A stretch of 64,000 nt of DNA. It comes from Pelobacter propionicus DSM 2379 (GTDB lineage: Bacteria > Desulfobacterota > Desulfuromonadia > Geobacterales > Pseudopelobacteraceae). Each line of letters opens with the position of its first letter. Positions within the stretch are counted from its first letter, which is position 1. Shown piece after piece: positions 1-64,000 of this stretch. The DNA lies in the NCBI RefSeq assembly GCF_000015045.1, contig NC_008607.1, forward strand, positions 1 through 64,000, written 5' to 3'. The notes beneath the pieces are model-generated. The model made no database searches. It worked only from the letters and a program-made list of their open reading frames with translations, and was not told the origin of the DNA. Both the position numbers and the translations under genes were made by a program.

Positions 1-44
1 TTTCTTTTTAGGACACAGTTCGTGTTACATGCAAAGGAAAGTCG

Positions 45-1586
45 ATGAAACAGCAAAACAATATTCAGACCAAACGTAGCAGCTTTACTCCTACGCAAGA
101 GCAGCAAGATACAATCAACAAGGCTGTCTCCATGTCGCCTGCCGAGACTCTTTTTATTACTGCATTTGCGGGTGCTGCCAAAACCAGCACATTGGTTATG
201 ATTGCAGAAGCCGTTGCGACTTCCAAGATGCTGTATCTCGCGTTTAACAAGGCGATCGTCAATGAGGCCCAGAAACGGTTCCCGAGCAACGTCGAAGTTA
301 GGACTACACATTCTCTGGCGTTCCGTTTCACAGCAAAGGGCAAAAAAGTGAGAGTCAGTAATTATCGTGCAGCAGAAATCGCCAGCGAACTGGATATTGA
401 GTACGAGAAAGCTGTTCAGGTCCTTTCACTGTTCGATCATTACTGCAACAGCGCTTTGCCCAGTATTTCAAAGATCGCAGCAGACGAAGAAATACTGAAA
501 TTGGTTAAAACAATTTATGATCGGATGCAATCCGGAGCAATGGAGATTACCCACTCTTGGTATCTAAAGGAATTTCAACTTTTATTGGTTTCGGGTGCAA
601 TTAAGATCAGTGGTTATCATTACTGCCTTCTTGATGAGGCGCAAGATGTGAACCCTGTAACGCTATCAATCTTCACCCATTTACCGGGGAGGCGCATTGC
701 TGTCGGGGACAAACACCAGAAGATATATGGTTTCCGTGGGGCAATCGATGCAATGGTTGGTGAAGAGAAAGTAAAATCTACTCCCGGCACGTCTATTATG
801 CGTCTTACAACTACATTTCGGTGCCAGCAACACATTGTAGATCACGCCAACTGGATACTTGGCACATTCAAAGGCGAGAAAACACAGATAATAAGCGCAA
901 ACAACAGTCATCCTACCAAGGAGTCAATGGCCGTTATCACCCGGACAAACTCAGCCCTTATCGAGTACATTGACGACATTGATGAGTTCAACCTCACTCG
1001 CACTCCGGAGCTACTGTTTGACTGCCTGCTTTCACTTCTGAATTGGAAATACGGGCGTCATGGCGAGATATCCAAGGCATTTAAGTTTCTAACCTTCTTT
1101 AGCAATATGGCTGAAATCAACAACTATGTTGAGCAGTCGAATGACCAAGAATTGGCGCAGGGTTTGAAATTGCTGGAAAAATACGACAACGCGGAGTGGG
1201 CTAATCGCGGATTCCGTGCCGGTGCAAAGATTCGCAAACTCTATGAAAAGGCTCGCATCCAATATAATCAAAACGGTCTTGCCAAGGTAACTCTTACCAC
1301 GGCACATAGTTGCAAAGGCCTGGAATTCGATACAGCCATACTGGGGAGCGATTTTCCGAACCTTGGGGAGATCATTGCGAAGCTACGCAAAGATAAGGTA
1401 ATAACTTCACCCGACGACTTTTTGCTCAGCAAGAAACAGGAAGTTGTGGCAGCTCGCGAGGAATGCAATCTCTATTATGTCGCCGTTACCCGAGCAAAAT
1501 ACGAACTACAGGACCGCACCCCCACCTTTGATCTGTATGCCGATCACATGACGATCGATGACATTTTCAGCCAGATAAGCGTATGA
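45..1586 (+). CDS. SF1 (UvrD/Rep-like) DNA helicase
   Basis: This is an ATP-dependent superfamily 1A helicase that probably unwinds DNA in repair or replication of the element. A degenerate Walker A loop, FAGAAKTS, lies at about residues 41-48. Walker B is DEAQD near residue 197, followed by the VGDKHQKIYGFRGA motif III region. Motif V (TTAHSCKGLEFD) is near residue 420 and motif VI (YVAVTRAK) near residue 480. At 513 aa it is shorter than UvrD and Rep (about 700 aa) and closer in size to Fbh1-like or plasmid helicases. The loop has alanine where most SF1 enzymes have glycine (GAAKT rather than GTGKT). Its stop overlaps the start of the PRTRC protein A gene, so the two are probably co-translated. 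The helicase assignment is firm; the precise role is not known. Confidence 0.9.
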   Translation: MKQQNNIQTKRSSFTPTQEQQDTINKAVSMSPAETLFITAFAGAAKTSTLVMIAEAVATSKMLYLAFNKAIVNEAQKRFPSNVEVRTTHSLAFRFTAKGKKVRVSNYRAAEIASELDIEYEKAVQVLSLFDHYCNSALPSISKIAADEEILKLVKTIYDRMQSGAMEITHSWYLKEFQLLLVSGAIKISGYHYCLLDEAQDVNPVTLSIFTHLPGRRIAVGDKHQKIYGFRGAIDAMVGEEKVKSTPGTSIMRLTTTFRCQQHIVDHANWILGTFKGEKTQIISANNSHPTKESMAVITRTNSALIEYIDDIDEFNLTRTPELLFDCLLSLLNWKYGRHGEISKAFKFLTFFSNMAEINNYVEQSNDQELAQGLKLLEKYDNAEWANRGFRAGAKIRKLYEKARIQYNQNGLAKVTLTTAHSCKGLEFDTAILGSDFPNLGEIIAKLRKDKVITSPDDFLLSKKQEVVAAREECNLYYVAVTRAKYELQDRTPTFDLYADHMTIDDIFSQISV

Positions 1587-2209
1587 ATACGCCCATGGAC
1601 GCAATTCTTCAGGAGCAATTTCCAACAGTGATGGTGCCGCGGTACGGAGACTTCGTGCCGCTGGCGCACAATGGCAGGCGATTCCTGTCCGCATCGGACG
1701 GCCTCTGGCTGGAAGAGAAAAATCAATGGTTGCACATCCTGTGGCCACTGGCTCTCCAGAATCAGGTCGCAATGCCTTATGGCTCCCTGCAAAAAAAGGT
1801 CGATTTTCTGTACGGAGAGTTTCCGGTGGACATGATCACTAGATTCATGGTCGAAGCAAAGGAACGGTTTCCACTCGAATGTGCTGCATGGTTCACCTGG
1901 GACACATATCTCAAGCGATTCAATTACTATTCCCTGCATGCCCGACAAGCGAGTTTGGATAACCTTGACTACGCGTGTCCCGTGCTGCCAGAAACAGAAT
2001 GTTTGGTGTGTGACATACATTCCCATGGACGACATCCGGCTGTTTTTTCGCCGGAAGACAACAATGATGACAGAGGTGAAACCAAAATAGCAGTCGTGCT
2101 AGGACGTATAAATTCTTCTCCTTCGATTGCGTTCCGCCTGTGCGTAGCAGGACTGAAGATACCAATTAAATACAATCTGGCAAAATTGCCTTTTCTGGAG
2201 GAAACATGA
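1583..2209 (+). CDS. PRTRC system protein A-like JAMM/MPN-fold protein
   Basis: The protein matches what I know of PRTRC system protein A, a component of the ParB-related/ThiF-related cassette found on large plasmids. A JAMM-type zinc signature is visible: IHSHG near residues 145-149, then FSPEDNNDD about ten residues later (HxH...SxxD). JAMM proteins are isopeptidases or deconjugases, and in PRTRC cassettes a ThiF/E1-like partner is normally present. No ThiF, ParB or other PRTRC protein is visible in this window; they may lie upstream of base 1. The start overlaps the helicase stop and the end overlaps the RHH gene (ATGA), so the three genes form one translation unit. The peptidase activity and substrate are unknown. 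Confidence 0.7.
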   Translation: MNTPMDAILQEQFPTVMVPRYGDFVPLAHNGRRFLSASDGLWLEEKNQWLHILWPLALQNQVAMPYGSLQKKVDFLYGEFPVDMITRFMVEAKERFPLECAAWFTWDTYLKRFNYYSLHARQASLDNLDYACPVLPETECLVCDIHSHGRHPAVFSPEDNNDDRGETKIAVVLGRINSSPSIAFRLCVAGLKIPIKYNLAKLPFLEET

Positions 2210-2424
2210 AAAACAGAGGAAGACCCAAAATTACGCTAGAAGAATTAAAGACATGTCGCATATCAGTTGGTATGACAAAGGACCAACATGAAAAATACGC
2301 AGCATTTGCAAAAATCTACAATATACCAGTGGCTGAACTTATCCGAATAGCAACCGATGAATTCATAAAAACCCGTACCGGAAAAACAAAAAAAACACTC
2401 ATAGCGCAAATGGAAACTGATTAA
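2206..2424 (+). CDS. Small ribbon-helix-helix (CopG/Arc-like) DNA-binding protein
   Basis: This 72-aa basic protein has the pattern of a plasmid ribbon-helix-helix regulator: a short beta segment (KTCRISVGMTKDQ) followed by two helices (HEKYAAFAKIYN, then VAELIRIATDEFIKTR). Proteins of this type act as dimeric repressors of plasmid operons, partition loci or toxin genes. Its ATG overlaps the previous stop as ATGA, so it is co-translated with the PRTRC A-like gene and may autoregulate that operon. The 222 bp after it show no convincing gene and separate this operon from the protease gene. The target is unknown. Confidence 0.6.
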   Translation: MKNRGRPKITLEELKTCRISVGMTKDQHEKYAAFAKIYNIPVAELIRIATDEFIKTRTGKTKKTLIAQMETD

Positions 2425-2646
2425 ACACAGCAAGTAGATAATGTATCAGTAGCCTTGATCTTAAAATTATAATATGCATTCCGGGATAGGTGGTTTCGCG
2501 GTTCGGATGATGGTGATGGATAGAGAGGCCACAGAATGCTCAGAAAGACCTGCTCAATGTAGTTGTGTGGTCAGGAGAGCAAAGCTTCCTTGAAGCCAAG
2601 CATTTGCTTTGTAGCCGGTTAAAGAAGGTTATCAGGAGGATTCATT

Positions 2647-3624
2647 ATGATGATGTCGCTTTTTGCACTTGCGATACTGATTTTACTCCATGAGGCTGGG
2701 CACTTTTTCGCAGCAAGGTGGTTTCATATTTCGGTCCCTGAATTTTCAATCGGGTTTGGTGCTCGGGTTTTTGGGTGGAAAAGGAATGGCACCACCTACA
2801 ACCTACGTGCAATCCCCCTTGGTGGCTACATAAAGACAGATGACTTGTCAGGAAGACCAGTACGACAGAGAGTCCTGGTAGCCTTGGCTGGGCCTGCAGC
2901 AAATCTCCTGTTCGCATACCTGGTGTTCACGTTTACTTCTTTTGTCGGAGTTCCCCAGCTCACTACCAGGATTGGAACCGTCTTTACCGGTCATCCAGCT
3001 GCCTCGGCAGGTATACAGCCAGGTGACAGAGTAATAAGCGTCAACGGAACACACGTGACTACCTGGACAGAGATGATCACATTGATCGACCAGGGCCGCG
3101 ATAGAGAGGTAAAACTCACAGTCGAAACAGAACAAAGAGACAGATCCATATCCCTGAAGCCTGAGATCCGGGAGGGCAGGGGAGTGATCGGGGTAAAAGC
3201 GGACGGTGAGTCAACTTCGACCAGTTCTGGCGCTAATGCGCCCCAGGAGGGATGGCGATTGACGTGGAGTAATCTGAAGTCTTCCTCCGGAATGTTCCTG
3301 AGCCTGGTCTCCTTCCAAAACTTCAATAAGCTGGGCGGTCCTTTATACATCGCAAAGGCTGGCGCCGAACAAAGTCACCTTGGGATGATACCACTACTGT
3401 ATTTCATGGCTATCATAAGCTCAAATCTCGTGACGCTGAATCTTTTGCCGATACCCATACTAGATGGTGGCCTTGTGCTTCTGGCAGCCTGGGAGGGCAT
3501 ATTTCGAAAGCCATTTAATGCGACATTCACACGGGTTTTAACAGGTCTCAGCCTTGGCTTGATGGTCTCTCTGGCGCTGTTTGCGCTGATCAACGATATT
3601 GCAAGAATGATAAAACCAAGTTAA
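2647..3624 (+). CDS. RseP-like M50 site-2 membrane metalloprotease
   Basis: This is an intramembrane zinc protease of the M50 family, which cleaves transmembrane segments of regulators such as anti-sigma factors. HEAGH lies at residues 15-19 in the first membrane segment. A single PDZ-like domain (GIQPGDRVISVNG region, about residues 115-185) follows. The second zinc-ligand motif, LPIPILDGG, sits near residue 270 in a late membrane helix. At 325 aa with one PDZ it is shorter than E. coli RseP (about 450 aa, two PDZ). A strong ribosome site (AGGAGG) precedes the ATG. It stands alone between the PRTRC-type trio and the signalling operon, so its substrate cannot be inferred. The chromosome normally carries a housekeeping RseP, so this may be an accessory copy. 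Confidence 0.88.
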   Translation: MMMSLFALAILILLHEAGHFFAARWFHISVPEFSIGFGARVFGWKRNGTTYNLRAIPLGGYIKTDDLSGRPVRQRVLVALAGPAANLLFAYLVFTFTSFVGVPQLTTRIGTVFTGHPAASAGIQPGDRVISVNGTHVTTWTEMITLIDQGRDREVKLTVETEQRDRSISLKPEIREGRGVIGVKADGESTSTSSGANAPQEGWRLTWSNLKSSSGMFLSLVSFQNFNKLGGPLYIAKAGAEQSHLGMIPLLYFMAIISSNLVTLNLLPIPILDGGLVLLAAWEGIFRKPFNATFTRVLTGLSLGLMVSLALFALINDIARMIKPS

Positions 3625-3685
3625 ATTACTCCGTCTAACCATATGTTATAGCAAGGCACTACAATATAAAGGAAACTTATTATAA

Positions 3686-4102
3686 ATGATCCTAAAACCA
3701 ATTACTGTGTTGATTGTTGAAGACGAACCAGGACACGCGAAATTGGCATTGAAATACTTTTCAAAGCTTGAAGACGTAACATCGCTAACCTTTTCTACCG
3801 GCAGGAAGGCACTGGAATATCTTGCCGATAAAGAAGTCGTAGAGTTGAGGCATCACGTAGTGGTTCTTGATTTGAATATGCCAGGCATGGACGGGCAACA
3901 AGTACTTGAGAATATAAAGAAAAGCGAAAAACTAGCTATAGTTCCTGTAATAGTACTTTCTTCAACAGATAGTGAAGAAGAAATATCAAAATGCTATGCA
4001 AGTGGAGCGAACCTGTATTTAGTCAAACAGATGGATTATGCCGAGTACAAGAATACATTGTTTTACATAAGCGAGTATATACAGATGTATAGGCGGACAT
4101 AA
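3686..4102 (+). CDS. Single-domain response regulator (Rcp1/CheY-like)
   Basis: This is a stand-alone receiver domain. The acidic pair is in VLIVEDEPGH near the N-terminus and the phosphoacceptor aspartate is in VVVLDLNMPGMDG at about residue 61. A conserved threonine/serine is in VIVLSSTDS and the lysine in LVKQ near residue 112. There is no output domain, so it must act by protein contact or phosphorelay. The sequence style is like the Rcp1-type regulators that pair with PAS or phytochrome kinases. It is the first gene of a five-gene unit; the next gene starts one base after its stop. Base composition is AT-rich compared with the copper region downstream. Confidence 0.9.
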   Translation: MILKPITVLIVEDEPGHAKLALKYFSKLEDVTSLTFSTGRKALEYLADKEVVELRHHVVVLDLNMPGMDGQQVLENIKKSEKLAIVPVIVLSSTDSEEEISKCYASGANLYLVKQMDYAEYKNTLFYISEYIQMYRRT

Positions 4103-4103
4103 T

Positions 4104-5189
4104 ATGTACACATCGACAGACAATAATACACCAATGATTATAGCCTCAAAAGAAGGTATTATATTAGAAACCAATGAGGCTGTTGAAAAACACCTTGGTT
4201 ATAAGACAGAAACGCTGACCGGAAAACACATTGAATCGGTACTAAAAAACATTGACTTAAATGCATGCTTCTCTGAAGTAACCATAAACTGTTCGTCTGG
4301 ATCACGATTATGTTTATTAGCAGTTGTTTCAACCGTTGTTGATAACAACTATAACACAGTTAAATACATAGTAAGATTCACAGACGTAGAAAAACTGCCA
4401 ACAATGGCGAAGCGCATTGCTGAGGAAAGAGCAAAAGTCGGGGCTACGAAAGCAGAACTACAAATGTTTGTGTCCTGTATTTCACACGACCTCAGATCAC
4501 CACTTGTCAGTATAGAGGGTTTTATTGTAGAGCTTGAAGAGTTGCTAAACGATATGAGGGAGCATACCAGCACAACGTGCGAACAAAATAAAGAATGCAA
4601 GAAAACCTTCGATGATATCTTTGATAATATGAATGAGGCAATAGGCTTTGTTGACACAAGTGTGACTCGCCTTAAACGCTTAGTGAACATTGTCGTCGAT
4701 CTTCATAAAAATAGTGAAAGGAAGCTTAATAACAAGTCAATTGATATAAAGTCTATACTGAATATGCTGATATCATCGATGCAGCATCAAATCGATAAGG
4801 CAAACTGCATTATAAGGCTAAATGAGCAAATGCCACATCTAAATGCTGATCCATCAGTGATTGAAAGGATCTTTGCTAATATACTCGACAATGCGATTAA
4901 ATACCTAGATCCGTCTCGACCCGGACAAATAGATATTGACTATTATATAAAAGATCAAAAAGTTATATTTACTATTAAAGATAACGGAATAGGAATAAGC
5001 GAAAAAAGCAGAAAATACGTATTTCAGCCATTCAGAAGAGCAACAGATAGAGATATTCCTGGCGACGGAGTTGGGATGCCTATGGTTAAATCACTTATTG
5101 ATTTATATAATGGCGAAATATGGTTTAATTCAAAGGAACAACGTGGAACCACTTTCTATTTGTCTTTCCCAACGGCGATGCTTGCCTGA
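4104..5189 (+). CDS. PAS-domain histidine kinase, cytoplasmic
   Basis: An N-terminal PAS domain (about residues 5-100, ETNEAVEKHLGY region) is followed by a HisKA dimerisation domain with the phosphoacceptor histidine in SCISHDLRSP (about residue 129). A HATPase_c domain follows, with N box ERIFANILDNAIKY, G1 DNGIGIS and G2 GDGVGMPMVKSL. No membrane segment is evident, so it senses a cytoplasmic cue or is driven by protein contact. It is the likely partner of the receiver protein encoded one base upstream. Its stop codon overlaps the ATG of the YfiR-like gene, which ties it to the envelope-sensing genes that follow. Confidence 0.9.
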   Translation: MYTSTDNNTPMIIASKEGIILETNEAVEKHLGYKTETLTGKHIESVLKNIDLNACFSEVTINCSSGSRLCLLAVVSTVVDNNYNTVKYIVRFTDVEKLPTMAKRIAEERAKVGATKAELQMFVSCISHDLRSPLVSIEGFIVELEELLNDMREHTSTTCEQNKECKKTFDDIFDNMNEAIGFVDTSVTRLKRLVNIVVDLHKNSERKLNNKSIDIKSILNMLISSMQHQIDKANCIIRLNEQMPHLNADPSVIERIFANILDNAIKYLDPSRPGQIDIDYYIKDQKVIFTIKDNGIGISEKSRKYVFQPFRRATDRDIPGDGVGMPMVKSLIDLYNGEIWFNSKEQRGTTFYLSFPTAMLA

Positions 5190-5722
5190 TGAGTACAAGG
5201 CCGACGTTTATTGGGCTTACAGTGTTTGCCATAATGGTTATTGGCACACTTGTGACGGCAACATCTCTGCCGAATGAAACAACAACGTATAGCATTAAAG
5301 CCGCATTTTTAGTTAATATGCTTGGTTTTATAGAAATTTCCCCCAGACCTTTATCAAAACCCTTGATCTGCACAATTACCTCAGAAGAAATCAACCAGAA
5401 CATAAAAAACTACTTATTAGCTAACAACTTGGTTGAGCGTGTTGGCGTTAAAAACATTAGCTACAATAGATCGCTCGACCAATGCTGGACTTTATACATA
5501 GAGAACAATCAGGTACGTGGCTCAGGTTTCATGCTTGCAGAAGCAAGAAATAAAGGAATCCTGAGTATTGTCGGAGAAAACTATATTGGCTCTGGCAGCA
5601 TGGTCTATCTTCACTTTATAGATAAAAAGCTTCGTTTTGATTTTGATAAAAACCTTGTTGATGCAGCAAAGATAAAAATAGATGCCCGTTTGCTTAATTT
5701 GGCACGGAAGGTCTACAAATGA
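5189..5722 (+). CDS. YfiR-like (DUF4154) periplasmic protein
   Basis: An N-terminal hydrophobic segment (GLTVFAIMVIGTLVTATS) looks like a signal peptide. The mature part has the DUF4154 pattern: YSIKAAFLVNMLGFIE near the start and LRFDFDKNLVDAAKIKI...LLNLARKVY at the end. In Pseudomonas, YfiR is a periplasmic repressor of the CHASE8-HAMP-GGDEF protein YfiN and is released by an outer-membrane partner. Here the next gene encodes a CHASE8-like/HAMP protein with a kinase output and the gene after that an outer-membrane receptor. An analogous relay is therefore likely, but this is inference. The gene overlaps both neighbours (ATGA at its 3' end). Confidence 0.8.
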   Translation: MSTRPTFIGLTVFAIMVIGTLVTATSLPNETTTYSIKAAFLVNMLGFIEISPRPLSKPLICTITSEEINQNIKNYLLANNLVERVGVKNISYNRSLDQCWTLYIENNQVRGSGFMLAEARNKGILSIVGENYIGSGSMVYLHFIDKKLRFDFDKNLVDAAKIKIDARLLNLARKVYK

Positions 5723-7272
5723 CATCTACGGTATTCAACAACATGCCTTTGGCTGGTAAGCTTCAAAGGTTGCTAGTTAAGTCAATATTCATTTGCTGCT
5801 GTGTTATTGCAATATCACAGTGTTTATCGCTTGCTTATACTTTCAATAAAGAATTCGATACTTCAGCACGTAAAACTGCTGACATAATTGCTAGGAACAT
5901 CGAGCCGACACTCAATTTCGGAGACATAGATACTGCAACTAAATTCCTTCAATCACTTTCAGTAGATGACACTATCGAGGCAGCTGCTGTATACGATAAT
6001 AATGGTGAGCTATTTGCACTATACTCTAATAAAGCAGGACAGGTACCAAGCTACAACAAAAACATTGATATTGGTACAAGCATAATTAGGCAAGAAATAC
6101 ACAAGAGGATAATATCAACGAACACATTAAGACAGGGTGAAAAGCTTGGAACAATATATATAAAATACAAGCCATCAGTTCTTTACTTATCTCTTTTAAC
6201 ATCAATATCGTTTCTTGCTATAGCTTTTGTGATAGCTTATGTTGCTGGAAAGTATTTAATACGAACACATATCCCAACAATCACCAAGCCAATTGAGAAA
6301 CTTACTGAAACCGCAACAATCATTGCCAATAAAAAGCAATACGACATTCGGATACCGGTAAGCTACTGTGATGAAATTGGCCGTATGACTGACAGCTTCA
6401 ACGAGATGCTTGAACAGATCAATCAAAGAGACATGGAACTGGTTGCAATTCAAGAGGATCTCGAGAATCAGGTTGTTTTACGAACTCGGCAATTAGCCGA
6501 ACAGACTGAAGAGCTAAAAAAACTCAATACCGATCTGCAGCATTTTGTAGCAATCATGAGACATGACTTGCGCGCACCAATGCTTAATTTGACTATATAT
6601 CTGAGCGATATAAAAGAAAAAACACATAAACTAGCAAAGTTCATATACAGCAACAGAAATACTATGTCGCAAAACGACAATGATATTATTGAAAAAATAA
6701 CCGTCGACATTGAATATGGAATTGAAATAAACGTCAAAGCCATACAAACAATAAACAATATATTCAACGCTGTCATGGAAATAACAGCTATAAGCAAACT
6801 GAAAGTTGATTGCAAACCATTTAACCCATACTTTACAATAAAGTGCTTAGTAGACACGTATAAGGAAAAAGCGGATGCAAATAATGTCAATGTTAAATTA
6901 TTAGATATGCCTCTTATCATTGTAACAGACCGTAAAATATTGAGTAAAATACTCGCTTGTTTGCTTGATAATGCTATCAAATTCACAGCAAATTCACTGG
7001 TCCGCGAAGTATCAATACGTTGCGAAGAGAGCCTTTACGATTGGAAAATACATGTAGCAGACACTGGGCCCGGGGTGCCTGATTACATGAATAATAGAAT
7101 CTTTGATCTTTTTCGTCGTGGCGACCAAGAAACTCCAGATGATAGCTCTGGATTTGGGCTGGCATATGCGAAAACATTGGCCAGCCGACTGCGTGCAACC
7201 ATTGAATGGAATTCTGTAGAAGGGGAGGGATCCGTGTTTACTGTAGTCATCAGGAAGGCAGCAAATGCATGA
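5719..7272 (+). CDS. Membrane histidine kinase with CHASE8-like sensor and HAMP
   Basis: Membrane segment one is at about residues 20-40. A periplasmic CHASE8-like domain (TADIIARNIEPTLNFGD...) runs to about residue 155. The second membrane segment is followed by a HAMP domain (about residues 175-240, ending DEIGRMTDSFNEM), a short coiled coil, HisKA (FVAIMRHDLRAP, His near 282) and HATPase_c (LACLLDNAIKF, DTGPGVP, SSGFGLAYAK). The sensor half is of the YfiN type but the output is a kinase, not a GGDEF cyclase. It overlaps the YfiR-like gene upstream and the TonB receptor downstream, each by ATGA. The most plausible job is to report the state of the receptor/YfiR pair to the receiver protein of the same operon. 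Confidence 0.88.
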   Translation: MTSTVFNNMPLAGKLQRLLVKSIFICCCVIAISQCLSLAYTFNKEFDTSARKTADIIARNIEPTLNFGDIDTATKFLQSLSVDDTIEAAAVYDNNGELFALYSNKAGQVPSYNKNIDIGTSIIRQEIHKRIISTNTLRQGEKLGTIYIKYKPSVLYLSLLTSISFLAIAFVIAYVAGKYLIRTHIPTITKPIEKLTETATIIANKKQYDIRIPVSYCDEIGRMTDSFNEMLEQINQRDMELVAIQEDLENQVVLRTRQLAEQTEELKKLNTDLQHFVAIMRHDLRAPMLNLTIYLSDIKEKTHKLAKFIYSNRNTMSQNDNDIIEKITVDIEYGIEINVKAIQTINNIFNAVMEITAISKLKVDCKPFNPYFTIKCLVDTYKEKADANNVNVKLLDMPLIIVTDRKILSKILACLLDNAIKFTANSLVREVSIRCEESLYDWKIHVADTGPGVPDYMNNRIFDLFRRGDQETPDDSSGFGLAYAKTLASRLRATIEWNSVEGEGSVFTVVIRKAANA

Positions 7273-9275
7273 GAGTAAGTCTTTTAAGTGCTTCGCTCTT
7301 TCTTTCCTGGATAATCACAAAAACGGCTTTAGGTGCACAAGAGCTATCGACTCAATCCGATTCACAAAAATTGGAAGACCTCCTGAGCATGGAGATATCC
7401 GTGGCGTCCGCCCGGCCATCAATCCCAAGTGAGGCCCCTGCAGTAGTCAGTGTCATCACCCGCGAGGAGATAGAACAGTCAGGAGCTCGCGACCTCGTGG
7501 ATGTATTACGGACTATCCCTGGTTTCGATTTTGCGGTTGATATCTGGGGAGTTGTGGGGCTTGGGTTTCGAGGCCTGTGGGGACATGAAGGGAAAATTAA
7601 ATTGACTGTTGACGGCATGGGTTTCAACGAGATCATGTATGGCAACATTCCTTTTAGTAATCACTTCCCGGTCGAGAACATTGAGCGGATAGAGATTATT
7701 CGCGGCCCGGGGTCATCCAAATACGGAAACTTTGCTGAATTGGCTGTTATCAATATCGTTACACAGATTGGTTCAGAAACTCCAGGCTTGAAGGTGACGT
7801 CCACTACGGGTCTCTACGATGCAGGGTTTGCCAGGGAAAACGTGGCTGCCAGGTATGGCAAAGAGATCGGCTCCGATGGCTACTTTGGTGTTTCCCTTTA
7901 TGGTGGAATGGCCCAGCAAAGCGCAAACACTTACCACGATCCACTGGGGAACTCTTGGGATATGAAGGATAATTCCGATCTCAAGACTCAAAACGCCGAA
8001 CTTGTTTTTCACAAAGGGGACTTTTATGCCGGATTCATCTACGACCATCACAAGATCACATACCGCGATGATTATGGATACGTAATCCCCGAAAATGCTC
8101 ACGTTAGCTTTACTACCTATAACGGGCAGCTTTCTTATAAATCAAGGATCACGGATAATTTATCAATCACCCCGAACTTTTCCTTATCAGTACAACAACC
8201 ATGGAGGAAGACCGATGTTCGAGTTGAACACCCGTCTTATTATGATCCAACCGCATATCAATATCGTTTAGGCCTTAACGTTGATTGGGATATCAACTCA
8301 AATGTCAGTACACTCATCGGAGGCAACTATGAGTGGCAAAAGGCTAGCTATGGAGGAGATGAGTCAAGCCGATATTATCTCTTTTCTGGTGGCGAACAAG
8401 ACGCACGCTTTGACCGATATTCCTTGTACAATGAGTGGTCAGTCAAAACGACTTACGTCAATCTCACTGCTGGGCTTCGAGCAGAGAAGAACACTGGATA
8501 CGATTTCTCTTATGCACCACGAGTCTGCTTGATTAAAACATTCGATGATCTGAGTCTGAAGCTGATCTATAACCATGCTTTTAGAGCGCCAGCTATTGAG
8601 CAACTAACAGATAGTATAAAGACAGGCGTAAAACTGAAAGACGAGACATCAGATAACTATGAGATAGAGGCTTCCTATCGCATCAGCAACACACAAAACA
8701 TCACAGGAAACCTGTTCTATGTGAGAATGCATAACGCCATCGTCTATAATTATGATGATGTTCGAGAGATGGACAACTATATAAATGCGGGACCAGTAGG
8801 ATCAATTGGCGCCGAACTCCAATATCGGATTGTGGATTTTTGGGGCCACATGACACTGAACTATTCCTATTACCGACCAACAGAACGCTCAGCCCACTAT
8901 TACAACATTCCAAACAAAGACAGCATGTTTCTCGGGTTTCCTTCACACAAGGTCACTATCGATGCTGGGTATAAAGTCACGAAGAACTTGAATGTTAATA
9001 CGACACTGATCTTTAACAGTGCCCGTTACGGATTTGACGAAATCGACAGAAATACGGGCACCCCCGTCGTAAATCGTCATAGCCCTGAACTGGTTGCAAA
9101 TCTGTACTTGCTTTATAAGAACGCCTTCTGCAAGGGGTTTGACATTGGATTCGGAATCTATGACATTTTCGCTACGAACCACTCCTATAGCCAACCGTAC
9201 AATGGGGGGCATGCCGCTCTTCCTGGTCCTGGCCGAGAGTACGTCCTCCGGCTTTCGTATATCCCACCAATCTGA
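7269..9275 (+). CDS. TonB-dependent outer-membrane receptor
   Basis: This is an outer-membrane beta-barrel receptor for energised uptake or signalling. After a signal peptide (VSLLSASLFLSWIITKTALGA) comes a plug domain with PAVVSVITREEIEQSGARD and IERIEIIRGPGSSKYGNFAE. A long barrel with alternating aromatic strands follows and ends in LRLSYIPPI. I chose the ATG at 7269 because it overlaps the kinase stop (ATGA) and starts a signal peptide; a longer reading from 7206 would add 21 residues with no signal sequence. The ligand cannot be read from sequence. Its place after the YfiR-like and CHASE8 kinase genes suggests a sensory receptor. It is the last gene of the operon. Confidence 0.9.
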   Translation: MRVSLLSASLFLSWIITKTALGAQELSTQSDSQKLEDLLSMEISVASARPSIPSEAPAVVSVITREEIEQSGARDLVDVLRTIPGFDFAVDIWGVVGLGFRGLWGHEGKIKLTVDGMGFNEIMYGNIPFSNHFPVENIERIEIIRGPGSSKYGNFAELAVINIVTQIGSETPGLKVTSTTGLYDAGFARENVAARYGKEIGSDGYFGVSLYGGMAQQSANTYHDPLGNSWDMKDNSDLKTQNAELVFHKGDFYAGFIYDHHKITYRDDYGYVIPENAHVSFTTYNGQLSYKSRITDNLSITPNFSLSVQQPWRKTDVRVEHPSYYDPTAYQYRLGLNVDWDINSNVSTLIGGNYEWQKASYGGDESSRYYLFSGGEQDARFDRYSLYNEWSVKTTYVNLTAGLRAEKNTGYDFSYAPRVCLIKTFDDLSLKLIYNHAFRAPAIEQLTDSIKTGVKLKDETSDNYEIEASYRISNTQNITGNLFYVRMHNAIVYNYDDVREMDNYINAGPVGSIGAELQYRIVDFWGHMTLNYSYYRPTERSAHYYNIPNKDSMFLGFPSHKVTIDAGYKVTKNLNVNTTLIFNSARYGFDEIDRNTGTPVVNRHSPELVANLYLLYKNAFCKGFDIGFGIYDIFATNHSYSQPYNGGHAALPGPGREYVLRLSYIPPI

Positions 9276-9292
9276 AAAACAGGTCAGATAAT

Positions 9293-9721
9293 ATGGAAAC
9301 CAAATCTTTTTCGGTGACGCTGGTCAGTAGCACCAACCAAGCCGTTTTCGACAGACTGATCCAGAGCTACGAGTGCGAGTTTTCCGCGATCACCAAAAAA
9401 CTGCCATTGTCTGATGGCTCTTTCAATCTCGATATCCGTCTCGGCGGTGCAGTAATGGGGTTTCTGGCCTACACAGGAGAGGTGCCGTGCGTCTTTAACG
9501 TTGTTAAATGCACTCTGATGGCTTCGAAATCTGCGAGTTTTTCTTTTCGGCGGCAAGGTCTTGGTTACAGGCTTATGGAATCGGTTTGCGATCGATACTG
9601 CGGTAAATGGGAGGTGAAGCAAATCGAAGGCGCTGATAGTGCCCAAGCATTCTAGAAACGGGCTGTCAAGCAGTACACAAATGGCTGTTATGGGGGTCAC
9701 TACAGAAAACGGATTATATAG
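9293..9721 (+). pseudogene. Decayed GNAT-type acetyltransferase
   Basis: Reading from the ATG at 9293 gives a GNAT-like N-terminus. The expected central strand (SDGFEICEFF) is then found one frame over, at about 9515-9545. The acetyl-CoA loop RRQGLGYRLMES returns to the first frame without the residues that normally separate the two, implying frameshifts and a small deletion. An in-frame TAG at 9653-9655, where tryptophan would fit (AF-stop-KRAVKQY), interrupts the C-terminal part, which ends at 9721. I therefore call it a pseudogene. A 20-bp piece of its tail is repeated at 10038-10057 beyond nested transposon ends, so the locus was probably damaged by transposition. Confidence 0.7.
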
Positions 9722-9942
9722 CACGTTAAGCTTTTTGTAGAGGTCAGAATGGGCCTGTCAACCAGATTCTGTATACGATAATTCGGTCCTTTAAAAAAAC
9801 AAATTAACTATCGTCACTTATTTTCAAGTTACATAGCATGATCAAGCGGGAGTCTTCCTGCTTTTTAGTAATTCCATCTGCTCTTTTGCACATGCGGGCA
9901 CATATCGTGGCTCAACAGTGCCTCGGAACGAACGGTGATGTA

Positions 9943-9986
9943 GGGGTGAATCCAACATTCGTGTCACCAGGTATCAAGTAGCCGGG
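9943..9986 (+). repeat. Tn3-type terminal repeat (copy of the transposase-side end)
   Basis: These 44 bases match the reverse complement of 37221-37264, the end that follows the tnpA gene, at 43 of 44 positions. They begin with GGGG, as Tn3-family ends do, and are oriented so that their element would extend to the right. The 5 bases outside (ATGTA) do not match the 5 bases outside the 37264 end (AGATA), so the two are not a simple matched pair from one insertion event. Within the repeat the bases corresponding to the tnpA stop region are still recognisable. Confidence 0.7.
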
Positions 9987-9994
9987 ACAGACAT

Positions 9995-10035
9995 GGCGGT
10001 ACCCCAACATTTACGCAATAAGGGGGTCATCTGAG
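9995..10035 (+). repeat. Second Tn3-like terminal repeat, degenerate
   Basis: Nine bases after the previous repeat comes a sequence sharing CCAACAT, GCAAT.AGGGG and CATCTG with the Tn3-like end at 45996-46033. Its first four bases are GGCG instead of GGGG. It reads rightwards, like the repeat at 9943. It could be the remains of the resolvase-side end of the copper transposon or of an older insertion. It is directly followed by the repeated tail of the decayed acetyltransferase gene. Confidence 0.45.
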
Positions 10036-10037
10036 GA

Positions 10038-10057
10038 TCACTACAGAAAACGGATTA
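10038..10057 (+). repeat. 20-bp direct repeat of the acetyltransferase tail
   Basis: These 20 bases are identical to 9697-9716 at the end of the decayed GNAT gene. The pair brackets the two Tn3-like ends, which suggests the original target gene tail was duplicated or rejoined during insertion and rearrangement. It is longer than the 5-bp duplication of a simple Tn3 insertion. Confidence 0.55.
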
Positions 10058-10091
10058 TTATATGTAGCGCATATTCAGACGGCTCTTTGTA

Positions 10092-10117
10092 AAACCGGGA
10101 CTTCGTTGGCCCGGTTT
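10092..10117 (-). terminator. Hairpin terminator after the 10128 gene
   Basis: AAACCGGG and CCCGGTTT form a perfect 8-bp stem with a 10-base loop. On the minus strand the stem runs into TTTTACAAAG just beyond the stop of the exported protein gene at 10128-10487, as expected for an intrinsic terminator. Confidence 0.6.
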
Positions 10118-10127
10118 CATCAAAAAC

Positions 10128-10487
10128 TTATTTTGGCGGCTGAACAAGCAAGGATGTTTCATCTTTTTTTGCGATATCTCCAACCTTGATCTCTCCCTTA
10201 ACTATTTCCGCTTCGAAATAGTGATCCCCAACAAACGACAGGACCTTTACCTGGCCAACTTCCTTCGACTGGCGGGTTTTACCGGATTCCCGGTACACAG
10301 TTAACTCATCACCGATAGCGATTTCCTTTTGGGCGGCCACCTTGCCACTATGGAAGAGATGAAGCTTGCTCCCCATTTTCATGACAACTTCGCTTTTTGC
10401 CTTTTTCCCGGCGGCGTGTACGGTAAGCGGTGCCGCTACCATGATTGAAATCGCCAGCAGGGTAATCATCAGAGTCAGTTTTTTCAT
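10128..10487 (-). CDS. Small exported protein of the copper region
   Basis: A signal peptide (LTLMITLLAISIMVAAPLTVHAAG) precedes a short mature domain of about 95 residues that is probably all beta (EIAIGDELTVYRESGK, EVGQVKVLSFVGDHYFEAEIVKGEIKVGDIAKK). A related C-terminal segment survives as a fragment at 57203-57337, and the lipoprotein gene at 31164 encodes a similar fold, so this is a small family in the window. I do not recognise an assigned function. The ATG at 10487 is preferred over 10493 because of its better distance from AAGGAG. About 150 bases upstream, at 10641-10657, a CTACTGTAG/AATATT sequence resembles the upstream boxes of the copper regulon, but no clear sigma-54 promoter is visible. 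Confidence 0.75.
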   Translation of the reverse strand: MKKLTLMITLLAISIMVAAPLTVHAAGKKAKSEVVMKMGSKLHLFHSGKVAAQKEIAIGDELTVYRESGKTRQSKEVGQVKVLSFVGDHYFEAEIVKGEIKVGDIAKKDETSLLVQPPK

Positions 10488-10733
10488 GTTCATTTCTCCT
10501 TTGTTTGGGTAATTGCCACAATCACTAACAAACCATTAACGACCTTTATTTGAGACACCTCCTTTCCGGTCTCAATCCGTGTTATCAATACTTGCAGGTT
10601 CTCTGCGCATGAATTGCTTTGGGCATCATTTCAACTATTTCTACTGTAGAAAATATTGCCACATTAATATGTTATTTCAAGATTATGTCCGGGAGAGCAT
10701 TTACTGCCGGCTTTCAAGAATGTGACTGAATCA

Positions 10734-11051
10734 TTAAACGAAGCAACATGACGAAATAGCGTATTTTTCGGCAACCAGGTTAATCTTGTCTTTAAGTACC
10801 TTGATTTCTGTTTCAAGATCGTTGGCTTTGCCAAGATCGAAACCATCATATCCGTATAGTTGCCGTAATTCGATGTCCTTGGCTTTCAAAGTGCCGGCCA
10901 GTCCTGCAGTCTCTCGAGTAAACTGCTGAACAACCTGCTCATCGGAACATTTTCCCTCAGAGCAACACGAGCCTGCAGCCAAAGCTGATGCGGCACTGAA
11001 CGAAAGCATCCCCATTACCATTGCAATCCCGACAACCATGTTTTTTTTCAT
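10734..11051 (-). CDS. Small periplasmic Cys-containing protein, metal-resistance associated
   Basis: A signal peptide (VVGIAMVMGMLSFSAASALA) is followed by GSCCSEGKCSDEQ, a helical stretch with ETAGLAGTLKAKDIELRQLYGYDGFD, a coiled-coil-like segment and a C-terminal SSCCFV. The layout resembles the small helical periplasmic metal-binding proteins of the ZraP/CnrX type, with cysteine pairs at both ends that could bind copper or silver. The start at 11051 has GGAGAGG upstream; the upstream GTG at 11057 is less likely. It is divergent from csoR-copA. A sigma-54-like sequence and paired GAATAT boxes lie upstream (11114-11248). The family assignment is tentative. Confidence 0.75.
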   Translation of the reverse strand: MKKNMVVGIAMVMGMLSFSAASALAAGSCCSEGKCSDEQVVQQFTRETAGLAGTLKAKDIELRQLYGYDGFDLGKANDLETEIKVLKDKINLVAEKYAISSCCFV

Positions 11052-11113
11052 TCTCACCTCTCCTTTGAGCCGATTTCGTTATGGCGTAAGCCCGCTTGTC
11101 ATGACTGAACCAT

Positions 11114-11129
11114 ATCAACTTGTGTGCCA
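11114..11129 (-). promoter_or_regulatory. Sigma-54-like promoter, imperfect -12
   Basis: On the minus strand this reads TGGCACACAAGTTGAT. The -24 half is a perfect TGGCAC, while the -12 half has GA where GC is expected. It lies 63 bases upstream of the periplasmic protein gene at 10734-11051 and downstream of the paired boxes at 11210-11248, a typical arrangement for a sigma-54 promoter with an enhancer. Confidence 0.4.
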
Positions 11130-11209
11130 TATGGCTTAAAACTGTGTAACCTGCTTATTTTGCGTTGATAATTGTGGATGCCGTTTCATTCTTCGTATGA
11201 CATAGCTAC

Positions 11210-11248
11210 GAATATGCTACAAACTGCCTCTGCTGTAGGAGAATATTC
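11210..11248. promoter_or_regulatory. Paired GAATATNC boxes, probable enhancer
   Basis: GAATATGCTAC at 11210-11220 and GAATATTC at 11241-11248 are 31 bases apart, about three helical turns. The same box occurs in pairs 20 or 21 bases apart at 15287, 21628 and 28606, and singly at 57108. They are probably sites for the sigma-54 activator encoded at 20206-21561. Confidence 0.5.
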
Positions 11249-11273
11249 TGCGACCATAATTTCAATGTCGTCC

Positions 11274-11330
11274 TTGACACACATACCCTATGGGGGTATG
11301 CTGGACACATAGTATACCCTGGTGGGGTAT
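11274..11330 (+). promoter_or_regulatory. csoR-copA promoter with two CsoR-type operators
   Basis: A sigma-70 promoter is visible: TTGACA at 11274-11279 and TATGCT at 11297-11302 with 17 bases between. Two near-identical palindromes of the form ATACCC-N4/5-GGGTAT overlap it, at 11283-11299 (inside the spacer and -10) and 11314-11330 (start-site region). This G/C tract palindrome is the known type of CsoR operator. Occupancy would block RNA polymerase until Cu(I) releases the repressor. The second operator lies just upstream of the csoR ribosome site, so the operon is autoregulated. Confidence 0.85.
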
Positions 11331-11351
11331 TTGAATGACAAGGAGAATCGT

Positions 11352-11642
11352 ATGCAAGGTGCATCACAAAAGAAACTGTCGGCGAGGGTGAAGCGAATCG
11401 GTGGGCAGGTGGCGGGGATAGAGCGGATGCTCGAAGAAAGGCGCTACTGCGTGGATATCCTGAACCAGATCTCGGCGGTACGTTCGGCCCTGGATGCCCT
11501 TGGCATCGAACTGCTCACCAGACACCTGGAAACCTGCGTGCTGGGGCATGGCAGCAACTCGGAGCACGAAAGCGCAAAGCCGATGACGCAACAGGAGCTC
11601 CTGGATGAAGTAAAGACTGCACTGTCACGGTTTCTGAAGTAG
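11352..11642 (+). CDS. csoR: CsoR-family copper-sensing repressor
   Basis: This is an all-helical DUF156 repressor of 96 aa. The Cu(I) ligands of the family are present as Cys33 (RRYCVDIL), His58 and Cys62 (RHLETCV). The N-terminal part has the basic helix [18 protein letters not shown] placed the start at the ATG at 11352, which has AAGGAG 6 bases upstream. An in-frame GTG at 11322 lies inside the operator and is unlikely. The gene is co-transcribed with copA, which starts 20 bases after its stop. Without copper it should repress its own promoter; Cu(I) binding releases DNA. Confidence 0.92.
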
Positions 11643-11662
11643 GACATAGAGTGGAGAACGGT

Positions 11663-14023
11663 ATGTCAGCTATACCTGTAACACGAGATCCGGGGAAAGA
11701 TCCTGCTGCTCAAAGCGTCACAGCCGCAATAGCGGAACGCTGCGAACTCCCGTTGGTGGGCATGCACTGCGCTTCGTGCGCTGGTCGCATCGAAAAAGTG
11801 CTTGGCAGTGCTCCCGGTGTCTTCTCCTCCAACGTCAATTTCGCAACCAGTCGCGCCACGGTTCAGTATGACCCACAGGCAACGAACATTGAGTCGCTCA
11901 GCCAGGTAGTACGAGACTTGGGGTATGATGTAATTGTTCCCAAGCCCGGGGGAGAGCATGCCGCTACAGAAGACATGCAGGAGGAAGAGGGCCAGGTTCG
12001 CCGGGCCGAATACGGCCGGCAGAAGGTACGGTTCATCGTGGCGCTGATACTCACGGTACCGATTGCCGTGCTTGCCATGGCAGGACATCTGGTACCGGCA
12101 CTTGAGGATTTACTGAATTTCCCTGGCCGGGCATGGATGGAACTTGCACTCACCACACCGGTGCTGTTCTGGGCCGGGCGCGAGTTTTTCAGCGGAGCCT
12201 GGAGTGCTGCCCGGCACCGAGTGGCTGACATGAACACCCTGGTTTCTCTGGGTACCCTGTCGGCTTACCTGTTCAGCGTTGTTGCCACGGTTGCACCCCA
12301 GTGGCTGAGTGTCTCTGCCGGCAATGGCCAACACCCGGTGCACGGCATGACGTCACCGGCGGGTGTCTACTACGAAGTGGCGGCGATTATTGTTACGCTG
12401 ATCCTGATGGGACGACTCCTGGAAGCTCGCGCCCGCAACAAGACCGGCGGCGCCATCCGAGCCCTTATGGGTCTGCAACCGAAAATGGCCCGTGTGGAAC
12501 GCAACGGCATCGAGAAGGATATCCCGATTGCCGAGGTACGGGTGGGGGATCTCGTGCTGGTGCGACCCGGCGAGAAGGTTCCGGTCGATGGCCAGGTTGT
12601 CGAGGGAGCGTCAGCGGTGGATGAGAGCATGCTGACCGGCGAACCGCTGGCGGTGAAGAAACAACCAGGTGATACCGTAATCGGCGCCACGCTCAACAAG
12701 ACCGGTTCGTTCAAAATACGCGCCACCAGAATCGGCAAAGACACGGTGCTGCAGCAGATCGTGCGAATGGTCCAGGAAGCCCAGGGGAGCAAGGCTCCGA
12801 TCCAGCGTTTGGCCGACATCATTGCCGGCTACTTCGTGCCGATCGTGATCTGTATCGCCATTGCGACCTTTGTGATCTGGTTCGACTTTGCGCCGCCGGA
12901 AACCAGGATCACCATGGCAATGTTCACCTTCATCTCTGTGCTGATAATAGCCTGCCCGTGTGCCCTGGGACTTGCCACTCCGACAGCCATCATGGTCGGC
13001 ACCGGTCGTGGCGCCCAGAGTGGCATCCTGATCAAAGGCGGAGAGGCCTTGGAAACTGCGCATAAAATCACGACTGTCGTGCTTGACAAGACCGGTACCA
13101 TTACCCGTGGAGTACCGACAGTGACGGACATCCTGGCCTATGACACGGATGAACACAGCCTGCTCCGTCTGGCGGCCTCCGCGGAATCCGGTAGCGAACA
13201 TCCACTCGGTGAGTCGATCGTGCGTTCGGCCGAAGAGCGGGGCTTGACCCGAATTCCGGCCACAGGGTTCAATGCCGTCCCGGGTTATGGTATTGAAGCG
13301 CTGGTGGACGGGCAGCGGATACTGATCGGCACCGCTCTCCTGATGGCCGAACGCGGCCTTGAGGTAGACCAAATAGCTGCCCACCGCTTGGCCGACGAGG
13401 GTAAAACACCGGTCTTCATGGCCATTGATGGCACATTCTCTGGAATTATTGCTGTATCCGACCCTGTCAAGGAAGGATCACACAGGGCAATTGAGCGCCT
13501 GCATGCACTGAGCCTGGAAGTAATCATGCTGACCGGTGACAATCAGCGCACAGCAGAAGCCATCGCCCGTCAGGTCGCTGTTGACCGGGTTCTTGCCGAA
13601 GTACTGCCGGAAGGAAAGAACGAAGAAATCAAGAAGCTCCAGGTGCAGGGCAGAATCGTGGCCATGGTTGGAGACGGCATCAATGATGCTCCGGCCCTGG
13701 CCCAGGCCGATGTCGGCATAGCCATGGGTAATGGTACCGACGTAGCCATGGAGGCAGCCGACATCACGCTGGTACGTGGCGACCTGAACGGGGTGGTCTC
13801 CAGCATTGCCCTCTCCAGGGCGACTATCACCAACATCAAACAGAACCTGTTCTTTGCGTTCATCTACAATATTCTGGGGATTCCTCTTGCTGCAGGGGCG
13901 CTCTACCCTTTGACTGGCTGGTTGCTGAGCCCGATTATTGCATCACTTGCCATGGCGCTTTCATCGGTCAGTGTTGTCAGTAATGCCCTGCGCCTGCGCG
14001 GCTTCAGAGTTGAAAGGAGTTGA
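11663..14023 (+). CDS. copA: Cu(I)-exporting P1B-type ATPase
   Basis: It pumps Cu(I) (or Ag(I)) from the cytoplasm across the inner membrane. One N-terminal HMA domain with MHCASC is at about residues 33-38. The transmembrane CPC motif ([11 protein letters not shown]) is near residue 431. The phosphorylation site DKTGTIT is near 475, with a TGD motif ([11 protein letters not shown]) and a hinge [10 protein letters not shown]. The C-terminal membrane helices carry the N and MxxSS signatures of Cu(I) pumps ([27 protein letters not shown]). The ATG at 11663 has GGAG 6 bases upstream, and an in-frame GTG at 11651 is less likely. Length (786 aa) is normal for CopA with one HMA domain. Confidence 0.95.
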
Positions 14024-14026
14024 TAT

Positions 14027-14242
14027 ATGGACAGCATGCAAATCATTGTGACAATCAGTGGAGTTGCACTGATAGGACTGACGCTCTGGTTTTTCTTCGG
14101 CAAACGATCAGAGCCCAGTCTAAAAGATGCGGATGAACTCTATTCCTGTCCGATGCACCCCTGGATTACCAGCAATGACCCTACAACAGACTGTTCGATA
14201 TGCGGCATGAAACTGGTGCGGAACATAAATGAACACAAGTGA
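14027..14242 (+). CDS. Small membrane-anchored heavy-metal-binding-domain protein
   Basis: This 71-aa protein has one N-terminal membrane helix (IIVTISGVALIGLTLWFFFG) and a C-terminal copy of the short metal-binding domain that also occurs at the N-terminus of CusB-type adaptors. The signature is YSCPMHPWITSNDP...CSICGMKL, with two Cys pairs and a Met/His. It starts three bases after the copA stop and so belongs to the csoR-copA operon. The adaptor encoded at 23144 has the same motif (YTCSMHP...CPICGMEL). A role as a metal shuttle between CopA and efflux components is plausible but inferred. Confidence 0.8.
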   Translation: MDSMQIIVTISGVALIGLTLWFFFGKRSEPSLKDADELYSCPMHPWITSNDPTTDCSICGMKLVRNINEHK

Positions 14243-14278
14243 TTATAACGACATAGGATGATCAGATAGGGGCTTGCG

Positions 14279-15241
14279 ATGAGCAATTACAGCGATACTC
14301 AAAAAAAGGTCATCATTCTGGCGGCATTGGTGGGGATAATCGCTCTACTGCACTATGCGACGCCGACTGAACCGCACTACTTCCACAAGATCCACATTAT
14401 ACTGCGCAAGCTTTACTTTCTTCCGCCGGTCATTGCAGCTGCCTGGTTCGGTTTCAGGGGCGCAATCATTACGACGACCACCGTCAGCGTGCTTTTCTTG
14501 TTGCATGCATTTCTGGATTGGCCGGGCAACTACATGGAACAGGCAAACCAACTGGGTGAATTGGCAGGTTTCTGGCTTGCGGGACTGATATCCGGCCGGC
14601 TGTTCGACCGGCAGAGGTCACTGCTTATGGATCTTGCCACGGCTAACGAAGAAACCCTCATCGGCCTGGTCTCAGCCTTGGACCTGCGGGAACATAACAC
14701 CCGGATGCACTCCCAGCGGGTGAGAGATTATACCGAGTTGATCGCTGACCGGCTTGGGGTAGATGAAAAGATGAAACGGGAAATTGGTTTTGGCGCCTTG
14801 CTGCACGACGTGGGAAAGATAGCCGTGCCGGACCAGATTCTACTTAAACCGGGCAAACTGACTGATGAGGAATGGATTGAAATGCGCAAGCATCCTGAGG
14901 CCGGATACCGGATTGTGAAACGCATTGGATTCCTGAAGGATGCTGCAGAGATCGTCCACGCCCATCATGAACGTTACGATGGCAAGGGGTACCCTCGCGG
15001 ATTAAAGGGAAATGAAATTCCATGGGGCGCCAGAATGTTTATGGTGGCTGATGCCTATGACGCACTGACGTCCAAGCGCCCCTATAAATCACCCTTGCCA
15101 TACGAAGAGGCGGTAATAGAAATCCTGAACCAGAAAGGCAAGCAGTTTGATCCAGAGGTGGTAGCAATTTTTTTGATTATAGCGCCTGATGAGCTAAGGT
15201 TGATTGCTGAACGTTATCAGGATGGGGACTTGCCTTCCTGA
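14279..15241 (+). CDS. Membrane HD-GYP c-di-GMP phosphodiesterase
   Basis: The N-terminal part (about residues 10-115) is a four-helix membrane domain of DUF4118 style (YFHKIHIILRKLYFLPPVIAAAWFG). It is closely similar to the membrane domain of the histidine kinase encoded at 19091 (YLHDIFQRLYYLPIILAALWFG). A C-terminal HD-GYP domain follows, with LLHDVGKIAVPD, HHERYDGKGYP and ARMFMVADAYDALTSKRPY. HD-GYP domains hydrolyse c-di-GMP to pGpG or GMP. It follows the csoR-copA operon with a 36-base gap and may be co-transcribed. Sharing a sensor domain with the local kinase suggests both respond to the same membrane cue. Confidence 0.88.
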   Translation: MSNYSDTQKKVIILAALVGIIALLHYATPTEPHYFHKIHIILRKLYFLPPVIAAAWFGFRGAIITTTTVSVLFLLHAFLDWPGNYMEQANQLGELAGFWLAGLISGRLFDRQRSLLMDLATANEETLIGLVSALDLREHNTRMHSQRVRDYTELIADRLGVDEKMKREIGFGALLHDVGKIAVPDQILLKPGKLTDEEWIEMRKHPEAGYRIVKRIGFLKDAAEIVHAHHERYDGKGYPRGLKGNEIPWGARMFMVADAYDALTSKRPYKSPLPYEEAVIEILNQKGKQFDPEVVAIFLIIAPDELRLIAERYQDGDLPS

Positions 15242-15286
15242 ATTTTCGTATTGAAATTTGATCGCCATCTCCCTATTTAATTAGAT

Positions 15287-15420
15287 GAATATTCTACAGT
15301 TGATTCGAATATTCCCCACCTATTTGAGCCAACCAAAGCAACAGCTCGACAGTTCCACAAACATACATGCCCTAATATCGTGGCGTTAATGCTTGATGGT
15401 GATTTGGCACGGCATTTGAA
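15287..15420 (+). promoter_or_regulatory. Paired GAATATTC boxes and sigma-54-like promoter
   Basis: Two perfect GAATATTC boxes at 15287-15294 and 15307-15314 are 20 bases apart. About 90 bases further, TGGCACGGCATTTGAA at 15405-15420 has a perfect -24 half and GA instead of GC in the -12 half. The likely target is the operon starting with the HMA protein at 15732, either directly or through the decayed small membrane protein gene at 15389. Confidence 0.5.
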
Positions 15421-15679
15421 TTACATGGCAACAATGTTAGGAGTCGCCGTGTCTTTTATCAACAGCAACAGTGCAATCAACATCATCGAATAGATCGGCG
15501 TGGCCAGTTCCTTGACCGGATCAGTTCTCAACGCCCAAGGACGTCGCTGCTCGTTTTTTTTCTGGACTCTGTCGTCACTGTTGCTAAGGGTGGTGATCAC
15601 TAATTTCGGCCGGCCGGGATGGTTGGCTCTGCAAGGCGCCGGGGTTGCCATTAACCTCTACGGAATGCGGAACTGGTAG
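15389..15679 (+). pseudogene. Small membrane protein gene interrupted by an amber codon
   Basis: An ATG at 15389 opens a 97-codon frame to the TAG at 15677, broken once by TAG at 15491-15493. The sequence after the stop (VLNAQGRRCSFFFWTLSSLLL, then WLALQGAGVAINLYGMRNW) has the style of small PnuC/SWEET-like membrane proteins. The internal TAG stands where tryptophan would fit (NIIE-stop-IGVASS). I read it as an inactivated gene. The TGGCAC promoter-like sequence overlaps its start, so the true start could be lower. Identification is tentative. Confidence 0.45.
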
Positions 15680-15731
15680 GGGAATGCGCCTACACGTGAG
15701 TTTGACCAAGGAAATTGATCGAGGGATTGTC

Positions 15732-16160
15732 GTGAACGCAAAAAGAATATCCACCATACTTCTCATCATTGCAACAATTACTGTTTTGGCGGTTCTCGCA
15801 TTACGTGTCAGGATCGCCGCCACAGCCGATTCCGTGGCCGTTCTTAAAACGACCGGCATGACCTGCGGTAGCTGCTCAAGCAAAATCACAAAAGCGCTTG
15901 AGTCATTGAAAGGGGTTGCGGGTACCGAGGTGGATGTTGAGGGCGGCTGGGTAGTCGTGGGGTATGACACACAGAGTGTCAAGCCGGAGGTTCTAGTCGA
16001 GAAGGTTACCGGAACCGGCTTCAGCAGTAATGTTCATGTGGTGCTGACACCAGAGAAGTTCAAACAGATAACCGGCAGAACTATCGGCCAGAAAGTCGTG
16101 CCATCAAGGGGGTGTTGTGGGGGCAAAAATGGTGGCTGCGGCGGAAATAAACCAAGCTGA
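15732..16160 (+). CDS. Membrane-anchored HMA-domain metal-binding protein
   Basis: An N-terminal membrane segment (STILLIIATITVLAVLALRV) is followed by one heavy-metal-associated domain with GMTCGSCSSKITKALES (CxxC) and a C-terminal glycine/cysteine tail (GCCGGKNGGCGGNKPS). It is similar in plan to MerP-like or CopZ-like chaperones tethered to the periplasmic face of the membrane. I chose the GTG at 15732, which has GAGGG 6 bases upstream. An ATG at 15645 would overlap the decayed gene and add a non-conserved leader. It leads a run of genes including the DUF2318 protein and ABC pair. A copper or silver scavenging role is inferred. Confidence 0.8.
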   Translation: MNAKRISTILLIIATITVLAVLALRVRIAATADSVAVLKTTGMTCGSCSSKITKALESLKGVAGTEVDVEGGWVVVGYDTQSVKPEVLVEKVTGTGFSSNVHVVLTPEKFKQITGRTIGQKVVPSRGCCGGKNGGCGGNKPS

Positions 16161-16174
16161 CAAAGGAGACTGGA

Positions 16175-16639
16175 ATGGCTACAAATCGCAGGAAACAGGT
16201 TATGTGGGCAAGTATAGTTATGGTGGCGCTGTTGGTTGGTGCAGCGAGTGTTTTTGCCTTCTCGCTGGGTAAATACGAAAAGGTCAAGGCAACTGGGGGC
16301 GTGGTATCCATCCCGCTGCCCAAGGTAGCCGACGGCAAAGCACACTACTACCGTTTTGAGGACGGCGGCAAGGAGATTGACTTTGTAGTCATCAAGGCAT
16401 CGGACGGCCGCTACAGGACGGCTTTCGATGCCTGCGACTCCTGCTTCGCGGCCAAAAAGGGGTATGAGCAGAAGGGCGATGTGCTGGTCTGCAAGAACTG
16501 TAACCAGAAATTCGCGATCAACCGCATCGGACCGCACGCTGTCGGAGGTTGCAATCCTTCCTACCTCCCCAGCCAGACAAACGCAAGCAACATAATTATC
16601 ACCACGTCTGACCTGAAAGCCGGAGCACGTTACTTCTAA
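16175..16639 (+). CDS. DUF2318 Cys-rich membrane-anchored protein
   Basis: One N-terminal membrane helix (WASIVMVALLVGAASVFAF) is followed by a DUF2318-type domain with DACDSC, CKNCNQKF and a later GGCNPS. These are five cysteines that probably bind metal or a redox centre. DUF2318 proteins accompany FtsX-like permease and ATPase genes in the P19 iron-uptake loci of Campylobacter, and the same order (DUF2318, permease, ATPase) follows here. No P19 or Ftr1 gene is adjacent. Its presence in a copper region suggests a role in handling copper or iron redox, which is inference. Confidence 0.8.
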   Translation: MATNRRKQVMWASIVMVALLVGAASVFAFSLGKYEKVKATGGVVSIPLPKVADGKAHYYRFEDGGKEIDFVVIKASDGRYRTAFDACDSCFAAKKGYEQKGDVLVCKNCNQKFAINRIGPHAVGGCNPSYLPSQTNASNIIITTSDLKAGARYF

Positions 16640-16666
16640 ACAGTCGAGAGCAAGCGGCGGAGAATC

Positions 16667-17827
16667 ATGAAACTGCATACCATATCGATCAATAACCTGA
16701 AACGCCGCAAGGCCAAGATGGCCTTCCTGACTATCGGCCTGATGGTCGGCATCGCCACCATAGTGACCCTAGTGACCCTGACTCGCTCCATGTCCAGCGA
16801 CATCGAGCGCAAGATGGACGAGTTCGGTGCAAATATACTTGTAACTCCCCAAAGCAACGGACTGGCCATGAATTACGGTGGTATCAGCCTGGGGGGCGTG
16901 ACCTTTGATCAGCGCGAGATTTTGGAAGAGGATCTGGCAAAAATCAAGACCATCAGGAATAGCAAGAATGTTTCGGCTATTGCGCCAAAGGTGCTGGGAG
17001 GCATCAAGGTTGGGACGCACAACGTACTGCTGGTTGGTGTCAACTTTGACAGTGAGCTGAAGATGAAGCAGTGGTGGAATATCTTTGGAGACACACCCAA
17101 AGGTGACAACGAGCTATTGCTGGGCAGCGATGCGTCCAAGGTACTCAACGCAAGTTCCGGTGACAACATTACGATAAAGAACGAGATCTTCAAGGTGGCC
17201 GGAGTGCTTGACCAGACCGGATCCCAGGATGATTCTCTGGTTTTTGCATCGCTGAAGAAAGCCCAGAAGCTGCTCGGCAAAGAAGGGAAGATCACCCTGG
17301 CCGAGGTGGCGGCGCTCTGCTCCGGCTGCCCCATTGGCGACATGGTCACCCAGATCGCCGAGAAACTCCCCGATGCCAGGGTGTCGGCCATCCAGCAGGT
17401 AGTCGAGGGAAGACTGAAGGCCCTGGATCAGTTCAAACGCTTTTCCTATGCCATGGCCGGCGTGGTGGTCTTCATCGGTTCACTGATCGTCTTTGTCACC
17501 ATGATGGGCAGCGTCAACGAGCGGACCACCGAAATCGGGGTCTTTCGGGCAATCGGCTTCAGGAAGAGCCACATCATGCGGATCATACTCCTGGAAGCGG
17601 CTCTGGTCAGCTTGCTGGCCGGGTTTCTGGGGTATGCCGTCGGCATGGGAGGAGCCAAGCTGGCCCTGCCGTTCATGGCGGAGAGCAAAAATGCCCATCT
17701 GGTCTGGGATTCGACCGTGGCCTTTGGTTCAATCGGCCTGGCGTTGACACTTGGTCTTCTGGCCAGTCTCTATCCGGCGCTGCATGCCAGCAAGATGGAC
17801 CCGACCGAAGCTCTGCGGGCACTATAA
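16667..17827 (+). CDS. MacB/FtsX-like ABC transporter permease
   Basis: Topology is that of type VII ABC proteins. There is one N-terminal membrane helix (KMAFLTIGLMVGIATIVTLVTL), a periplasmic domain of about 200 residues, and three C-terminal helices (MAGVVVFIGSLIVFVTMMG; IILLEAALVSLLAGFLGYAVG; FGSIGLALTLGLLASLYPAL), ending with the typical KMDPTEALRAL. Such proteins often transmit mechanical force rather than transport a substrate through the membrane. The ATPase gene starts 12 bases after its stop, and DUF2318 precedes it. A small CxxC-like segment (ALCSGCPIGD) in the periplasmic part could interact with metal. Confidence 0.9.
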   Translation: MKLHTISINNLKRRKAKMAFLTIGLMVGIATIVTLVTLTRSMSSDIERKMDEFGANILVTPQSNGLAMNYGGISLGGVTFDQREILEEDLAKIKTIRNSKNVSAIAPKVLGGIKVGTHNVLLVGVNFDSELKMKQWWNIFGDTPKGDNELLLGSDASKVLNASSGDNITIKNEIFKVAGVLDQTGSQDDSLVFASLKKAQKLLGKEGKITLAEVAALCSGCPIGDMVTQIAEKLPDARVSAIQQVVEGRLKALDQFKRFSYAMAGVVVFIGSLIVFVTMMGSVNERTTEIGVFRAIGFRKSHIMRIILLEAALVSLLAGFLGYAVGMGGAKLALPFMAESKNAHLVWDSTVAFGSIGLALTLGLLASLYPALHASKMDPTEALRAL

Positions 17828-17839
17828 TACGAGGACATC

Positions 17840-18505
17840 ATGGCACTCATCGAAATCAGTAATCTGAAGAAACAGTACACCAGCGGCGACGATGTCGTCG
17901 AAGCGCTGCGCGGTGTGAGTATATGCATTGAGAGCGGAGAATTCATCACCATCATGGGGCAGTCAGGTTCCGGCAAGAGCACCCTGCTGTCCGTTCTTGG
18001 CGGGATGAATCATCCCACTACGGGCGAAGTCGAGATGGCCGGTGTAAAACTGTATCGGCTTCCCGGTGAAAAGCTGGCCGACTTCCGTGCACAGAATCTG
18101 GGTTTTGTCTTCCAGTCCTTCCATCTGATCCCCTATCTGACCGCCATGGAGAACGTCATGCTGCCGCTGGCCATAGTCAAAATGAGCTCGGCAGCACAAG
18201 AGAGCGCTGCCCGTCAGGCACTCGTACGGGTCGGCCTCGGCAACAAACTCGACCGTCTCCCCAATCAGCTCTCCGGTGGAGAACAGGAGCGGGTCGCCAT
18301 TGCCCGGGCGATTGTCAACAACCCACACATTCTCCTGGCTGATGAGCCGACCGGCAACCTGGACTCCACAACTAGCGAGGAGGTCATGGCGCTCTTCCTC
18401 GAACTGAACGACGCGGGCCAAACCGTTGTCATGGTAACGCACAATCCGGATAACGGCCTCTATGCCGACCGGACCATAACCCTGAAAGACGGTATGGTCG
18501 TTTGA
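17840..18505 (+). CDS. MacB/LolD-like ABC transporter ATPase
   Basis: This is a complete ABC ATPase of 221 aa: Walker [11 protein letters not shown]-loop [10 protein letters not shown], signature [15 protein letters not shown], Walker [13 protein letters not shown] and switch histidine VMVTHN. It energises the permease encoded just upstream. Its stop overlaps the TTG start of the M23 peptidase gene, which suggests that the ABC pair and the peptidase act together, as FtsEX does with EnvC. The substrate, if any, is unknown. Confidence 0.93.
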
Positions 18506-19083
18506 AAGCAATACTGATTCTGACAGTGATGCTGTTGTCTCTGCCGCTCGTTGCGCTTGCGGATAGTGACCTGCCGGTAGAGAACGGTGTCGTGACGTCT
18601 GGAGTTGGATGGAGGGTCGATCCGTTTGGAAGCGGCAAACGTTTCTTCCACCGCGGCACTGATATCGCAGTTCCGGTCGGCACCCCGGTACGGGCCACCC
18701 GCAAAGGGCGTATAGTATTTGCAGGAATCCGTCACGGGTATGGATCCGCTGTCATCATCGAACATGCCAATGGAGACAGCACTCTCTATGGGCATAATTC
18801 ACTCCTGCGAGTTAATTCCGGCGAGACGGTCGAATCCGGTACGGTCATAGCTTTTTCAGGGAACAGCGGTAGATCGACCGGTCCCCATGTGCATTACGAA
18901 AAAATACCAGGGAACCGACCACTCATCGAGGAACCCGAAATTGTTGAAGTAACCGCGCATAAGCCTGATAACAACGATCAAAGGAAAATAATGGAGCAGA
19001 AACTGGATGACACAGTGAGTTCCCTTATCCGGAAAATAAAAGGGAACTCCGGGCCTCCTGAAACCATCGGACAGGGCGGATAG
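18502..19083 (+). CDS. Exported M23 (LytM) peptidase
   Basis: A signal peptide (ILTVMLLSLPLVALA) precedes a LytM domain with the zinc ligands in FFHRGTDIA and GPHVHYE and the usual GYGSAVIIEHANG and YGHNS segments. M23 enzymes cut peptidoglycan cross-links; some family members are inactive activators. The TTG at 18502 overlaps the ATPase stop (TTGA), which implies coupling. The C-terminal 45 residues are charged and not part of the domain. In a metal-resistance operon it might open the wall for assembly of the efflux complex or repair the envelope, but this is speculation. Confidence 0.85.
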   Translation: MKAILILTVMLLSLPLVALADSDLPVENGVVTSGVGWRVDPFGSGKRFFHRGTDIAVPVGTPVRATRKGRIVFAGIRHGYGSAVIIEHANGDSTLYGHNSLLRVNSGETVESGTVIAFSGNSGRSTGPHVHYEKIPGNRPLIEEPEIVEVTAHKPDNNDQRKIMEQKLDDTVSSLIRKIKGNSGPPETIGQGG

Positions 19084-19090
19084 ACCAGCC

Positions 19091-20209
19091 ATGGGAAAAT
19101 CAACTCTTCTGCGCACGCTATTACTGGCGGCGTTCATCACCGGCATCAGCTTGCTTCACTATTTCACACCGCTTCACCTTCCCTATCTGCATGACATTTT
19201 CCAGCGGCTCTACTATCTGCCGATCATTCTGGCTGCCCTCTGGTTCGGTTTACGTGGTGGATTGCTCTGCTCGATTGTTGTCAGCGTCGCCTATGCCCCC
19301 CATATTCTTTTCCAGTGGGGTGGACAGATGACCATGGAGATGGAGAAATACCTTGAAATCCTGCTGTACAATATTGTTGGCGGGGTAACTGGCCTGCTGT
19401 CTCAATGGGAGCGCGAACGTACGGTAGAACTCCAGAAAACCGCACGGGGCCTTGAAGAATCCTACCAGAAACTGCGCCATCAATCGGAGCGGATCATCGC
19501 AATTGAAGAACAGTTGAGGCGGTCTGAGAAACTATCCACTCTGGGAGAGATGGCAGCGGTATTGGCTCATGAAATACGTAATCCACTTGGCTCCATTCGA
19601 GGAACCGCAGAAATTCTGAAAGACGACTACAAGCCTGAGAACCCCAAGTATGAGTTCATCGAAATCCAGATCAGGGAAACCGAGCGCCTGAATCGGGTTG
19701 TGGAGGACTTTCTGCATATGGCACGCCCGCAACCGACTGACATGCAGTCATGTCAGGTCCTGGACGAACTGGAAATGATTTCAACCCTGCTTTTGAGCGG
19801 TGCCCGGGAGCGGCAGATCACACTCGAACTGAAATCGCCACCTTTTCCAGTTACAATCCAAGCCGATGGGGATAAGCTTCGCCAAGCTTTTCTGAATATC
19901 ATCATCAACGCATTACAGGCTACACCAATCGGCGGCAGGGTACTCATTTCCACAACGGTGCACGCGTCAACAACCTGTGAAATTCAATTTCATGATACCG
20001 GGCCAGGAATGGATGCTGCGACGATGGAGAGGATGTTTGAGCCATTTTTTACCACCAAGCCGGGCGGAACCGGTTTGGGGCTGGTTATCACCAAAAAAAT
20101 TATTGAAACCCATGGCGGCACATTGATGGTGGAAAGCGAGGTCGGTAAGGGGACGACCGTCATCGTCAAATTGCCGATGCAGACTGCGGCAAATGGAGGA
20201 ATGCCTTGA
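19091..20209 (+). CDS. Membrane histidine kinase (ZraS/NtrB-like) of the metal regulon
   Basis: A four-helix DUF4118-like membrane domain (about residues 8-105) precedes a coiled linker. HisKA follows with EMAAVLAHEIRNPLGS (His near residue 160), then HATPase_c (DTGPGMDAATMERMFEPFF, GGTGLGLVITKK). No periplasmic domain is visible, so the signal is probably sensed in the membrane. The kinase domain is of the class that partners sigma-54 activators, and exactly such a regulator is encoded next with an overlapping start. The N-terminus closely resembles that of the HD-GYP protein at 14279. Confidence 0.9.
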   Translation: MGKSTLLRTLLLAAFITGISLLHYFTPLHLPYLHDIFQRLYYLPIILAALWFGLRGGLLCSIVVSVAYAPHILFQWGGQMTMEMEKYLEILLYNIVGGVTGLLSQWERERTVELQKTARGLEESYQKLRHQSERIIAIEEQLRRSEKLSTLGEMAAVLAHEIRNPLGSIRGTAEILKDDYKPENPKYEFIEIQIRETERLNRVVEDFLHMARPQPTDMQSCQVLDELEMISTLLLSGARERQITLELKSPPFPVTIQADGDKLRQAFLNIIINALQATPIGGRVLISTTVHASTTCEIQFHDTGPGMDAATMERMFEPFFTTKPGGTGLGLVITKKIIETHGGTLMVESEVGKGTTVIVKLPMQTAANGGMP

Positions 20210-21561
20210 AAGCGAAGATTCTTATAATTGATGATGACACGTCATTGCGGCGGGTACTTGAATATAACCTCCAGGAAGAGGACTACGAGGTTCATGCCGC
20301 CTCCTCGGGGGAGGAAGGCTTGTATCTGTTCGGCCAGTTCCGGCCCAATCTGGTCATCACCGACATGAAAATGTCCGGCATGGATGGACTGATGGTACTC
20401 AAGTCCATCAAGGAACGCTCCCCGGAGACACTGGTGATCATTATAACCGCCTTCGGAACTGTTGATGTAGCCGTGGAAGCCATGAAGACCGGAGCATACG
20501 ACTACATCACCAAACCGTTCAACAGGGATGCACTCAAGCTGACGGTCAAAAAGGCGCTCCAGTTCAGCGGGCTGGCTGAAGAGAATAAACGTTTGAAGAG
20601 TGAGTTGTCGGATAAAGCGGATTTCCGCACAATCGTTGGGTCATCCAAAGAGATGGAGAAAGTCTTTGAGGTAATCCGCAAGGTGGCTGACACCGAGGCC
20701 GCGGTATTGATCACCGGTGAATCAGGCACGGGGAAAGAGCTGGTCGCTCGCTCCATTCATGCCAACAGTTCCCGGCGGGACGCTCCGTTCATTGCCATCA
20801 ATTGCGCCGCCATCCCACGCGAATTAATGGAAAGCGAACTTTTTGGCCATGTCAGGGGGGCGTTTACCGGTGCCGTCCGGGACAAAACCGGCAAGTTCCA
20901 GCTGGCCGACGGTGGGACGCTCTTTCTGGACGAGGTTGGCGATCTGCCGGTGGAACTTCAGCCCAAGCTGCTCAGGGCGCTGCAGGAAAAGGACGTGGAG
21001 CCCGTGGGAAGCACGAAGGTCCAGAAACTTGATGTCCGCATCATATCCGCCACCAACCTGAAAATAGACAAGGCGATGACTGACGGCACGTTTCGAGAAG
21101 ACCTCTATTACCGGTTATCGGTGATTCCAATTCACTTGCCTCCACTTCGCGCAAGGCGCACGGATATCCCGATTCTTATCAAATATTTCTGCGGCAAACA
21201 TGATAGCGACAAAATAACCTTTGATAAGGATGCCCTTGAAGCACTGGTCATGTACCCCTGGCCGGGAAACGTACGAGAGCTGGAAAACACCGTCGAACGG
21301 CTGCTCATAATGCGAGACAGTGCCGTTATCAGCCTCAATGATCTGCCGGAGAAATTTTTGGAGAATAGCACACCGGGGAGTGCGATCGTTAAACTGCCTG
21401 ACGAAGGATACCCTCTTGAACAGCTGGAGCGGGAGGTTGTGGTTGAGGCTTTGGAGCGCAACGCATGGAACCAAACCGCCGCTGCCCGTTTTTTAAGGAT
21501 TCCCCGCCATACGCTCATCTACCGCCTTGAAAAATATGGCATTGTGCCGCCGAATAAATAA
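20206..21561 (+). CDS. Sigma-54-dependent response regulator (NtrC/ZraR family)
   Basis: The receiver domain has the phosphoacceptor in [10 protein letters not shown] (about Asp53). The AAA+ domain has GESGTGKE, the sigma-54 contact loop GAFTGA (about residue 220), DEVGDLP and the arginine-finger region. The C-terminal Fis-type HTH is [28 protein letters not shown]. The TTG start at 20206 overlaps the kinase stop and has GGAGGA just upstream. Known ZraR-like proteins bind dyads upstream of sigma-54 promoters, so the GAATATTC pairs at 11210, 15287, 21628 and 28606 are likely targets. This is the only sigma-54 activator in the window. Confidence 0.92.
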
Positions 21562-21623
21562 ATAAGCCATTCCTTGCAGTATAATTGGTTTATGTTGAAG
21601 TACATATTGATCATCAACTTGGT

Positions 21624-21660
21624 TGCGGAATATTCGACCCGTTGCGAGGAATATTCCGCA
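21624..21660 (+). promoter_or_regulatory. Perfect 37-bp palindrome, enhancer for the efflux operon
   Basis: TGCGGAATATTC and its exact inverse GAATATTCCGCA flank 13 bases, giving two GAATATTC boxes at 21628 and 21649. It lies 63 bases after the activator gene and about 105 bases before the cus-type operon. A possible sigma-54 promoter, TGGCATGCTCTGTGTA at 21713-21728, lacks the -12 GC (it has GT). The palindrome is the strongest operator-like sequence in the window. Confidence 0.65.
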
Positions 21661-21766
21661 TAATCCACGCGGGCTATCATTGTTAATTCAATAAAATAAG
21701 CGTGATAGTGTTTGGCATGCTCTGTGTATCTGCATCCGTATCGACATTTCACCGTCAGGAGTTCCC

Positions 21767-23107
21767 ATGAAAAGACTTCGCACGCTTGTACTACTGATAT
21801 TGATGTTTGTTCCGTCTGCTTTGACATGGGCAGAAGAACCAAAATTGCCTGCCGAAGACCTGGCAAGCCTTGTTGACACAGCAATCACCAACAATCCGGA
21901 ACTAAAGTCTTCCCAGGCCCGCTGGCAGATGTTCAGGAACAGAATTGCCCAGGCGCGCTCCTTTGACGATCCGATGCTGATGCTCAAGCTCCAAAACGGC
22001 CTGGTGAACTCCCCCTTCAACTTCAGACGCGACAGCATGACCCAGAAGGTTATAGGCCTTAGCCAGCAGATCCCTTTCTGGGGAAAACGCGGGCTCAAGG
22101 AAGAGGTGGCCGCGAACGATGCCGAGTCGTATCGTTGGCAGGTGGATGAACGGAGACTCGAACTCGCCAGGATGGTGAAGGAGACCTACTACCAGATATT
22201 CTTTGCCGATAGATCCCTGGAGATCGTCGCCAAAAACATCCGGATTCTTGACGACTTCATCACCCTCGCCGAGACCAAGTACGCCGTCGGCCAGGGCGCG
22301 CAGCAGGATATCTTCAAATCACAGGTTGAGCGTTCGAAGATGCTCGACATGAAGATCTCCCTGGAACAGGAACGGAAAAGCCTTGTGGCGGCCCTGAATG
22401 CCCTGCTCTATCGCTCCCCGGAAACGGCGGTGGGCAGGATTCCCGACTTCGAGATCCAGCCGTTGCCACTTTCAGCCAGGGATTTGAGGGAAACGGCTCT
22501 CAAGAAACGCCCCATGATCAAGAGCCTGCAGGCCCTGATCGACAAAGGAGAGGCGGGGCGCAGGCTGGCCAGGAAGGAGTTCTACCCGGACTTCAACGTC
22601 TCCCTGGAATACATGCAGCGCGAGCCGGCCATGGGCAGTGACGGCGCCGACATGTACAGTCTGGGTGTCACGTTCAACCTGCCTGTAAGGCGGGAGCGTC
22701 GTCATGCAATGGTGGCTGAATCAAATTCAGAGATCAGTATGGCGACAGAGGAATTGAACGGCTTGCGGAACACCATTGATTCCGGCATTTCCGACCTGCT
22801 CGCCAAGCTGGAGAAACGGGAAAAACTGGTCATGCTCTTCAAGACCGGCATCATTCCCCAGGCCGAGCAGTCCCTTGAGTCGGCCACCATCGGTTACCGC
22901 GTCAACAAGGTCGATTTCCTGAGCCTGCTCGACAGCAGGGTAACCCTGTTCAATTACGAGCGTGAACTATACGAGTCCCAAGCTGAGTACATGATGGGGC
23001 TGGCACAGCTCGAAGCGCTTGTCGGCACCGATCCGGCGATGCCGCAAACGGGACCGGGCAAAGTCCCGACTATCGTACCTCCCGTGCCGTCCGAGCCTGA
23101 ACATTGA
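21767..23107 (+). CDS. TolC-family outer-membrane factor of a CusCBA-type pump
   Basis: A signal peptide (TLVLLILMFVPSALTWA) is followed by an outer-membrane efflux protein with the two helical hairpin repeats of the TolC fold (DLASLVDTAITNNPELKSSQARWQMF; YAVGQGAQQDIFKSQVERSKML; YRVNKVDFLSLLDSRVTLFNYERELYE). At 446 aa it matches CusC/CzcC-type proteins. It forms the exit duct for the adaptor and RND pump encoded next (36 and 73 bases apart). It follows the paired GAATATTC palindrome, so the operon is probably induced by the adjacent two-component system. Confidence 0.9.
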   Translation: MKRLRTLVLLILMFVPSALTWAEEPKLPAEDLASLVDTAITNNPELKSSQARWQMFRNRIAQARSFDDPMLMLKLQNGLVNSPFNFRRDSMTQKVIGLSQQIPFWGKRGLKEEVAANDAESYRWQVDERRLELARMVKETYYQIFFADRSLEIVAKNIRILDDFITLAETKYAVGQGAQQDIFKSQVERSKMLDMKISLEQERKSLVAALNALLYRSPETAVGRIPDFEIQPLPLSARDLRETALKKRPMIKSLQALIDKGEAGRRLARKEFYPDFNVSLEYMQREPAMGSDGADMYSLGVTFNLPVRRERRHAMVAESNSEISMATEELNGLRNTIDSGISDLLAKLEKREKLVMLFKTGIIPQAEQSLESATIGYRVNKVDFLSLLDSRVTLFNYERELYESQAEYMMGLAQLEALVGTDPAMPQTGPGKVPTIVPPVPSEPEH

Positions 23108-23143
23108 TTTCAGCATTAAAATTCACGATACCGAGGCACGACC

Positions 23144-24562
23144 ATGGCCCTGAACAAGAAAATCGCAATTCCCCTGATGGTAATCATTCTGGCTTCGGCA
23201 GCAGGAGGCGGCTGGCTTCTGTGGCACAAGAAGCAGCCCGGCACGGCAGCTGATCAAAAAACGGCCCAAGGGAAGCAGCTTTACACCTGCTCGATGCACC
23301 CGTTCATCATCAAGGACAAGCCGGGTACCTGTCCGATTTGCGGAATGGAGCTGATCAAGAAGATCGAAAGTGCCACTGACGGCGCTGCCATGACGGCCGA
23401 GCAGAAGCAGCAGGCCGACATGCTCGGACATGTCTCCCTTTCTCCGACCCAGCGGGTCATGGCCAATGTGGCCACGGTGGAGGTCAGGCAGCAGTCACTC
23501 AACAAGGAGATCAACGCCGTGGGGATCGTGCAGTTTGACCAGTCGCGGCAGGCCAAGGTCACCGCCTGGATCGCCGGGCGCATCGATAAACTCAATGTCA
23601 GCACCGTGGGGGCCTACGTCAGCAAAAACAGGCCGGTGGCTGAAGTCTATTCGCCTGATCTGATGTCGACCCAGCAGGAATACCTTCTGGCCATCAAGAG
23701 TCGTGACCAGCTGAAAAATTCCCCGATCCCCTCCATTTCCCAGAATGGCGAAGGGTTGGTGGCCTCGGCCAAACAGCGCCTGATGCTGTTCGGGGTCAAG
23801 GAGAGCCAGATAGCCGCACTGGAAAAGGCCGGCAAGCCGAATATCCGTCTCCCGATCTACACGCCACTCTCCGGTATCGTCATTGAAAAGATGGTGCAGC
23901 AAGGTCAGTACGTCAATACCGGCGACGTCCTGTTCAGTATTGCCGATCTTTCCACGGTCTGGGTGGAAGTCGAGGTCTACGAGAACGAGTTCCCCAATAT
24001 TCATATCGGACAGCAGGTGGAGATCCGCTCCCAGTCCTTTCCCGGAAAACCGTTCACCGGTCGGGTTGCTTTCATTTACCCCTTCCTCGACCCCAAGACC
24101 CGAACAGTCAAGGCTCGCGTTGCCATGCCCAATCCCGGCATGAAACTGAAACCGGACATGTTCGTCAACGCCATCATCAAGGTGCCATTGGGCTCGGCAA
24201 TTGTTGTGCCTGTCACCGCGGTCATGGACACCGGCAAGCGCCGGGTGGCTTGGGTGGAGAGCTCGCCGGGAATGTTCGAGCCGCGTGATGTCCAGGTCGG
24301 ACAGCAGACCGACGACAAGATCCAGATCCTGTCGGGGCTCAAGCCGGGCGACAAAGTGGCGGTATCCGGCGGTTACCTGATCGACTCTGAATCGCAACTG
24401 AAGGGTGGGGCTGGACAGGATCACAGCAAGCATACCGGCGGCAAGCCCGCAACAATGGGGCAGTCCCCGGCAGCAGATCCGCAGCCCCCGGGAGGTCACG
24501 AAGGGCATGGAGCGCCGCCGGCCAGGAATGATTCACTGAAGATGGATGATATGAAGATGTGA
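23144..24562 (+). CDS. cusB: CusB-type periplasmic adaptor with N-terminal metal-binding domain
   Basis: One N-terminal membrane or signal helix (IPLMVIILASAAGGGWLLWH) is followed by the short heavy-metal-binding domain YTCSMHPFIIKDKPGTCPICGMEL (residues about 46-70, Cys, Met and His ligands). Barrel-sandwich and beta-barrel domains of membrane-fusion proteins come next (RIDKLNVSTVGAYVSKNRPVAEVYSPD; LSGIVIEKMVQQGQYVNTGD). A His/Met-rich C-terminus (HEGHGAPP...MDDMKM) ends the protein. CusB adaptors hand Cu(I)/Ag(I) to CusA. The metal-binding domain at the N-terminus is typical of adaptors in this type of pump. Confidence 0.92.
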   Translation: MALNKKIAIPLMVIILASAAGGGWLLWHKKQPGTAADQKTAQGKQLYTCSMHPFIIKDKPGTCPICGMELIKKIESATDGAAMTAEQKQQADMLGHVSLSPTQRVMANVATVEVRQQSLNKEINAVGIVQFDQSRQAKVTAWIAGRIDKLNVSTVGAYVSKNRPVAEVYSPDLMSTQQEYLLAIKSRDQLKNSPIPSISQNGEGLVASAKQRLMLFGVKESQIAALEKAGKPNIRLPIYTPLSGIVIEKMVQQGQYVNTGDVLFSIADLSTVWVEVEVYENEFPNIHIGQQVEIRSQSFPGKPFTGRVAFIYPFLDPKTRTVKARVAMPNPGMKLKPDMFVNAIIKVPLGSAIVVPVTAVMDTGKRRVAWVESSPGMFEPRDVQVGQQTDDKIQILSGLKPGDKVAVSGGYLIDSESQLKGGAGQDHSKHTGGKPATMGQSPAADPQPPGGHEGHGAPPARNDSLKMDDMKM

Positions 24563-24566
24563 TCGT

Positions 24567-24622
24567 AGGGGCGGCCCCATGTGGCTGCCCTTTCATGGGT
24601 AATCACACGGGGTTGCCCCTAC
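24567..24622. repeat. REP-like inverted repeat between adaptor and pump genes
   Basis: GTAGGGGCGGCCCCATGTG and CACACGGGGTTGCCCCTAC form an imperfect inverted repeat filling most of the 73-base gap. Such GGGGC-rich palindromes are common intergenic repeats in bacteria. It could modulate relative expression of adaptor and pump through an mRNA hairpin. Confidence 0.6.
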
Positions 24623-24635
24623 ATGGGGATGTGCA

Positions 24636-27600
24636 ATGGTCGAAAAAATCATCGAATATTCCGCCCGCAACCGGGTCATCATCCTGATGATCTTCGGGCT
24701 GGTCATCGCGGCGGGCATCTGGTCGGTCTACAGGACACCGGTGGATGCCATTCCCGACCTGTCCGACAACCAGGTGATTGTCTTTACCGATTACCCCGGT
24801 CGTTCGCCTCAGGTGGTGGAGGACCAGGTCACCTACCCCCTGGCGGTCAACCTGCAGGGACTGCCCCAGGTTCGCGCCGTGCGCGCCTCCAGTGCCTTCG
24901 GTTTCTCCATGATCTACGTGATCTTCGAGGACAAGGCCGATATTTACTGGGCCAGGACGCGTGTGCTGGAACGCTTGAACTACGCCGCCTCACTGCTGCC
25001 GTCCGGCGTCGTCCCGACCCTGGGGCCGGACGGCACCGGTGTCGGCCACGTCTTCTGGTACACCATCGAGGGTAAGGGCTATGACCTGGAGCAGTTGCGC
25101 ACCCTGCAGGACTGGTTTGTGCGCTACCAGCTCAACACCGTTCAGGGTGTGGCCGAGGTGGCATCCATCGGCGGTTTTGTCCGCGAATACCAGATCGAAC
25201 TGGACCCGAACAAACTGTTTGCCTACAACATCAAAGTCGGCAAGGTCATGGAAGCGGTCAAGGCCTCCAATAAGGATGTGGGTGGCAGGCTGATTGAACA
25301 GGCCGATGCCGAGTACCTGATCCGTGGTCGCGGTTACGTCAAGTCCAAGGATGATCTGGAGAACATCGTGGTCGGCGCCGACATGCGCGGCACGCCGATT
25401 TATCTGAAAAACCTGGGCACTGTTCAGATGGGGGGCGCCATCCGACGAGGGCTCATGGATATGAACGGCGAAGGTGAGGCGGTCGGCGGCATCGTGGTCA
25501 TGCGTTACGGCGAAAATGCCAAGGATGTCATTGACCGGGTCAAGGTCAAGATCAAGGAGTTGGAAAAAGGTCTGCCACCCGGCGTGAAGATCATGGTCTC
25601 CTATGACCGCTCCGACCTGATCGCGCGGGCGGTGGATACGCTGAAAAGAAACCTGTTGGAGGAATCAGTCGTCGTCTCGGTGGTCATTCTGGTATTCCTG
25701 CTCCATTTCCAGAGTGCCCTGGTGATCGTGCTGACCTTGCCGATCGCGGTCCTGATCGCCTTCATTACCATGAAGCTGATGGGAGTCACCTCCAACATCA
25801 TGTCCCTGGGGGGCATCGCCATCGCCATCGGCGTACTGGTGGACGCCGGGGTGATCATGGTGGAGAACTGCTACCGGCACCTCTCGGAAATGCCGCCCGA
25901 GGATCGCAAGGAAAAGCGTCTTGAGGTAATCATCACCTCGGCCAAACAGGTTGGTCGCGCAATCTTCTTCTCCCTGGCAATCATCGTGCTCTCCTTTGTG
26001 CCGGTCTTCATGCTGGAGGGGCAGGAAGGGAAACTCTTCCATCCGCTGGCATTCACCAAGACCTTCTCCATGATGGGCTCCGCCATGATCGCCATCACGC
26101 TGGTGCCGGTACTGATGTACTATTTCATGCGCGGCAAGATGCCGCCGGAGAGTTCCAATCCGGTTTCGACTTTTTTCATAAAATTGTATTCACCGGTTAT
26201 CCGCTGGGTGCTGGTCTGGAAAAAGACCACCATCGCCCTTAACCTCGTGGCCCTGGCCATTGCCGTGCCGATGTTCATGCAGCTTGGTTCCGAGTTCATG
26301 CCGCCGTTGGATGAGGGGTCGCTGCTCTACATGCCGGTTACGCTCCCCAACGTATCGATTACCGAAGCCAAGCGGCTGATCCAGGTGCAGGACACGATCA
26401 TCAAGAGCGTACCCGAGGTTGAACATGTTCTCGGCAAGGTCGGCCGGGCCGAGACCTCCACCGACCCGGCGCCGGTCTCCATGTTCGAGAGCATCATAAT
26501 TCTCAAGCCCAAAGAGCAATGGCGGCCGGGGATGAAGAAGGCCGACATCGTGGCCGAGCTGGATTCCAGGCTCCAGCAGATCGGCGTGCGCAACGGCTGG
26601 ACCCAGCCGATCATCAACCGCATCAATATGCTCTCCACCGGGGTGCGTACCGACCTGGGGGTCAAGATCTTTGGGGCCGACTTGAATGTGCTCAAGGATC
26701 TGGCGCTTCAGGCCGAGGCGATCCTCAAGCCGATCAACGGCGCTGCCGATGTAGTTGCCGAGCGGGTCACCGGCGGCAATTATATCGACATCGACATCGA
26801 CCGCGAGGCGGCCGCACGCTACGGCGTCAATGTGGCCGATATCCAGGATGTCATCGAGACCGCCCTGGGGGGCGAGATGCTCTCCACCACCGTTGAGGGG
26901 CGTAACCGCTTCCCGATCCGGATCCGTTATCTGCGGGACTACCGTGACAACATCCCTGCCATCCGTCGCATTCTGGTGGCTGGTATGGAGGGCGCCCAGG
27001 TGCCGCTCTCCCTGGTAACCAGGCTGAAAATCTCCACCGGAGCGCCGGAGATCAACAGCGAGGGTGGGCTCCTGCGTTCGCTGGTCTTTCTCAACGTCCG
27101 TGGTCGCGACATGGGGGGCTTTGTAACCGAAGCCAAGCAGGTGCTGGAAAAGAACCTCAAGCTGCCACCAGGCTATTACGTGACCTGGTCCGGCCAGTGG
27201 GAGAACCAGATTCGCGCCAAAGCCCGTCTGCAGCTGCTGATTCCGCTGGGCATGGTGATCATCTTCATCCTGCTCTACTTCACCTTCCACTCGGCCCTGG
27301 AAGCCAGCATGGTCATGCTCTCGGTGCCCTTTGCCCTGGTGGGCGGAGTCTACCTGGTCTCAGCCCTGGGCTATAACCTGTCCGTGGCGGTGTGGGTCGG
27401 CTTCATCGCCCTGTACGGCATTGCCGTGGAAACCGGGGTGGTGATGGTGATCTATCTGCACGAGGCGCTGGACAAGAAACTGATCAACGGCCCCTGCACA
27501 GAACAGGATATTTACGACGCCACCTTCGAGGGGGCGGTCTTGAGGCTCAGGCCCAAGCTGATGACCGTGGCCGTGGCCCTGTTGGGTCTGTTGCCGATCA

Positions 27601-27773
27601 TGTGGTCAACCGGCACCGGAGCCGATGTGATGAAACCGATCGCCGCGCCCATGATCGGCGGGATGATCTCCTCGGCGGTGCATGTGCTGATCATGACGCC
27701 GGTGATCTTTGTACTGATGAAGAAGAGGGAATTACGGAAGGGGACGCTGAAGTACAGCGGGATGAAACACTAA
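24636..27773 (+). CDS. cusA: Heavy-metal RND efflux pump (CusA/CzcA family)
   Basis: This is the inner-membrane proton-driven RND transporter. Length (1045 aa) and motifs fit the HME subfamily: the N-terminal helix (RNRVIILMIFGLVIAAGIW), TPVDAIPDLSDNQVIVFTDYPGRSPQVVEDQVTYPL, the VDAGVIMVENCYRHL segment of helix 4, a periplasmic methionine-rich pore region (SEFMPPLDEGSLLYMP), and C-terminal helices with GIAVETGVVMVIYLHEA and MIGGMISSAVHVLIMTPVIF. In Cu(I)/Ag(I) pumps a DxxxN-type helix-4 signature and three periplasmic methionines are used. The neighbours (adaptor with metal domain, copA, csoR) favour Cu/Ag over Zn/Co/Cd, but substrate is not proven. Confidence 0.93.
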   Translation: MVEKIIEYSARNRVIILMIFGLVIAAGIWSVYRTPVDAIPDLSDNQVIVFTDYPGRSPQVVEDQVTYPLAVNLQGLPQVRAVRASSAFGFSMIYVIFEDKADIYWARTRVLERLNYAASLLPSGVVPTLGPDGTGVGHVFWYTIEGKGYDLEQLRTLQDWFVRYQLNTVQGVAEVASIGGFVREYQIELDPNKLFAYNIKVGKVMEAVKASNKDVGGRLIEQADAEYLIRGRGYVKSKDDLENIVVGADMRGTPIYLKNLGTVQMGGAIRRGLMDMNGEGEAVGGIVVMRYGENAKDVIDRVKVKIKELEKGLPPGVKIMVSYDRSDLIARAVDTLKRNLLEESVVVSVVILVFLLHFQSALVIVLTLPIAVLIAFITMKLMGVTSNIMSLGGIAIAIGVLVDAGVIMVENCYRHLSEMPPEDRKEKRLEVIITSAKQVGRAIFFSLAIIVLSFVPVFMLEGQEGKLFHPLAFTKTFSMMGSAMIAITLVPVLMYYFMRGKMPPESSNPVSTFFIKLYSPVIRWVLVWKKTTIALNLVALAIAVPMFMQLGSEFMPPLDEGSLLYMPVTLPNVSITEAKRLIQVQDTIIKSVPEVEHVLGKVGRAETSTDPAPVSMFESIIILKPKEQWRPGMKKADIVAELDSRLQQIGVRNGWTQPIINRINMLSTGVRTDLGVKIFGADLNVLKDLALQAEAILKPINGAADVVAERVTGGNYIDIDIDREAAARYGVNVADIQDVIETALGGEMLSTTVEGRNRFPIRIRYLRDYRDNIPAIRRILVAGMEGAQVPLSLVTRLKISTGAPEINSEGGLLRSLVFLNVRGRDMGGFVTEAKQVLEKNLKLPPGYYVTWSGQWENQIRAKARLQLLIPLGMVIIFILLYFTFHSALEASMVMLSVPFALVGGVYLVSALGYNLSVAVWVGFIALYGIAVETGVVMVIYLHEALDKKLINGPCTEQDIYDATFEGAVLRLRPKLMTVAVALLGLLPIMWSTGTGADVMKPIAAPMIGGMISSAVHVLIMTPVIFVLMKKRELRKGTLKYSGMKH

Positions 27774-27795
27774 CTTATTTCAAAATGATATTTTA

Positions 27796-27936
27796 ATGAA
27801 AAAAACGTCGTTGCTCATAGGATTACTGCTAATTGTGTCGCTGTTATCCGCTTGCGCAGAGTTTGATAATTTTGCCAACCGCTCTGACCAGTATGGCAGT
27901 GCTGACGGCAATCACAGCAGTCACTCGCATCATTAG
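27796..27936 (+). CDS. 46-aa lipoprotein with histidine-rich tail
   Basis: A short frame starts at the ATG 23 bases after the pump gene: MKKTSLLIGLLLIVSLLSAC is a signal peptide with a clear lipobox (LSAC). The mature peptide is only about 26 residues and ends NHSSHSHH. A tiny metal-binding lipoprotein at the end of a copper efflux operon is plausible. The ribosome site is weak, so translation may be coupled to the pump gene. No family is recognised. Confidence 0.6.
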   Translation: MKKTSLLIGLLLIVSLLSACAEFDNFANRSDQYGSADGNHSSHSHH

Positions 27937-28002
27937 GTCTTTACTGTTTTGGTATCATGCTGATGTTCTTGCGAGAGTAAGGCTGAAAAGGGAAGGTGCA
28001 TT

Positions 28003-28575
28003 ATGAGAATAATAATTTTGGTGGCATGGGCAATTGTAATGGTGTCAATCGCTGGCTGCGCAGGCAACCGGGAAACGGTATTGAAGGCGACTGCGCAAAC
28101 CCGACATGATATTTTTCAGGTGGTTCCGTCATCACAAATCGTCCCCGGAAAGGCTCTATTGAAGATCGAATTCCCGATTAAAACCTACAAAGCCCGTTTA
28201 GGCGGCAAGTATTTCAAACATAATGACCCACCTTACACTGCGATTGTAAACATCGACGGACAAACAGTGGAATTGACGGACGAACCAGTATTGGAGGATC
28301 TATCGGGTGATTTCATGAAAAACCCCGAAGTGGGAACCGGATGGAAGTACGTTTTTAAGAAAATTTTGCAACTTAAGCCGGGTTCTCACCGGATTACCAT
28401 TGCCATTCCGTTGTCGAACATCGTTACCGAAAAGTCAATAAACCTTAAAGATGGTGAAAATATATTGAAAATTGGGCCTAAATATATAACCCCTGTATCG
28501 AGATACAGCCGCTACCCAAGATTTTCTCATGGACTTAGCGGTATTACGGTTCAGCTCAATTCACAGGTTTTGTAA
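28003..28575 (+). CDS. Exported lipoprotein, unknown function
   Basis: The signal peptide ends in a lipobox (SIAGC), followed by a beta-rich mature domain of about 170 residues (ALLKIEFPIKTYKARLGGKYF; PPYTAIVNIDGQTVEL; LKPGSHRITIAIPLSN). I recognise no named family. The segment YTAIVNIDGQTVELTDEP...PGSHRITI resembles domains that carry an extensible beta-sandwich. A good ribosome site (GGAAGGTG) precedes the ATG. It sits between the efflux operon and the sigma-54-controlled gene at 28757. Confidence 0.7.
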   Translation: MRIIILVAWAIVMVSIAGCAGNRETVLKATAQTRHDIFQVVPSSQIVPGKALLKIEFPIKTYKARLGGKYFKHNDPPYTAIVNIDGQTVELTDEPVLEDLSGDFMKNPEVGTGWKYVFKKILQLKPGSHRITIAIPLSNIVTEKSINLKDGENILKIGPKYITPVSRYSRYPRFSHGLSGITVQLNSQVL

Positions 28576-28605
28576 CTTGTTGCTACAGGAAGAGTGTTTA
28601 TAGTG

Positions 28606-28706
28606 GAATATACTACACATGTGATGAATATTCTCTATATCTCTGATTCGGACAAACAGTAATCACCAGCAATAATAGATTGTTATATTTTGGCACAGCA
28701 AATGCT
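28606..28706 (+). promoter_or_regulatory. Sigma-54 promoter with upstream paired boxes
   Basis: TGGCACAGCAAATGCT at 28691-28706 has the exact GG-N10-GC spacing of a sigma-54 promoter. Upstream, GAATATAC at 28606-28613 and GAATATTC at 28626-28633 are 20 bases apart, matching the enhancer boxes at 15287 and 21628. The gene starts 50 bases downstream. This is the clearest sigma-54 promoter in the copper region. Confidence 0.7.
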
Positions 28707-28756
28707 GTTAGAAATATATCAGAACACATACACCTGATCAAAGGAGAATTCGTAAC

Positions 28757-29224
28757 ATGAGAAGAATGGCCGTACTCATTGCAGCACTCTTTGCCTTCGC
28801 AGCACCCGTAGCCTCTTTCGCCGGAATGGACCACGATTCCATGGATATGGGGCATGGCAGCCATCAGGGTGATATAGCACATCAGGAAGTTGTGGATGGC
28901 GTCAAGGTAACCTTCAAGGTCATGAGCATGAAAGAGCACATGAAAACCATGAACATGGAAATGCCAAGCGGAATGAAAGAGACACACCATATCGCGGTCG
29001 AATTCAAGGATGCCAAAACGGGCAAGGCCCTGACCGAGGGTGAAGTGAAGGTCAAGCTACAGAAACCGGACAAAACCGCCCAGGCCAAGAATCTGATGGG
29101 AATGCAGGGGCATTTCGGAGCCGATTTCGACCTGTCGAAAAAAGGGAAATATGGCGTAATGAGCAAGTTTCAACTGAAGGATGGTAAAGTGCGCAGCACA
29201 AAATTTTGGTATACTGTCAAGTAG
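28757..29224 (+). CDS. Met/His-rich periplasmic protein, sigma-54 controlled
   Basis: A signal peptide (AVLIAALFAFAAPVASFA) is followed by a Met/His-rich stretch (GMDHDSMDMGHGSHQG) and a beta-rich domain of about 110 residues (ETHHIAVEFKDAKTGKALTEG; FGADFDLSKKGKYGVMSKFQL). The domain has the immunoglobulin-like pattern of YtkA/CopC-like proteins. The Met/His segment is typical of Cu(I)/Ag(I) buffering in the periplasm. A paralogue with the same ending (KFWYTV) is at 56548-57000, also behind a sigma-54 promoter. I take it as a copper-inducible periplasmic binding protein. Confidence 0.78.
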   Translation: MRRMAVLIAALFAFAAPVASFAGMDHDSMDMGHGSHQGDIAHQEVVDGVKVTFKVMSMKEHMKTMNMEMPSGMKETHHIAVEFKDAKTGKALTEGEVKVKLQKPDKTAQAKNLMGMQGHFGADFDLSKKGKYGVMSKFQLKDGKVRSTKFWYTVK

Positions 29225-29268
29225 GGCAACACAAGACGGAGAAAACAAAACAACACGGGAGGTGTACG

Positions 29269-29532
29269 ATGAGAAGGTTACTATTGGTTTTGACGGCAGT
29301 GGGCCTGTTCGGTGCAATGCCTGCGTTTGCTGGGCATGCTGATATGAAGATGGAGCATGAAGGTGCAAGGCAGTGTGCTTTACAGTCAGAATCGATTCAA
29401 GAGAAGGTCAAACGATTGGAAGCTGAAATAGCGAAGGGTGAAAAGAAATACAGCGCCGAGGATTTGAAAAAACTCGAGAATAAATTGAAAGAAACCAATG
29501 ATTTTATAGACAAAATGAAAACATCTCAATAG
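29269..29532 (+). CDS. Small exported coiled-coil protein
   Basis: The ATG at 29269 has GGGAGG 6 bases upstream and starts a signal peptide (LLLVLTAVGLFGAMPAFAG), followed by HADMKMEHEGARQC and a charged amphipathic helix (KVKRLEAEIAKGEKKYSAEDLKKLENKLKE). A longer reading from 29206 has no signal peptide. The Met/His segment suggests metal contact. It is 44 bases after the previous gene and is followed by a strong hairpin, so the two probably form a sigma-54-driven operon. Function unknown. Confidence 0.75.
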   Translation: MRRLLLVLTAVGLFGAMPAFAGHADMKMEHEGARQCALQSESIQEKVKRLEAEIAKGEKKYSAEDLKKLENKLKETNDFIDKMKTSQ

Positions 29533-29542
29533 AGGTGGTCAC

Positions 29543-29575
29543 CTGGGGCGAGCTTAAGGGCTCGCCCCAGCTTTA
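29543..29575 (+). terminator. Intrinsic terminator-like hairpin
   Basis: CTGGGGCGAGC and GCTCGCCCCAG form a perfect 11-bp stem with a 6-base loop, followed by CTTTA. The uridine tract is weak, but the stem and position right after the 29269 gene fit a terminator. Confidence 0.65.
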
Positions 29576-29589
29576 TCAGCGCAATTACC

Positions 29590-30450
29590 ATGAAAAAAAT
29601 ACTATCCATTATCATCACCATAGCATTAGCCGGTTTTCTGATATACGGCATCACCTTTCAGAAAAAGGAGATTCCCGACGAGAGGCCTGGAAAGGTAGTG
29701 GCAACCACTGCCTATGAGAAGTATTTTGGCCCCGCTCCTCCGGTGGACAAAGGTACGGCGTACGCTTTTGTGATCTATTTCCCTTCTCGCAAAGAACCGG
29801 GCAAAGTTGTTCCGTTTCCATTTTTTACTTTTGACGAGGGCAGCATCAAAAAAGTTGCCATCGAGCGACTGCTGGTCGGCATGGATATCGGCAGTTACCA
29901 TGGAGAATTCTTTCCTTTCCCAAGCGGGATCCGTCTGATTGCAATCAACGATGAGCAGGGAATGGTAACGGTAAACATCAGCAAGGAGTTGAACACGGTA
30001 ACTGAAGCGGCGACCGCACATGCGCTTGACTTGACCTTGTACCAGTTCAAGGGAGTCAAGGGAGTTCGGCTCCAGGTAGAAGGAAAGGAAAGTCCATTAA
30101 GCGTTTTGGTAAAAAATGTTGATGACAATGCCGTCCAACAGCCCTCACCCCCACGCCTTTTGAGTGTTACCGCTATGAGGGATAAGGGGGCCAAGAACAT
30201 TGAAGACGTGAATGCCTTTTTCGATCGCCCAGTGGAGGTCAAGGAATTGAAACTGCTCTCCAGGGATGGGCAACCGTTCGCCGGCGATCTGTTTCACTCT
30301 GTTTTTGACATGGCGGCAGTGCTCAAGCCGAAAGATCCGGAGCAGTTCAAGGAGCGCATGCCAATCAAGGTACACTGGAAAGTGATCGACAAGCTGGGCA
30401 GGCAGGCTGAGGGTGATAGTGTCTGGCCTTTGGAGGTAAAGGAACATTGA
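29590..30450 (+). CDS. Membrane-anchored GerMN-domain protein
   Basis: One N-terminal membrane helix (ILSIIITIALAGFLIYGI) is followed by a GerMN domain (about residues 70-175: IERLLVGMDIG, FPSGIRLIAINDEQGMVTVNISKELN, LTLYQFKGVKGVRLQVEG) and a second beta-rich domain to the end. GerMN domains occur in spore germination proteins and in exported proteins of other bacteria, where their role is poorly known. It starts 58 bases after the hairpin and is 22 bases before the cytochrome gene, so those two are probably co-transcribed. Confidence 0.75.
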   Translation: MKKILSIIITIALAGFLIYGITFQKKEIPDERPGKVVATTAYEKYFGPAPPVDKGTAYAFVIYFPSRKEPGKVVPFPFFTFDEGSIKKVAIERLLVGMDIGSYHGEFFPFPSGIRLIAINDEQGMVTVNISKELNTVTEAATAHALDLTLYQFKGVKGVRLQVEGKESPLSVLVKNVDDNAVQQPSPPRLLSVTAMRDKGAKNIEDVNAFFDRPVEVKELKLLSRDGQPFAGDLFHSVFDMAAVLKPKDPEQFKERMPIKVHWKVIDKLGRQAEGDSVWPLEVKEH

Positions 30451-30472
30451 GCAACAAACCTTTGGAGGGAAC

Positions 30473-30910
30473 ATGAGAAAAGGATGCATTGTTACCGTGA
30501 TGTGCCTTGTTTTTGGAGCTATAGCCATGAACGGACTTGCATTTGCTCATGGTATGGAAAAGCATGACAAGGCAACAATGGACGACGTGCAGATGAAGAA
30601 ACTGCATTCCATGATGCCGATGTTTTCCGAAGTATCAGCAAAACTGGAAACGGCTCTTGAGAAAAAAAATATAGTTGCCGTTGAAGCGGAAGCCGGTAAA
30701 CTTTTAAAATCTGTGCCCGACTTGAAAAAATCGAAACCGCACAAGAATATCAAACAACGGAAGAAATATGTAGAACTGGCGACCAATTTGGAAATGGCGG
30801 TAAATCATACAGTTTCTTTAGCTCAAAAGAGTGATTTTGCAGGGGCAAAAGTAGCATTCAAGAAAGTTGAGGAAGCCTGCGCCGCATGCCATACAAAGTT
30901 CCGTGATTGA
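30473..30910 (+). CDS. Small class II (c'-like) cytochrome c
   Basis: A signal peptide (IVTVMCLVFGAIAMNGLAFA) is followed by a helical domain ending in a C-terminal haem-binding motif CAACH (EACAACHTKFRD). A C-terminal CxxCH after a four-helix bundle is the hallmark of cytochrome c'/c-556. The N-terminal Met/His (HGMEKHDKATMDD) is compatible with metal exposure. It may carry electrons or bind small ligands in the periplasm. A damaged copy of its 3' end occurs at 31611-31690. A ribosome site (GGAGGG) precedes the ATG. Confidence 0.85.
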   Translation: MRKGCIVTVMCLVFGAIAMNGLAFAHGMEKHDKATMDDVQMKKLHSMMPMFSEVSAKLETALEKKNIVAVEAEAGKLLKSVPDLKKSKPHKNIKQRKKYVELATNLEMAVNHTVSLAQKSDFAGAKVAFKKVEEACAACHTKFRD

Positions 30911-30940
30911 TCCCGCCGTAACTCACGGGGAGGGAGGTAC

Positions 30941-31054
30941 ATGGGAAAAGCAAACGCTTTAGCGGATAAATACACTTGTATAAATAGAGGTCGTCCATTC
31001 GAGCTTTGGGCTAAACAGACGGAAGTTTGTTTTATAAGGAAGGAGTATAATTAA
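30941..31054 (+). pseudogene. Truncated copy of the 31721 gene start
   Basis: The frame begins MGKANALADK, matching MEKANALSER at 31721, including the upstream ribosome-site region, and then diverges to a stop at 31054. It is the 5' fragment of a duplicated gene, placed directly after the cytochrome gene. With 31611-31720 it brackets the lipoprotein gene at 31164. Confidence 0.65.
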
Positions 31055-31163
31055 AAAGTGTAGGTATGATTTCAGTGAATCACAGTATTTGATGATTTCA
31101 AAGTGTGGAGCATTGCAAGCCTGACTCAAAAATACACCTTACAGACCAAAGAGGAGAATAATC

Positions 31164-31523
31164 GTGAGAAAGATAACTATATTTAGTTTATTCGCCGCAA
31201 TCTTGATCATTGCTGCAGCCGGTTGCGCCACGCTGCAGACAACAGGCCATAAGTACTTCATGAAAGGCCAGATTCTCGACGTAAGCGACGGGGAAGTATA
31301 TCTCTGCATCGGAAGTGCTGAGGGAGCTAAAGCAGAGCAGGAATTTTTCGTCTACAGGCACATAAAGCTTCCATATGCTGGTTCAAAGCAAACGGCTCCG
31401 AGCTTTAAACGAGAATCGGTAGGATCGGTGAAGATCACGCAAGTTGTTGATGAGCATTTTGCAAGGGCTAATATTCTTAGTGGCAACATCATGGTAAATG
31501 ACGTAGCGGAATTGGCTCCTTAA
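31164..31523 (+). CDS. Small lipoprotein related to the 10128 protein
   Basis: A GTG start with GAGGAG upstream opens a signal peptide with lipobox (AAAGC). The mature domain of about 100 residues has the same arrangement as the exported protein at 10128: a KGQILDVSDGEVYLCIGSAEGAKAEQEF first half, then ESVGSVKITQVVDEHFARANILSGNIMVNDVAE. It lies inside a roughly 0.7-kb segment flanked by duplicated cytochrome/31721 sequences, so it was probably inserted here together with its upstream region. Function unknown. Confidence 0.72.
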   Translation: MRKITIFSLFAAILIIAAAGCATLQTTGHKYFMKGQILDVSDGEVYLCIGSAEGAKAEQEFFVYRHIKLPYAGSKQTAPSFKRESVGSVKITQVVDEHFARANILSGNIMVNDVAELAP

Positions 31524-31610
31524 AGGCCCTTCTTGTCCACTGCTCCTATGTGGCTCACCATAAGCAATTAATTGAGTTCTTGAACGTTTTGTTTTAGATC
31601 TCAGTTCCGC

Positions 31611-31690
31611 AATTGCTTTTGCAGCGGCACAAGCTGCACTCAAGAAAGTCGTGCAGCTTGTGCCGCATGCCATGCGAAATTCCATGATTG
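31611..31690 (+). pseudogene. Frameshifted copy of the cytochrome 3' end
   Basis: The sequence matches 30838-30910, the last part of the c'-type cytochrome gene. In one frame it reads AALKKV and in another CAACHAKFHD and stop, so a frameshift separates the two halves. It is followed by the same spacer (GATCCCGCCGTAAC) as the intact gene. It is a remnant of a duplication of about 130 bp. Confidence 0.7.
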
Positions 31691-31720
31691 ATCCCGCCGT
31701 AACGTAGGGGAGATAAGCAC

Positions 31721-32362
31721 ATGGAAAAGGCAAACGCGTTATCGGAAAGAATAGTCAACAGACTTGAACAACACAGACACGATCTTGCCGAAAAGCAGCA
31801 GCAACTCGACAGCAAGATGAAGGAAATGCTGAAACAACGGGAAAGGCTGGCCACCATTGCCATGCGCACTCTTGAAACAGTTATTCTTCCGCGCATGGAA
31901 GAACTGGCACGACATTTCGACAATGCCAAGGTTTCGGTTCTGCAGACGGATACAGATTTCAGTTGCGTCTGTGAATTTCTCCATACTGCGCGATTTCCGG
32001 CAATCGTCAGGCTTGTTATTGCTCTGTTGCCGAGCAATAATGAAGCGTTCACCGCCCGCTATGATCTAAACATCCTCCCTGTGCTGATGGAATACAACCG
32101 GAACGTTGAAAATATCTTTCCAGTTGAAGACAGTGAAAAAGTTCTTGCTGCTTGGGTGGAAGACAGAATTCTCGATTTTATCGATACCTACCTTCGCTTG
32201 GAAAGCCATCCTTTTTATCAAAAGGACAACACTGTCATTGATATTGTCTGTGGTATGCGTATTCCGGTGACATCCGCAACAAGCTCTGTTGAGCGGCATG
32301 GCCGGATATTCTACTTCTGCTCGGAGCATTGTAAAGACGCTTTTCTCAAGGGAAACAGCTGA
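31721..32362 (+). CDS. Coiled-coil protein with C-terminal YHS metal-binding domain
   Basis: The first 60 residues form a charged coiled coil (NRLEQHRHDLAEKQQQLDSKMK). A middle helical region follows, and the C-terminus is a YHS/TRASH-type domain (DIVCGMRIPVTSATSS...YFCSEHCKDAFLKG) with cysteines placed for metal binding. YHS domains occur in copper pumps and chaperones. No signal peptide is seen, so it is probably cytoplasmic. Its ribosome site is GGGGAG. A truncated copy of its start precedes the lipoprotein gene upstream. Confidence 0.75.
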   Translation: MEKANALSERIVNRLEQHRHDLAEKQQQLDSKMKEMLKQRERLATIAMRTLETVILPRMEELARHFDNAKVSVLQTDTDFSCVCEFLHTARFPAIVRLVIALLPSNNEAFTARYDLNILPVLMEYNRNVENIFPVEDSEKVLAAWVEDRILDFIDTYLRLESHPFYQKDNTVIDIVCGMRIPVTSATSSVERHGRIFYFCSEHCKDAFLKGNS

Positions 32363-32421
32363 AAGCCATGGTATTACCGCAAGCATGGGATTGTTTGCGG
32401 CTTTGGGTCAAAGTGCCTGAG

Positions 32422-32934
32422 ATGATAAAAATAATCTCGCTAATTATGTTAGTAATACTGGCAGGTTCGAATGCGTCTGCCTATCGTTATAGTAAATACA
32501 ATTTAGAAATAGATTTTCCTGATGGATGGGAATCTGGTGAAGGCCTGTTTTATGGAACCAAGGTGATTACTACCGTTCACAAGAGTGGTAATGCAGTAAT
32601 TAAAATTGTAACTAACGGTAATGCTTTCCATAGATATAAGAAGTTTGACAACATGGGAGAAGCGTTTTCTAAATATATCAATGATAAAATATTGTACCCT
32701 ATGGCAACTGATACATGTAAAAGCCCAATAATAATTGGCAATCCGCATAGAGATATTATTAATGGAAATAAAGCGGTTGTCAGCGATTTTACATGTGGTA
32801 AAGACCCAATGACTTATATAGCTGTTTTTGGCAATAACAGAACATATGTAATCTGGGGGTTTTCAAGACTGAAAGACAAATCAGTAATGACAACGATAAA
32901 AAAGTCACTCTGTACTTTTAAGATTATAGAGTGA
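32422..32934 (+). CDS. Small exported protein, unknown
   Basis: The signal peptide (IISLIMLVILAGSNASA) favours the ATG at 32422 over one at 32368, which would add 18 non-secretory residues. The mature domain of about 150 residues (YNLEIDFPDGWESGEGLFYGTKVI...TYVIWGFSRLKDKSVMTTIKKSLCTFKI) resembles lipoprotein-like domains that begin with 'DFPxGW', a pattern of PsbP-like folds. Two cysteines (TCKS, TCGK) could form a disulphide. The region is AT-rich compared with the copper genes. Not assigned to a named family. Confidence 0.65.
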   Translation: MIKIISLIMLVILAGSNASAYRYSKYNLEIDFPDGWESGEGLFYGTKVITTVHKSGNAVIKIVTNGNAFHRYKKFDNMGEAFSKYINDKILYPMATDTCKSPIIIGNPHRDIINGNKAVVSDFTCGKDPMTYIAVFGNNRTYVIWGFSRLKDKSVMTTIKKSLCTFKIIE

Positions 32935-32979
32935 TTAGTTTTCTTCCATAGAGTAAGATCAAAACATCAAGGAGGTGCT

Positions 32980-33201
32980 ATGGTACGAACCCAAAAACAG
33001 AAGTTAAAAGTAACCAACACACTACGCAATAAAAAGAGTAAAAAAGAGCATTTACAGAACATAATTTCGCTTCGAATCAACGACAAACAGAAAATGACGC
33101 TGGAAAAGTTGTCCAAGGCTACATCCAAAAGCATCTCTGATATCGTGAGGGAGGCGGTAAACCTCTGGAGTGCCAAGCGACGAAAACTGTGCCTGGATTA
33201 A
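32980..33201 (+). CDS. Ribbon-helix-helix DNA-binding protein
   Basis: A strong ribosome site (AAGGAGG) precedes this 73-aa basic protein: a lysine-rich N-terminal extension, then ISLRINDKQKMTLEKLSKATSKSISDIVREAVNLWSAKR, the strand-helix-helix pattern of CopG-like regulators. Such proteins act as antitoxins or plasmid copy regulators. No toxin gene is adjacent. A clear terminator follows at 33263-33301. It resembles the RHH protein encoded at 2206 only in fold. Confidence 0.6.
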   Translation: MVRTQKQKLKVTNTLRNKKSKKEHLQNIISLRINDKQKMTLEKLSKATSKSISDIVREAVNLWSAKRRKLCLD

Positions 33202-33262
33202 CCAGCGGAAAACACTATTTACATACACCATTCCCATCCCTTTATAGAAAAGGATTAAGAAG

Positions 33263-33301
33263 GCGTATGGAGGTAACTCCCCATACGCCCCCATTTTTTT
33301 G
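33263..33301 (+). terminator. Rho-independent terminator
   Basis: GGCGTATGGAGG and CTCCCCATACGCC form a long stem with a four-to-five-base loop, followed by CCCATTTTTTT. It closes the RHH gene unit and marks the end of the copper-region transcription before the transposition genes. Confidence 0.85.
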
Positions 33302-33482
33302 GTTCATCCAGGAATTCTCTTCTCTCTCCTCATTGTCCTTCTAAAAATTAACGCAAAACACTTGTTTTCCGACATCTCTGATATGAAATAATTCATTTAC
33401 TACTCCTTATCGCTGAACAAGAGATCGTGGTCAGGAATTTTGACGGAATCCACAAAAAAAGTGTTTCGGTTGCTGTTTATTT

Positions 33483-34112
33483 CTAATGATTCTGTACATT
33501 TTCCCCTGCGCTATGTTTCGCTTCTCGTACAACAGCCATATGATTGAAAAACGTCCGTCGGCTGATACCGAAAGCTATGCATACTTTTGATGCTGAATTA
33601 TTCGAATTTTCATAAAGAATGCGGGCTTGCTCCAGTTTAGCTGGATCGATTTTCGGTCTGCCTCCCGTCTTTCCCCGTGCCTTCGCCGCCTCGCGCCCTG
33701 CGGCAGCTCTCTCGGCTTTTAATTCTCGCTCCATTTGATTGATGGCTCCAATGATGGAGAGAAAGGCTCTGCCAGTTGCCGACGAAGTATCGATGTTTTC
33801 CTGAAGGGAAACCAAATTGATGCCTTTTGTTTCAAACTCCTGGACAAGTTGCAAGAGGTGCATCAGGGAACGTGTCATCCGGCTGAGTTCGGTCACAACA
33901 AGCAGATCCCCGGGCCTGAGAAAGTCCATAAGCTTGGTCCACTCTGGACGGTTCTCCGCTACACCACTTGCTTTATCGGTGAAGACCCTGATGCAACCCG
34001 CTTTCGTAAGGGCATCGAGCTGGGAATCGAGGTTCTGACCAATGGTGCTTACCCTGGCGTAGCCAATTCTGTTTGATGTCGTCGCTTTCATGTGCATATA
34101 CCTACCATACAA
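33483..34112 (-). CDS. tnpR: Tn3-family resolvase (serine recombinase)
   Basis: This is a serine site-specific recombinase that resolves cointegrates formed by Tn3-type transposition. The N-terminal catalytic domain carries the nucleophile in IGYARVSTIGQ, with ELSRMTRSLMHLL and TGRAFLSIIGAINQMERELKAER in the later catalytic part. The C-terminal helix-turn-helix is near residues 165-200 (SASKVCIAFGISRRTFFNHM). It is divergent from tnpA, as in Tn3 itself, with a 162-base gap holding probable res sites. Three possible starts exist; the ATG at 34091 (MKATTSN) is closest to usual resolvase N-termini. Confidence 0.9.
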   Translation of the reverse strand: MYGRYMHMKATTSNRIGYARVSTIGQNLDSQLDALTKAGCIRVFTDKASGVAENRPEWTKLMDFLRPGDLLVVTELSRMTRSLMHLLQLVQEFETKGINLVSLQENIDTSSATGRAFLSIIGAINQMERELKAERAAAGREAAKARGKTGGRPKIDPAKLEQARILYENSNNSASKVCIAFGISRRTFFNHMAVVREAKHSAGENVQNH

Positions 34113-34274
34113 TCATCTTATTTGCACTTTACTTTTTGCAGCGGTTTTTGCACCAGATTTCAGGGTAAAGAAGATTTCATGGACAATGGTTTGTGGGTAG
34201 TATAGAAAGTATACTTTTTGCACTTCAAGCTGATACACCGATACGCTTGGCCGTGCCAATCGTGATGAGGTCGT
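34113..34274. promoter_or_regulatory. Probable res region and divergent promoters
   Basis: The tnpR-tnpA gap contains a perfect AAAGTATACTTT dyad at 34206-34217. It also has three copies of TTTTTGCA/TTTGCAC (near 34126, 34138 and 34153) and another TTTTTGCAC after the dyad. In Tn3-type elements this position holds three resolvase-binding subsites that also regulate both genes. Subsite limits cannot be set from sequence alone. Confidence 0.55.
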
Positions 34275-37232
34275 GTGAAACGTCGTTGGGAAAGAGAAGA
34301 TCTTGAACTGCATTGGGGGTTGCTGCCTCCAGAATTGAAGCTGCTCCGCAACAAGAGCGGTGCCACCCGGCTGGGTTTCATGCTTCTTTTGAAATTTTTC
34401 CAGTTGGAGGGGCGATTCCCGAGTGCTCCCCACGAAATTCCAGAACAGGCCGTGATCTTCCTATCCGAGCAAACCCAGGTTCCTCCTGAGGCTTGGCAAG
34501 ATTACCCTTGGGAAGGAATTACCATCCGACGGCATCGCTCCGAAATCCGCAAATGGACGGGATTTCGTGAAGCTACCCTGAAAGATGCTAAAAAGTTGGA
34601 GTCCTGGCTCCTGAATGATGTTCTGCCTACGGAACATCGGTATGATCGTTTGAAGGAAGCGGCTTTGAGCCATTGCCGGACCATGCGGATTGAGCCGCCT
34701 GGCCCAGAGCGACTTAAACGCCATATCCGGGCTGCGGCTCATGCTCACGAAACCCGGTTCTGCGAAGGCGTCTACCAGCAGTTGTCATCGAGCGTGGTGG
34801 AACGGCTTGAAAAACTGTTGAGACCGCAACCAATCGCGGATGGCGAATCCGAGTGGACCGCCTGGCAAAACCTGAAGGCTGACCCTGGAAAGGCTGGCGT
34901 TGAAAGCGTCAAAGAGACCGCTGCCCGATTGAGGTTGGTGCGGGAAGTCGGGCTTCCAGCAACTCTTTTCGCAGGGGTTCCCCCAAAGCTCCTGGAACGA
35001 TATGCCAAGCGGGCCTCCGTAGAAGAACCCTTCGAGCTTCGTCGTCATGGTAAACCTCTTCAGGCAACGATCCTCGCGGCATACCTCCACCATCGAAGCG
35101 AAGAATTGACTGACCACCTCGTGGATCTATTGGTGGAGATTATCCACAAGATGGGAAAACGGGCAGAAAAGAAGGTTGAGGAACAACTGTCCGGCCAACT
35201 CAAGAAGGTGCCCGGCAAGCTCGGAGTTCTGGTCCGCATGGCAGAAGCGTGTCTGAACGCGCCGGAAGGCGTGGTAAAACAGGTTATCTATCCGGTGGCT
35301 TCCGAAGATCTCTTGAAAACCATACTCCAAGAGATCCAAAACTCCGGTCCGGCTTACCATAACACTGTGAGGATTGCGCTCAAGCGCTCTTATCAATCAC
35401 ACTACCGGCGGATGCTCCCTGAGTTGCTGGGCACCTTGGAGTTCAAGTGCGAGAATGCCCGGTATAAGCCTGTGATGGATGCTCTGGCAGTGCTGAAGGC
35501 ATATTTGCCGCACAAGGCGCCGTCTTATCCAGAAGGGACGAAGGTGCCCATCGAGGGAGTTGTTCGCCCCATATGGATGCCGTTGGTTATTGAAGCGGCT
35601 GGTGCTCCCCCGAAGATCAATCGCGTAGCTTACGAGATCTGCGTCCTGAAGGCGCTTCGCGAGCAGCTCCGGTGCCGGGAAATTTGGGTGATGGGCAGCC
35701 GCCGATATCGGAACCCAGATGATGACCTTCCCCAGGATTTCGAGGCCAGACGGGAGGAATATTACGCTGATTTAGGTATTCCCACGGACGCGAAAGCACT
35801 CACGGCTCTCATAAAAGAGGAAATGACCCGCGGTCTTGCAGCTCTGAATGAAGGGATGCCTGGCAATTCCAAAGTGAAAATTCTTCCTAAAAAAGGCGGG
35901 AGGATCTCAGTCTCACCCCTTGAGCCGCAGGCAGAACCGGAGAGCCTCGGTGAGCTCAAGATTGAAATGGCTCGCCGATGGCCCATGACGAGTCTCTTGG
36001 ATGTCTTGAAGGAAACCGATCATCAAGTGGCTTTTACCCAATTCCTCCGGAGCGGAACCGAACGAGAGCACCTGGACCGTCGCGTGCTTCGTCGCCGCCT
36101 CCTACTCTGCCTCTATGGACTCGGCACCAATACTGGCCTCAAACGCATGGCAACAGGGCAAGGAGATGATTCCCCCAAGGACCTGCAGTATGTCCGGCGT
36201 CGTTTTCTTTCGCTCGAAGGTCTGCGTCATGCCATAGCCCAAGTGGTTAATGCAACCCTGGATGTCCGCCTGCCTCAGATATGGGGCGATGCTACCACGT
36301 CCTGCGCCTCGGATTCCAAGCAGTTCGGTGCCTGGGACCAGAACCTTCTCACGGAATGGCACAACCGTTATGGCGGGCGTTGTGTGATGGTCTACTGGCA
36401 CGTCGAGAAGAAATCCACCTGCATCTACTCGCAGTTCAAACGTGTGTCCTCCTCAGAGGCCGCCGCCATGATCGAAGGGGTGTTGCGCCATTGCACAGAG
36501 ATGGAGGTGGAGCGCCAATACGTGGATAGTCACGGGCAGAGTGAAGTTGCCTTCGCTTTCTGCCGTTTGCTGGGCTTCGAGTTGATGCCACGGCTCAAAG
36601 GCATCCATCGCCAACGACTTTATCTGCCTGAATCTGGACAGACCTATCCGAACATCGATTTGGTGTTAGCCTCAAGGTCCATCAACTGGGATATCATTGA
36701 GCAGCAACTTGACGCCATGGTGAAACATACCGTGGCCCTGAAAATGGGAATGGTCGATGCTGAGAGCATTCTGCGCCGCTTCACCCGATCAAACATCCAG
36801 CATCCGGCTTACAAAGCCTTCGCGGAACTTGGCAAAGCCATCAAGACGATTTTCCTGTGTCGCTATTTGGGCTCCGAGGAACTGCGGCGCGAGATCCACG
36901 AAGGCCTGAATGTCGTGGAAAACTGGAACAGCGCCAATGGGTTTATCTTCTATGGCAAAGGAGGCGAGTTGGCAACTAATCGACGAGAGGACCAGGAAAT
37001 GGGCTTGCTCTGTTTGCATCTTCTCCAGGCGAGTCTCGTATTCATAAACACGCTGATGATACAGCGAGTTCTCACCGGCGCACCTTGGTCAACCACATTA
37101 GGGACGCGGGATCTGGCCGCCCTAAACCCACTGCTCTACCATCACATCAACCCCTACGGCGTCTTTGATCTGGATTTGGATGCGAGGCTTCCGCTTGGGG
37201 ATTACATGCCGACGGGTGCCCCGGCTACTTGA
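34275..37232 (+). CDS. tnpA: Tn3-family transposase
   Basis: This is a large DDE transposase (985 aa, normal for Tn3) that drives replicative transposition and forms cointegrates. Acidic residues at the expected places are in [14 protein letters not shown] (about residue 671), [13 protein letters not shown] (about 750) and [12 protein letters not shown] (about 882). The N-terminal part has the DNA-binding architecture of the family. A GTG start is used. The stop codon lies inside the 44-bp terminal repeat that ends at 37264, so the gene is complete and the right end of the element is present. Family assignment is firm. Confidence 0.95.
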
Positions 37233-37264
37233 TACCTGGTGACACGAATGTTGGATTTACCCCA
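37221..37264 (-). repeat. Right terminal repeat of the Tn3-type element
   Basis: Read on the minus strand this begins GGGGTAAATCCAACATTC and covers the tnpA stop. It matches 9943-9986 at 43 of 44 positions. The five bases outside, AGATA (37265-37269), are the same as the five bases preceding the Tn3-like end at 45996. Confidence 0.8.
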
Positions 37265-37382
37265 GATAAGTCATCTAAACCATTCCTGGAGCTGGCCAGG
37301 CTCGCCGATCCGGATCAGCTCGCCGGCGTACTCCGGAACACAACATATAGGGGTTTACGTTTGTGGTTTTATCGTTCCTGGA

Positions 37383-37565
37383 GGGAGTGGGGCGGGTGAA
37401 AGAAATGAAAGAAACGACTCGCCCGGGCTGAGAGCCTTTCCAGCCCGAGCGAGCGGTTTCCAGGCCGTTTAAAGCTATCGTCTGCAGGAGGAGGAGCGGG
37501 GGGGCGTTCCCGTGATCCTCCGGAAGATGATTGCTTTGGCCCAAGCTGACGGGTGGGGGACTCCC
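37383..37565. ncRNA. Candidate structured RNA, copy 1
   Basis: This is the first of three related elements (others at 40208 and 41202). The ends pair as GGGAGT (37383-37388) with ACTCCC (37560-37565). Hairpin A is CTCGCCCGGGCTG with CAGCCCGAGCGAG (37418-37453). Hairpin B is ATCGTCT (37477) with AGATGAT (37525), enclosing GGAGG/CCTCC and CGGG/CCCG. Unpaired purine-rich GTGAAAGAAATG and GGTTTCCAGGCCG segments are conserved among copies. There is no open frame common to the copies. Strand is undecided: one wobble pair favours plus, two favour minus. No named family is recognised. Confidence 0.6.
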
Positions 37566-37664
37566 GCAAGGTGCTGGCCGGTGAACGGCCACCGGCCGCA
37601 ACTGAGAGATTAGAGGTGATGTTTTTGTGCTCGTAGCCAAAACCCGAAGGGGTTAAAAATATAA

Positions 37665-37693
37665 CGCCAGCCGCTACAATGTCACGGCTGGCG
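37665..37693 (-). terminator. Terminator after the DUF3560 gene
   Basis: CGCCAGCCG and CGGCTGGCG form a perfect 9-bp stem with an 11-base loop. On the minus strand it is followed by TTATATTTTT. It lies 26 bases beyond the stop of the gene at 37719-39428. Confidence 0.8.
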
Positions 37694-37718
37694 GTGGGTT
37701 AAATACAAACGGCCCTTG

Positions 37719-39428
37719 TTATGCTCTTAAAACCACAAGGGCAACGCTCACGCCGGTTCCTTGCTCCTGAAAACTTCCTTCAGGTAATGTTTCCCAAAGA
37801 TCCGCAATATTTTTAAACTCTTCCCGCTGGCGTGGACCGTTCGCGCAAAGAGATATCAAGCGGCCCCCAGGCTTCAGCATCCCGAAGGCGTGCCGGATGT
37901 GTTTGATGTCGGCGCCGTTCACGAAAGGCGGGTTTGCAATGATCCTGTCGAACTGTTCGCCGGTCCATTCAAGGAAATCGGCGCAATGCACGGCTGTCAG
38001 CGGAAATTCCGTCTCAAGCCTTGCCGCTAATTTCTGATTGATTTCAACCGCTGTGACGCTGCCCCGCTCCGGATTGTGGTCAAACATGCTGCCGCCCATC
38101 GCGCCGATCAGGTTTCCAGTTCCTGCGCTCGGCTCCAGCACATCCATGCCGGGCTCGATCTCTGCCAGTTCGACCATATAAGCCGCGATCCCTGGAGGCG
38201 TCGGGAAGAGCTGATCAACTGCCACGGTCTGCACGCCTGCCTTGAGGCTGTCTTTCATGGCCTGGATCTCGGCCGGCATTGCTTCCGGTGCGGCCGGCGT
38301 CGGTGCCTTGGCCGGCGCGTCCTCGGAGATTATCAGGCTGCGGTCATCCTCGCCGAGTATCCGGCCCTCGGCCCTGGCCTGTTCAACCTGGCCGGCGCTC
38401 ATCAATGCGCTGAGTTTGTCAAACGGCATGGTGCGCGTAAAGTCTCGGCCGCCGTTGCCCCAATTGTCAAGGACCGTGACGCTTACCTTATTGACCTTGA
38501 CGATCTTCGACCAGCAGCCCCGGCCACGACCTGTTGCCCAACATTTGCAAGCGCCGCCCTTTTCCGGCTTGGTCTGGTCCGCCTTGGTTCCTCCCGCCTC
38601 ATCGAGCATTGCCCGTTCATAAGACAGCCGGTTGTCATAGTGGGATATCCAGCGGTTACACCATTCAATAACCCGGCGCTTTGCAGCTGTCGCCATTTCC
38701 AGGGCGGTTTCAAAGTCAAGCTCCCCGTCTTCGAGTCGGCGGGTGTCTTCGTGAGATAAACCACCTTCCCAGGTAACGAGCAACGCGGGTAAAAGCTCGC
38801 GGCCATCTTTCAAAGTTACGCCTCGGGCTTCCGGGTCCGTGTAAGCCTTTAAAAACTTCTCAGCTTCCTTCCTGGTCCGTTCCTGTTTTCGCTTGTCCGC
38901 TTCAATGGTTTTAATTCTCCGTGCGCGAACGTCCGGACGTTCCTTGTATTTGGCATGTGACAACGCACCGGCTGCGCGGCTGGTCCAGTATTTTGCCTGA
39001 TCCCACATTTTGACGGCTTTCCTCATACCGTTTTCAATTTGCTCCGCATGTTTTCGGGCGTGTTTCTCGCTATGATGCCCAACAAGGATAGGTTGACCAA
39101 ACGGGATTCCGTCGGCAATGCTCTTGACGTGTGCCGTTGCTTTCTGGCTGTCCCCTGCTCTGCGGTCGCTGTAGTCTTCGAAGCGTTCCGCTCTCTGCTC
39201 GGCACGGTCAACAAGGCTTGTGTCCTCGTCGCCGATCTCCTCGCAAAGTTCTAAAAGCAAATCTTCCCTTGCCGGCGTCCACATAGGAGCAACAAAAAGA
39301 TCCTGTTTCGGTGCCCACTTGAAACCGGCAGTTTTAACCCTGGTGTATGTTTCGGAGTCGAGCCGGGTCATACTATAAAGCCTCAGTTTATTATCATCCG
39401 GTGAGTAGGTCGCTGTCATTCCGTTCAT
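37719..39428 (-). CDS. DUF3560 protein with C-terminal N6-type methyltransferase domain
   Basis: The N-terminal part (ATYSPDDNKLRLYSMTRLDSETYTRVKTAGFKWAPKQDLFVAPMW) is a DUF3560-type plasmid domain. A charged middle region follows. The C-terminal 140 residues form a methyltransferase with the SAM-binding loop VLEPSAGTGN and catalytic motif IIANPPF. Such proteins occur on large plasmids and integrative elements, often near PRTRC genes, and may modify element DNA or resist host restriction. The ATG at 39428 has GGAGGG upstream and follows the small gene at 39487; a longer frame from 39617 would overlap that gene. A terminator follows. Confidence 0.85.
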   Translation of the reverse strand: MNGMTATYSPDDNKLRLYSMTRLDSETYTRVKTAGFKWAPKQDLFVAPMWTPAREDLLLELCEEIGDEDTSLVDRAEQRAERFEDYSDRRAGDSQKATAHVKSIADGIPFGQPILVGHHSEKHARKHAEQIENGMRKAVKMWDQAKYWTSRAAGALSHAKYKERPDVRARRIKTIEADKRKQERTRKEAEKFLKAYTDPEARGVTLKDGRELLPALLVTWEGGLSHEDTRRLEDGELDFETALEMATAAKRRVIEWCNRWISHYDNRLSYERAMLDEAGGTKADQTKPEKGGACKCWATGRGRGCWSKIVKVNKVSVTVLDNWGNGGRDFTRTMPFDKLSALMSAGQVEQARAEGRILGEDDRSLIISEDAPAKAPTPAAPEAMPAEIQAMKDSLKAGVQTVAVDQLFPTPPGIAAYMVELAEIEPGMDVLEPSAGTGNLIGAMGGSMFDHNPERGSVTAVEINQKLAARLETEFPLTAVHCADFLEWTGEQFDRIIANPPFVNGADIKHIRHAFGMLKPGGRLISLCANGPRQREEFKNIADLWETLPEGSFQEQGTGVSVALVVLRA

Positions 39429-39486
39429 TTTAATTCCCTCCCTTTCTTGGTTGCCGGTTACAAGGCCACCGGCGGGGCAAATTGGA

Positions 39487-39669
39487 TTACTGTGAAAAAT
39501 CTTCGCTAGACTTCTCCCCGGCACTTTCAGAAACAAGCGCATAAGCCGCTTTCGCAACCTTGCCGATTTTCTCCTTTTCCCCTGTGCTCTTAGATGCGAG
39601 AATGTAAGCCGCTTCAAGATCTGTTGCGGCCCTCGTCAAAAACTCTAAAACCGTAAGTCTGATTTTCAT
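39487..39669 (-). CDS. Small plasmid protein, unknown
   Basis: A 60-aa protein starts at an ATG with GGGAGGAAAG just upstream and ends 58 bases before the DUF3560 gene in the same direction. Sequence is MKIRLTVLEFLTRAATDLE and an alanine-rich helical remainder (AYILASKSTGEKEKIGKVAKAAYALV). It is not recognised. The good ribosome site and operon position support it as a gene. Confidence 0.55.
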   Translation of the reverse strand: MKIRLTVLEFLTRAATDLEAAYILASKSTGEKEKIGKVAKAAYALVSESAGEKSSEDFSQ

Positions 39670-39728
39670 GGTCTTTCCTCCCGTTTGCTTTTAGATTCCT
39701 GAACCCTCTCGGGCTCTGCTGTTGCTCT

Positions 39729-39848
39729 GTTTTTTTGTGTGGAGGCTTTTTCTGTGCCTCGATGCTTGCTTTTGAGTTCCTTCACCCCTCACTTTCAATG
39801 GGGGTAAGGAATTCAAAAGCCTGTCGAGGCAAGTCCGCACAAAAAAAC
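39729..39848. repeat. 120-bp near-perfect palindrome
   Basis: GTTTTTTTGTGTGG at the left pairs with CCGCACAAAAAAAC at the right. Nested inside are TGCCTCGA/TCGAGGCA and GCTTTTGAGTTCCTT/AAGGAATTCAAAAGC, with ACCCC/GGGGT near the centre at about 39789. A palindrome this long in the upstream region of plasmid-type genes could be a single-strand origin, a transfer or replication site, or a strong transcription barrier. It lies 60 bases upstream of the small gene at 39487. It covers part of the gene-free stretch 39670-40564. Confidence 0.7.
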
Positions 39849-40005
39849 TAAAGCAATGCTTCCAGGTGCAGCGCTGCCCTGGCCGGAATGAAGCGGCTCA
39901 CGAGGCATGACAACGGGTGTATCGTTGGCGTGACTCGGTGAAGAGCGGAATGCAGGGAAAAGGGTAAAAGCAAACTGCCGTTGATCCTGGCGGGGGGATC
40001 GTAAG

Positions 40006-40075
40006 GGGGGTAAGGCGTACCCCCATTACATGAAACTATCGGAATGCCTATCGAGGTCCACCCGATAGGCTTTCC
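40006..40075. repeat. Two more strong hairpins
   Basis: GGGGGTAAGGCGTACCCCC (about 40006-40025) and GCCTATCG...CGATAGGC, flanked by GGAA/TTCC (about 40041-40075), are both self-complementary. The remainder of 39850-40207 shows no gene. These structures and the 120-bp palindrome make 39.7-40.1 kb the most likely control region (replication, transfer or leader) of the plasmid-like segment. Confidence 0.5.
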
Positions 40076-40207
40076 GCCTGACCGCTTAAAGCGACTGTTT
40101 CAGTACAGGAGAGAACGGAGTGAGCGGATGGAATGAAATAGCGGCTTTGGTCCAAGACAGTGACACTAGATGTTGTGGTGTGGGGTTGAGGTGATTTTGT
40201 TCCTGGA

Positions 40208-40389
40208 GGGAGTGGGGCGGGTGAAAGAAATAAAAGAAACGTCTCCCCGAGCTGAGAGACTTTCCAGCCCGGGGAGTGGTTTCCAGGCCGCTTAAGGCTA
40301 TCGTCTGCAGGAGGAGGAGCGGGGGGGCGTTCCCGCGACCCTCCGGAAGATGATTGCATTGGCCCAAGCTGATTGGGTGGGAGACTCCC
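40208..40389. ncRNA. Candidate structured RNA, copy 2
   Basis: Closing stem GGGAGT (40208-40213) with ACTCCC (40384-40389). Hairpin A is CTCCCCGAGCTG (40243) with CAGCCCGGGGAG (40265-40276); both arms differ from copy 1, yet pairing is kept. Hairpin B has ATCGTCT (40300) with AGATGAT (40338). After the element, TTTTGTGTTA and TCGGCCGG recur as in copy 3. It lies downstream of the thermonuclease gene stop on the minus strand; no gene starts within 170 bases on the plus strand. Confidence 0.6.
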
Positions 40390-40564
40390 GAAAGGTGCCG
40401 TTAAGGTTTTGTGTTAGTCGGCCGGGACCCGCAGGGCTGAGACTCGGACGGCCTTTAGTTCGAGGCTCGGGGCGAAGCCTCCCAGAGCGTAAACACCCGA
40501 AAAAAGAGTTTAAATGCTAAAGATATGTTTCATCATAGAAAACATTTTAAAAGCAGCTTTTCCG

Positions 40565-41128
40565 CTAATTTTGATCTCGCCGGCTTTTTTTAAGTAACTT
40601 GCGGAACTCCCACGGTGGTTGCGGATTATTCTGCTGCCACAACCCTTTTTTTGCCTTCCTAGCCTGCGCCTCCGCCTGAATGTATTCGCTGGCATAAGGC
40701 CGGTCCAGGTATTGACGGTATGCCCAGGCCCAACCATCAGCAACCATCTCCTTGTTTATGTTTCGGTTGCCAAACATCACGATTGAGACGACTCGATGAT
40801 ATCGGTCAACGGCCATCACTTCCAGTCGGACATTCTGCCGCTCGATTTTCTGCTGGAGAGCCTGAAGCGCTTCCTCTCCATAAGGTTGACCTGGCTTGCT
40901 GATTTTGCCTGTTCGTTTATTACCTTTCTCTGTCTCTGGGCAATCGATGCCATAAAAACGAACTTTGACTTTATTACCGGAGCGGTCAGTCACCTGGATG
41001 GTGTCTCCGTCGCTGACCTTTGAAACGGCTCCCTCGATGATCCGGAGGGGTTCCTTGGCCAGGGCCGGTAAGGCGCAAGAGAGGGTGAGAGCAAATACAA
41101 TAATGTTTTTAACTAGATGCCGAATCAT
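40565..41128 (-). CDS. Exported thermonuclease (SNase fold)
   Basis: A signal peptide (NIIVFALTLSCALPALA) is followed by a staphylococcal-nuclease domain: VSDGDTIQV, VRFYGIDCPE and VDRYHRVVS carry the residues that bind calcium and phosphate in the family. It would degrade DNA or RNA outside the cytoplasm. The ATG at 41128 with CAGGAGG upstream is preferred to an ATG at 41164. Plasmids and conjugative elements often carry such nucleases (for example near transfer genes). Candidate RNA copy 3 ends 74 bases upstream of the start on the minus strand. Confidence 0.88.
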   Translation of the reverse strand: MIRHLVKNIIVFALTLSCALPALAKEPLRIIEGAVSKVSDGDTIQVTDRSGNKVKVRFYGIDCPETEKGNKRTGKISKPGQPYGEEALQALQQKIERQNVRLEVMAVDRYHRVVSIVMFGNRNINKEMVADGWAWAYRQYLDRPYASEYIQAEAQARKAKKGLWQQNNPQPPWEFRKLLKKSRRDQN

Positions 41129-41201
41129 GATTGCCTCCTGTAAGAAAACGGTTAACCTGGTCAACCCAGTTGTTTATATCATAGGTTCATTTTGTTTTGG
41201 A

Positions 41202-41383
41202 GGGAGTCGGGCGGGTAAAAGAAATGAATGAAACGACTCGACGAACTGAAAGCTTTAATCAGTCGGCGAGTGGTTTCCAGGCCGTTTAAAGTTACCGGCT
41301 GAAGAAGGGTAGGGCAGGGAACGTTCTGCAATACCCTTTGAAGCTGGTTACTTTGGCCCAAGCTAACAGGGTGGGGGACTCCC
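41202..41383. ncRNA. Candidate structured RNA, copy 3
   Basis: Closing stem GGGAGTC (41202-41208) with GACTCCC (41377-41383). Hairpin A is CTCGACGAACTG (41237) with CAGTCGGCGAG (41260-41270). Hairpin B is ACCGGCT (41294) with AGCTGGT (41342), enclosing GGGTA/TACCC (41307/41332) and CAG/CTG. Compared with copies 1 and 2, changes in one arm of hairpin B are matched in the other, which is compensatory evidence for an RNA fold. It lies between the divergent thermonuclease and small-protein genes. Confidence 0.6.
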
Positions 41384-41520
41384 GGAAGGAGCCTGTTTTT
41401 TTGTGTTATCGGCCGGTTGACTATGGATTTATAATGTTAGATCGGTAGCAATACCGGCTGGTTAATGTATGGTCTCAACATAGATAGTTTGATTTATGAA
41501 AGTGTGGAGGTCACCAGACT

Positions 41521-41739
41521 TTGACCAATGAAAAGAAGATGTTAGGTTGCAACTCATACTCCATCTGCTGTACTCCTGAGTCTCAAGACTACAATGATCT
41601 GTGTTATGAGGATAAGCAGAGGTTCGGGTATTTGGTCAATCGACTGAGGAAACAGGGTCACGACCTGAAGACTGCTCAAAAAATGGCATATCAGAATATC
41701 ACTTGTGAGAGCATACCGTTTGAACCCAATGGGAGATAG
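41521..41739 (+). CDS. Small Cys-rich protein, unknown
   Basis: This 72-aa protein with four cysteines (MLGCNSYSICCTPESQDYNDLC) and a helical middle (RFGYLVNRLRKQGHDLKTAQKMAYQ) starts at TTG with GGAGG 12 bases upstream, or at the ATG at 41539. It is not recognised. Two hairpins follow, so it is a single-gene unit downstream of candidate RNA copy 3. Confidence 0.5.
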   Translation: MTNEKKMLGCNSYSICCTPESQDYNDLCYEDKQRFGYLVNRLRKQGHDLKTAQKMAYQNITCESIPFEPNGR

Positions 41740-41746
41740 GGAAAAG

Positions 41747-41812
41747 ATGCGATTTCGCATTTTTCAACATGATGTTATCCCCTGTCGGAAGATCAAGTGT
41801 TTTCCGACAGGG
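41747..41812 (+). terminator. Two consecutive hairpins
   Basis: ATGCGATTTCGCAT followed by TTTT (41747-41764) is a terminator-like hairpin. CCCTGTCGGAA with TTCCGACAGGG (41780-41812) is a second stem, followed within 20 bases by a run of seven T. They separate the small protein gene from the 41908 gene. Confidence 0.7.
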
Positions 41813-41907
41813 GGATACCCGCTATCTTTTTTTATATTCTTCTTGCCATCTGCCCTCAAATGAGGTAGAAAAACAAGAAGAGTTGTTCACCTTTTTCGGA
41901 GGACTAA

Positions 41908-42561
41908 ATGAACCGAGCGATCTACGTGAATTTACCGGATGTCGAGTCAAGACTGCTAGAAGTCGGTCTCCCCTGTGTGGAGGAAATACATGCAGCTATA
42001 AAAAACGGTGAGTTACACCGCGATAGCTGCACTGCCAATGACCCAAGGGGCCTCCCTGGGCTTCTCGCCTGGGGTAAAACCGTCCGTGGTCTTCGCGACA
42101 CCCTTGCTCCGAAAGGCTGGACCCGTTTTGAGGGGAACAACTTAGCGGTCGCGCTTGACTCAACAGGAACCACCGCTATTGCGGTTGCAACAGGGGATAA
42201 GTGCACAGGGGATCCAAAACGGACCCCTGAAACCAAATATCCAAAAGGCCCCGCAATAGCAGCTGCCATCGAGCAAAATATAATACAGCTCGTACAAACA
42301 GCCTTCTCTTTTGTCGAAGAACTTGAGCAGGCACAGCAGAAACCACCCGTCTACACATGGCTACTACTCATTTCCCGCAATAAAAATGAGGTTCACAGTG
42401 AGCTATCACTCCCTCGCCTTATTACAGAGAAAGGGCATGTTGTGGAATGGGAAGAAAGAATACTCCTGCCACCATTCCCCATAGATGACGAATCAGGACC
42501 ACTTAATTACGAAGAGGAGAACGCCGGCGACGATATTGTTGTTGAAATATCACGGCGCTAA
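41908..42561 (+). CDS. Unknown protein paired with the ImmA/IrrE gene
   Basis: A 217-aa protein with a ribosome site (CGGAGG) starts 8 bases before its ATG and ends 7 bases before the regulator gene, so the two form an operon. Visible segments include GWTRFEGNNLAVALDSTGTTAIAVATGDKCTGDP and WLLLISRNKNEVHSELSLPRLI. No known motif is recognised. Adjacent ImmA/IrrE proteins commonly regulate or are coupled with such partners, so a defence or toxin-antitoxin-like role is possible but not shown. Confidence 0.65.
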   Translation: MNRAIYVNLPDVESRLLEVGLPCVEEIHAAIKNGELHRDSCTANDPRGLPGLLAWGKTVRGLRDTLAPKGWTRFEGNNLAVALDSTGTTAIAVATGDKCTGDPKRTPETKYPKGPAIAAAIEQNIIQLVQTAFSFVEELEQAQQKPPVYTWLLLISRNKNEVHSELSLPRLITEKGHVVEWEERILLPPFPIDDESGPLNYEEENAGDDIVVEISRR

Positions 42562-42568
42562 CTGAAAT

Positions 42569-43687
42569 ATGAACACAAAACTTTTCTGCCCACAGCGACT
42601 AACCCTGGCACGGCAAAAACGTAAACTAACGAAAACCGTCCTTGCTAACAGCGCCGGGGTCGTAAGTCGCAGTATCTCCGCTTACGAAAGTGGCGATACA
42701 ATACCTACAAGCGAAACAATCATGGCGCTTGCGAGCGCGTTGAGATTCCCTGCCGAATTCTTTTTCGCACCGCCCATCAGCCGTCCTGAAGTAGAGGCCG
42801 TGAGCTTCCGGGCTTTGAGCTCAATGACAGCGGCCAAACGCGACTCTGCTTTGGCGGCCGGTGCCCTTGCTGTGGAGTTGGCCTCATGGATTGAGCACCG
42901 CTTTGTATTACCGGGATGGAAGCTTACCGATGTCGACTTTCGTGGGTATCAACCTGAAGCAGCGGCAGCCAGCGTCCGATCGCACTGGGGGCTTGGTGAA
43001 CGCCCTATAAAGAACACCGTCCATTTACTCGAAGCGAATGGCGTACGAGTTTTTTCCTTAGCAGAGGACTGCAAGGAGGTAGACGCGTTCTCTTATTGGC
43101 AGGAGGCAACCCCCTTCATTTTTCTCAACACCATGAAGTCTGGTGAGCGCAGTCGCTTCGACGCAATGCACGAGCTTGGACACCTCATATTGCACCGTCA
43201 CGGCGGCCCTGATGGCCGGGAAGCCGAGCATGAAGCCGATACGTTTGCCTCAGCAATGTTGATGCCTCGAAGCGATGTCTTTGCGCATGCCCCGAAACTT
43301 GCCACACTGCCAGTAATCATACAGATGAAGAAAAGATGGGCTGTTTCAGTTGCAGCCCTCAACTACCGCTTACATGCCCTCGATCTGATCACTGACTGGC
43401 ATTACCGGACCCTTTGCATCCAGATTTCAGAAAATAATTTTCGTAGCAAAGAGCCTGACCCTTGTCCGCGAGAAACTTCCCAACTGCTCCAGAAAGTTTT
43501 CGCGGCGCTTAAAAACGACGGTGTTTCACGCTCTGATGTCGCTACGTCTTTATGTATGTGGACCGAAGATCTTGATGCATTGATTTTTGGCTTGGTGCTG
43601 ACTGGCATTGGCGGGGGCAAAAAAGACGGGGTGCCGCCTGGAGTGACAAACCGACAGCACCTCCGTATCGTTACCAATAACGAATGA
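42569..43687 (+). CDS. XRE-ImmA/IrrE regulator-protease
   Basis: The N-terminal helix-turn-helix (LTLARQKRKLTKTVLANSAGVVSRSISAYESGDTIPTSETI) is followed by a zinc-protease domain with HELGH (RFDAMHELGHLILHRH) and a late glutamate (EAEHEADTFASAMLMP). These proteins cleave repressors in response to DNA damage (ImmA, IrrE) or act in toxin-antitoxin-like pairs. It is co-transcribed with the unknown gene 7 bases upstream. A terminator region follows at 43709-43920. Confidence 0.9.
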   Translation: MNTKLFCPQRLTLARQKRKLTKTVLANSAGVVSRSISAYESGDTIPTSETIMALASALRFPAEFFFAPPISRPEVEAVSFRALSSMTAAKRDSALAAGALAVELASWIEHRFVLPGWKLTDVDFRGYQPEAAAASVRSHWGLGERPIKNTVHLLEANGVRVFSLAEDCKEVDAFSYWQEATPFIFLNTMKSGERSRFDAMHELGHLILHRHGGPDGREAEHEADTFASAMLMPRSDVFAHAPKLATLPVIIQMKKRWAVSVAALNYRLHALDLITDWHYRTLCIQISENNFRSKEPDPCPRETSQLLQKVFAALKNDGVSRSDVATSLCMWTEDLDALIFGLVLTGIGGGKKDGVPPGVTNRQHLRIVTNNE

Positions 43688-43708
43688 ATCATCATCTCCA
43701 ACGACGTG

Positions 43709-43920
43709 CAATAGCTTAATGCACCTCTACTCTTCGCTGCGCTGAGGTGCAAGGGGCGGTTGCCAGCTATTGTTTGACTTCACAAGATGTTTTTACTACT
43801 CTCTTGCCAAGGCAGCATACGTACCAGATTGTGATTGTGTGAGTGATGTTGGGGTATTATGAAATCAACAGCTAATTAGCTAATTAGAAATGCGAAAGGC
43901 GGTCATAAAGACCGCCTTTC
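43709..43920. terminator. Imperfect cruciform and bidirectional terminator
   Basis: CAATAGCT (43709) and AGCTATTG (43763) enclose TGCACCTC/GAGGTGCA, forming a nested imperfect hairpin. GAAAGGCGGTC with GACCGCCTTTC (43894-43920) has a five-base loop and TATAAT after it, and reads as a terminator on both strands. The rest of the gap 43688-44049 contains repeats of CTAATTAG near 43872 and no gene. Confidence 0.7.
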
Positions 43921-44049
43921 TATAATAAAGGGAGTGTTTGAAGCGGGGAACCTAAAATAAGGTTTCTTCCCGGCACCCTTAACTCCCGGCTTATCGTTGT
44001 ATATTTGTTATAAATAAACCATCCTACAGGGGATTGTCAAGGACTTTCG

Positions 44050-45846
44050 ATGAGGATATTAAAGTCAGAAAGATTTGAATCAGCTGAGTTCAGCGATAAT
44101 GAGCGTTTCTTTATTGAGCTCTGGTATAGCTTGACTCACTCAAAGTCTCTAGACACTTATAGAGTCAAGTGCATGAATAGCAGGACATTAATAAGGGAAT
44201 TGTCACAAGAGATCCAGATTGGGCTAATAAAATCGAACGGCTTACAATGTCTATGCGATGAATCAAATGAATGTCTTGAAAATGACCCAATAATTAGCAT
44301 TCACTTTAACATACTTTACAATAGAATTAAACCATATTTAATTGAACAACCCCAGCCGGACAAGGAAAAAGATGAGAAAAGAAAGAAGGAGCTTGAAGAC
44401 AAAAAGCGTGATTTTTTATATTTATCAAAGGATTTTTCAGTAGATTTGGAAAGGCGTTATTGGGAATGTTTATCCTTTGAATTGTTGCCAGCAATAGTAA
44501 GTGGCGACAAAAAAAATATTAAAACACTGGTTGTAAGCTTATTGTCTGATTTAATAGATAAAGGTTGGCCAATTGAAACCTTGTTTAAATGGCATGAGCA
44601 TTTTTTGTCTGATAAAAATACTTCAAAATATACTTTCGAGAAAAATCTGCATTTTATGTTCAGGTATTTTTCCAATAAATCACAAGAATTCGAAGTGACT
44701 CTGAGGCTTATGGGTAGCAATAAATTAGTTGAATTAGGAAGTTATGGAGATTTCATTTTTACGAATAACCCTTGCAATATTGCAGCTAAAGCGTCCAAAA
44801 AATTTACTAAATATAATGACTACATTTGTTTTACTCAAATAAAATTAAGCGATTCAGACTTTCTCTCTGCAGCAATAAATGCGAAGGAATCTTTTGAGCA
44901 GTTTGTTGATCTGCTACGATTTGATTTCGAGCCGTCAACGTTAAAAATTGATCAGGTTTGCCATGTAAGAAGACTTGTTGACGATAAGGTGGAGTTGCCT
45001 ATTGTTAAAACAATAGTGCCAAACCCAAATGAAGATATTAACCATTCTGATTTCAAATCGTTTATACACGATTTAATAACGGTATCAAAAAAACCAGTAA
45101 TCGAAGAGAGTTCAAACAGGAAAATAAGAGGTTCTATTAGACAGTATCGTTTTGGTCGAGACAGTGATAATTTCAAAGACAAGTTCCTAAATTGGTGGAT
45201 GGGCCTGGAAACTATGTGCCACATAGGTCGTGGGGACGGAATAGGTGAAATAGTATCGCATAATGTTACCATGGTTATGGTGCTGCCGTATCTTCACAGA
45301 TTGCTCTTAGATACTATTGCAACAGTTAAATATGCAGAAATAGATTGGCATCAAGATCTCAAATCAATTTGCAGCGGCAAGGAACTTGATGAAATTACTG
45401 TCGATGATTTACTTGAAATTATCCACTCACAGGGACATCGTGATATTTTACTAGAGTCATGCAAAAAAAGTGAGCTAATGTATTATAGATGCGATGAGCT
45501 TTTCAATATTTTTCGCAATCCAGATAACCTAGTAAAAAAAATCAAAACACATCACAATCATCTGTTATGGCACTTGTCAAGACTTTATAGAATAAGGTGT
45601 TGTATTGTTCACGGCTCTGATATTAGGTTTAGATTAAGTCTATTCACCGCAAATTTAGAATTTTATTTAAAACAGGCCACAAAGTTTGTTTTGACTATAT
45701 TTAGTAGTAACGATCATATATTAAACTTAGAAGAAATATATTCACGTACGACACTGTGCTATAATAAAACGATCGCTGATTTATCAAATGCAAGTGCTGG
45801 AAAACAAGAAATACGAAATGCTGTCTTTGCCAGTATCACCAATTAG
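44050..45846 (+). CDS. Large AT-rich protein with C-terminal HEPN-like motif
   Basis: This 598-aa protein is strongly AT-rich compared with its neighbours. The C-terminal region has RLYRIRCCIVHGSD, an Rx4-6H motif of the kind found in HEPN ribonucleases, within a helical segment (FRLSLFTANLEFYLKQATKFVLTIF). The N-terminal 400 residues are not recognised. HEPN proteins of the ApeA type act as single-gene anti-phage systems, so this is a candidate. Composition suggests separate transfer. It is flanked by the terminator at 43894 and the Tn3-like end at 45996. Confidence 0.55.
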   Translation: MRILKSERFESAEFSDNERFFIELWYSLTHSKSLDTYRVKCMNSRTLIRELSQEIQIGLIKSNGLQCLCDESNECLENDPIISIHFNILYNRIKPYLIEQPQPDKEKDEKRKKELEDKKRDFLYLSKDFSVDLERRYWECLSFELLPAIVSGDKKNIKTLVVSLLSDLIDKGWPIETLFKWHEHFLSDKNTSKYTFEKNLHFMFRYFSNKSQEFEVTLRLMGSNKLVELGSYGDFIFTNNPCNIAAKASKKFTKYNDYICFTQIKLSDSDFLSAAINAKESFEQFVDLLRFDFEPSTLKIDQVCHVRRLVDDKVELPIVKTIVPNPNEDINHSDFKSFIHDLITVSKKPVIEESSNRKIRGSIRQYRFGRDSDNFKDKFLNWWMGLETMCHIGRGDGIGEIVSHNVTMVMVLPYLHRLLLDTIATVKYAEIDWHQDLKSICSGKELDEITVDDLLEIIHSQGHRDILLESCKKSELMYYRCDELFNIFRNPDNLVKKIKTHHNHLLWHLSRLYRIRCCIVHGSDIRFRLSLFTANLEFYLKQATKFVLTIFSSNDHILNLEEIYSRTTLCYNKTIADLSNASAGKQEIRNAVFASITN

Positions 45847-45988
45847 GGCTTACAACCCCAAACAAGAAACGGATCATCGAGCAGGACGGAATATCAAAGA
45901 CACCCGACAGGTATTCCTATACCGAACGCGAATTGCTGTATCTGCGGTACAAACCAATATTGACTGTAAGGTGGCCACGGAAACCATA

Positions 45989-46254
45989 TCAGATAGGGGT
46001 AACACCAACATCCTTGCAATGAGGGGCCATCTGTAAATGGTAGCCCATTTTCTTCCTTTTACCCTTCCGGCCGTACAATAACTTCACGTAAAAGTGTTTT
46101 ATGACAGTAAAGGGCGGCATCCAAAACAATTGGCATATTATTGTTCGTAATTTGGGGACCACTGCAGAGTGGATAAATCTGCGCATGTCGATAAGAATAT
46201 CGACGGCATCAACGTCAACGGCCTCTTGCAGGCTGATGACGGTGGGGTTACTCA
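45989..46254 (-). CDS. Small third frame after the methyltransferase gene, cut by a transposon end
   Basis: The ATG at 46254 overlaps the methyltransferase stop (ATGAGTAA), giving an 87-aa product (SNPTVISLQEAVDVDAVDILIDMRRFIHS...). Its last 13 codons lie within the Tn3-like terminal repeat at 45996, so the original gene was probably truncated by the insertion and now ends by chance. Its function cannot be read. Confidence 0.5.
45996..46033 (+). repeat. Tn3-like terminal repeat facing right
   Basis: It begins GGGGTAACACCAACATCC and keeps about 24 of 38 positions of the tnpA-side repeat, with the first 19 best conserved. It is oriented so that the element would extend rightwards. The preceding five bases (45991-45995, AGATA) equal those after the repeat at 37264. 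It also resembles the degenerate repeat at 9995. Confidence 0.6.
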
Positions 46255-49200
46255 TCCCCGTTCTCCTCAGCACCGCTTTTGCCCATGCGGTATTTGATGT
46301 CGTAGTTAATAATGAAATCCAGTTCTTCCGATGAAAAACCATAATGTTTCGCAAGTACATGATCTATCTCGTCAATGAGTGGTTTTGACTTGCTAATCAC
46401 ATACCTTCTGGATGTAACGTCTCCTCGTGTTTTTGAATATACTGTCTCTAATTTAGAATTTGTTTCAATTGAAGCAGCTAATTTACTACCTAGTTTTTCA
46501 AGTTGACCTGCAATCGATTCAGAATAGCCGCTAAATCTGAATCCAAATATCATATAATCTTTCAGGTTGTACATATCGTAATGCACCGAATAGTACCACC
46601 AAAATGTAGAGCTACTTACAATAGCAACAGCTTGATTGCCTGATATTCCAGATAGATACGCTATTTTATTACTCAACGATTCACTATCAAACTCTTTATT
46701 ACTAACTGCTTTCCAATACCTTCCACCAGCAGTTCTATATGCAAGTATATTTTCGGTCGGCTTAAAAGACTTGTATTTTTCAATAGCCTCATTTGTATAT
46801 AAGCGATATAGCATATTCGATTCAAATTTATTGTACTTTATCTTTAGGATCGAGTCTGTTAACACGCTGACATTATTGTCTTGCATTGAATAATATAGGT
46901 AATTGAACAAATAATGTCTCGCAGTTGATGACCATCTATTAATTCCAGTACTAAATATTTTCGGTGATTTTGAAACTGAGCCAATAATCTCTATAATTAA
47001 CCGCTGATCAACACCAACAAAAAGCTTACTCGGTCTTTCATCAAAAGAAGATATCCAGATAGTGCGATTAGGTAACTGTTTTGAAGGTTTGATTAAAGCC
47101 TGAAGTGGTTTCATCCTGTCAGTATTTATAGATGGTAGTGGTACTATAAAGCCAAGAAATCCTTCGCATCTTGATATTTTATAAGCTCGTTCGGCCACGT
47201 ATGAATGTAAATTACCACATTCAATAGTCTGATAATTTAGTAGTCTATATACTTTTTTCAGCTTTTCACCATATTCAACATACGGAGGATTACCGATAAC
47301 CACATCAAAACCACCTCGATCATGGATAATCTCGTAATACTCCGCAAACCAATGAAACGGTTTGTGTGAATCGTGCCATGATTTGTATTCGGCGGTTTTC
47401 TTCGGGTCTTTGCCATACAGCTTTCCAAGATACACATCCAGCCGATCATTCAGCTTGTGCAGGCGTTCGACCAACTGCTTCTTGGCTCCTTTCTTTGTGA
47501 TGTCATTTTCAATCTGCGCCTCACGAAACGCTGAAAAAGCCCGTTTAACATAATCAGCCGCTTCTTCGATACTGGCAATATCCTTATCGTGGAAACCCAG
47601 TTGTCCTTCCACCGCCTTTTTTACTTCGTCGATCGACACAAAACCGACCAGCGTATTTCCGGAACGGATGTTGAAATCGATATCCGGCAGCGGCTCCAGC
47701 CCCATGTTTGGTTTCTTATAGTCAACATCCACTGTGGCCACCAGCTTCAGGAACAGGCGCAGTTTTGCAATCTCGATGGCCTCATTCATGATATCTACGC
47801 CAAAAAGATTATTGAGGATGATTGACTTGAAGATGAAATACTGGAGGTTGGGGTGTTCGGGAGCATCTACCCGTTTCAGGACTTCATCAAATGTTTTGTA
47901 TTTGCCTTTGGCCGCTTCGGCAACGAAGGAATGCATACGCACTATGCAGGCTTCATACAAAGGCTCAAGGACATTCAGGGCGGCGAACAGAAAAGCGCCG
48001 GAACCACAGGTAGGGTCAAGTATGGTAATTTTTTCGAGCGCCTTGTAGAAATGGCGGATCAGTTCAGCATCGATGCTGTTTTGGATAACATCAATGGCAA
48101 ATTTTGTAATATCGAGGTTGTAGGTGATCAAATCGTTGATCTCGTGAATGTCACCCGCTTCAATCTTCTCCTTTACCTCTGCATAGCGTCTGCGTCGCTC
48201 AACCACCTCACGCCAGATTTCAGTCGGCAGGGCGTATTCGGCAGGGGCAGCTTTGTTCCATTCTTCCCGCTTGCTTACATCTTCGAGGCCTTTGGCAATC
48301 CCAGCCGGCAATTCAAGCTCAACACCATACTGTATCGCTGGGTAGATGTAATCATTTGGGTTTTTCTGTAACTGTTTCCATATGTCGCCCCCCTTTTTCA
48401 GAGCAAAAGCATAGAGCCGTTTCAATTCATCGAACAGGAAAGGGATGATGCAGTTCTTGCCGATGTAATCGGTAATATCCTCTTTGGTGTAATAGGCACC
48501 CATGGCAGCGCGGTCGTTGATGTACTTCTCGAAGATATAACCGATAACATCAGGGTTGATCTCTTTGCCGGTAGCCTGCTGGCGGGTGTCAAGATGCCAT
48601 TCGTATTGATCGAAGAAGCTGAATATTCGTTCGAATGCCTTATCCTCAATCTTTATGTCGGTATAGGTGATCTCCAGTTCGTGAACATCGAATAGGCCAC
48701 CATTCAGATAAGGCACCTTACCCAGTTCGCTTTCAAACTTCTTGTTATCTGGTGATCCCAGCCCCTTATGGAATAGCACCAGCAAGAAATTGCGATAGAA
48801 CGAATAGAATTTGTCCTTACCCTTGCGGGACTGCGTCTCGGCTAGCTTGGTCTTCAGATAAAACTTGTCGTTATTGAGAAACCCTTTTTTCTGAATGAAG
48901 TAAATGAACATCAACCGGTTGAGCATCAGTGAGGCATACCAGTCTTTGTCCTGTGGCTCGGGAATGCCGATGATGAAGGCCAGGAATGCAGTGTGCTCCT
49001 TTTTGAAACCTTCGTAGAATTTTTTCGTGATCTTTTCGGCATTGGTGTTGAAACCGGTCTGCACCCTGCCGGTGACATCAACAACGGTGATATTGTCCTC
49101 TTCATCAATGGAGAAGAACAGGTGCTGGAGCTTCTGGTATAACAGCTCCGGCTCCTGGGTCGAAAAATATGGCGTTTCTCGAACAACTGCCGGTTTGTCA

Positions 49201-49514
49201 AGTTCCTTCAGTACTAATTGCCATACTTGCTGGCGCTTATTGCTGTCAATAAAGATGATCAGGTGCTGGTGATAGAGCTTGGTGATGGCGGAATCAATCT
49301 TCTTGCGGGTGGCATAGTCAGGCACCTTGCCGCTTGTCTCACAGACAAACACAAAAAAGGCGCTCTTATCGGCAATCGCTTCAAGCTGATAGACCTGGCC
49401 ATTCACCGCCACCGGCTCTTTCTTGGTGGCATGGTTCCAGCCGAGTTGGTTGAACAGCTCCCGCAGCTGGAAATTTTTTATTAGTTTGGAGCAGACTGTT
49501 TTTTTGATGGACAT
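46248..49514 (-). CDS. Large N6-adenine methyltransferase (Eco57I/type IIG-like)
   Basis: This 1088-aa protein has SAM motif DPTCGSGAFLFAALN and catalytic motif VIGNPPYVEYG, separated as in Eco57I-type enzymes. The C-terminal region is likely specificity or target recognition. Its N-terminal 250 residues may be a nuclease-like or coupling domain, but no PD-(D/E)xK motif is clear to me. The start directly abuts the helicase stop. It is typical of two-gene or three-gene defence operons in which a methyltransferase marks self DNA and a helicase-nuclease acts on invaders. Confidence 0.85.
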   Translation of the reverse strand: MSIKKTVCSKLIKNFQLRELFNQLGWNHATKKEPVAVNGQVYQLEAIADKSAFFVFVCETSGKVPDYATRKKIDSAITKLYHQHLIIFIDSNKRQQVWQLVLKELDKPAVVRETPYFSTQEPELLYQKLQHLFFSIDEEDNITVVDVTGRVQTGFNTNAEKITKKFYEGFKKEHTAFLAFIIGIPEPQDKDWYASLMLNRLMFIYFIQKKGFLNNDKFYLKTKLAETQSRKGKDKFYSFYRNFLLVLFHKGLGSPDNKKFESELGKVPYLNGGLFDVHELEITYTDIKIEDKAFERIFSFFDQYEWHLDTRQQATGKEINPDVIGYIFEKYINDRAAMGAYYTKEDITDYIGKNCIIPFLFDELKRLYAFALKKGGDIWKQLQKNPNDYIYPAIQYGVELELPAGIAKGLEDVSKREEWNKAAPAEYALPTEIWREVVERRRRYAEVKEKIEAGDIHEINDLITYNLDITKFAIDVIQNSIDAELIRHFYKALEKITILDPTCGSGAFLFAALNVLEPLYEACIVRMHSFVAEAAKGKYKTFDEVLKRVDAPEHPNLQYFIFKSIILNNLFGVDIMNEAIEIAKLRLFLKLVATVDVDYKKPNMGLEPLPDIDFNIRSGNTLVGFVSIDEVKKAVEGQLGFHDKDIASIEEAADYVKRAFSAFREAQIENDITKKGAKKQLVERLHKLNDRLDVYLGKLYGKDPKKTAEYKSWHDSHKPFHWFAEYYEIIHDRGGFDVVIGNPPYVEYGEKLKKVYRLLNYQTIECGNLHSYVAERAYKISRCEGFLGFIVPLPSINTDRMKPLQALIKPSKQLPNRTIWISSFDERPSKLFVGVDQRLIIEIIGSVSKSPKIFSTGINRWSSTARHYLFNYLYYSMQDNNVSVLTDSILKIKYNKFESNMLYRLYTNEAIEKYKSFKPTENILAYRTAGGRYWKAVSNKEFDSESLSNKIAYLSGISGNQAVAIVSSSTFWWYYSVHYDMYNLKDYMIFGFRFSGYSESIAGQLEKLGSKLAASIETNSKLETVYSKTRGDVTSRRYVISKSKPLIDEIDHVLAKHYGFSSEELDFIINYDIKYRMGKSGAEENGDE

Positions 49515-52500
49515 TTACCCCTCCGTATTGACGAGCCCCATTGAGCAGATGATCTGCGGTTCACGATTATGAAATTCCTCTTCTTCGACAATACAGAGCT
49601 TGTCGTCATCACGCAATGATATGACAAGATCGGCCAACCCTTCATCCGATACGCCGGTTTTAAGGTGTCGCCCGATAGTCTCACGCGCCAGTTCTTTGAG
49701 TGGAAATTTGAAGATGTCATCTACAGCGCGTTTCAGCTCGCTAGTGACAAAAAGCGTACCTTCATTGGCCTTGATGTAGCGATCAAGGTGCATGAATACA
49801 CGATAACGGACGCTTGATTTTTTGCCCAGCGTGCCGGTTGCGGATGATTCGGTATCTTTGATCAAGTCTAACCCCTTGGCCACCAAGTCATGATGATGCT
49901 CCAGGCGGTGGAGCGCCGGGGTATCATGAGAACATGCGGTAGCGTCCAGGATTATCTTTTGCGACTGGGTGATAACATTGCCCTGTTCATTCAACCAAAC
50001 AAGAAAATCATTATCCTCTGCCGTGCGGCTGTAGACGATAACGCCCTGTTTGTCCGCTGCTGCAGCTTGTATTGATTTGGTACCATAGATGGAGTTGGCG
50101 AGCTCGGGTATGATCTTCAATAGGTTCCGGTCTGCGTCAGTGGCGTTTTTCCATATCTGCCAGGCATAGGAGGCAAGATCAACCTCCCCCTCATCTCCTT
50201 CATCCAGGACTCCTGATTTCTCGTTGTACATATCCTTGATATTGATCGGATCTCCATCAAAGAAAGTTTCATCGGCACCGACAACCTCGGCATTCTCGCT
50301 GATACGTCGTGACAGTCTGCCACGCAGCTTGATGATATTTTCCAGCCCATCCTCCGGCAGAAACGAATAACAAAGAATATGGTCGGACTTCTGGCCGATC
50401 CTGTCCACACGTCCTGCCCGTTGAATCAGGCGGATGATTGCCCAGGGGAGGTCGTAGTTTAGAACGACATGAGAGTCTTGCAGGTTTTGCCCTTCGCTCA
50501 AAACATCGGTACTTATCAACACCCTTATTTCCTGCGGTGTACCTGCAACACCTTTAACACCATTACTGATCGGGCTAAAACGACGGGCATTGTCGGTGGG
50601 ATCGTCAGTATCACCTGTAACGCCTTCAATCTGCGTCATACCCCGTTTTAGCAGTTCTTCCGCCAGATAACGGGCGGTATCGGCAAACTGGGTAAAGATC
50701 AGTAGTTTTTCCTTGGCATGGGTCTTTGTGCAGAGTTCGTATAACGCATTCAACTGACGGTCGTCTTTGGGGCGCCATTCTTTCACCATGTTGATGATCT
50801 TCAGTATTGCATTGCTATCCTTCATCAACTGAGTCTTGAGGGATTTTTTGAAAAGGCCCGCCCTGATCCACTCGAAATGATCACGCTCTTTTGTGGCAAA
50901 GTAGGTGTAAAGATCGGCAGCCTGGTCAAGATAACTGTTGGCGTCGAGATGTACTTTACGGGAGTCGCCATCTCCATCTTCGTCCTCGATAAAACCATCC
51001 AGGAAGCTACCTTGCTGAGGACCTATCGGAAACTCAAGATCGTTTTCAATGGCATGCAGGTAGAGGTAATTCCGGAGGACATGGCGGCTAAGAGATAGCA
51101 GGAAGGCATAGCCGCTGCTCTCAAGGCGCTTGAACAGATTGGTGCGACAAAAACCCATCAGTCGCTTGCCGGCACGGGAAAGATTGTCCTTGATCTGTTT
51201 CTCTTTTTCGGTGAATTTCAGGAGGCTTTTTTCATCGATATAATTCGCAAGGCCGTAGCGGGGTAGATCGAGATCGTCGATGATGTCAACAACATCGTTG
51301 GAATAGAGCCTGGCATACTGGTCATTCTTATCCTTCGGATCAAAATGATAGATAACAGCCTTTGGTATCCGATCGGGAAAATATGATCGGCTGCCATCGG
51401 CAAATTCAAGATACTTCCTCTTCTTCTCGGGGTCGGTCTTGGCGTAATGTTCTTTGATAAAGCTCCGTGTTCTACGAACCAGGTACAACCTCATCAGTTC
51501 GCGCCAATCATCTGGTGAATCGCTCTTTTCAAATGCAGCAATGCTCCTGGCGTGGCACTGGTGCTTTGCCATGAACTGCACCGGTCCACCGATACTTTCA
51601 ATGTAGCGCTCGGGGCTGATGCCCAGGTCGGTGTCCTCATCCAGGAACAGTGCCAGTTGGGTTGAAAGATCAAGATAGGTCTTGTTGTAGGGGGTCGCCG
51701 TCAGCAATATAACCTTACTTTCGTTCAGCTGAAGATATTCGCGGATAGACTTGTAACGCATTCCTTCCCGGTTTCGGAGGTTATGACTTTCGTCTATGAC
51801 CACCAGCCGATAGCGTCGTTCTTTGGGAAGAATTTTCTGTACCTTTGTTACTGAGATGACTTTTGCACGCAACTGGTATTTGTGGGCATAACCTTCCCAC
51901 ATGTTCACCAGGTTCTTAGGGCAGATGATAAGTGTTTCCAGGAAGAAATCTTCCTCAAATATCTTTGCCAGTGCGGTCGCCGTAATGGTCTTGCCCAAAC
52001 CAACGACATCACCGATGATGACGCCACCACGTTTATTGAGGTGGTGTGCGGCAACCAGCACTGCTTTCTGCTGGAATTCCAGCAACTCTTTCTGAAACAC
52101 TCGCGGTATTTTGAACTCGGCGAAGCCTGCACGGGCTTCTCGTGATAGATTGTAGGCGATTTTCAGATAGATGTAATAAGGCGGAATCAGATTTTCCGTG
52201 GCCCAGCTGTTATCCAATATTTCAACCAGCTCTTTGGAGATGTCTATACACCAATGGTCCTCCCAGCGCTCATCAAACCACTCAGACAACTTACATGCTG
52301 CGTCCTGTTCGAGGACGTCGATGTTCAGTTCGCCTTGGTGATTAAGACCGGCAAGGGTCAGATTGCTGCTGCCGAGATAGCCAATGGTAGGGCAGATATT
52401 GTCTTTGCGAAATGTAAGATACAGTTTTGCGTGTAACTGGTATTTAAGGAACAGCTTGACGATAACCTTGCCATCCCTTATCTGATGCAGAAGCTTACGG

Positions 52501-52844
52501 AGTGCTTTTTCATCCTCTTCCGTAGGTGCGCCGATGACTAATTGTTCTCGAAATTCCTGAGCCAGCTGTTTCTTAATACGATTGGCCGTCTGATTATCCA
52601 TTATGCCTGGACCTGATTTGGAATAACCCGCCCGCACCATTTCCAACGGCATTCTCTGCATCCCGATTAACAGACGACAGCAGCTTCCTTCACCACCATC
52701 CCATTTGTCAACATGGTCAGCGACACCTTTCCAGCCACGCAGGTTGAAATAGCCGACACAGAAATCTGCTCTGGTAGCAATCTCCATGGAATTGTTTAAG
52801 CCTTCAAGAAACTGATTCTCTATGTTGTCGTATATAGTGGGCAT
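49515..52844 (-). CDS. PLD-nuclease/SNF2-family helicase
   Basis: N-terminal residues 1-200 form a phospholipase-D-type nuclease domain (YQLHAKLYLTFRKDN...GYLGSSNLTLAG, one HxK motif). An SNF2-like helicase follows, with GDVVGLGKTITA (Walker A), VIDESHNLRN (DEAH-like Walker B), VILLTATPYNK and the C-terminal helicase half (LIFTQFADTARYLAEEL; IRLIQRAGRVDRIGQ). At 1109 aa it is a normal size for such defence helicases. It is the first gene of the operon, with GGAGAG upstream. With the methyltransferase it forms a predicted restriction-modification-like anti-phage unit; no named system is assigned. Confidence 0.88.
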   Translation of the reverse strand: MPTIYDNIENQFLEGLNNSMEIATRADFCVGYFNLRGWKGVADHVDKWDGGEGSCCRLLIGMQRMPLEMVRAGYSKSGPGIMDNQTANRIKKQLAQEFREQLVIGAPTEEDEKALRKLLHQIRDGKVIVKLFLKYQLHAKLYLTFRKDNICPTIGYLGSSNLTLAGLNHQGELNIDVLEQDAACKLSEWFDERWEDHWCIDISKELVEILDNSWATENLIPPYYIYLKIAYNLSREARAGFAEFKIPRVFQKELLEFQQKAVLVAAHHLNKRGGVIIGDVVGLGKTITATALAKIFEEDFFLETLIICPKNLVNMWEGYAHKYQLRAKVISVTKVQKILPKERRYRLVVIDESHNLRNREGMRYKSIREYLQLNESKVILLTATPYNKTYLDLSTQLALFLDEDTDLGISPERYIESIGGPVQFMAKHQCHARSIAAFEKSDSPDDWRELMRLYLVRRTRSFIKEHYAKTDPEKKRKYLEFADGSRSYFPDRIPKAVIYHFDPKDKNDQYARLYSNDVVDIIDDLDLPRYGLANYIDEKSLLKFTEKEKQIKDNLSRAGKRLMGFCRTNLFKRLESSGYAFLLSLSRHVLRNYLYLHAIENDLEFPIGPQQGSFLDGFIEDEDGDGDSRKVHLDANSYLDQAADLYTYFATKERDHFEWIRAGLFKKSLKTQLMKDSNAILKIINMVKEWRPKDDRQLNALYELCTKTHAKEKLLIFTQFADTARYLAEELLKRGMTQIEGVTGDTDDPTDNARRFSPISNGVKGVAGTPQEIRVLISTDVLSEGQNLQDSHVVLNYDLPWAIIRLIQRAGRVDRIGQKSDHILCYSFLPEDGLENIIKLRGRLSRRISENAEVVGADETFFDGDPINIKDMYNEKSGVLDEGDEGEVDLASYAWQIWKNATDADRNLLKIIPELANSIYGTKSIQAAAADKQGVIVYSRTAEDNDFLVWLNEQGNVITQSQKIILDATACSHDTPALHRLEHHHDLVAKGLDLIKDTESSATGTLGKKSSVRYRVFMHLDRYIKANEGTLFVTSELKRAVDDIFKFPLKELARETIGRHLKTGVSDEGLADLVISLRDDDKLCIVEEEEFHNREPQIICSMGLVNTEG

Positions 52845-53091
52845 TGACTCTCCATTTTTTTAAACAGTACAGTGGATAAGGCTCAGGCATGTCACAAACT
52901 CTTCTTAATACGAGTTTTTAATCAATACCATATTAACCTGAGTCTAAGAAACTCAAATCAGCCAATCTCAACTTATAAAAGAAGTATATATTGAGTGGAC
53001 CATGGAGTAATGAACGCACCAATCACAGGGCTTGGCCTAGCGATAGGCTCAAAAAGTGTCGATTCAACCTATCATATAAAATGACTTTGGA

Positions 53092-53115
53092 GTTTTGATA
53101 GTATATTATCAAAAC
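53092..53115. promoter_or_regulatory. Perfect dyad upstream of the second recombinase
   Basis: GTTTTGATA and TATCAAAAC flank GTATAT. It lies 30 bases before the recombinase start and is the likely binding site for that protein (res or operator). The rest of 52845-53145 contains no gene. Confidence 0.65.
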
Positions 53116-53145
53116 ATCTTAGTTTTTAGTGATAGGGAGACAGCT

Positions 53146-53703
53146 ATGGCGGTGATCGGATACGCGAGGGTTAGCACTTCAGGGCAGTCGTTGGAGGTGC
53201 AGCTTGATCAATTGCAAGCGGCAGGGTGCGAGAGGCTCTATCAAGAGAAGATTTCAGGCGCAGACAGCGCACGTCCTGAACTGGCAATCATGCTTGACTA
53301 CGTTCGTCAAAACGATGTTGTTGTTGTCTGCAAGCTCGACAGACTTGCACGCAGCACCAAGCATCTGCTGGAGATAGTCGAAGTTTTGGAAGGTAAAGGT
53401 GTTGCGCTCCGGATACTCAATATCAATCTGGATACCGGAACGCCTACCGGCAAGATGATGTTGACCATGCTTGCCGCAATTGGACAGTTTGAACGGGAGA
53501 TGATGCTGGAACGACAACGTGACGGCATAGCCAAGGCAAAGGAAGAGGGGAAGTACAAGGGGCGGAAAGCAACGGCAAGGGCTAAATCTGGGGAAGTGGC
53601 AAACTTGCTGGTTGAGGGCAAAACCAAAGAGGCTATCGCTGCTGAGTTGGGGATTGGGATTGCTTCTGTCTATCGAATCAGCAAAGACCTGAAGGCCACA
53701 TGA
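53146..53703 (+). CDS. Serine recombinase (resolvase/invertase family)
   Basis: The catalytic domain begins AVIGYARVSTSGQSLEVQLDQL with the nucleophilic serine. KLDRLARSTKHLLEIV and TGKMMLTMLAAIGQFEREMMLERQRDGI follow. The C-terminal HTH is GKTKEAIAAELGIGIASVYRISKDL. The ATG at 53146 has AGGGAG upstream; a longer frame from 53095 covers the operator dyad and is unlikely. It is different from the tnpR at 33483 and so belongs to another element. No transposase is next to it. Confidence 0.9.
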   Translation: MAVIGYARVSTSGQSLEVQLDQLQAAGCERLYQEKISGADSARPELAIMLDYVRQNDVVVVCKLDRLARSTKHLLEIVEVLEGKGVALRILNINLDTGTPTGKMMLTMLAAIGQFEREMMLERQRDGIAKAKEEGKYKGRKATARAKSGEVANLLVEGKTKEAIAAELGIGIASVYRISKDLKAT

Positions 53704-53779
53704 TAAGGGCCGATTTTACAATTTCGGGGGATGGGCAATAATAGCCAAGTTGCATTTTCATCCCCCAAAAAATACTCAC

Positions 53780-54088
53780 TTAAGTCTGACTTCTTTTCTT
53801 AAGGGCCAGCATCTTCTCACTCTGTATCCGATTAGATTCCCGTTCAAACCATGACGCAAGAATGGCAGGCGTAACTCTCGCCCGACCTTTTCTTTTTACA
53901 CAGGGTAACTTTTTCATATCGATCCACGCTATAAATTTATCACCCCATTTGCGCACACCACCGACCCCAAGTATCTTTGATAGTTCCGTAATTGTGACAT
54001 CAGGACTGTCACCAAAATAGCACTTGAAAAAGTCATGACCAAATCGTGAATAATCAATTGGCTGGTTATCAGGCAATTCTTGAACCAT
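53780..54088 (-). CDS. Small HTH-like protein, unknown
   Basis: The ATG at 54088 has GGAGGTG upstream and gives 102 residues. VTITELSKILGVGGVRKWGDKFIAWIDMKKLPCVKRKGRARVTPAILASWFERE resembles an excisionase or MerR-like DNA-binding segment. Partners such as this often control transposon or phage excision. A longer frame to 54247 is less likely. Confidence 0.55.
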   Translation of the reverse strand: MVQELPDNQPIDYSRFGHDFFKCYFGDSPDVTITELSKILGVGGVRKWGDKFIAWIDMKKLPCVKRKGRARVTPAILASWFERESNRIQSEKMLALKKRSQT

Positions 54089-54351
54089 GTGCCACCTCCT
54101 GAAGATCATAGGCAACAATGGATTAATACAGGACAAGTCATTAATGAACAAATAATTTATTCGAGGGGTGTGAATCGGAGTCAACAATTGAGACCGAAAT
54201 CCATGACAGGGGACCCGACTTTTTCCCAGAGATACTTTAAAAGGCACGTAATTCGTTACACCTGTTTAATGGTTTTGCATTAAATAGTTGCTAATGCAGA
54301 TAGAGCGTGATTTATTGCGGCAAATATTTTAGATCAAAGACAGGAGGGGTT

Positions 54352-54873
54352 ATGAAAAAACTGATTGCAGGAATGGCGTTGCTGGTGCTGGCAATGGCAG
54401 GGTGTGCGACAGTACCACCGCCAAGACCTGAATTTACACGACTCCCTCAACTTGAAAAGGGATGGGGCCGTATTTTTGTTTCTGCCGGACACTTCAAATC
54501 CGTATTCTCGAATATTCCCTTAAAGGAAACCGCAAATACCGGACCCGTTTTTGTAAACGGTCAGAATATAGGGTCAACGGCCTTCAAAGAATACATAGTA
54601 GCAGACATAATGCCAGGGCGTTATGAAGCATACTGGGTGCCGACTGCGCCCGAAAAATTTTATTCTGAAAAAACGATGATCGACATACAGGTGGGCCAGG
54701 TACGATATTTTTCGTGTGACATATCGACAATGGGAGAAGGGGGGTCTTTGGGGTTGATAGGGGTATTAGCGTCGGATTACCTATGGAGGGGATGGCTTGC
54801 GGAAAGGCCTTTAGATAATGAGGGTAAACTGGTTTCATATTTCAAAATAAATAAGGTTTCTGTTGCTCAATGA
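54352..54873 (+). CDS. DUF2846-like lipoprotein
   Basis: The signal peptide LIAGMALLVLAMAGC has a lipobox. The mature domain (GRIFVSAGHFKSVFSNIP...VFVNGQNIGSTAFKEYIVADIMPGRYEAYW) follows the DUF2846 pattern of a beta-sandwich. The ATG at 54352 has CAGGAGG upstream; a start at 54307 would destroy the signal peptide. Function unknown, probably envelope-attached. Confidence 0.7.
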   Translation: MKKLIAGMALLVLAMAGCATVPPPRPEFTRLPQLEKGWGRIFVSAGHFKSVFSNIPLKETANTGPVFVNGQNIGSTAFKEYIVADIMPGRYEAYWVPTAPEKFYSEKTMIDIQVGQVRYFSCDISTMGEGGSLGLIGVLASDYLWRGWLAERPLDNEGKLVSYFKINKVSVAQ

Positions 54874-54986
54874 CCCACTACCCGGTGACTGTAGAAGCCG
54901 GAAAGCGGTGGCAGAGACCAGACATCAAAGTCGTTGACGAAGCGGAGGCAGGCGAAGAGACCGAGACGAAAATTGCGCCCGTGTGA
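54870..54986 (+). CDS. 38-aa translationally coupled frame, doubtful
   Basis: The ATG overlaps the lipoprotein stop (ATGA). The product (THYPVTVEAGKRWQRPDIKV, then DEAEAGEETETKIAPV) has no membrane segment or known motif. It may be a genuine small gene or a fragment of a lost gene. The rest of 54987-55091 holds nothing clear. Confidence 0.25.
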   Translation: MTHYPVTVEAGKRWQRPDIKVVDEAEAGEETETKIAPV

Positions 54987-55091
54987 AGTTCAAACTACAG
55001 CGGGGCTACACCATGGCTTGCCCTGTCTTTAGGCCTCCACAGGGCCAATGCGGGATGATGCCGCGCCTTTATTGATTGTCGACGATGACTA

Positions 55092-55502
55092 TTATTGGGG
55101 GACGACCTGCACCGGTCTACCATATTGGTCCATGTGTACGCCTGGGCCGTAAGCGTTGGGAGTTTTAATATACGAGCTGCCGTTATTGCTTCGTAGTCCG
55201 CGGGATCGTAGTGCTCGATCAATCGGCCCCATTTCCTGCATATCCTCGGGCAATGGCGCAATACTGGTAAGATGATCGTCCTTAAATCCGATTGCATAAA
55301 AAGTGTCACTACGCCCAAACGCATCATCATGGATTTTAAAAATGAGTTGCCGTTCTCCGTTTGTCAGTGTGGCGCTGACGGGCTTTCCAAGTAACTGGGT
55401 GACCTGGGCCTGTGTCATGCCTGGGGTTAAATCGGTGGTGTTGAATTTAGATACACAGGCAGTCAGGGCCAACAGCGAGAAAAGGATCATCGTGGTTTTC
55501 AT
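55092..55502 (-). CDS. BamE/SmpA-like lipoprotein
   Basis: The signal peptide ends in LTAC. The start of the mature region contains LTPGMTQAQVTQLLGKPVSATL, the SmpA/OmlA signature. The family member BamE is part of the outer-membrane assembly machine, but many small lipoproteins share this domain. The ATG at 55502 with CGGAGT upstream is preferred to a start at 55520. Confidence 0.7.
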   Translation of the reverse strand: MKTTMILFSLLALTACVSKFNTTDLTPGMTQAQVTQLLGKPVSATLTNGERQLIFKIHDDAFGRSDTFYAIGFKDDHLTSIAPLPEDMQEMGPIDRALRSRGLRSNNGSSYIKTPNAYGPGVHMDQYGRPVQVVPQ

Positions 55503-55620
55503 GGTTACTCCGTTTGTCATTCGGTACAGGCTGAAGAAGCCGTTTCACGATACCACCTGATGAATGAAAAGCAAGTTAATGCTTATTAGAGTGGCCTTTT
55601 GAAATCATTCATGTCAACAG

Positions 55621-55663
55621 GGGGATATCCCAACATTCGCACTAAAAAGCGCAAAGTAGCATC
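55621..55663 (+). repeat. Third type of Tn3-like terminal repeat
   Basis: It reads GGGGATATCCCAACATTCG, then ...CAAAGTAGC, matching the start and the CAAGTAGC end of the tnpA-side repeat with a different middle. It faces right and is preceded by AACAG. No partner with the same flank is visible in the window. It marks the 55.6-kb region as an old insertion site. Confidence 0.5.
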
Positions 55664-55740
55664 TGGCTAAAGGCGTAACGTACTATTATATTATGATTAT
55701 TATGTGAGTTGTTTGAGCTGACTTGGTATCTGGATGCGTA

Positions 55741-55825
55741 TTCCGGTGAATTCGACCGAAGGAACTGACGTGATGGCGACCGGTGTTCCGCTGTGAATCC
55801 GACCAGCATTCCGGCGAAAGCGACC
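55741..55825. mobile_element. IS21-like multiple terminal repeats (remnant)
   Basis: Three copies of a motif TTCCGGTGAANNCGACC lie at 55741-55757, 55786-55804 (diverged) and 55809-55825. Repeated ends of this form are typical of IS21-family elements. No istA or istB is present, so this is only an end fragment. Together with the Tn3-like repeat it occupies the gene-free stretch 55503-55866. Confidence 0.5.
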
Positions 55826-55866
55826 AAGGTTCGGTAGTCGCAAGGTTGGGTCTATTATGGTGTAGA

Positions 55867-56277
55867 TTATGTCTTCTCAGTCTTTTTTGCTTGTGAAACA
55901 AAATATCCGCGTATCCAGTTATTAGCTCCATCGACCGTCTTGAATACATTAAATTCAACAACAGCTCCTGCTATCTCAGCGAGTGCAGTATATTTGCAGA
56001 ACATGTTGTGCTCTGTAGTATTACTTGTAACAAAAACAGTTTTACCTTTTTGTTGTGCCCTTTTTGTGGATGTTTCTTTGCTGACCTCGGCTATTGCTGC
56101 AAATCCTTCCATGGATATGGATTGCATCGTACCATTTGTTAAATCCCAGATGACATCCCTGATTGTCCCCGTTGGATAGTATTTATTTATGACAGCTATG
56201 ACTTCATTAGCAGTCAAGTTTCCTGTGACAGATGCTATAAGCAGAGAGCCTTCAATTTTAATGTCAATAGTTGCCAT
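55867..56277 (-). CDS. STAS/SpoIIAA-like protein, unknown
   Basis: A 136-aa cytoplasmic protein (ATIDIKIEGSLLIASVTGNLTANEVIAVINKYYPTG...DVIWDLTNGTMQSISMEGFAAIAEV) with the alternating beta-alpha pattern of STAS-like domains. No conserved serine is assured. It stands alone next to transposon scars. Function unknown. Confidence 0.6.
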   Translation of the reverse strand: MATIDIKIEGSLLIASVTGNLTANEVIAVINKYYPTGTIRDVIWDLTNGTMQSISMEGFAAIAEVSKETSTKRAQQKGKTVFVTSNTTEHNMFCKYTALAEIAGAVVEFNVFKTVDGANNWIRGYFVSQAKKTEKT

Positions 56278-56547
56278 TGTTTACCGCCCAGAATATATAA
56301 AACTAAGAATTATCACAGATGCTAAAAAATAAAGGGTCTCTGAATTTGGGTGTGGAAACTAAAAAGGTGACATTTATTACCTTAACGAATTATAGCGTGG
56401 GCACCATTCAAGGCTTGTCGATAAAATGGGTGGCCCCATCAGGGACCCTTAGTATAAGGGATAATTTCCTGAACATTGTTTCCCCTTAGATGCCGTAGGA
56501 ACAATCTTTGTATCGCACCCAGGTGCCAATTTCCAAAAGTAGCGAGT

Positions 56548-57000
56548 TTAGTTAACCGTATACCAGAACTTGGCCGATCTGACTTTTCCGTCAACCAGCT
56601 TGAACTTGCACATCACGCCGTATTTACCCTTCTTCGGCATGGTGAAGTCGGCGCCGAAACCGCCCTCCATTCCCATCAGGTCCTTCAGCTGCTCTGACTT
56701 GTCAGGCCCCTGGGTTTTCACCGTTACCTCACCTTTACTTAACTGCTTGCCGCTCTTGACGTCGGTGAACACAACCATGATGTGATGGGTCTCTTTCATC
56801 CCCATCTCCGCCATCTTCGCCTTGATGTCGATAACATTGAAGGTCGACTTTACGCCATCCACCACCTCCTCATGGGCAAGTTTCCCCATGGACATCATAC
56901 CGCCATGCTCCATTTTCATGGATTCATGGTCCATGGCAAGAGCTGTCAACGGGGCCGAGAGTACAAAAAGTGCTGCGATTAGTACAGTCGTTTTTTTCAT
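56548..57000 (-). CDS. Met/His-rich periplasmic protein, paralogue of 28757
   Basis: A signal peptide (TVLIAALFVLSAPLTALA) is followed by MDHESMKMEHGGMMSMG and a domain nearly collinear with that of the protein at 28757 (EEVVDGVKSTF, ETHHIMVVFTDVKSGKQLSKGEVTVK, FGADFTMPKKGKYGVMCKFKL, KFWYTV). It probably binds Cu/Ag in the periplasm. The ATG at 57000 has GGAGAAC upstream. A perfect GG-N10-GC sigma-54 promoter lies 51 bases upstream. This is a second copy of part of the copper regulon. Confidence 0.78.
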   Translation of the reverse strand: MKKTTVLIAALFVLSAPLTALAMDHESMKMEHGGMMSMGKLAHEEVVDGVKSTFNVIDIKAKMAEMGMKETHHIMVVFTDVKSGKQLSKGEVTVKTQGPDKSEQLKDLMGMEGGFGADFTMPKKGKYGVMCKFKLVDGKVRSAKFWYTVN

Positions 57001-57050
57001 GTTGCGAGTTCTCCTTTGATTTGGTGCGATCACTTAAACGTCTAATTAAA

Positions 57051-57115
57051 AGCATTTGGCGTGCCAATACATACAGCACCACATCAACAGTGGTTTGGCA
57101 ATATAGAGAATATTC
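57051..57115 (-). promoter_or_regulatory. Sigma-54 promoter and GAATATTC box
   Basis: On the minus strand, 57066-57051 reads TGGCACGCCAAATGCT, an exact GG-N10-GC match close to the promoter at 28691 (TGGCACAGCAAATGCT). One GAATATTC box at 57108-57115 lies 42 bases further upstream; a second box is not evident. It drives the gene at 56548-57000. Confidence 0.65.
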
Positions 57116-57202
57116 AACACGGTACTTTGCTTACGCCTCAATTCTAAAAGCCGGCAAAGGACTACTCTGGTTACCGGCTTTTCCTGCGACCAACTTACGT
57201 TA

Positions 57203-57337
57203 TTAGCTTCGTCTCGGCACCAGACAGGAAGTTGTATTTTTCTTGGCGATGTCACCAGGTTTGATTTCGCCTTTGACTATTTCAGCCTCGAAGTAGTGTT
57301 CGCCGGCGTAGCCCGTCACCTTGACCGCACCCACTTC
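57203..57337 (-). pseudogene. C-terminal fragment of a copy of the 10128 protein
   Basis: The minus strand reads EVGAVKVTGYAGEHYFEAEI, then KPGDIAKK, and a stop at 57203. It matches the last 40 or so residues of the exported protein at 10128-10487 at most positions. No start or signal peptide remains upstream; unrelated sequence follows to 57535, where nothing else is evident. It is a remnant of a second copper-region gene cluster. Confidence 0.75.
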
Positions 57338-58152
57338 AGGTCTGTATATTCGGCAGGGAACGGTTACTCTTTTGAAGTCCTAAGAGCCAAGCTGCTCTAC
57401 ACGAAAGGTACTCACAAACTGTATGAAGTGAAGCCCAGATACAATAAGCAAGCATTCGAGGCTTACGATACTTACGCTTTCACAAAAATAATTTCACAGA
57501 GACCAGAATCCGCGCATAGGCCGGATTGTCGATAATTATATATTCATATACAGTAAAATACCGAAAAGAATCACTGCTAGAGCGCCTGCACTTCTAAAAT
57601 ATCTTTGCCACCTGCCATCTCCCCTGTTTAATAATAGTCCTGCCTGGGAAGCAGACAGTGAAATTACACTCAAAGATAACGACATGCCTAGTGTTAAGGA
57701 CAGAGCCGCTGCTACTCCAATACCAATAACCCCTGAGGAAATAAAGAAAGACAGAATAATGAGAATAGCAGGACAAGGAACGAGTCCACTTAAAAAGATG
57801 AATATTGAGTTTTCAATTTTGCCTTGTTTACGTTCTTGAACGGAAGATACTAAATTAACTAAACCTATTACAATTATTCCGACAGAGCAGAAAAGCATTA
57901 GTTGCTTCGAAACGGTATCGAAAGTATGCCCAAGCCTATAATCGGTAACATAATAAATGAGCATAACAATTCCGATAGTGCCCACCCCATGCATTATTCC
58001 GGATGAAAAGCCAAGGACAGCACTTTTGAGCTGCTTTGATTTGTTCGAAATGACATATGCCGAAACAGCGCCCTTATTATGGCCAGGACCGATTGCATGG
58101 ACTGCTCCATAAACAAAGCTTATGAAAATGATTGATATTACCTCGGCAACTA

Positions 58153-59236
58153 AATACATCTATTTAGGTTGATTTGTGTTACAGTTGCTGCATGAAAAAG
58201 ATCGACGCAAGAACATTCAAGCAAGATGTCCAGGAAGCGCATCGTCAACAAATAGTCAGGCTACGGAAATCAGGCCGTCCCAACAAGGAAACTGCTGAAA
58301 TTGTTGGTATCAGCGAATCCCATTGCAGCAAAGTTTGGCAGCGTTTCAAAAAGGAAGGTCCCGGCTCCATTGTTAAAGGCAAGCGAGGACGCCGCCAAGG
58401 GGAACAACGCGACCTTACTACCGAGCAGGAAGCTGAAATCAAGCGTCTTATCATCGACAAAGCACCCAATCAGCTCAAACTTTCTTTTGCTCTCTGGACT
58501 CGCGATGCTGTCCGTCTTTTAATTGAACAAAAGAGCGGAATTGCAATGCCGATCCGAACGGTTGGCGAATATCTGAAGCGCTGGGGATTTACCCCCCAAA
58601 AACCAGCTAAATGGGCGAAAGAGCAAAGCACTCCTGCTGTTGTTAACTGGCTTGCCAAAGAGTATCCGGCGATTTCCAAACGGGCGAAGCAGGAAAAGGC
58701 TGAAATTTACTGGGGCGACGAAACAGGGATCCAAACCGGCGCCAACGTGGAGAGAGGGTACTCTCCAAAAGGCAAGACACCTGTACTTCGCCAGACGGGT
58801 CGCAAGCATCGGATCAACATGATTTCTGCAATCACTAACCAGGGCAAGGTCAGATTCATGTTCTACAAGGAAACCATGAACAGTAAGCGCCTGATCACCT
58901 TCATGAAAAGACTGGTCAAGGACGCTGGTCGTAAGGTGTACCTGATCTTGGACAACCTGAAAGTGCACCACAGCCATGTGGTCATGGACTGGTTGGAAAA
59001 ACACAAAGACAAGATCGAGGTGTTCTACCTACCATCCTATTCTCCAGAATTAAATCCGGATGAATATCTCAATAACAGCCTGAAAGGGCGAGTACACTCT
59101 GGAGAACGCGCCCAGAATGTAAAGCAGTTAGAATCAAAGTCCCGAAAGCATATGAAGCATCTTCAAAACAGATCTTGTAAAGTCAAAAAGTTCTTCGATC
59201 ACCCATGTGCCAGCTATGCGGCATAATTGAGATGTT
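58153..59236 (+). mobile_element. IS630-type insertion sequence
   Basis: About 1084 bp lie between TA dinucleotides (58151-58152 and 59237-59238), the target IS630 elements duplicate. Ends are AATACATCTATTTAGG at left and AACATCTCAATTATG, read inwards, at right, sharing ACATCT and ATTA/TTTAG. One transposase gene spans it. Excising it with one TA copy restores the NicO reading frame, which confirms the boundaries. Confidence 0.8.
58192..59226 (+). CDS. IS630-family DDE transposase
   Basis: An N-terminal helix-turn-helix (QQIVRLRKSGRPNKETAEIVGISESHCSKVWQRF) is followed by a DDE catalytic core: WGDETGIQ, ILDNLKVHHSHVV and LPSYSPELNPDEYLNNSLKG carry the acidic triad. The length of 344 aa is normal, so the element may be active. 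The ATG at 58192 is used; a longer reading from 58174 is not supported. Confidence 0.93.
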   Translation: MKKIDARTFKQDVQEAHRQQIVRLRKSGRPNKETAEIVGISESHCSKVWQRFKKEGPGSIVKGKRGRRQGEQRDLTTEQEAEIKRLIIDKAPNQLKLSFALWTRDAVRLLIEQKSGIAMPIRTVGEYLKRWGFTPQKPAKWAKEQSTPAVVNWLAKEYPAISKRAKQEKAEIYWGDETGIQTGANVERGYSPKGKTPVLRQTGRKHRINMISAITNQGKVRFMFYKETMNSKRLITFMKRLVKDAGRKVYLILDNLKVHHSHVVMDWLEKHKDKIEVFYLPSYSPELNPDEYLNNSLKGRVHSGERAQNVKQLESKSRKHMKHLQNRSCKVKKFFDHPCASYAA

Positions 59237-59456
59237 TAATTGCCGGAGTAATAATAGAATTGAAGAGGATTTCCCACTTTTAAATTTCTTGGTCTCGGCA
59301 ACAAGCATCTGTCGCAGTTCGGACTGATATTCTACGATCTTGGCAGCATAACCTACTTTCTGATCAGCACGGTCCACGGGGGGCTGAATAAGAGGTGCTG
59401 CATCTACACTATTTAGCATAGTCAGGAAAAATAAAACAATCAGCAAATATTTCATC

Positions 59457-60077
59457 TTATCTTTGTAACCTCACGGCATCGGGATGTACCTGCCCAAAAT
59501 AGTATGCAACCTCCTTAAACTGCCCCTTTTTCAGCTTTAAACCGCTTGGCACCAACCCGGCAACACCAGCTTCTGCAATTTCGATGCTATTGTAATAGGT
59601 GTCGTCATATACAGTGACGGATGCCCCGCTACTTGGTATTGGTACTCCTCCCGTATTCAGCTTGAAACTGAAAATGAGTTTTCCATCTTCAACTGTAGGC
59701 ACGAAATTAGAGGCAACGTTGAATTTCATTACTTTATTGTCAATGTACATTTTTGTGAAAAAAGAATCCTTGGCTAATTTATCAAAATATTCTTTTTTCA
59801 GAGCCGCTATTTTGTTGCTATCAATATTGCCGCTCCCATTCTTACTGTAATCCATTAAAATCATAGAGCTGAACATTTCATCAAAGCTCCATTTTTCGAT
59901 AATCCCAGTCAGTTTCCCACCACTAAATTCAAGACGAATCGAACAGTCGATAAAAACGTGTGGATGTGCATGGCATTCTTTGCTTATGCCAGTGAGAATA
60001 ATAAGAAATAAGGATGTGACAATTACTGATAGTTTCACCGTAGTTGTCCAATATCGGCGTTGTGCAAAAGGTCGCAT
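59457..60077 (-). CDS. DUF1007 periplasmic protein
   Basis: A signal peptide (TVKLSVIVTSLFLIILTG) leads into HAHPHVFIDCSIRLEFSGGKLTGIIEKWSFDEMFSSM, the DUF1007 signature. DUF1007 genes are usually immediately upstream of NicO metal exporter genes, and the NicO start lies one base after this stop. A start at 60077 gives the best signal peptide; a TTG at 60125 adds a hydrophilic leader. Role in metal export is inferred. Confidence 0.85.
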   Translation of the reverse strand: MRPFAQRRYWTTTVKLSVIVTSLFLIILTGISKECHAHPHVFIDCSIRLEFSGGKLTGIIEKWSFDEMFSSMILMDYSKNGSGNIDSNKIAALKKEYFDKLAKDSFFTKMYIDNKVMKFNVASNFVPTVEDGKLIFSFKLNTGGVPIPSSGASVTVYDDTYYNSIEIAEAGVAGLVPSGLKLKKGQFKEVAYYFGQVHPDAVRLQR

Positions 60078-60234
60078 GATTAGGTATCCAGCATTCAATT
60101 GAAAACTTGTAGCAATTAAAGACAAGTGAATTCATTGAATTCTATAATTAGCAAACGGAAGAAGTTATTGCCCGCCACAATGTGTTGACACTTTTCTATC
60201 ATGAATTGTAGCGGTAACGCAAAATTGTCGATCA

Positions 60235-60894
60235 CTATGGCATTGCGCGCTCTGCCCTCTTCACGTAAATTGCCTCAGCCATATCCTTGTCCACGGCGTA
60301 CTGACTGTATCCGACGGTAAATGCGAAAGAAGGAAAAGCATGGGTCAGAGTTATGGGATTGCCCGGTAGTATCCCCATGGCCATAAGTTTCTGGAGTTTT
60401 TTCGAGTCTCCCGCCTTGATATAGGCGATTACGCCTTTCTCGCCTCTCTTCAATGAAGCGAGTGAAGCAACGAATTTGTCGCCGCTGAGCCGCGCTTTTT
60501 GGCAACAAGCACCAGGAGGGATCGGTTTTCCATGCGGGCAGGTTTCAGGATGTCCGAGCAACCGGCAAATCTCTTCCTCAATCTCCTTCTTGACCACATG
60601 CTCGAACTGGCAGGCGGCTTCTTCCATGTCGTCCTGATTCGTTTCGATGATGTCGTGGAAAAGTCGTTCCGAAAGGCGGTGCCTTCTGATTGCAAGACGT
60701 GCTTCCTCGCGGCCTGCCTCAGTAAACCTGATTCCCCCCTGGAATTTTTCAATAAGTCCCTTTTCCTCCAGTGTTTCCAGTGAAGCGGTTTGTTCCGGAT
60801 CGAGTATTTCCGACAACATGTTGCCGCCGGAATTTTCCTCCAACTGCTCCCAAAGCTTCTCCAAGGATTCTTCAATACGCTCGTTCGTTTTCAT
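60235..60894 (-). CDS. DtxR-type metal regulator fused to FeoA domain
   Basis: An N-terminal winged helix (EILDPEQTASLETLEEKGLIEKFQGGIRFTEAGREEA) is followed by a DtxR dimerisation/metal segment (RLFHDIIETNQDDMEEAACQFEHVVKKEIEEEICRLLGHPETCPHG) and a C-terminal FeoA-like SH3 domain (LKRGEKGVIAYIKAGDSKKLQKLMAMGILPGNPI). Such fusions respond to Fe(II) and repress feo genes. It follows feoB with a 37-base gap. GGAGATACT precedes the ATG. Confidence 0.9.
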   Translation of the reverse strand: MKTNERIEESLEKLWEQLEENSGGNMLSEILDPEQTASLETLEEKGLIEKFQGGIRFTEAGREEARLAIRRHRLSERLFHDIIETNQDDMEEAACQFEHVVKKEIEEEICRLLGHPETCPHGKPIPPGACCQKARLSGDKFVASLASLKRGEKGVIAYIKAGDSKKLQKLMAMGILPGNPITLTHAFPSFAFTVGYSQYAVDKDMAEAIYVKRAERAMP

Positions 60895-60931
60895 AGTATC
60901 TCCATGTCTTATTTATCTTGGCATTTGACTA

Positions 60932-62926
60932 TCAAAGCTGAATGCCGGTCACGTTCAGCAGGAAATTCACCAGTCCCCCGACCAGAAAAGCGAAAGGGAA
61001 GATGAATAGCGCCATCATGCACGCCATCTTGAGTCCGCGCTCTTTCTTCATCATCAGAAACTGAGCGATACAGGGAACGAAGAGGGTCAGAGTTATGACC
61101 GCCACTGCCAGCTGATTCCCGCTAAGGGCACCGGCCTTCTGAAGGTCGTAGAGCCCGGCTGCGCCGTAATCCCTGCGGAAGAATCCGAATAGAAAGGCCA
61201 CCGCTGCTTCTTTGGGCAGGCCGATCAAACCCATGACCGGCGACAGCCACGAAACGACCACCTTGAAGGTGTCAGTAATGTTGCCGAGCCAGATCATGAC
61301 ACTGGCCAGGATGAACATCGGCAGGATCTCCATGAAATACCACTGCATTCGGGTGTAGGTCTTGATAAAGACCGCTCCGGGGCGAGGCATCCTGAGAGGT
61401 GGAACCTCCATGTAAAAATTCGGACGGTCGCCAGGCATGAGCCGGGCAGTGAGAAAGCCGACCACCAGGAATATCCCGATCATGAAAACAGCCCAGACTG
61501 CCATGGCTGCCCGGTTGTTCGCCACCATGCCAAGGACTACGCCCAGTTGGGCGCTGCACGGGATCGCCAGGGCCAGCAGCAGCGTGGCGATGATCCGTTC
61601 GCGCTTTGTCTCCAGGGTGCGCGTTACCATCGTCGCCATGGTGTCGCAGCCGAAACCAAGAGTCATGGGAATGACCGCCCGTCCGTTGAGACCGATTTTC
61701 TTGAAGATCCTATCGACCATCATCGCCAAGCGTGGCAGGTAGCCGGTATCCTCAATAATGGAAAAGGCAATGAAGAATGTACCGACAATGGGCAGAATGA
61801 TGGCAATGGCGTAGCGGATACCGAGGGTGACGATGCCGTACTGCATACCGATCAGTTCCCGAAGCGGTCCCCAGGGTACATAAGCCATGAGCATGTCATT
61901 AATCCACGGGCTGAGGTATTTCCCGAATACATCCTCCTCAAGAAAACCGACGATGGTGCCGGCGCCGAAACTGCCGACAAACTTGTACAGACCATAGTAG
62001 AGCACAATCATGAGTATCGGAATACCGGTCAGAGGTTCCATAGTCCAGTCGCTGAGACGCTGGGCAAAGGAAGGCTCCCTGTCTGCTGGAGGATTAAAAG
62101 CCTCATTGCAGATGTCTTCAGCAGTACTGTGTTGCATCATCGGGACGGTATAGCCGACCGGCTCGACCAGATTCTTCTCCAACTCGGCAATAGTGCTATC
62201 CAGGAACTCCGGTGAATGTCCTTCAATTGAACGGACCAGCTCAGAGATGTGTGGATCATTCTGAATCAGCAGCAGGGCCAGTGCTCTTTGGGACAATCCG
62301 GTTTCTGCGGGCATGACCGGAGCCAAGGCATTGATGGCCCCTTCGAGGGTGTCGCCATAGAATACCTCGGCAGTGCTCTCCTGGCGGCAGTAGGAATGTA
62401 TCCGGCTCTTCAGGACATCCACGCCTTTACCGGAAAGGGCGGAAATACCCACTACAGGAATTCCTAGCTTCTTTTCCAACCCGCCTTCATCAATCCGGAT
62501 GTCCAAACGGTTGGCCTCATCCATCATGTTGAGAACAAGAATAACCGGGAGGGACGCCTCCACCAGCTGCAAAGCCAGCGAAAGCATCCGTTTCAGATTC
62601 TTGGCGTCAACCACACACAGGACAACGTCACTCTTGCCGGTCAACAGGATATCCCGGCTCACCCGTTCTTCCTCGGTGATCGGCAGGAGTGAGTACATAC
62701 CGGGTGTGTCTTCAACGGAATACTCTTCTCCATCGATTTTGCATTTCCCCTGGGAAACTTCGACTGTGGTTCCAGGATAGTTTGACACCGTCACGTAGGA
62801 ACCGGTCAACCGGTTGAACAGAGCACTTTTCCCCACATTGGGGTTGCCTACCATGACGATCTTTTTGAGACCGGTTTCCTCACACGTTTTTCCACCATGG
62901 CAGCTACAGCTGCTTTGCTTACTCAT
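60932..62926 (-). CDS. feoB: Ferrous iron transporter FeoB
   Basis: This is a Fe(II) uptake permease with an N-terminal GTPase: VGNPNVGKSALFN (G1), DTPGMYSLLP (G3) and LNMMDEA (G4). The membrane part contains the two Gate motifs (GFGCDTMATMVTR; VIPMTLG). A Cys-rich N-terminus (SCSCHGGKTCEE) is present. At 664 aa it is a little short but complete. It is co-transcribed with the DtxR-FeoA gene downstream and the DUF3793 gene upstream. Confidence 0.95.
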   Translation of the reverse strand: MSKQSSCSCHGGKTCEETGLKKIVMVGNPNVGKSALFNRLTGSYVTVSNYPGTTVEVSQGKCKIDGEEYSVEDTPGMYSLLPITEEERVSRDILLTGKSDVVLCVVDAKNLKRMLSLALQLVEASLPVILVLNMMDEANRLDIRIDEGGLEKKLGIPVVGISALSGKGVDVLKSRIHSYCRQESTAEVFYGDTLEGAINALAPVMPAETGLSQRALALLLIQNDPHISELVRSIEGHSPEFLDSTIAELEKNLVEPVGYTVPMMQHSTAEDICNEAFNPPADREPSFAQRLSDWTMEPLTGIPILMIVLYYGLYKFVGSFGAGTIVGFLEEDVFGKYLSPWINDMLMAYVPWGPLRELIGMQYGIVTLGIRYAIAIILPIVGTFFIAFSIIEDTGYLPRLAMMVDRIFKKIGLNGRAVIPMTLGFGCDTMATMVTRTLETKRERIIATLLLALAIPCSAQLGVVLGMVANNRAAMAVWAVFMIGIFLVVGFLTARLMPGDRPNFYMEVPPLRMPRPGAVFIKTYTRMQWYFMEILPMFILASVMIWLGNITDTFKVVVSWLSPVMGLIGLPKEAAVAFLFGFFRRDYGAAGLYDLQKAGALSGNQLAVAVITLTLFVPCIAQFLMMKKERGLKMACMMALFIFPFAFLVGGLVNFLLNVTGIQL

Positions 62927-62962
62927 TTCTTCCTCCGAAAATCTGTTATTTCTGGTGATTAG

Positions 62963-63685
62963 TTAACACGGTAGATATTGATAATCATTTTCATCAGTTT
63001 GACAAAAAAAAGGATGGTCTGAACGATCAATTTCGAGAGTTTTACTGGTGCCTCTCGCCAGTATGGCACCCATTTTATTACGACAGCAGCGGTATTGCTC
63101 CGCCAAGGCAAGACTCCGTGCCGGGTTGCCATAAATCTTCCAGAGTCGTTGACAGGTGAACGGCAGTCTGACTAATCCCATGAAGGCGGCCACATCTTTT
63201 GCCGGATAACCGATAAACAGGCCAATCTCATGGGGAAATGAGTTATTACCGCCAATCCGGCTGCGCAATTCCAGCAGCATGCCTTCGCAGTCGGCATCAT
63301 CTTTGTATCCTGCCTTATGTAACAAGGTCCGAATACCTGGATGGGACAGATGATGTTCAAGCCGGACATGGTCGTAACATAACAGCAGTAATGATTGCTG
63401 CCTGCTCTGTAGTACCATGAAGTTGAGATTGTTAAGGCGCTGAGCAAGATCGGTATGGTGCTGCTGCCAGAGCAGATAGAGATTCCTGCCGCACGGGCGG
63501 GTACGATTAACGATGGAAATCAGATTGGCCGGTTTCACTCCCGCCAAGACCTCGGAGCATTCCAGCATAAGGTGTGCGGTCAGACAATCGAGAGCATCAG
63601 TGAAGTTTTCGAGCACTTGATCAGTGATGTTTCGATGAGAATAAAAATTTCCCGATGTTGTTTGATTTATTTGAGACATACCCAT
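62963..63685 (-). CDS. DUF3793 protein of the iron operon
   Basis: The middle contains FPHEIGLFIGYPAKDVAAFMG, the DUF3793 signature, with many cysteines and histidines. DUF3793 proteins are encoded in iron-acquisition operons and their role is unclear. The ATG at 63685 is used; an upstream TTG at 63742 adds a basic leader. It lies 36 bases before feoB in the same direction. Confidence 0.75.
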   Translation of the reverse strand: MGMSQINQTTSGNFYSHRNITDQVLENFTDALDCLTAHLMLECSEVLAGVKPANLISIVNRTRPCGRNLYLLWQQHHTDLAQRLNNLNFMVLQSRQQSLLLLCYDHVRLEHHLSHPGIRTLLHKAGYKDDADCEGMLLELRSRIGGNNSFPHEIGLFIGYPAKDVAAFMGLVRLPFTCQRLWKIYGNPARSLALAEQYRCCRNKMGAILARGTSKTLEIDRSDHPFFCQTDENDYQYLPC

Positions 63686-63777
63686 CCAGTTGTGATGAAA
63701 TTGATTTTTAATATCAATAGCCCAAAATAAACTATCTGTCAAGGGATACTTACTACGACATTCCCGTATGGATAGAT

Positions 63778-64000
63778 TTACTTACGCAACAGACGCAACC
63801 CATTAAATACAACCATCAAGCTCGCCCCCATGTCGGCAAAAACCGCCATCCACATGGTGGCATGCCCCAAAAGCGTGAGCACTAGGAAGATTGATTTTAT
63901 TCCCAACGCCAGGGCGATGTTCTGTTTGAGCATTGTTGCAGTCGTGCGTGAGAGCTGCACAAAAACCGCCACCTTACGCAAATCGTCATCCATCAGGGCA
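63778..64000 (-). CDS. C-terminal end of a metal P-type ATPase, cut by the window
   Basis: The last 73 codons encode ALMDDDLRKVAVFVQLSRTT, a membrane region with LALGIKSIFLVLTLLGHATMWMAVFADMGASLMVVFNGLRLL, the C-terminus of a Zn/Cd/Pb-type P1B ATPase. The start is beyond base 64000. It is upstream of the DUF3793-feo operon on the same strand. Without the CPC motif, the metal cannot be named. Confidence 0.8.
   Translation of the reverse strand, partial: ALMDDDLRKVAVFVQLSRTTATMLKQNIALALGIKSIFLVLTLLGHATMWMAVFADMGASLMVVFNGLRLLRK

Follow-up and report, generated by a model that had tools for sequence, protein, structure and literature searches.

The ssi elements of plasmid ColIb-P9 are single-stranded promoters of the leading region, the support for which comes from genetic work, and the loading sites for primase or primosome (G4-type ssi, PriA pas) are stem-loops on single-stranded DNA that carry conserved unpaired stretches. 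Frpo is described as folding as single-stranded DNA and recruiting RNA polymerase in vitro, and the early expression of leading genes in transconjugants is stated in the same report to require Frpo1/2 (PMC9849209). Leading-region anti-defence genes have been described as sharing one orientation relative to transfer, with Frpo-like promoters recurring among them (PMC11541004), and ArdC as being required in recipients and not in donors (PMC7213743). In the open-licence literature, none of the matches listed concerned an Frpo or a single-stranded DNA promoter in Geobacter, Desulfuromonas or the Deltaproteobacteria. In this work, we describe a noncoding element of approximately 183 bases, referred to here as E, and a second hairpin family, IR. 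Like Frpo (plasmid F) and ssi (ColIb-P9), E and IR are noncoding, recur in several copies, form hairpins and precede leading-region and anti-restriction genes; they differ in being located in another bacterial order.

Copies of E and their distribution

The host assembly has three contigs and a total of 4.24 Mb; the window (the whole stretch of DNA that was analysed) corresponds to the initial 64 kb of a plasmid contig of 202,397 bases. The original prediction placed three copies of a repeat in this window and nowhere else within it. Both statements held, with all three copies on the plus strand, and a search of the entire 4.24 Mb returned no fourth copy. Two other Desulfuromonadales assemblies, designated G001 and G094, contain one copy each, and the element is therefore represented by five copies in total:

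37383-37565, plus strand: E copy 1, with hairpin A at 37411-37460 and hairpin B at 37463-37541
40208-40389, plus strand: E copy 2, with hairpin A at 40236-40283 and hairpin B at 40286-40364
41202-41383, plus strand: E copy 3, with hairpin A at 41230-41277 and hairpin B at 41280-41358
G001, contig 31, 11241-11422 (JACAAY010000126.1): E copy of a Desulfuromonadales MAG
G094, contig 66, 49146-49334 (SBEG01000024.1): E copy of a Deltaproteobacteria MAG

Copies 1 and 2 are 92.3% identical, copies 1 and 3 75.1% and copies 2 and 3 70.3%, while the copy of G094 is the most distant of the five (61.5-68.1% identity to the others). The sequence GGTTTCCAGGCCGNTTAA was matched three times at three or fewer mismatches, against 0.2 matches expected; TTTGGCCCAAGCT is not significant alone, with five matches at two or fewer mismatches against 2.5 expected. 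A covariance model, R1, revealed no more convincing copies in three overlapping sets of genomes, taken from the order (141 genomes), the class (277) and, as a sample, the phylum (395). An exact-pattern scan of a collection of species genomes, which overlooks diverged relatives, returned 18 stretches, these being the contigs of G001 and G094 together with 16 that were without the rest of E. By blastn, copy 2 had no match in PLSDB (72,556 plasmids) or in phage records, and the copy of G094 had only one 25-base chance word in PLSDB, which occurs in 38 records.

Several weaker candidates were set aside. Two weak R1 matches fall within open reading frames, of 482 aa (L046 in G215, E 0.005) and of 430 aa (L047 in G254). 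Others in G387 (E 0.006) and in G106, G093, G065, G089, G140, G156 and G185 (E 0.016 to 0.86) were not counted as E, nor were BLAST matches of 25-35 bases in G102, G105, G066 and G038. Word matches in IMG/VR (three, and two more) had the remainder of the element absent, and two additional patterns, made for E and IR, had no match in that collection.

Fold, strand and coding potential of E

Hairpins A and B of E are supported by paired changes. The original prediction had noted that both arms of these hairpins change together between copies, and with the two added homologues this observation is upheld: 11 of 43 pairs are changed on both sides with pairing kept, a number reached by none of 500 shuffles, in a small sample of five sequences of which three come from one plasmid. 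When the partners were slid by one to three columns, only zero to two doubly changed pairs remained; one of the five covariation measures, that for further pair types, was reached by 40 of 500 shuffles. The stem GGGAGT/ACTCCC, which had been proposed to close each copy, is not supported, as it is invariant in four copies with no doubly changed pair, and four of its six pairs are broken in G094. (One bracket of this stem is one column off in R1, and this slip carries over into the genome scans with R1 and into the test of the stem; the pair-change test for hairpins A and B leaves the stem out.) The words that had been described as conserved and unpaired are partly paired: GTTTC and GAAAC pair in the basal part of hairpin A, where three of the five pairs are broken in G094, and a GGCC/GGCC pairing at the base of hairpin B is formed from two words first read as unpaired.

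As RNA, copies 1-3 fold better than shuffled sequences (z -2.4, -3.0 and -5.0, respectively), and the copy of G094 folds no better than its shuffles (z 0.3). For copy 3, the minus strand (z -5.2) departs from shuffled sequences to the same extent as the plus strand, and as DNA the same copy has z -5.1 on the plus and -4.1 on the minus strand. When 571 noncoding windows of the contig were ranked by z, IR was 5th and copy 3 was 7th, with copies 1 and 2 lower. Because other noncoding windows rank as high, strong folding per se is not special on this contig; a conserved, covarying fold is. The best-folding noncoding window of the contig lies at 120.6-120.9 kb.

The fold of E weakly prefers the plus strand. 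In helices defined without wobble pairs, with the single mismatches inside them included, there are 18 G.T cells on the plus strand as opposed to 4 A.C cells; with base composition allowed for, this bias has p 0.02 by cells and p 0.15 by columns (12 versus 4), values behind which stand related sequences. The RNA folding energy is lower on the plus strand in all five copies, and this is also the G-rich strand. For the nearest genes to the left of copies 2 and 3, the plus strand of E is the antisense strand.

A protein-coding repeat was considered and rejected, in agreement with the earlier statement that no common reading frame links the copies. Minus frame 1 is open in four of the five copies, but an open minus frame is also present in 31-59% of shuffles, and in the codon test third positions were not in excess over first positions. 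No Rfam 15 family matched the window at the gathering cut-off, the four weak matches (E up to 5) within 37000-41700 do not lie on any copy of E, and a tRNA/tmRNA search found nothing on any of them.

Gene neighbourhood and the IR family

The features surrounding copies 1-3 are as follows:

37719..39617, minus strand: DUF3560 and methyltransferase ORF (listed start TTG 39617; in-frame ATG near 39430)
39487..39669, minus strand: 60-aa ORF with an RBS-like sequence, the first ORF after IR in the minus sense, with no Pfam match
39685..39859, plus strand: IR, a long covarying hairpin, ahead (in the minus sense) of the 60-aa ORF and the DUF3560 gene
39865..39994, plus strand: module M, a conserved noncoding stretch that is present twice in G001
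40565..41164, minus strand: SNase-family nuclease ORF (likely ATG 41128, approximately 74 nt from copy 3)

Leftwards along the minus strand, copy 3 is succeeded by the SNase gene and then by copy 2, a noncoding block (approximately 540 nt), the 60-aa ORF, the DUF3560-methyltransferase gene, copy 1 and the end of a Tn3-type transposon. In G001, a related noncoding block lies leftward of E and is followed by an ArdC gene, with VirB/Trb-type transfer genes adjoining; in G094, a small HTH-like ORF (under the Pfam cut-off) is followed by HipA. In all four copies for which a left-hand gene can be resolved (SNase, DUF3560-methyltransferase, ardC and HTH-hipA), that gene is opposite in strand and E is upstream of it, for which chance alone gives 1 in 16. 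No gene is resolvable downstream of copy 1, where the transposon flanks show neither a target-site duplication nor a convincing gene. The 202-kb contig carries F-type transfer genes, two Rep3 genes and ParA/ParB, and it has a gene block and ParB-region genes in common with the contig of G094.

IR adjoins copy 2 and the E copy of G001, on the same strand as E. A second model, R2, was built from seven IR sequences found by DNA searches, and at E<=0.001 it returned 24 copies (those seven counted in) in 17 of the 277 genomes of the class, with a maximum of six per genome. In an alignment of 23 distinct sequences, which was fitted to R2 and leans towards it, both partners are changed in 32 of 33 pairs and pairing is kept in 88.0% of cells, a value that none of 500 shuffles reached. 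On the template strand, single mismatches in strand-neutral helices number 20 G.T, 2 A.C and 27 other; the G.T excess has p 0.001 under an assumption of independence that related copies do not satisfy. The folding energy is lower on the template strand in 16 of 23.

In the flanks examined, 22 of the 24 IR copies are accompanied, always on one side and on the strand opposite to IR, by a relative of one of four proteins or by a small membrane ORF, namely ArdC (9), RadC (6, three of them behind a small membrane ORF), a small membrane ORF alone (4), ArdA (2) and DUF3560 (1), counts that refer to relatives present on that side and not always to the first ORF. The remaining two showed none of these. 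Identities were drawn from PDB sequences for ArdA and ArdC (one copy each) and from Pfam for RadC (one copy); one IR copy counted with RadC (L091) has a start 26 nt past the anchor, and its RadC match runs into the element. The small membrane ORF beside IR is often linked to radC. Of the 17 genomes with IR, only two, the host of this plasmid and G001, were found to carry E next to it.

Possible roles of E and comparison with known elements

Of the original description of E as a candidate undescribed structured RNA, the terms undescribed and structured are supported by the Rfam searches and the covarying hairpins, whereas no such support was obtained for an RNA: the upstream and downstream flanks of the five copies hold no promoter-like or terminator-like pattern in common. 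A small noncoding plasmid RNA transcribed from the plus strand, as first proposed, would be consistent with the covariation, the wobble bias and the lower RNA energy on that strand in every copy (though this is the G-rich strand). We nevertheless consider such an RNA unlikely, since none of the window copies has a plus-strand promoter-like site directly ahead of it, and transcripts of copies 1 and 2 would head into minus-strand genes. An RNA of the minus strand, be it the leader, attenuator or 3' end of minus transcripts, is more doubtful still. The left-hand genes do read away from E, copies 1 and 2 and the copy of G094 also come after a minus-strand ORF, a promoter-like site with 10 of 12 letters is located upstream of copy 1 on the minus strand (37685-37658), and terminator-like calls on that strand fall on hairpin A in copies 1 and 2. 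However, copy 3 receives no such call, terminator-like calls are at the level of shuffles (seven found, 6.9 expected), the wobble bias favours the plus strand, and the next likely gene to the right of copy 3 is a plus-strand ORF rather than a minus-strand one.

The presence of several inverted-repeat copies on a plasmid beside a Tn3-type transposon might also bring to mind a double-stranded or cruciform site for binding or recombination, which we hold to be improbable. The stem sequences of E vary while pairing is kept, unlike those of a duplex site, and directly next to copies 2 and 3 we identified no gene for a recombinase, Rep or ParB. Furthermore, while copy 1 lies 120 bases past the end of the transposon (47-bp ends at 9943-9989 and 37217-37263), the terminal repeat is unlike E, and by comparison with these nearby ends E was rejected as a transposon or IS end.

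The explanation that we prefer, and to which we assign an approximately even chance, is that E is a stem-loop element of the leading region of a conjugative plasmid and would act as single-stranded DNA, in the manner of Frpo and ssi but without -35/-10 boxes. We go no further than this for E because the stronger evidence concerns IR, and E inherits the reading through neighbourhood, strand and gene type; the adjacent IR family suggests a single-stranded DNA role for E as well. Both E and IR appear to be folded on the template strand of the neighbouring establishment genes and not on the mRNA strand, as would be expected of a single-stranded DNA element on the transferred strand. No oriT was found, and the relaxase families PF08751, PF07514 and PF03432 had 0 matches in the host genome; as such, that the plus strand is the transferred strand is something we infer. 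E would then work as DNA rather than as RNA, and would start RNA synthesis. It is reasonable to postulate that, as the transferred strand enters the recipient, the plus strand of E would fold into hairpins A and B and the folded element would recruit RNA polymerase or a primase/primosome. RNA could then start leftwards from E on a template that is still single-stranded, and the minus-strand establishment genes (SNase, DUF3560-methyltransferase, ardC and the hipA operon) would be expressed before the plasmid is double-stranded; alternatively, second-strand synthesis may be primed at this stage.

With the structured RNAs of Rfam, E has in common a covarying, multi-hairpin fold of approximately 180 nt, and differs from them in matching no family at cut-off. 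It resembles the primase and primosome loading sites as these are generally described, while its position ahead of genes would suit a promoter equally. The stem of Frpo and ssi rebuilds -35 and -10 boxes, and in this respect E and IR differ: the best 12-letter scores within the fold of E were no better than those of shuffles in any of the five copies, and the mean best score for IR was 7.2, as compared to 7.3 when shuffled (23 copies). A further difference is that neither copy 2 of E nor IR, queried as its block and as two of its copies, had a blastn match among the 72,556 plasmids of PLSDB. E is not classed as an Frpo because these defining boxes were looked for and not found, and because of this lack of a plasmid match. 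What E and IR do share with Frpo and ssi is a fold that would lie on the template strand. More tentatively, E and IR may constitute two unrelated families of single-stranded DNA control elements that start anti-restriction and establishment genes in the Desulfuromonadales without sigma-70 boxes, and thus a kind of single-stranded DNA promoter or primer distinct from Frpo. If so, they would offer a handle for finding new anti-defence genes downstream. The early expression of counter-defence genes from single-stranded DNA has so far rested on the Frpo of F, on ColIb-P9 and on candidates found by their likeness to these; two conserved hairpin families tied to ardA, ardC, radC and DUF3560 in a different order of bacteria would, if true, point to more than one origin of structured DNA in leading regions.

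The IR hairpin family and module M

The second hairpin family of this region, IR, which adjoins the middle copy of the roughly 183-nt folding repeat E, is a covarying family represented by loci L085-L108, and beside it lies a second conserved noncoding stretch, module M.

39685-39859, + strand: IR
39865-39994, + strand: module M, single copy in the window
L005 10755-10884 and 11750-11879: two copies of module M in the Desulfuromonadales MAG G001

The 24 copies of IR are spread over 17 of the 277 genomes, and all but two (22/24) sit ahead of ardC, radC, ardA, DUF3560 or a small membrane ORF. Set against E, IR is arguably the stronger finding.

A Tn3-type transposon and other repeats

9943-37263: Tn3-type transposon with 47-bp ends

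The ends of this element match each other at 45 of 47 positions, and it encodes a transposase and a resolvase; its cargo includes a P-type ATPase of the metal type along with an AcrB-type pump; no 5-bp target duplication was seen at it. The window also holds a direct repeat pair (30832-30966/31614-31746, 80% alike) and an inverted pair (28731-29223/57026-56549, 66% alike). Beyond the window, the strongest-folding noncoding stretch of the host contig (120600-120960, locus L052; z about -10) is intergenic and contains long perfect hairpins.

A probable defence system and other genes

46248-52844, - strand: Eco57I/MmeI-like methylase adjoining a helicase that carries a PLD/NgoFVII nuclease domain
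L017 9781-12371, - strand: multiubiquitin, E2-family, ThiF and DUF6527 genes, beside the E copy of the Deltaproteobacteria MAG G094
L056 5989-7983, - strand: 664-aa protein containing a TNB domain of the Cas12f1/TnpB type, encoded on the plasmid that bears the window's E copies

The methylase and helicase/nuclease pair, which lies near the anti-restriction region, is likely a restriction or defence system.
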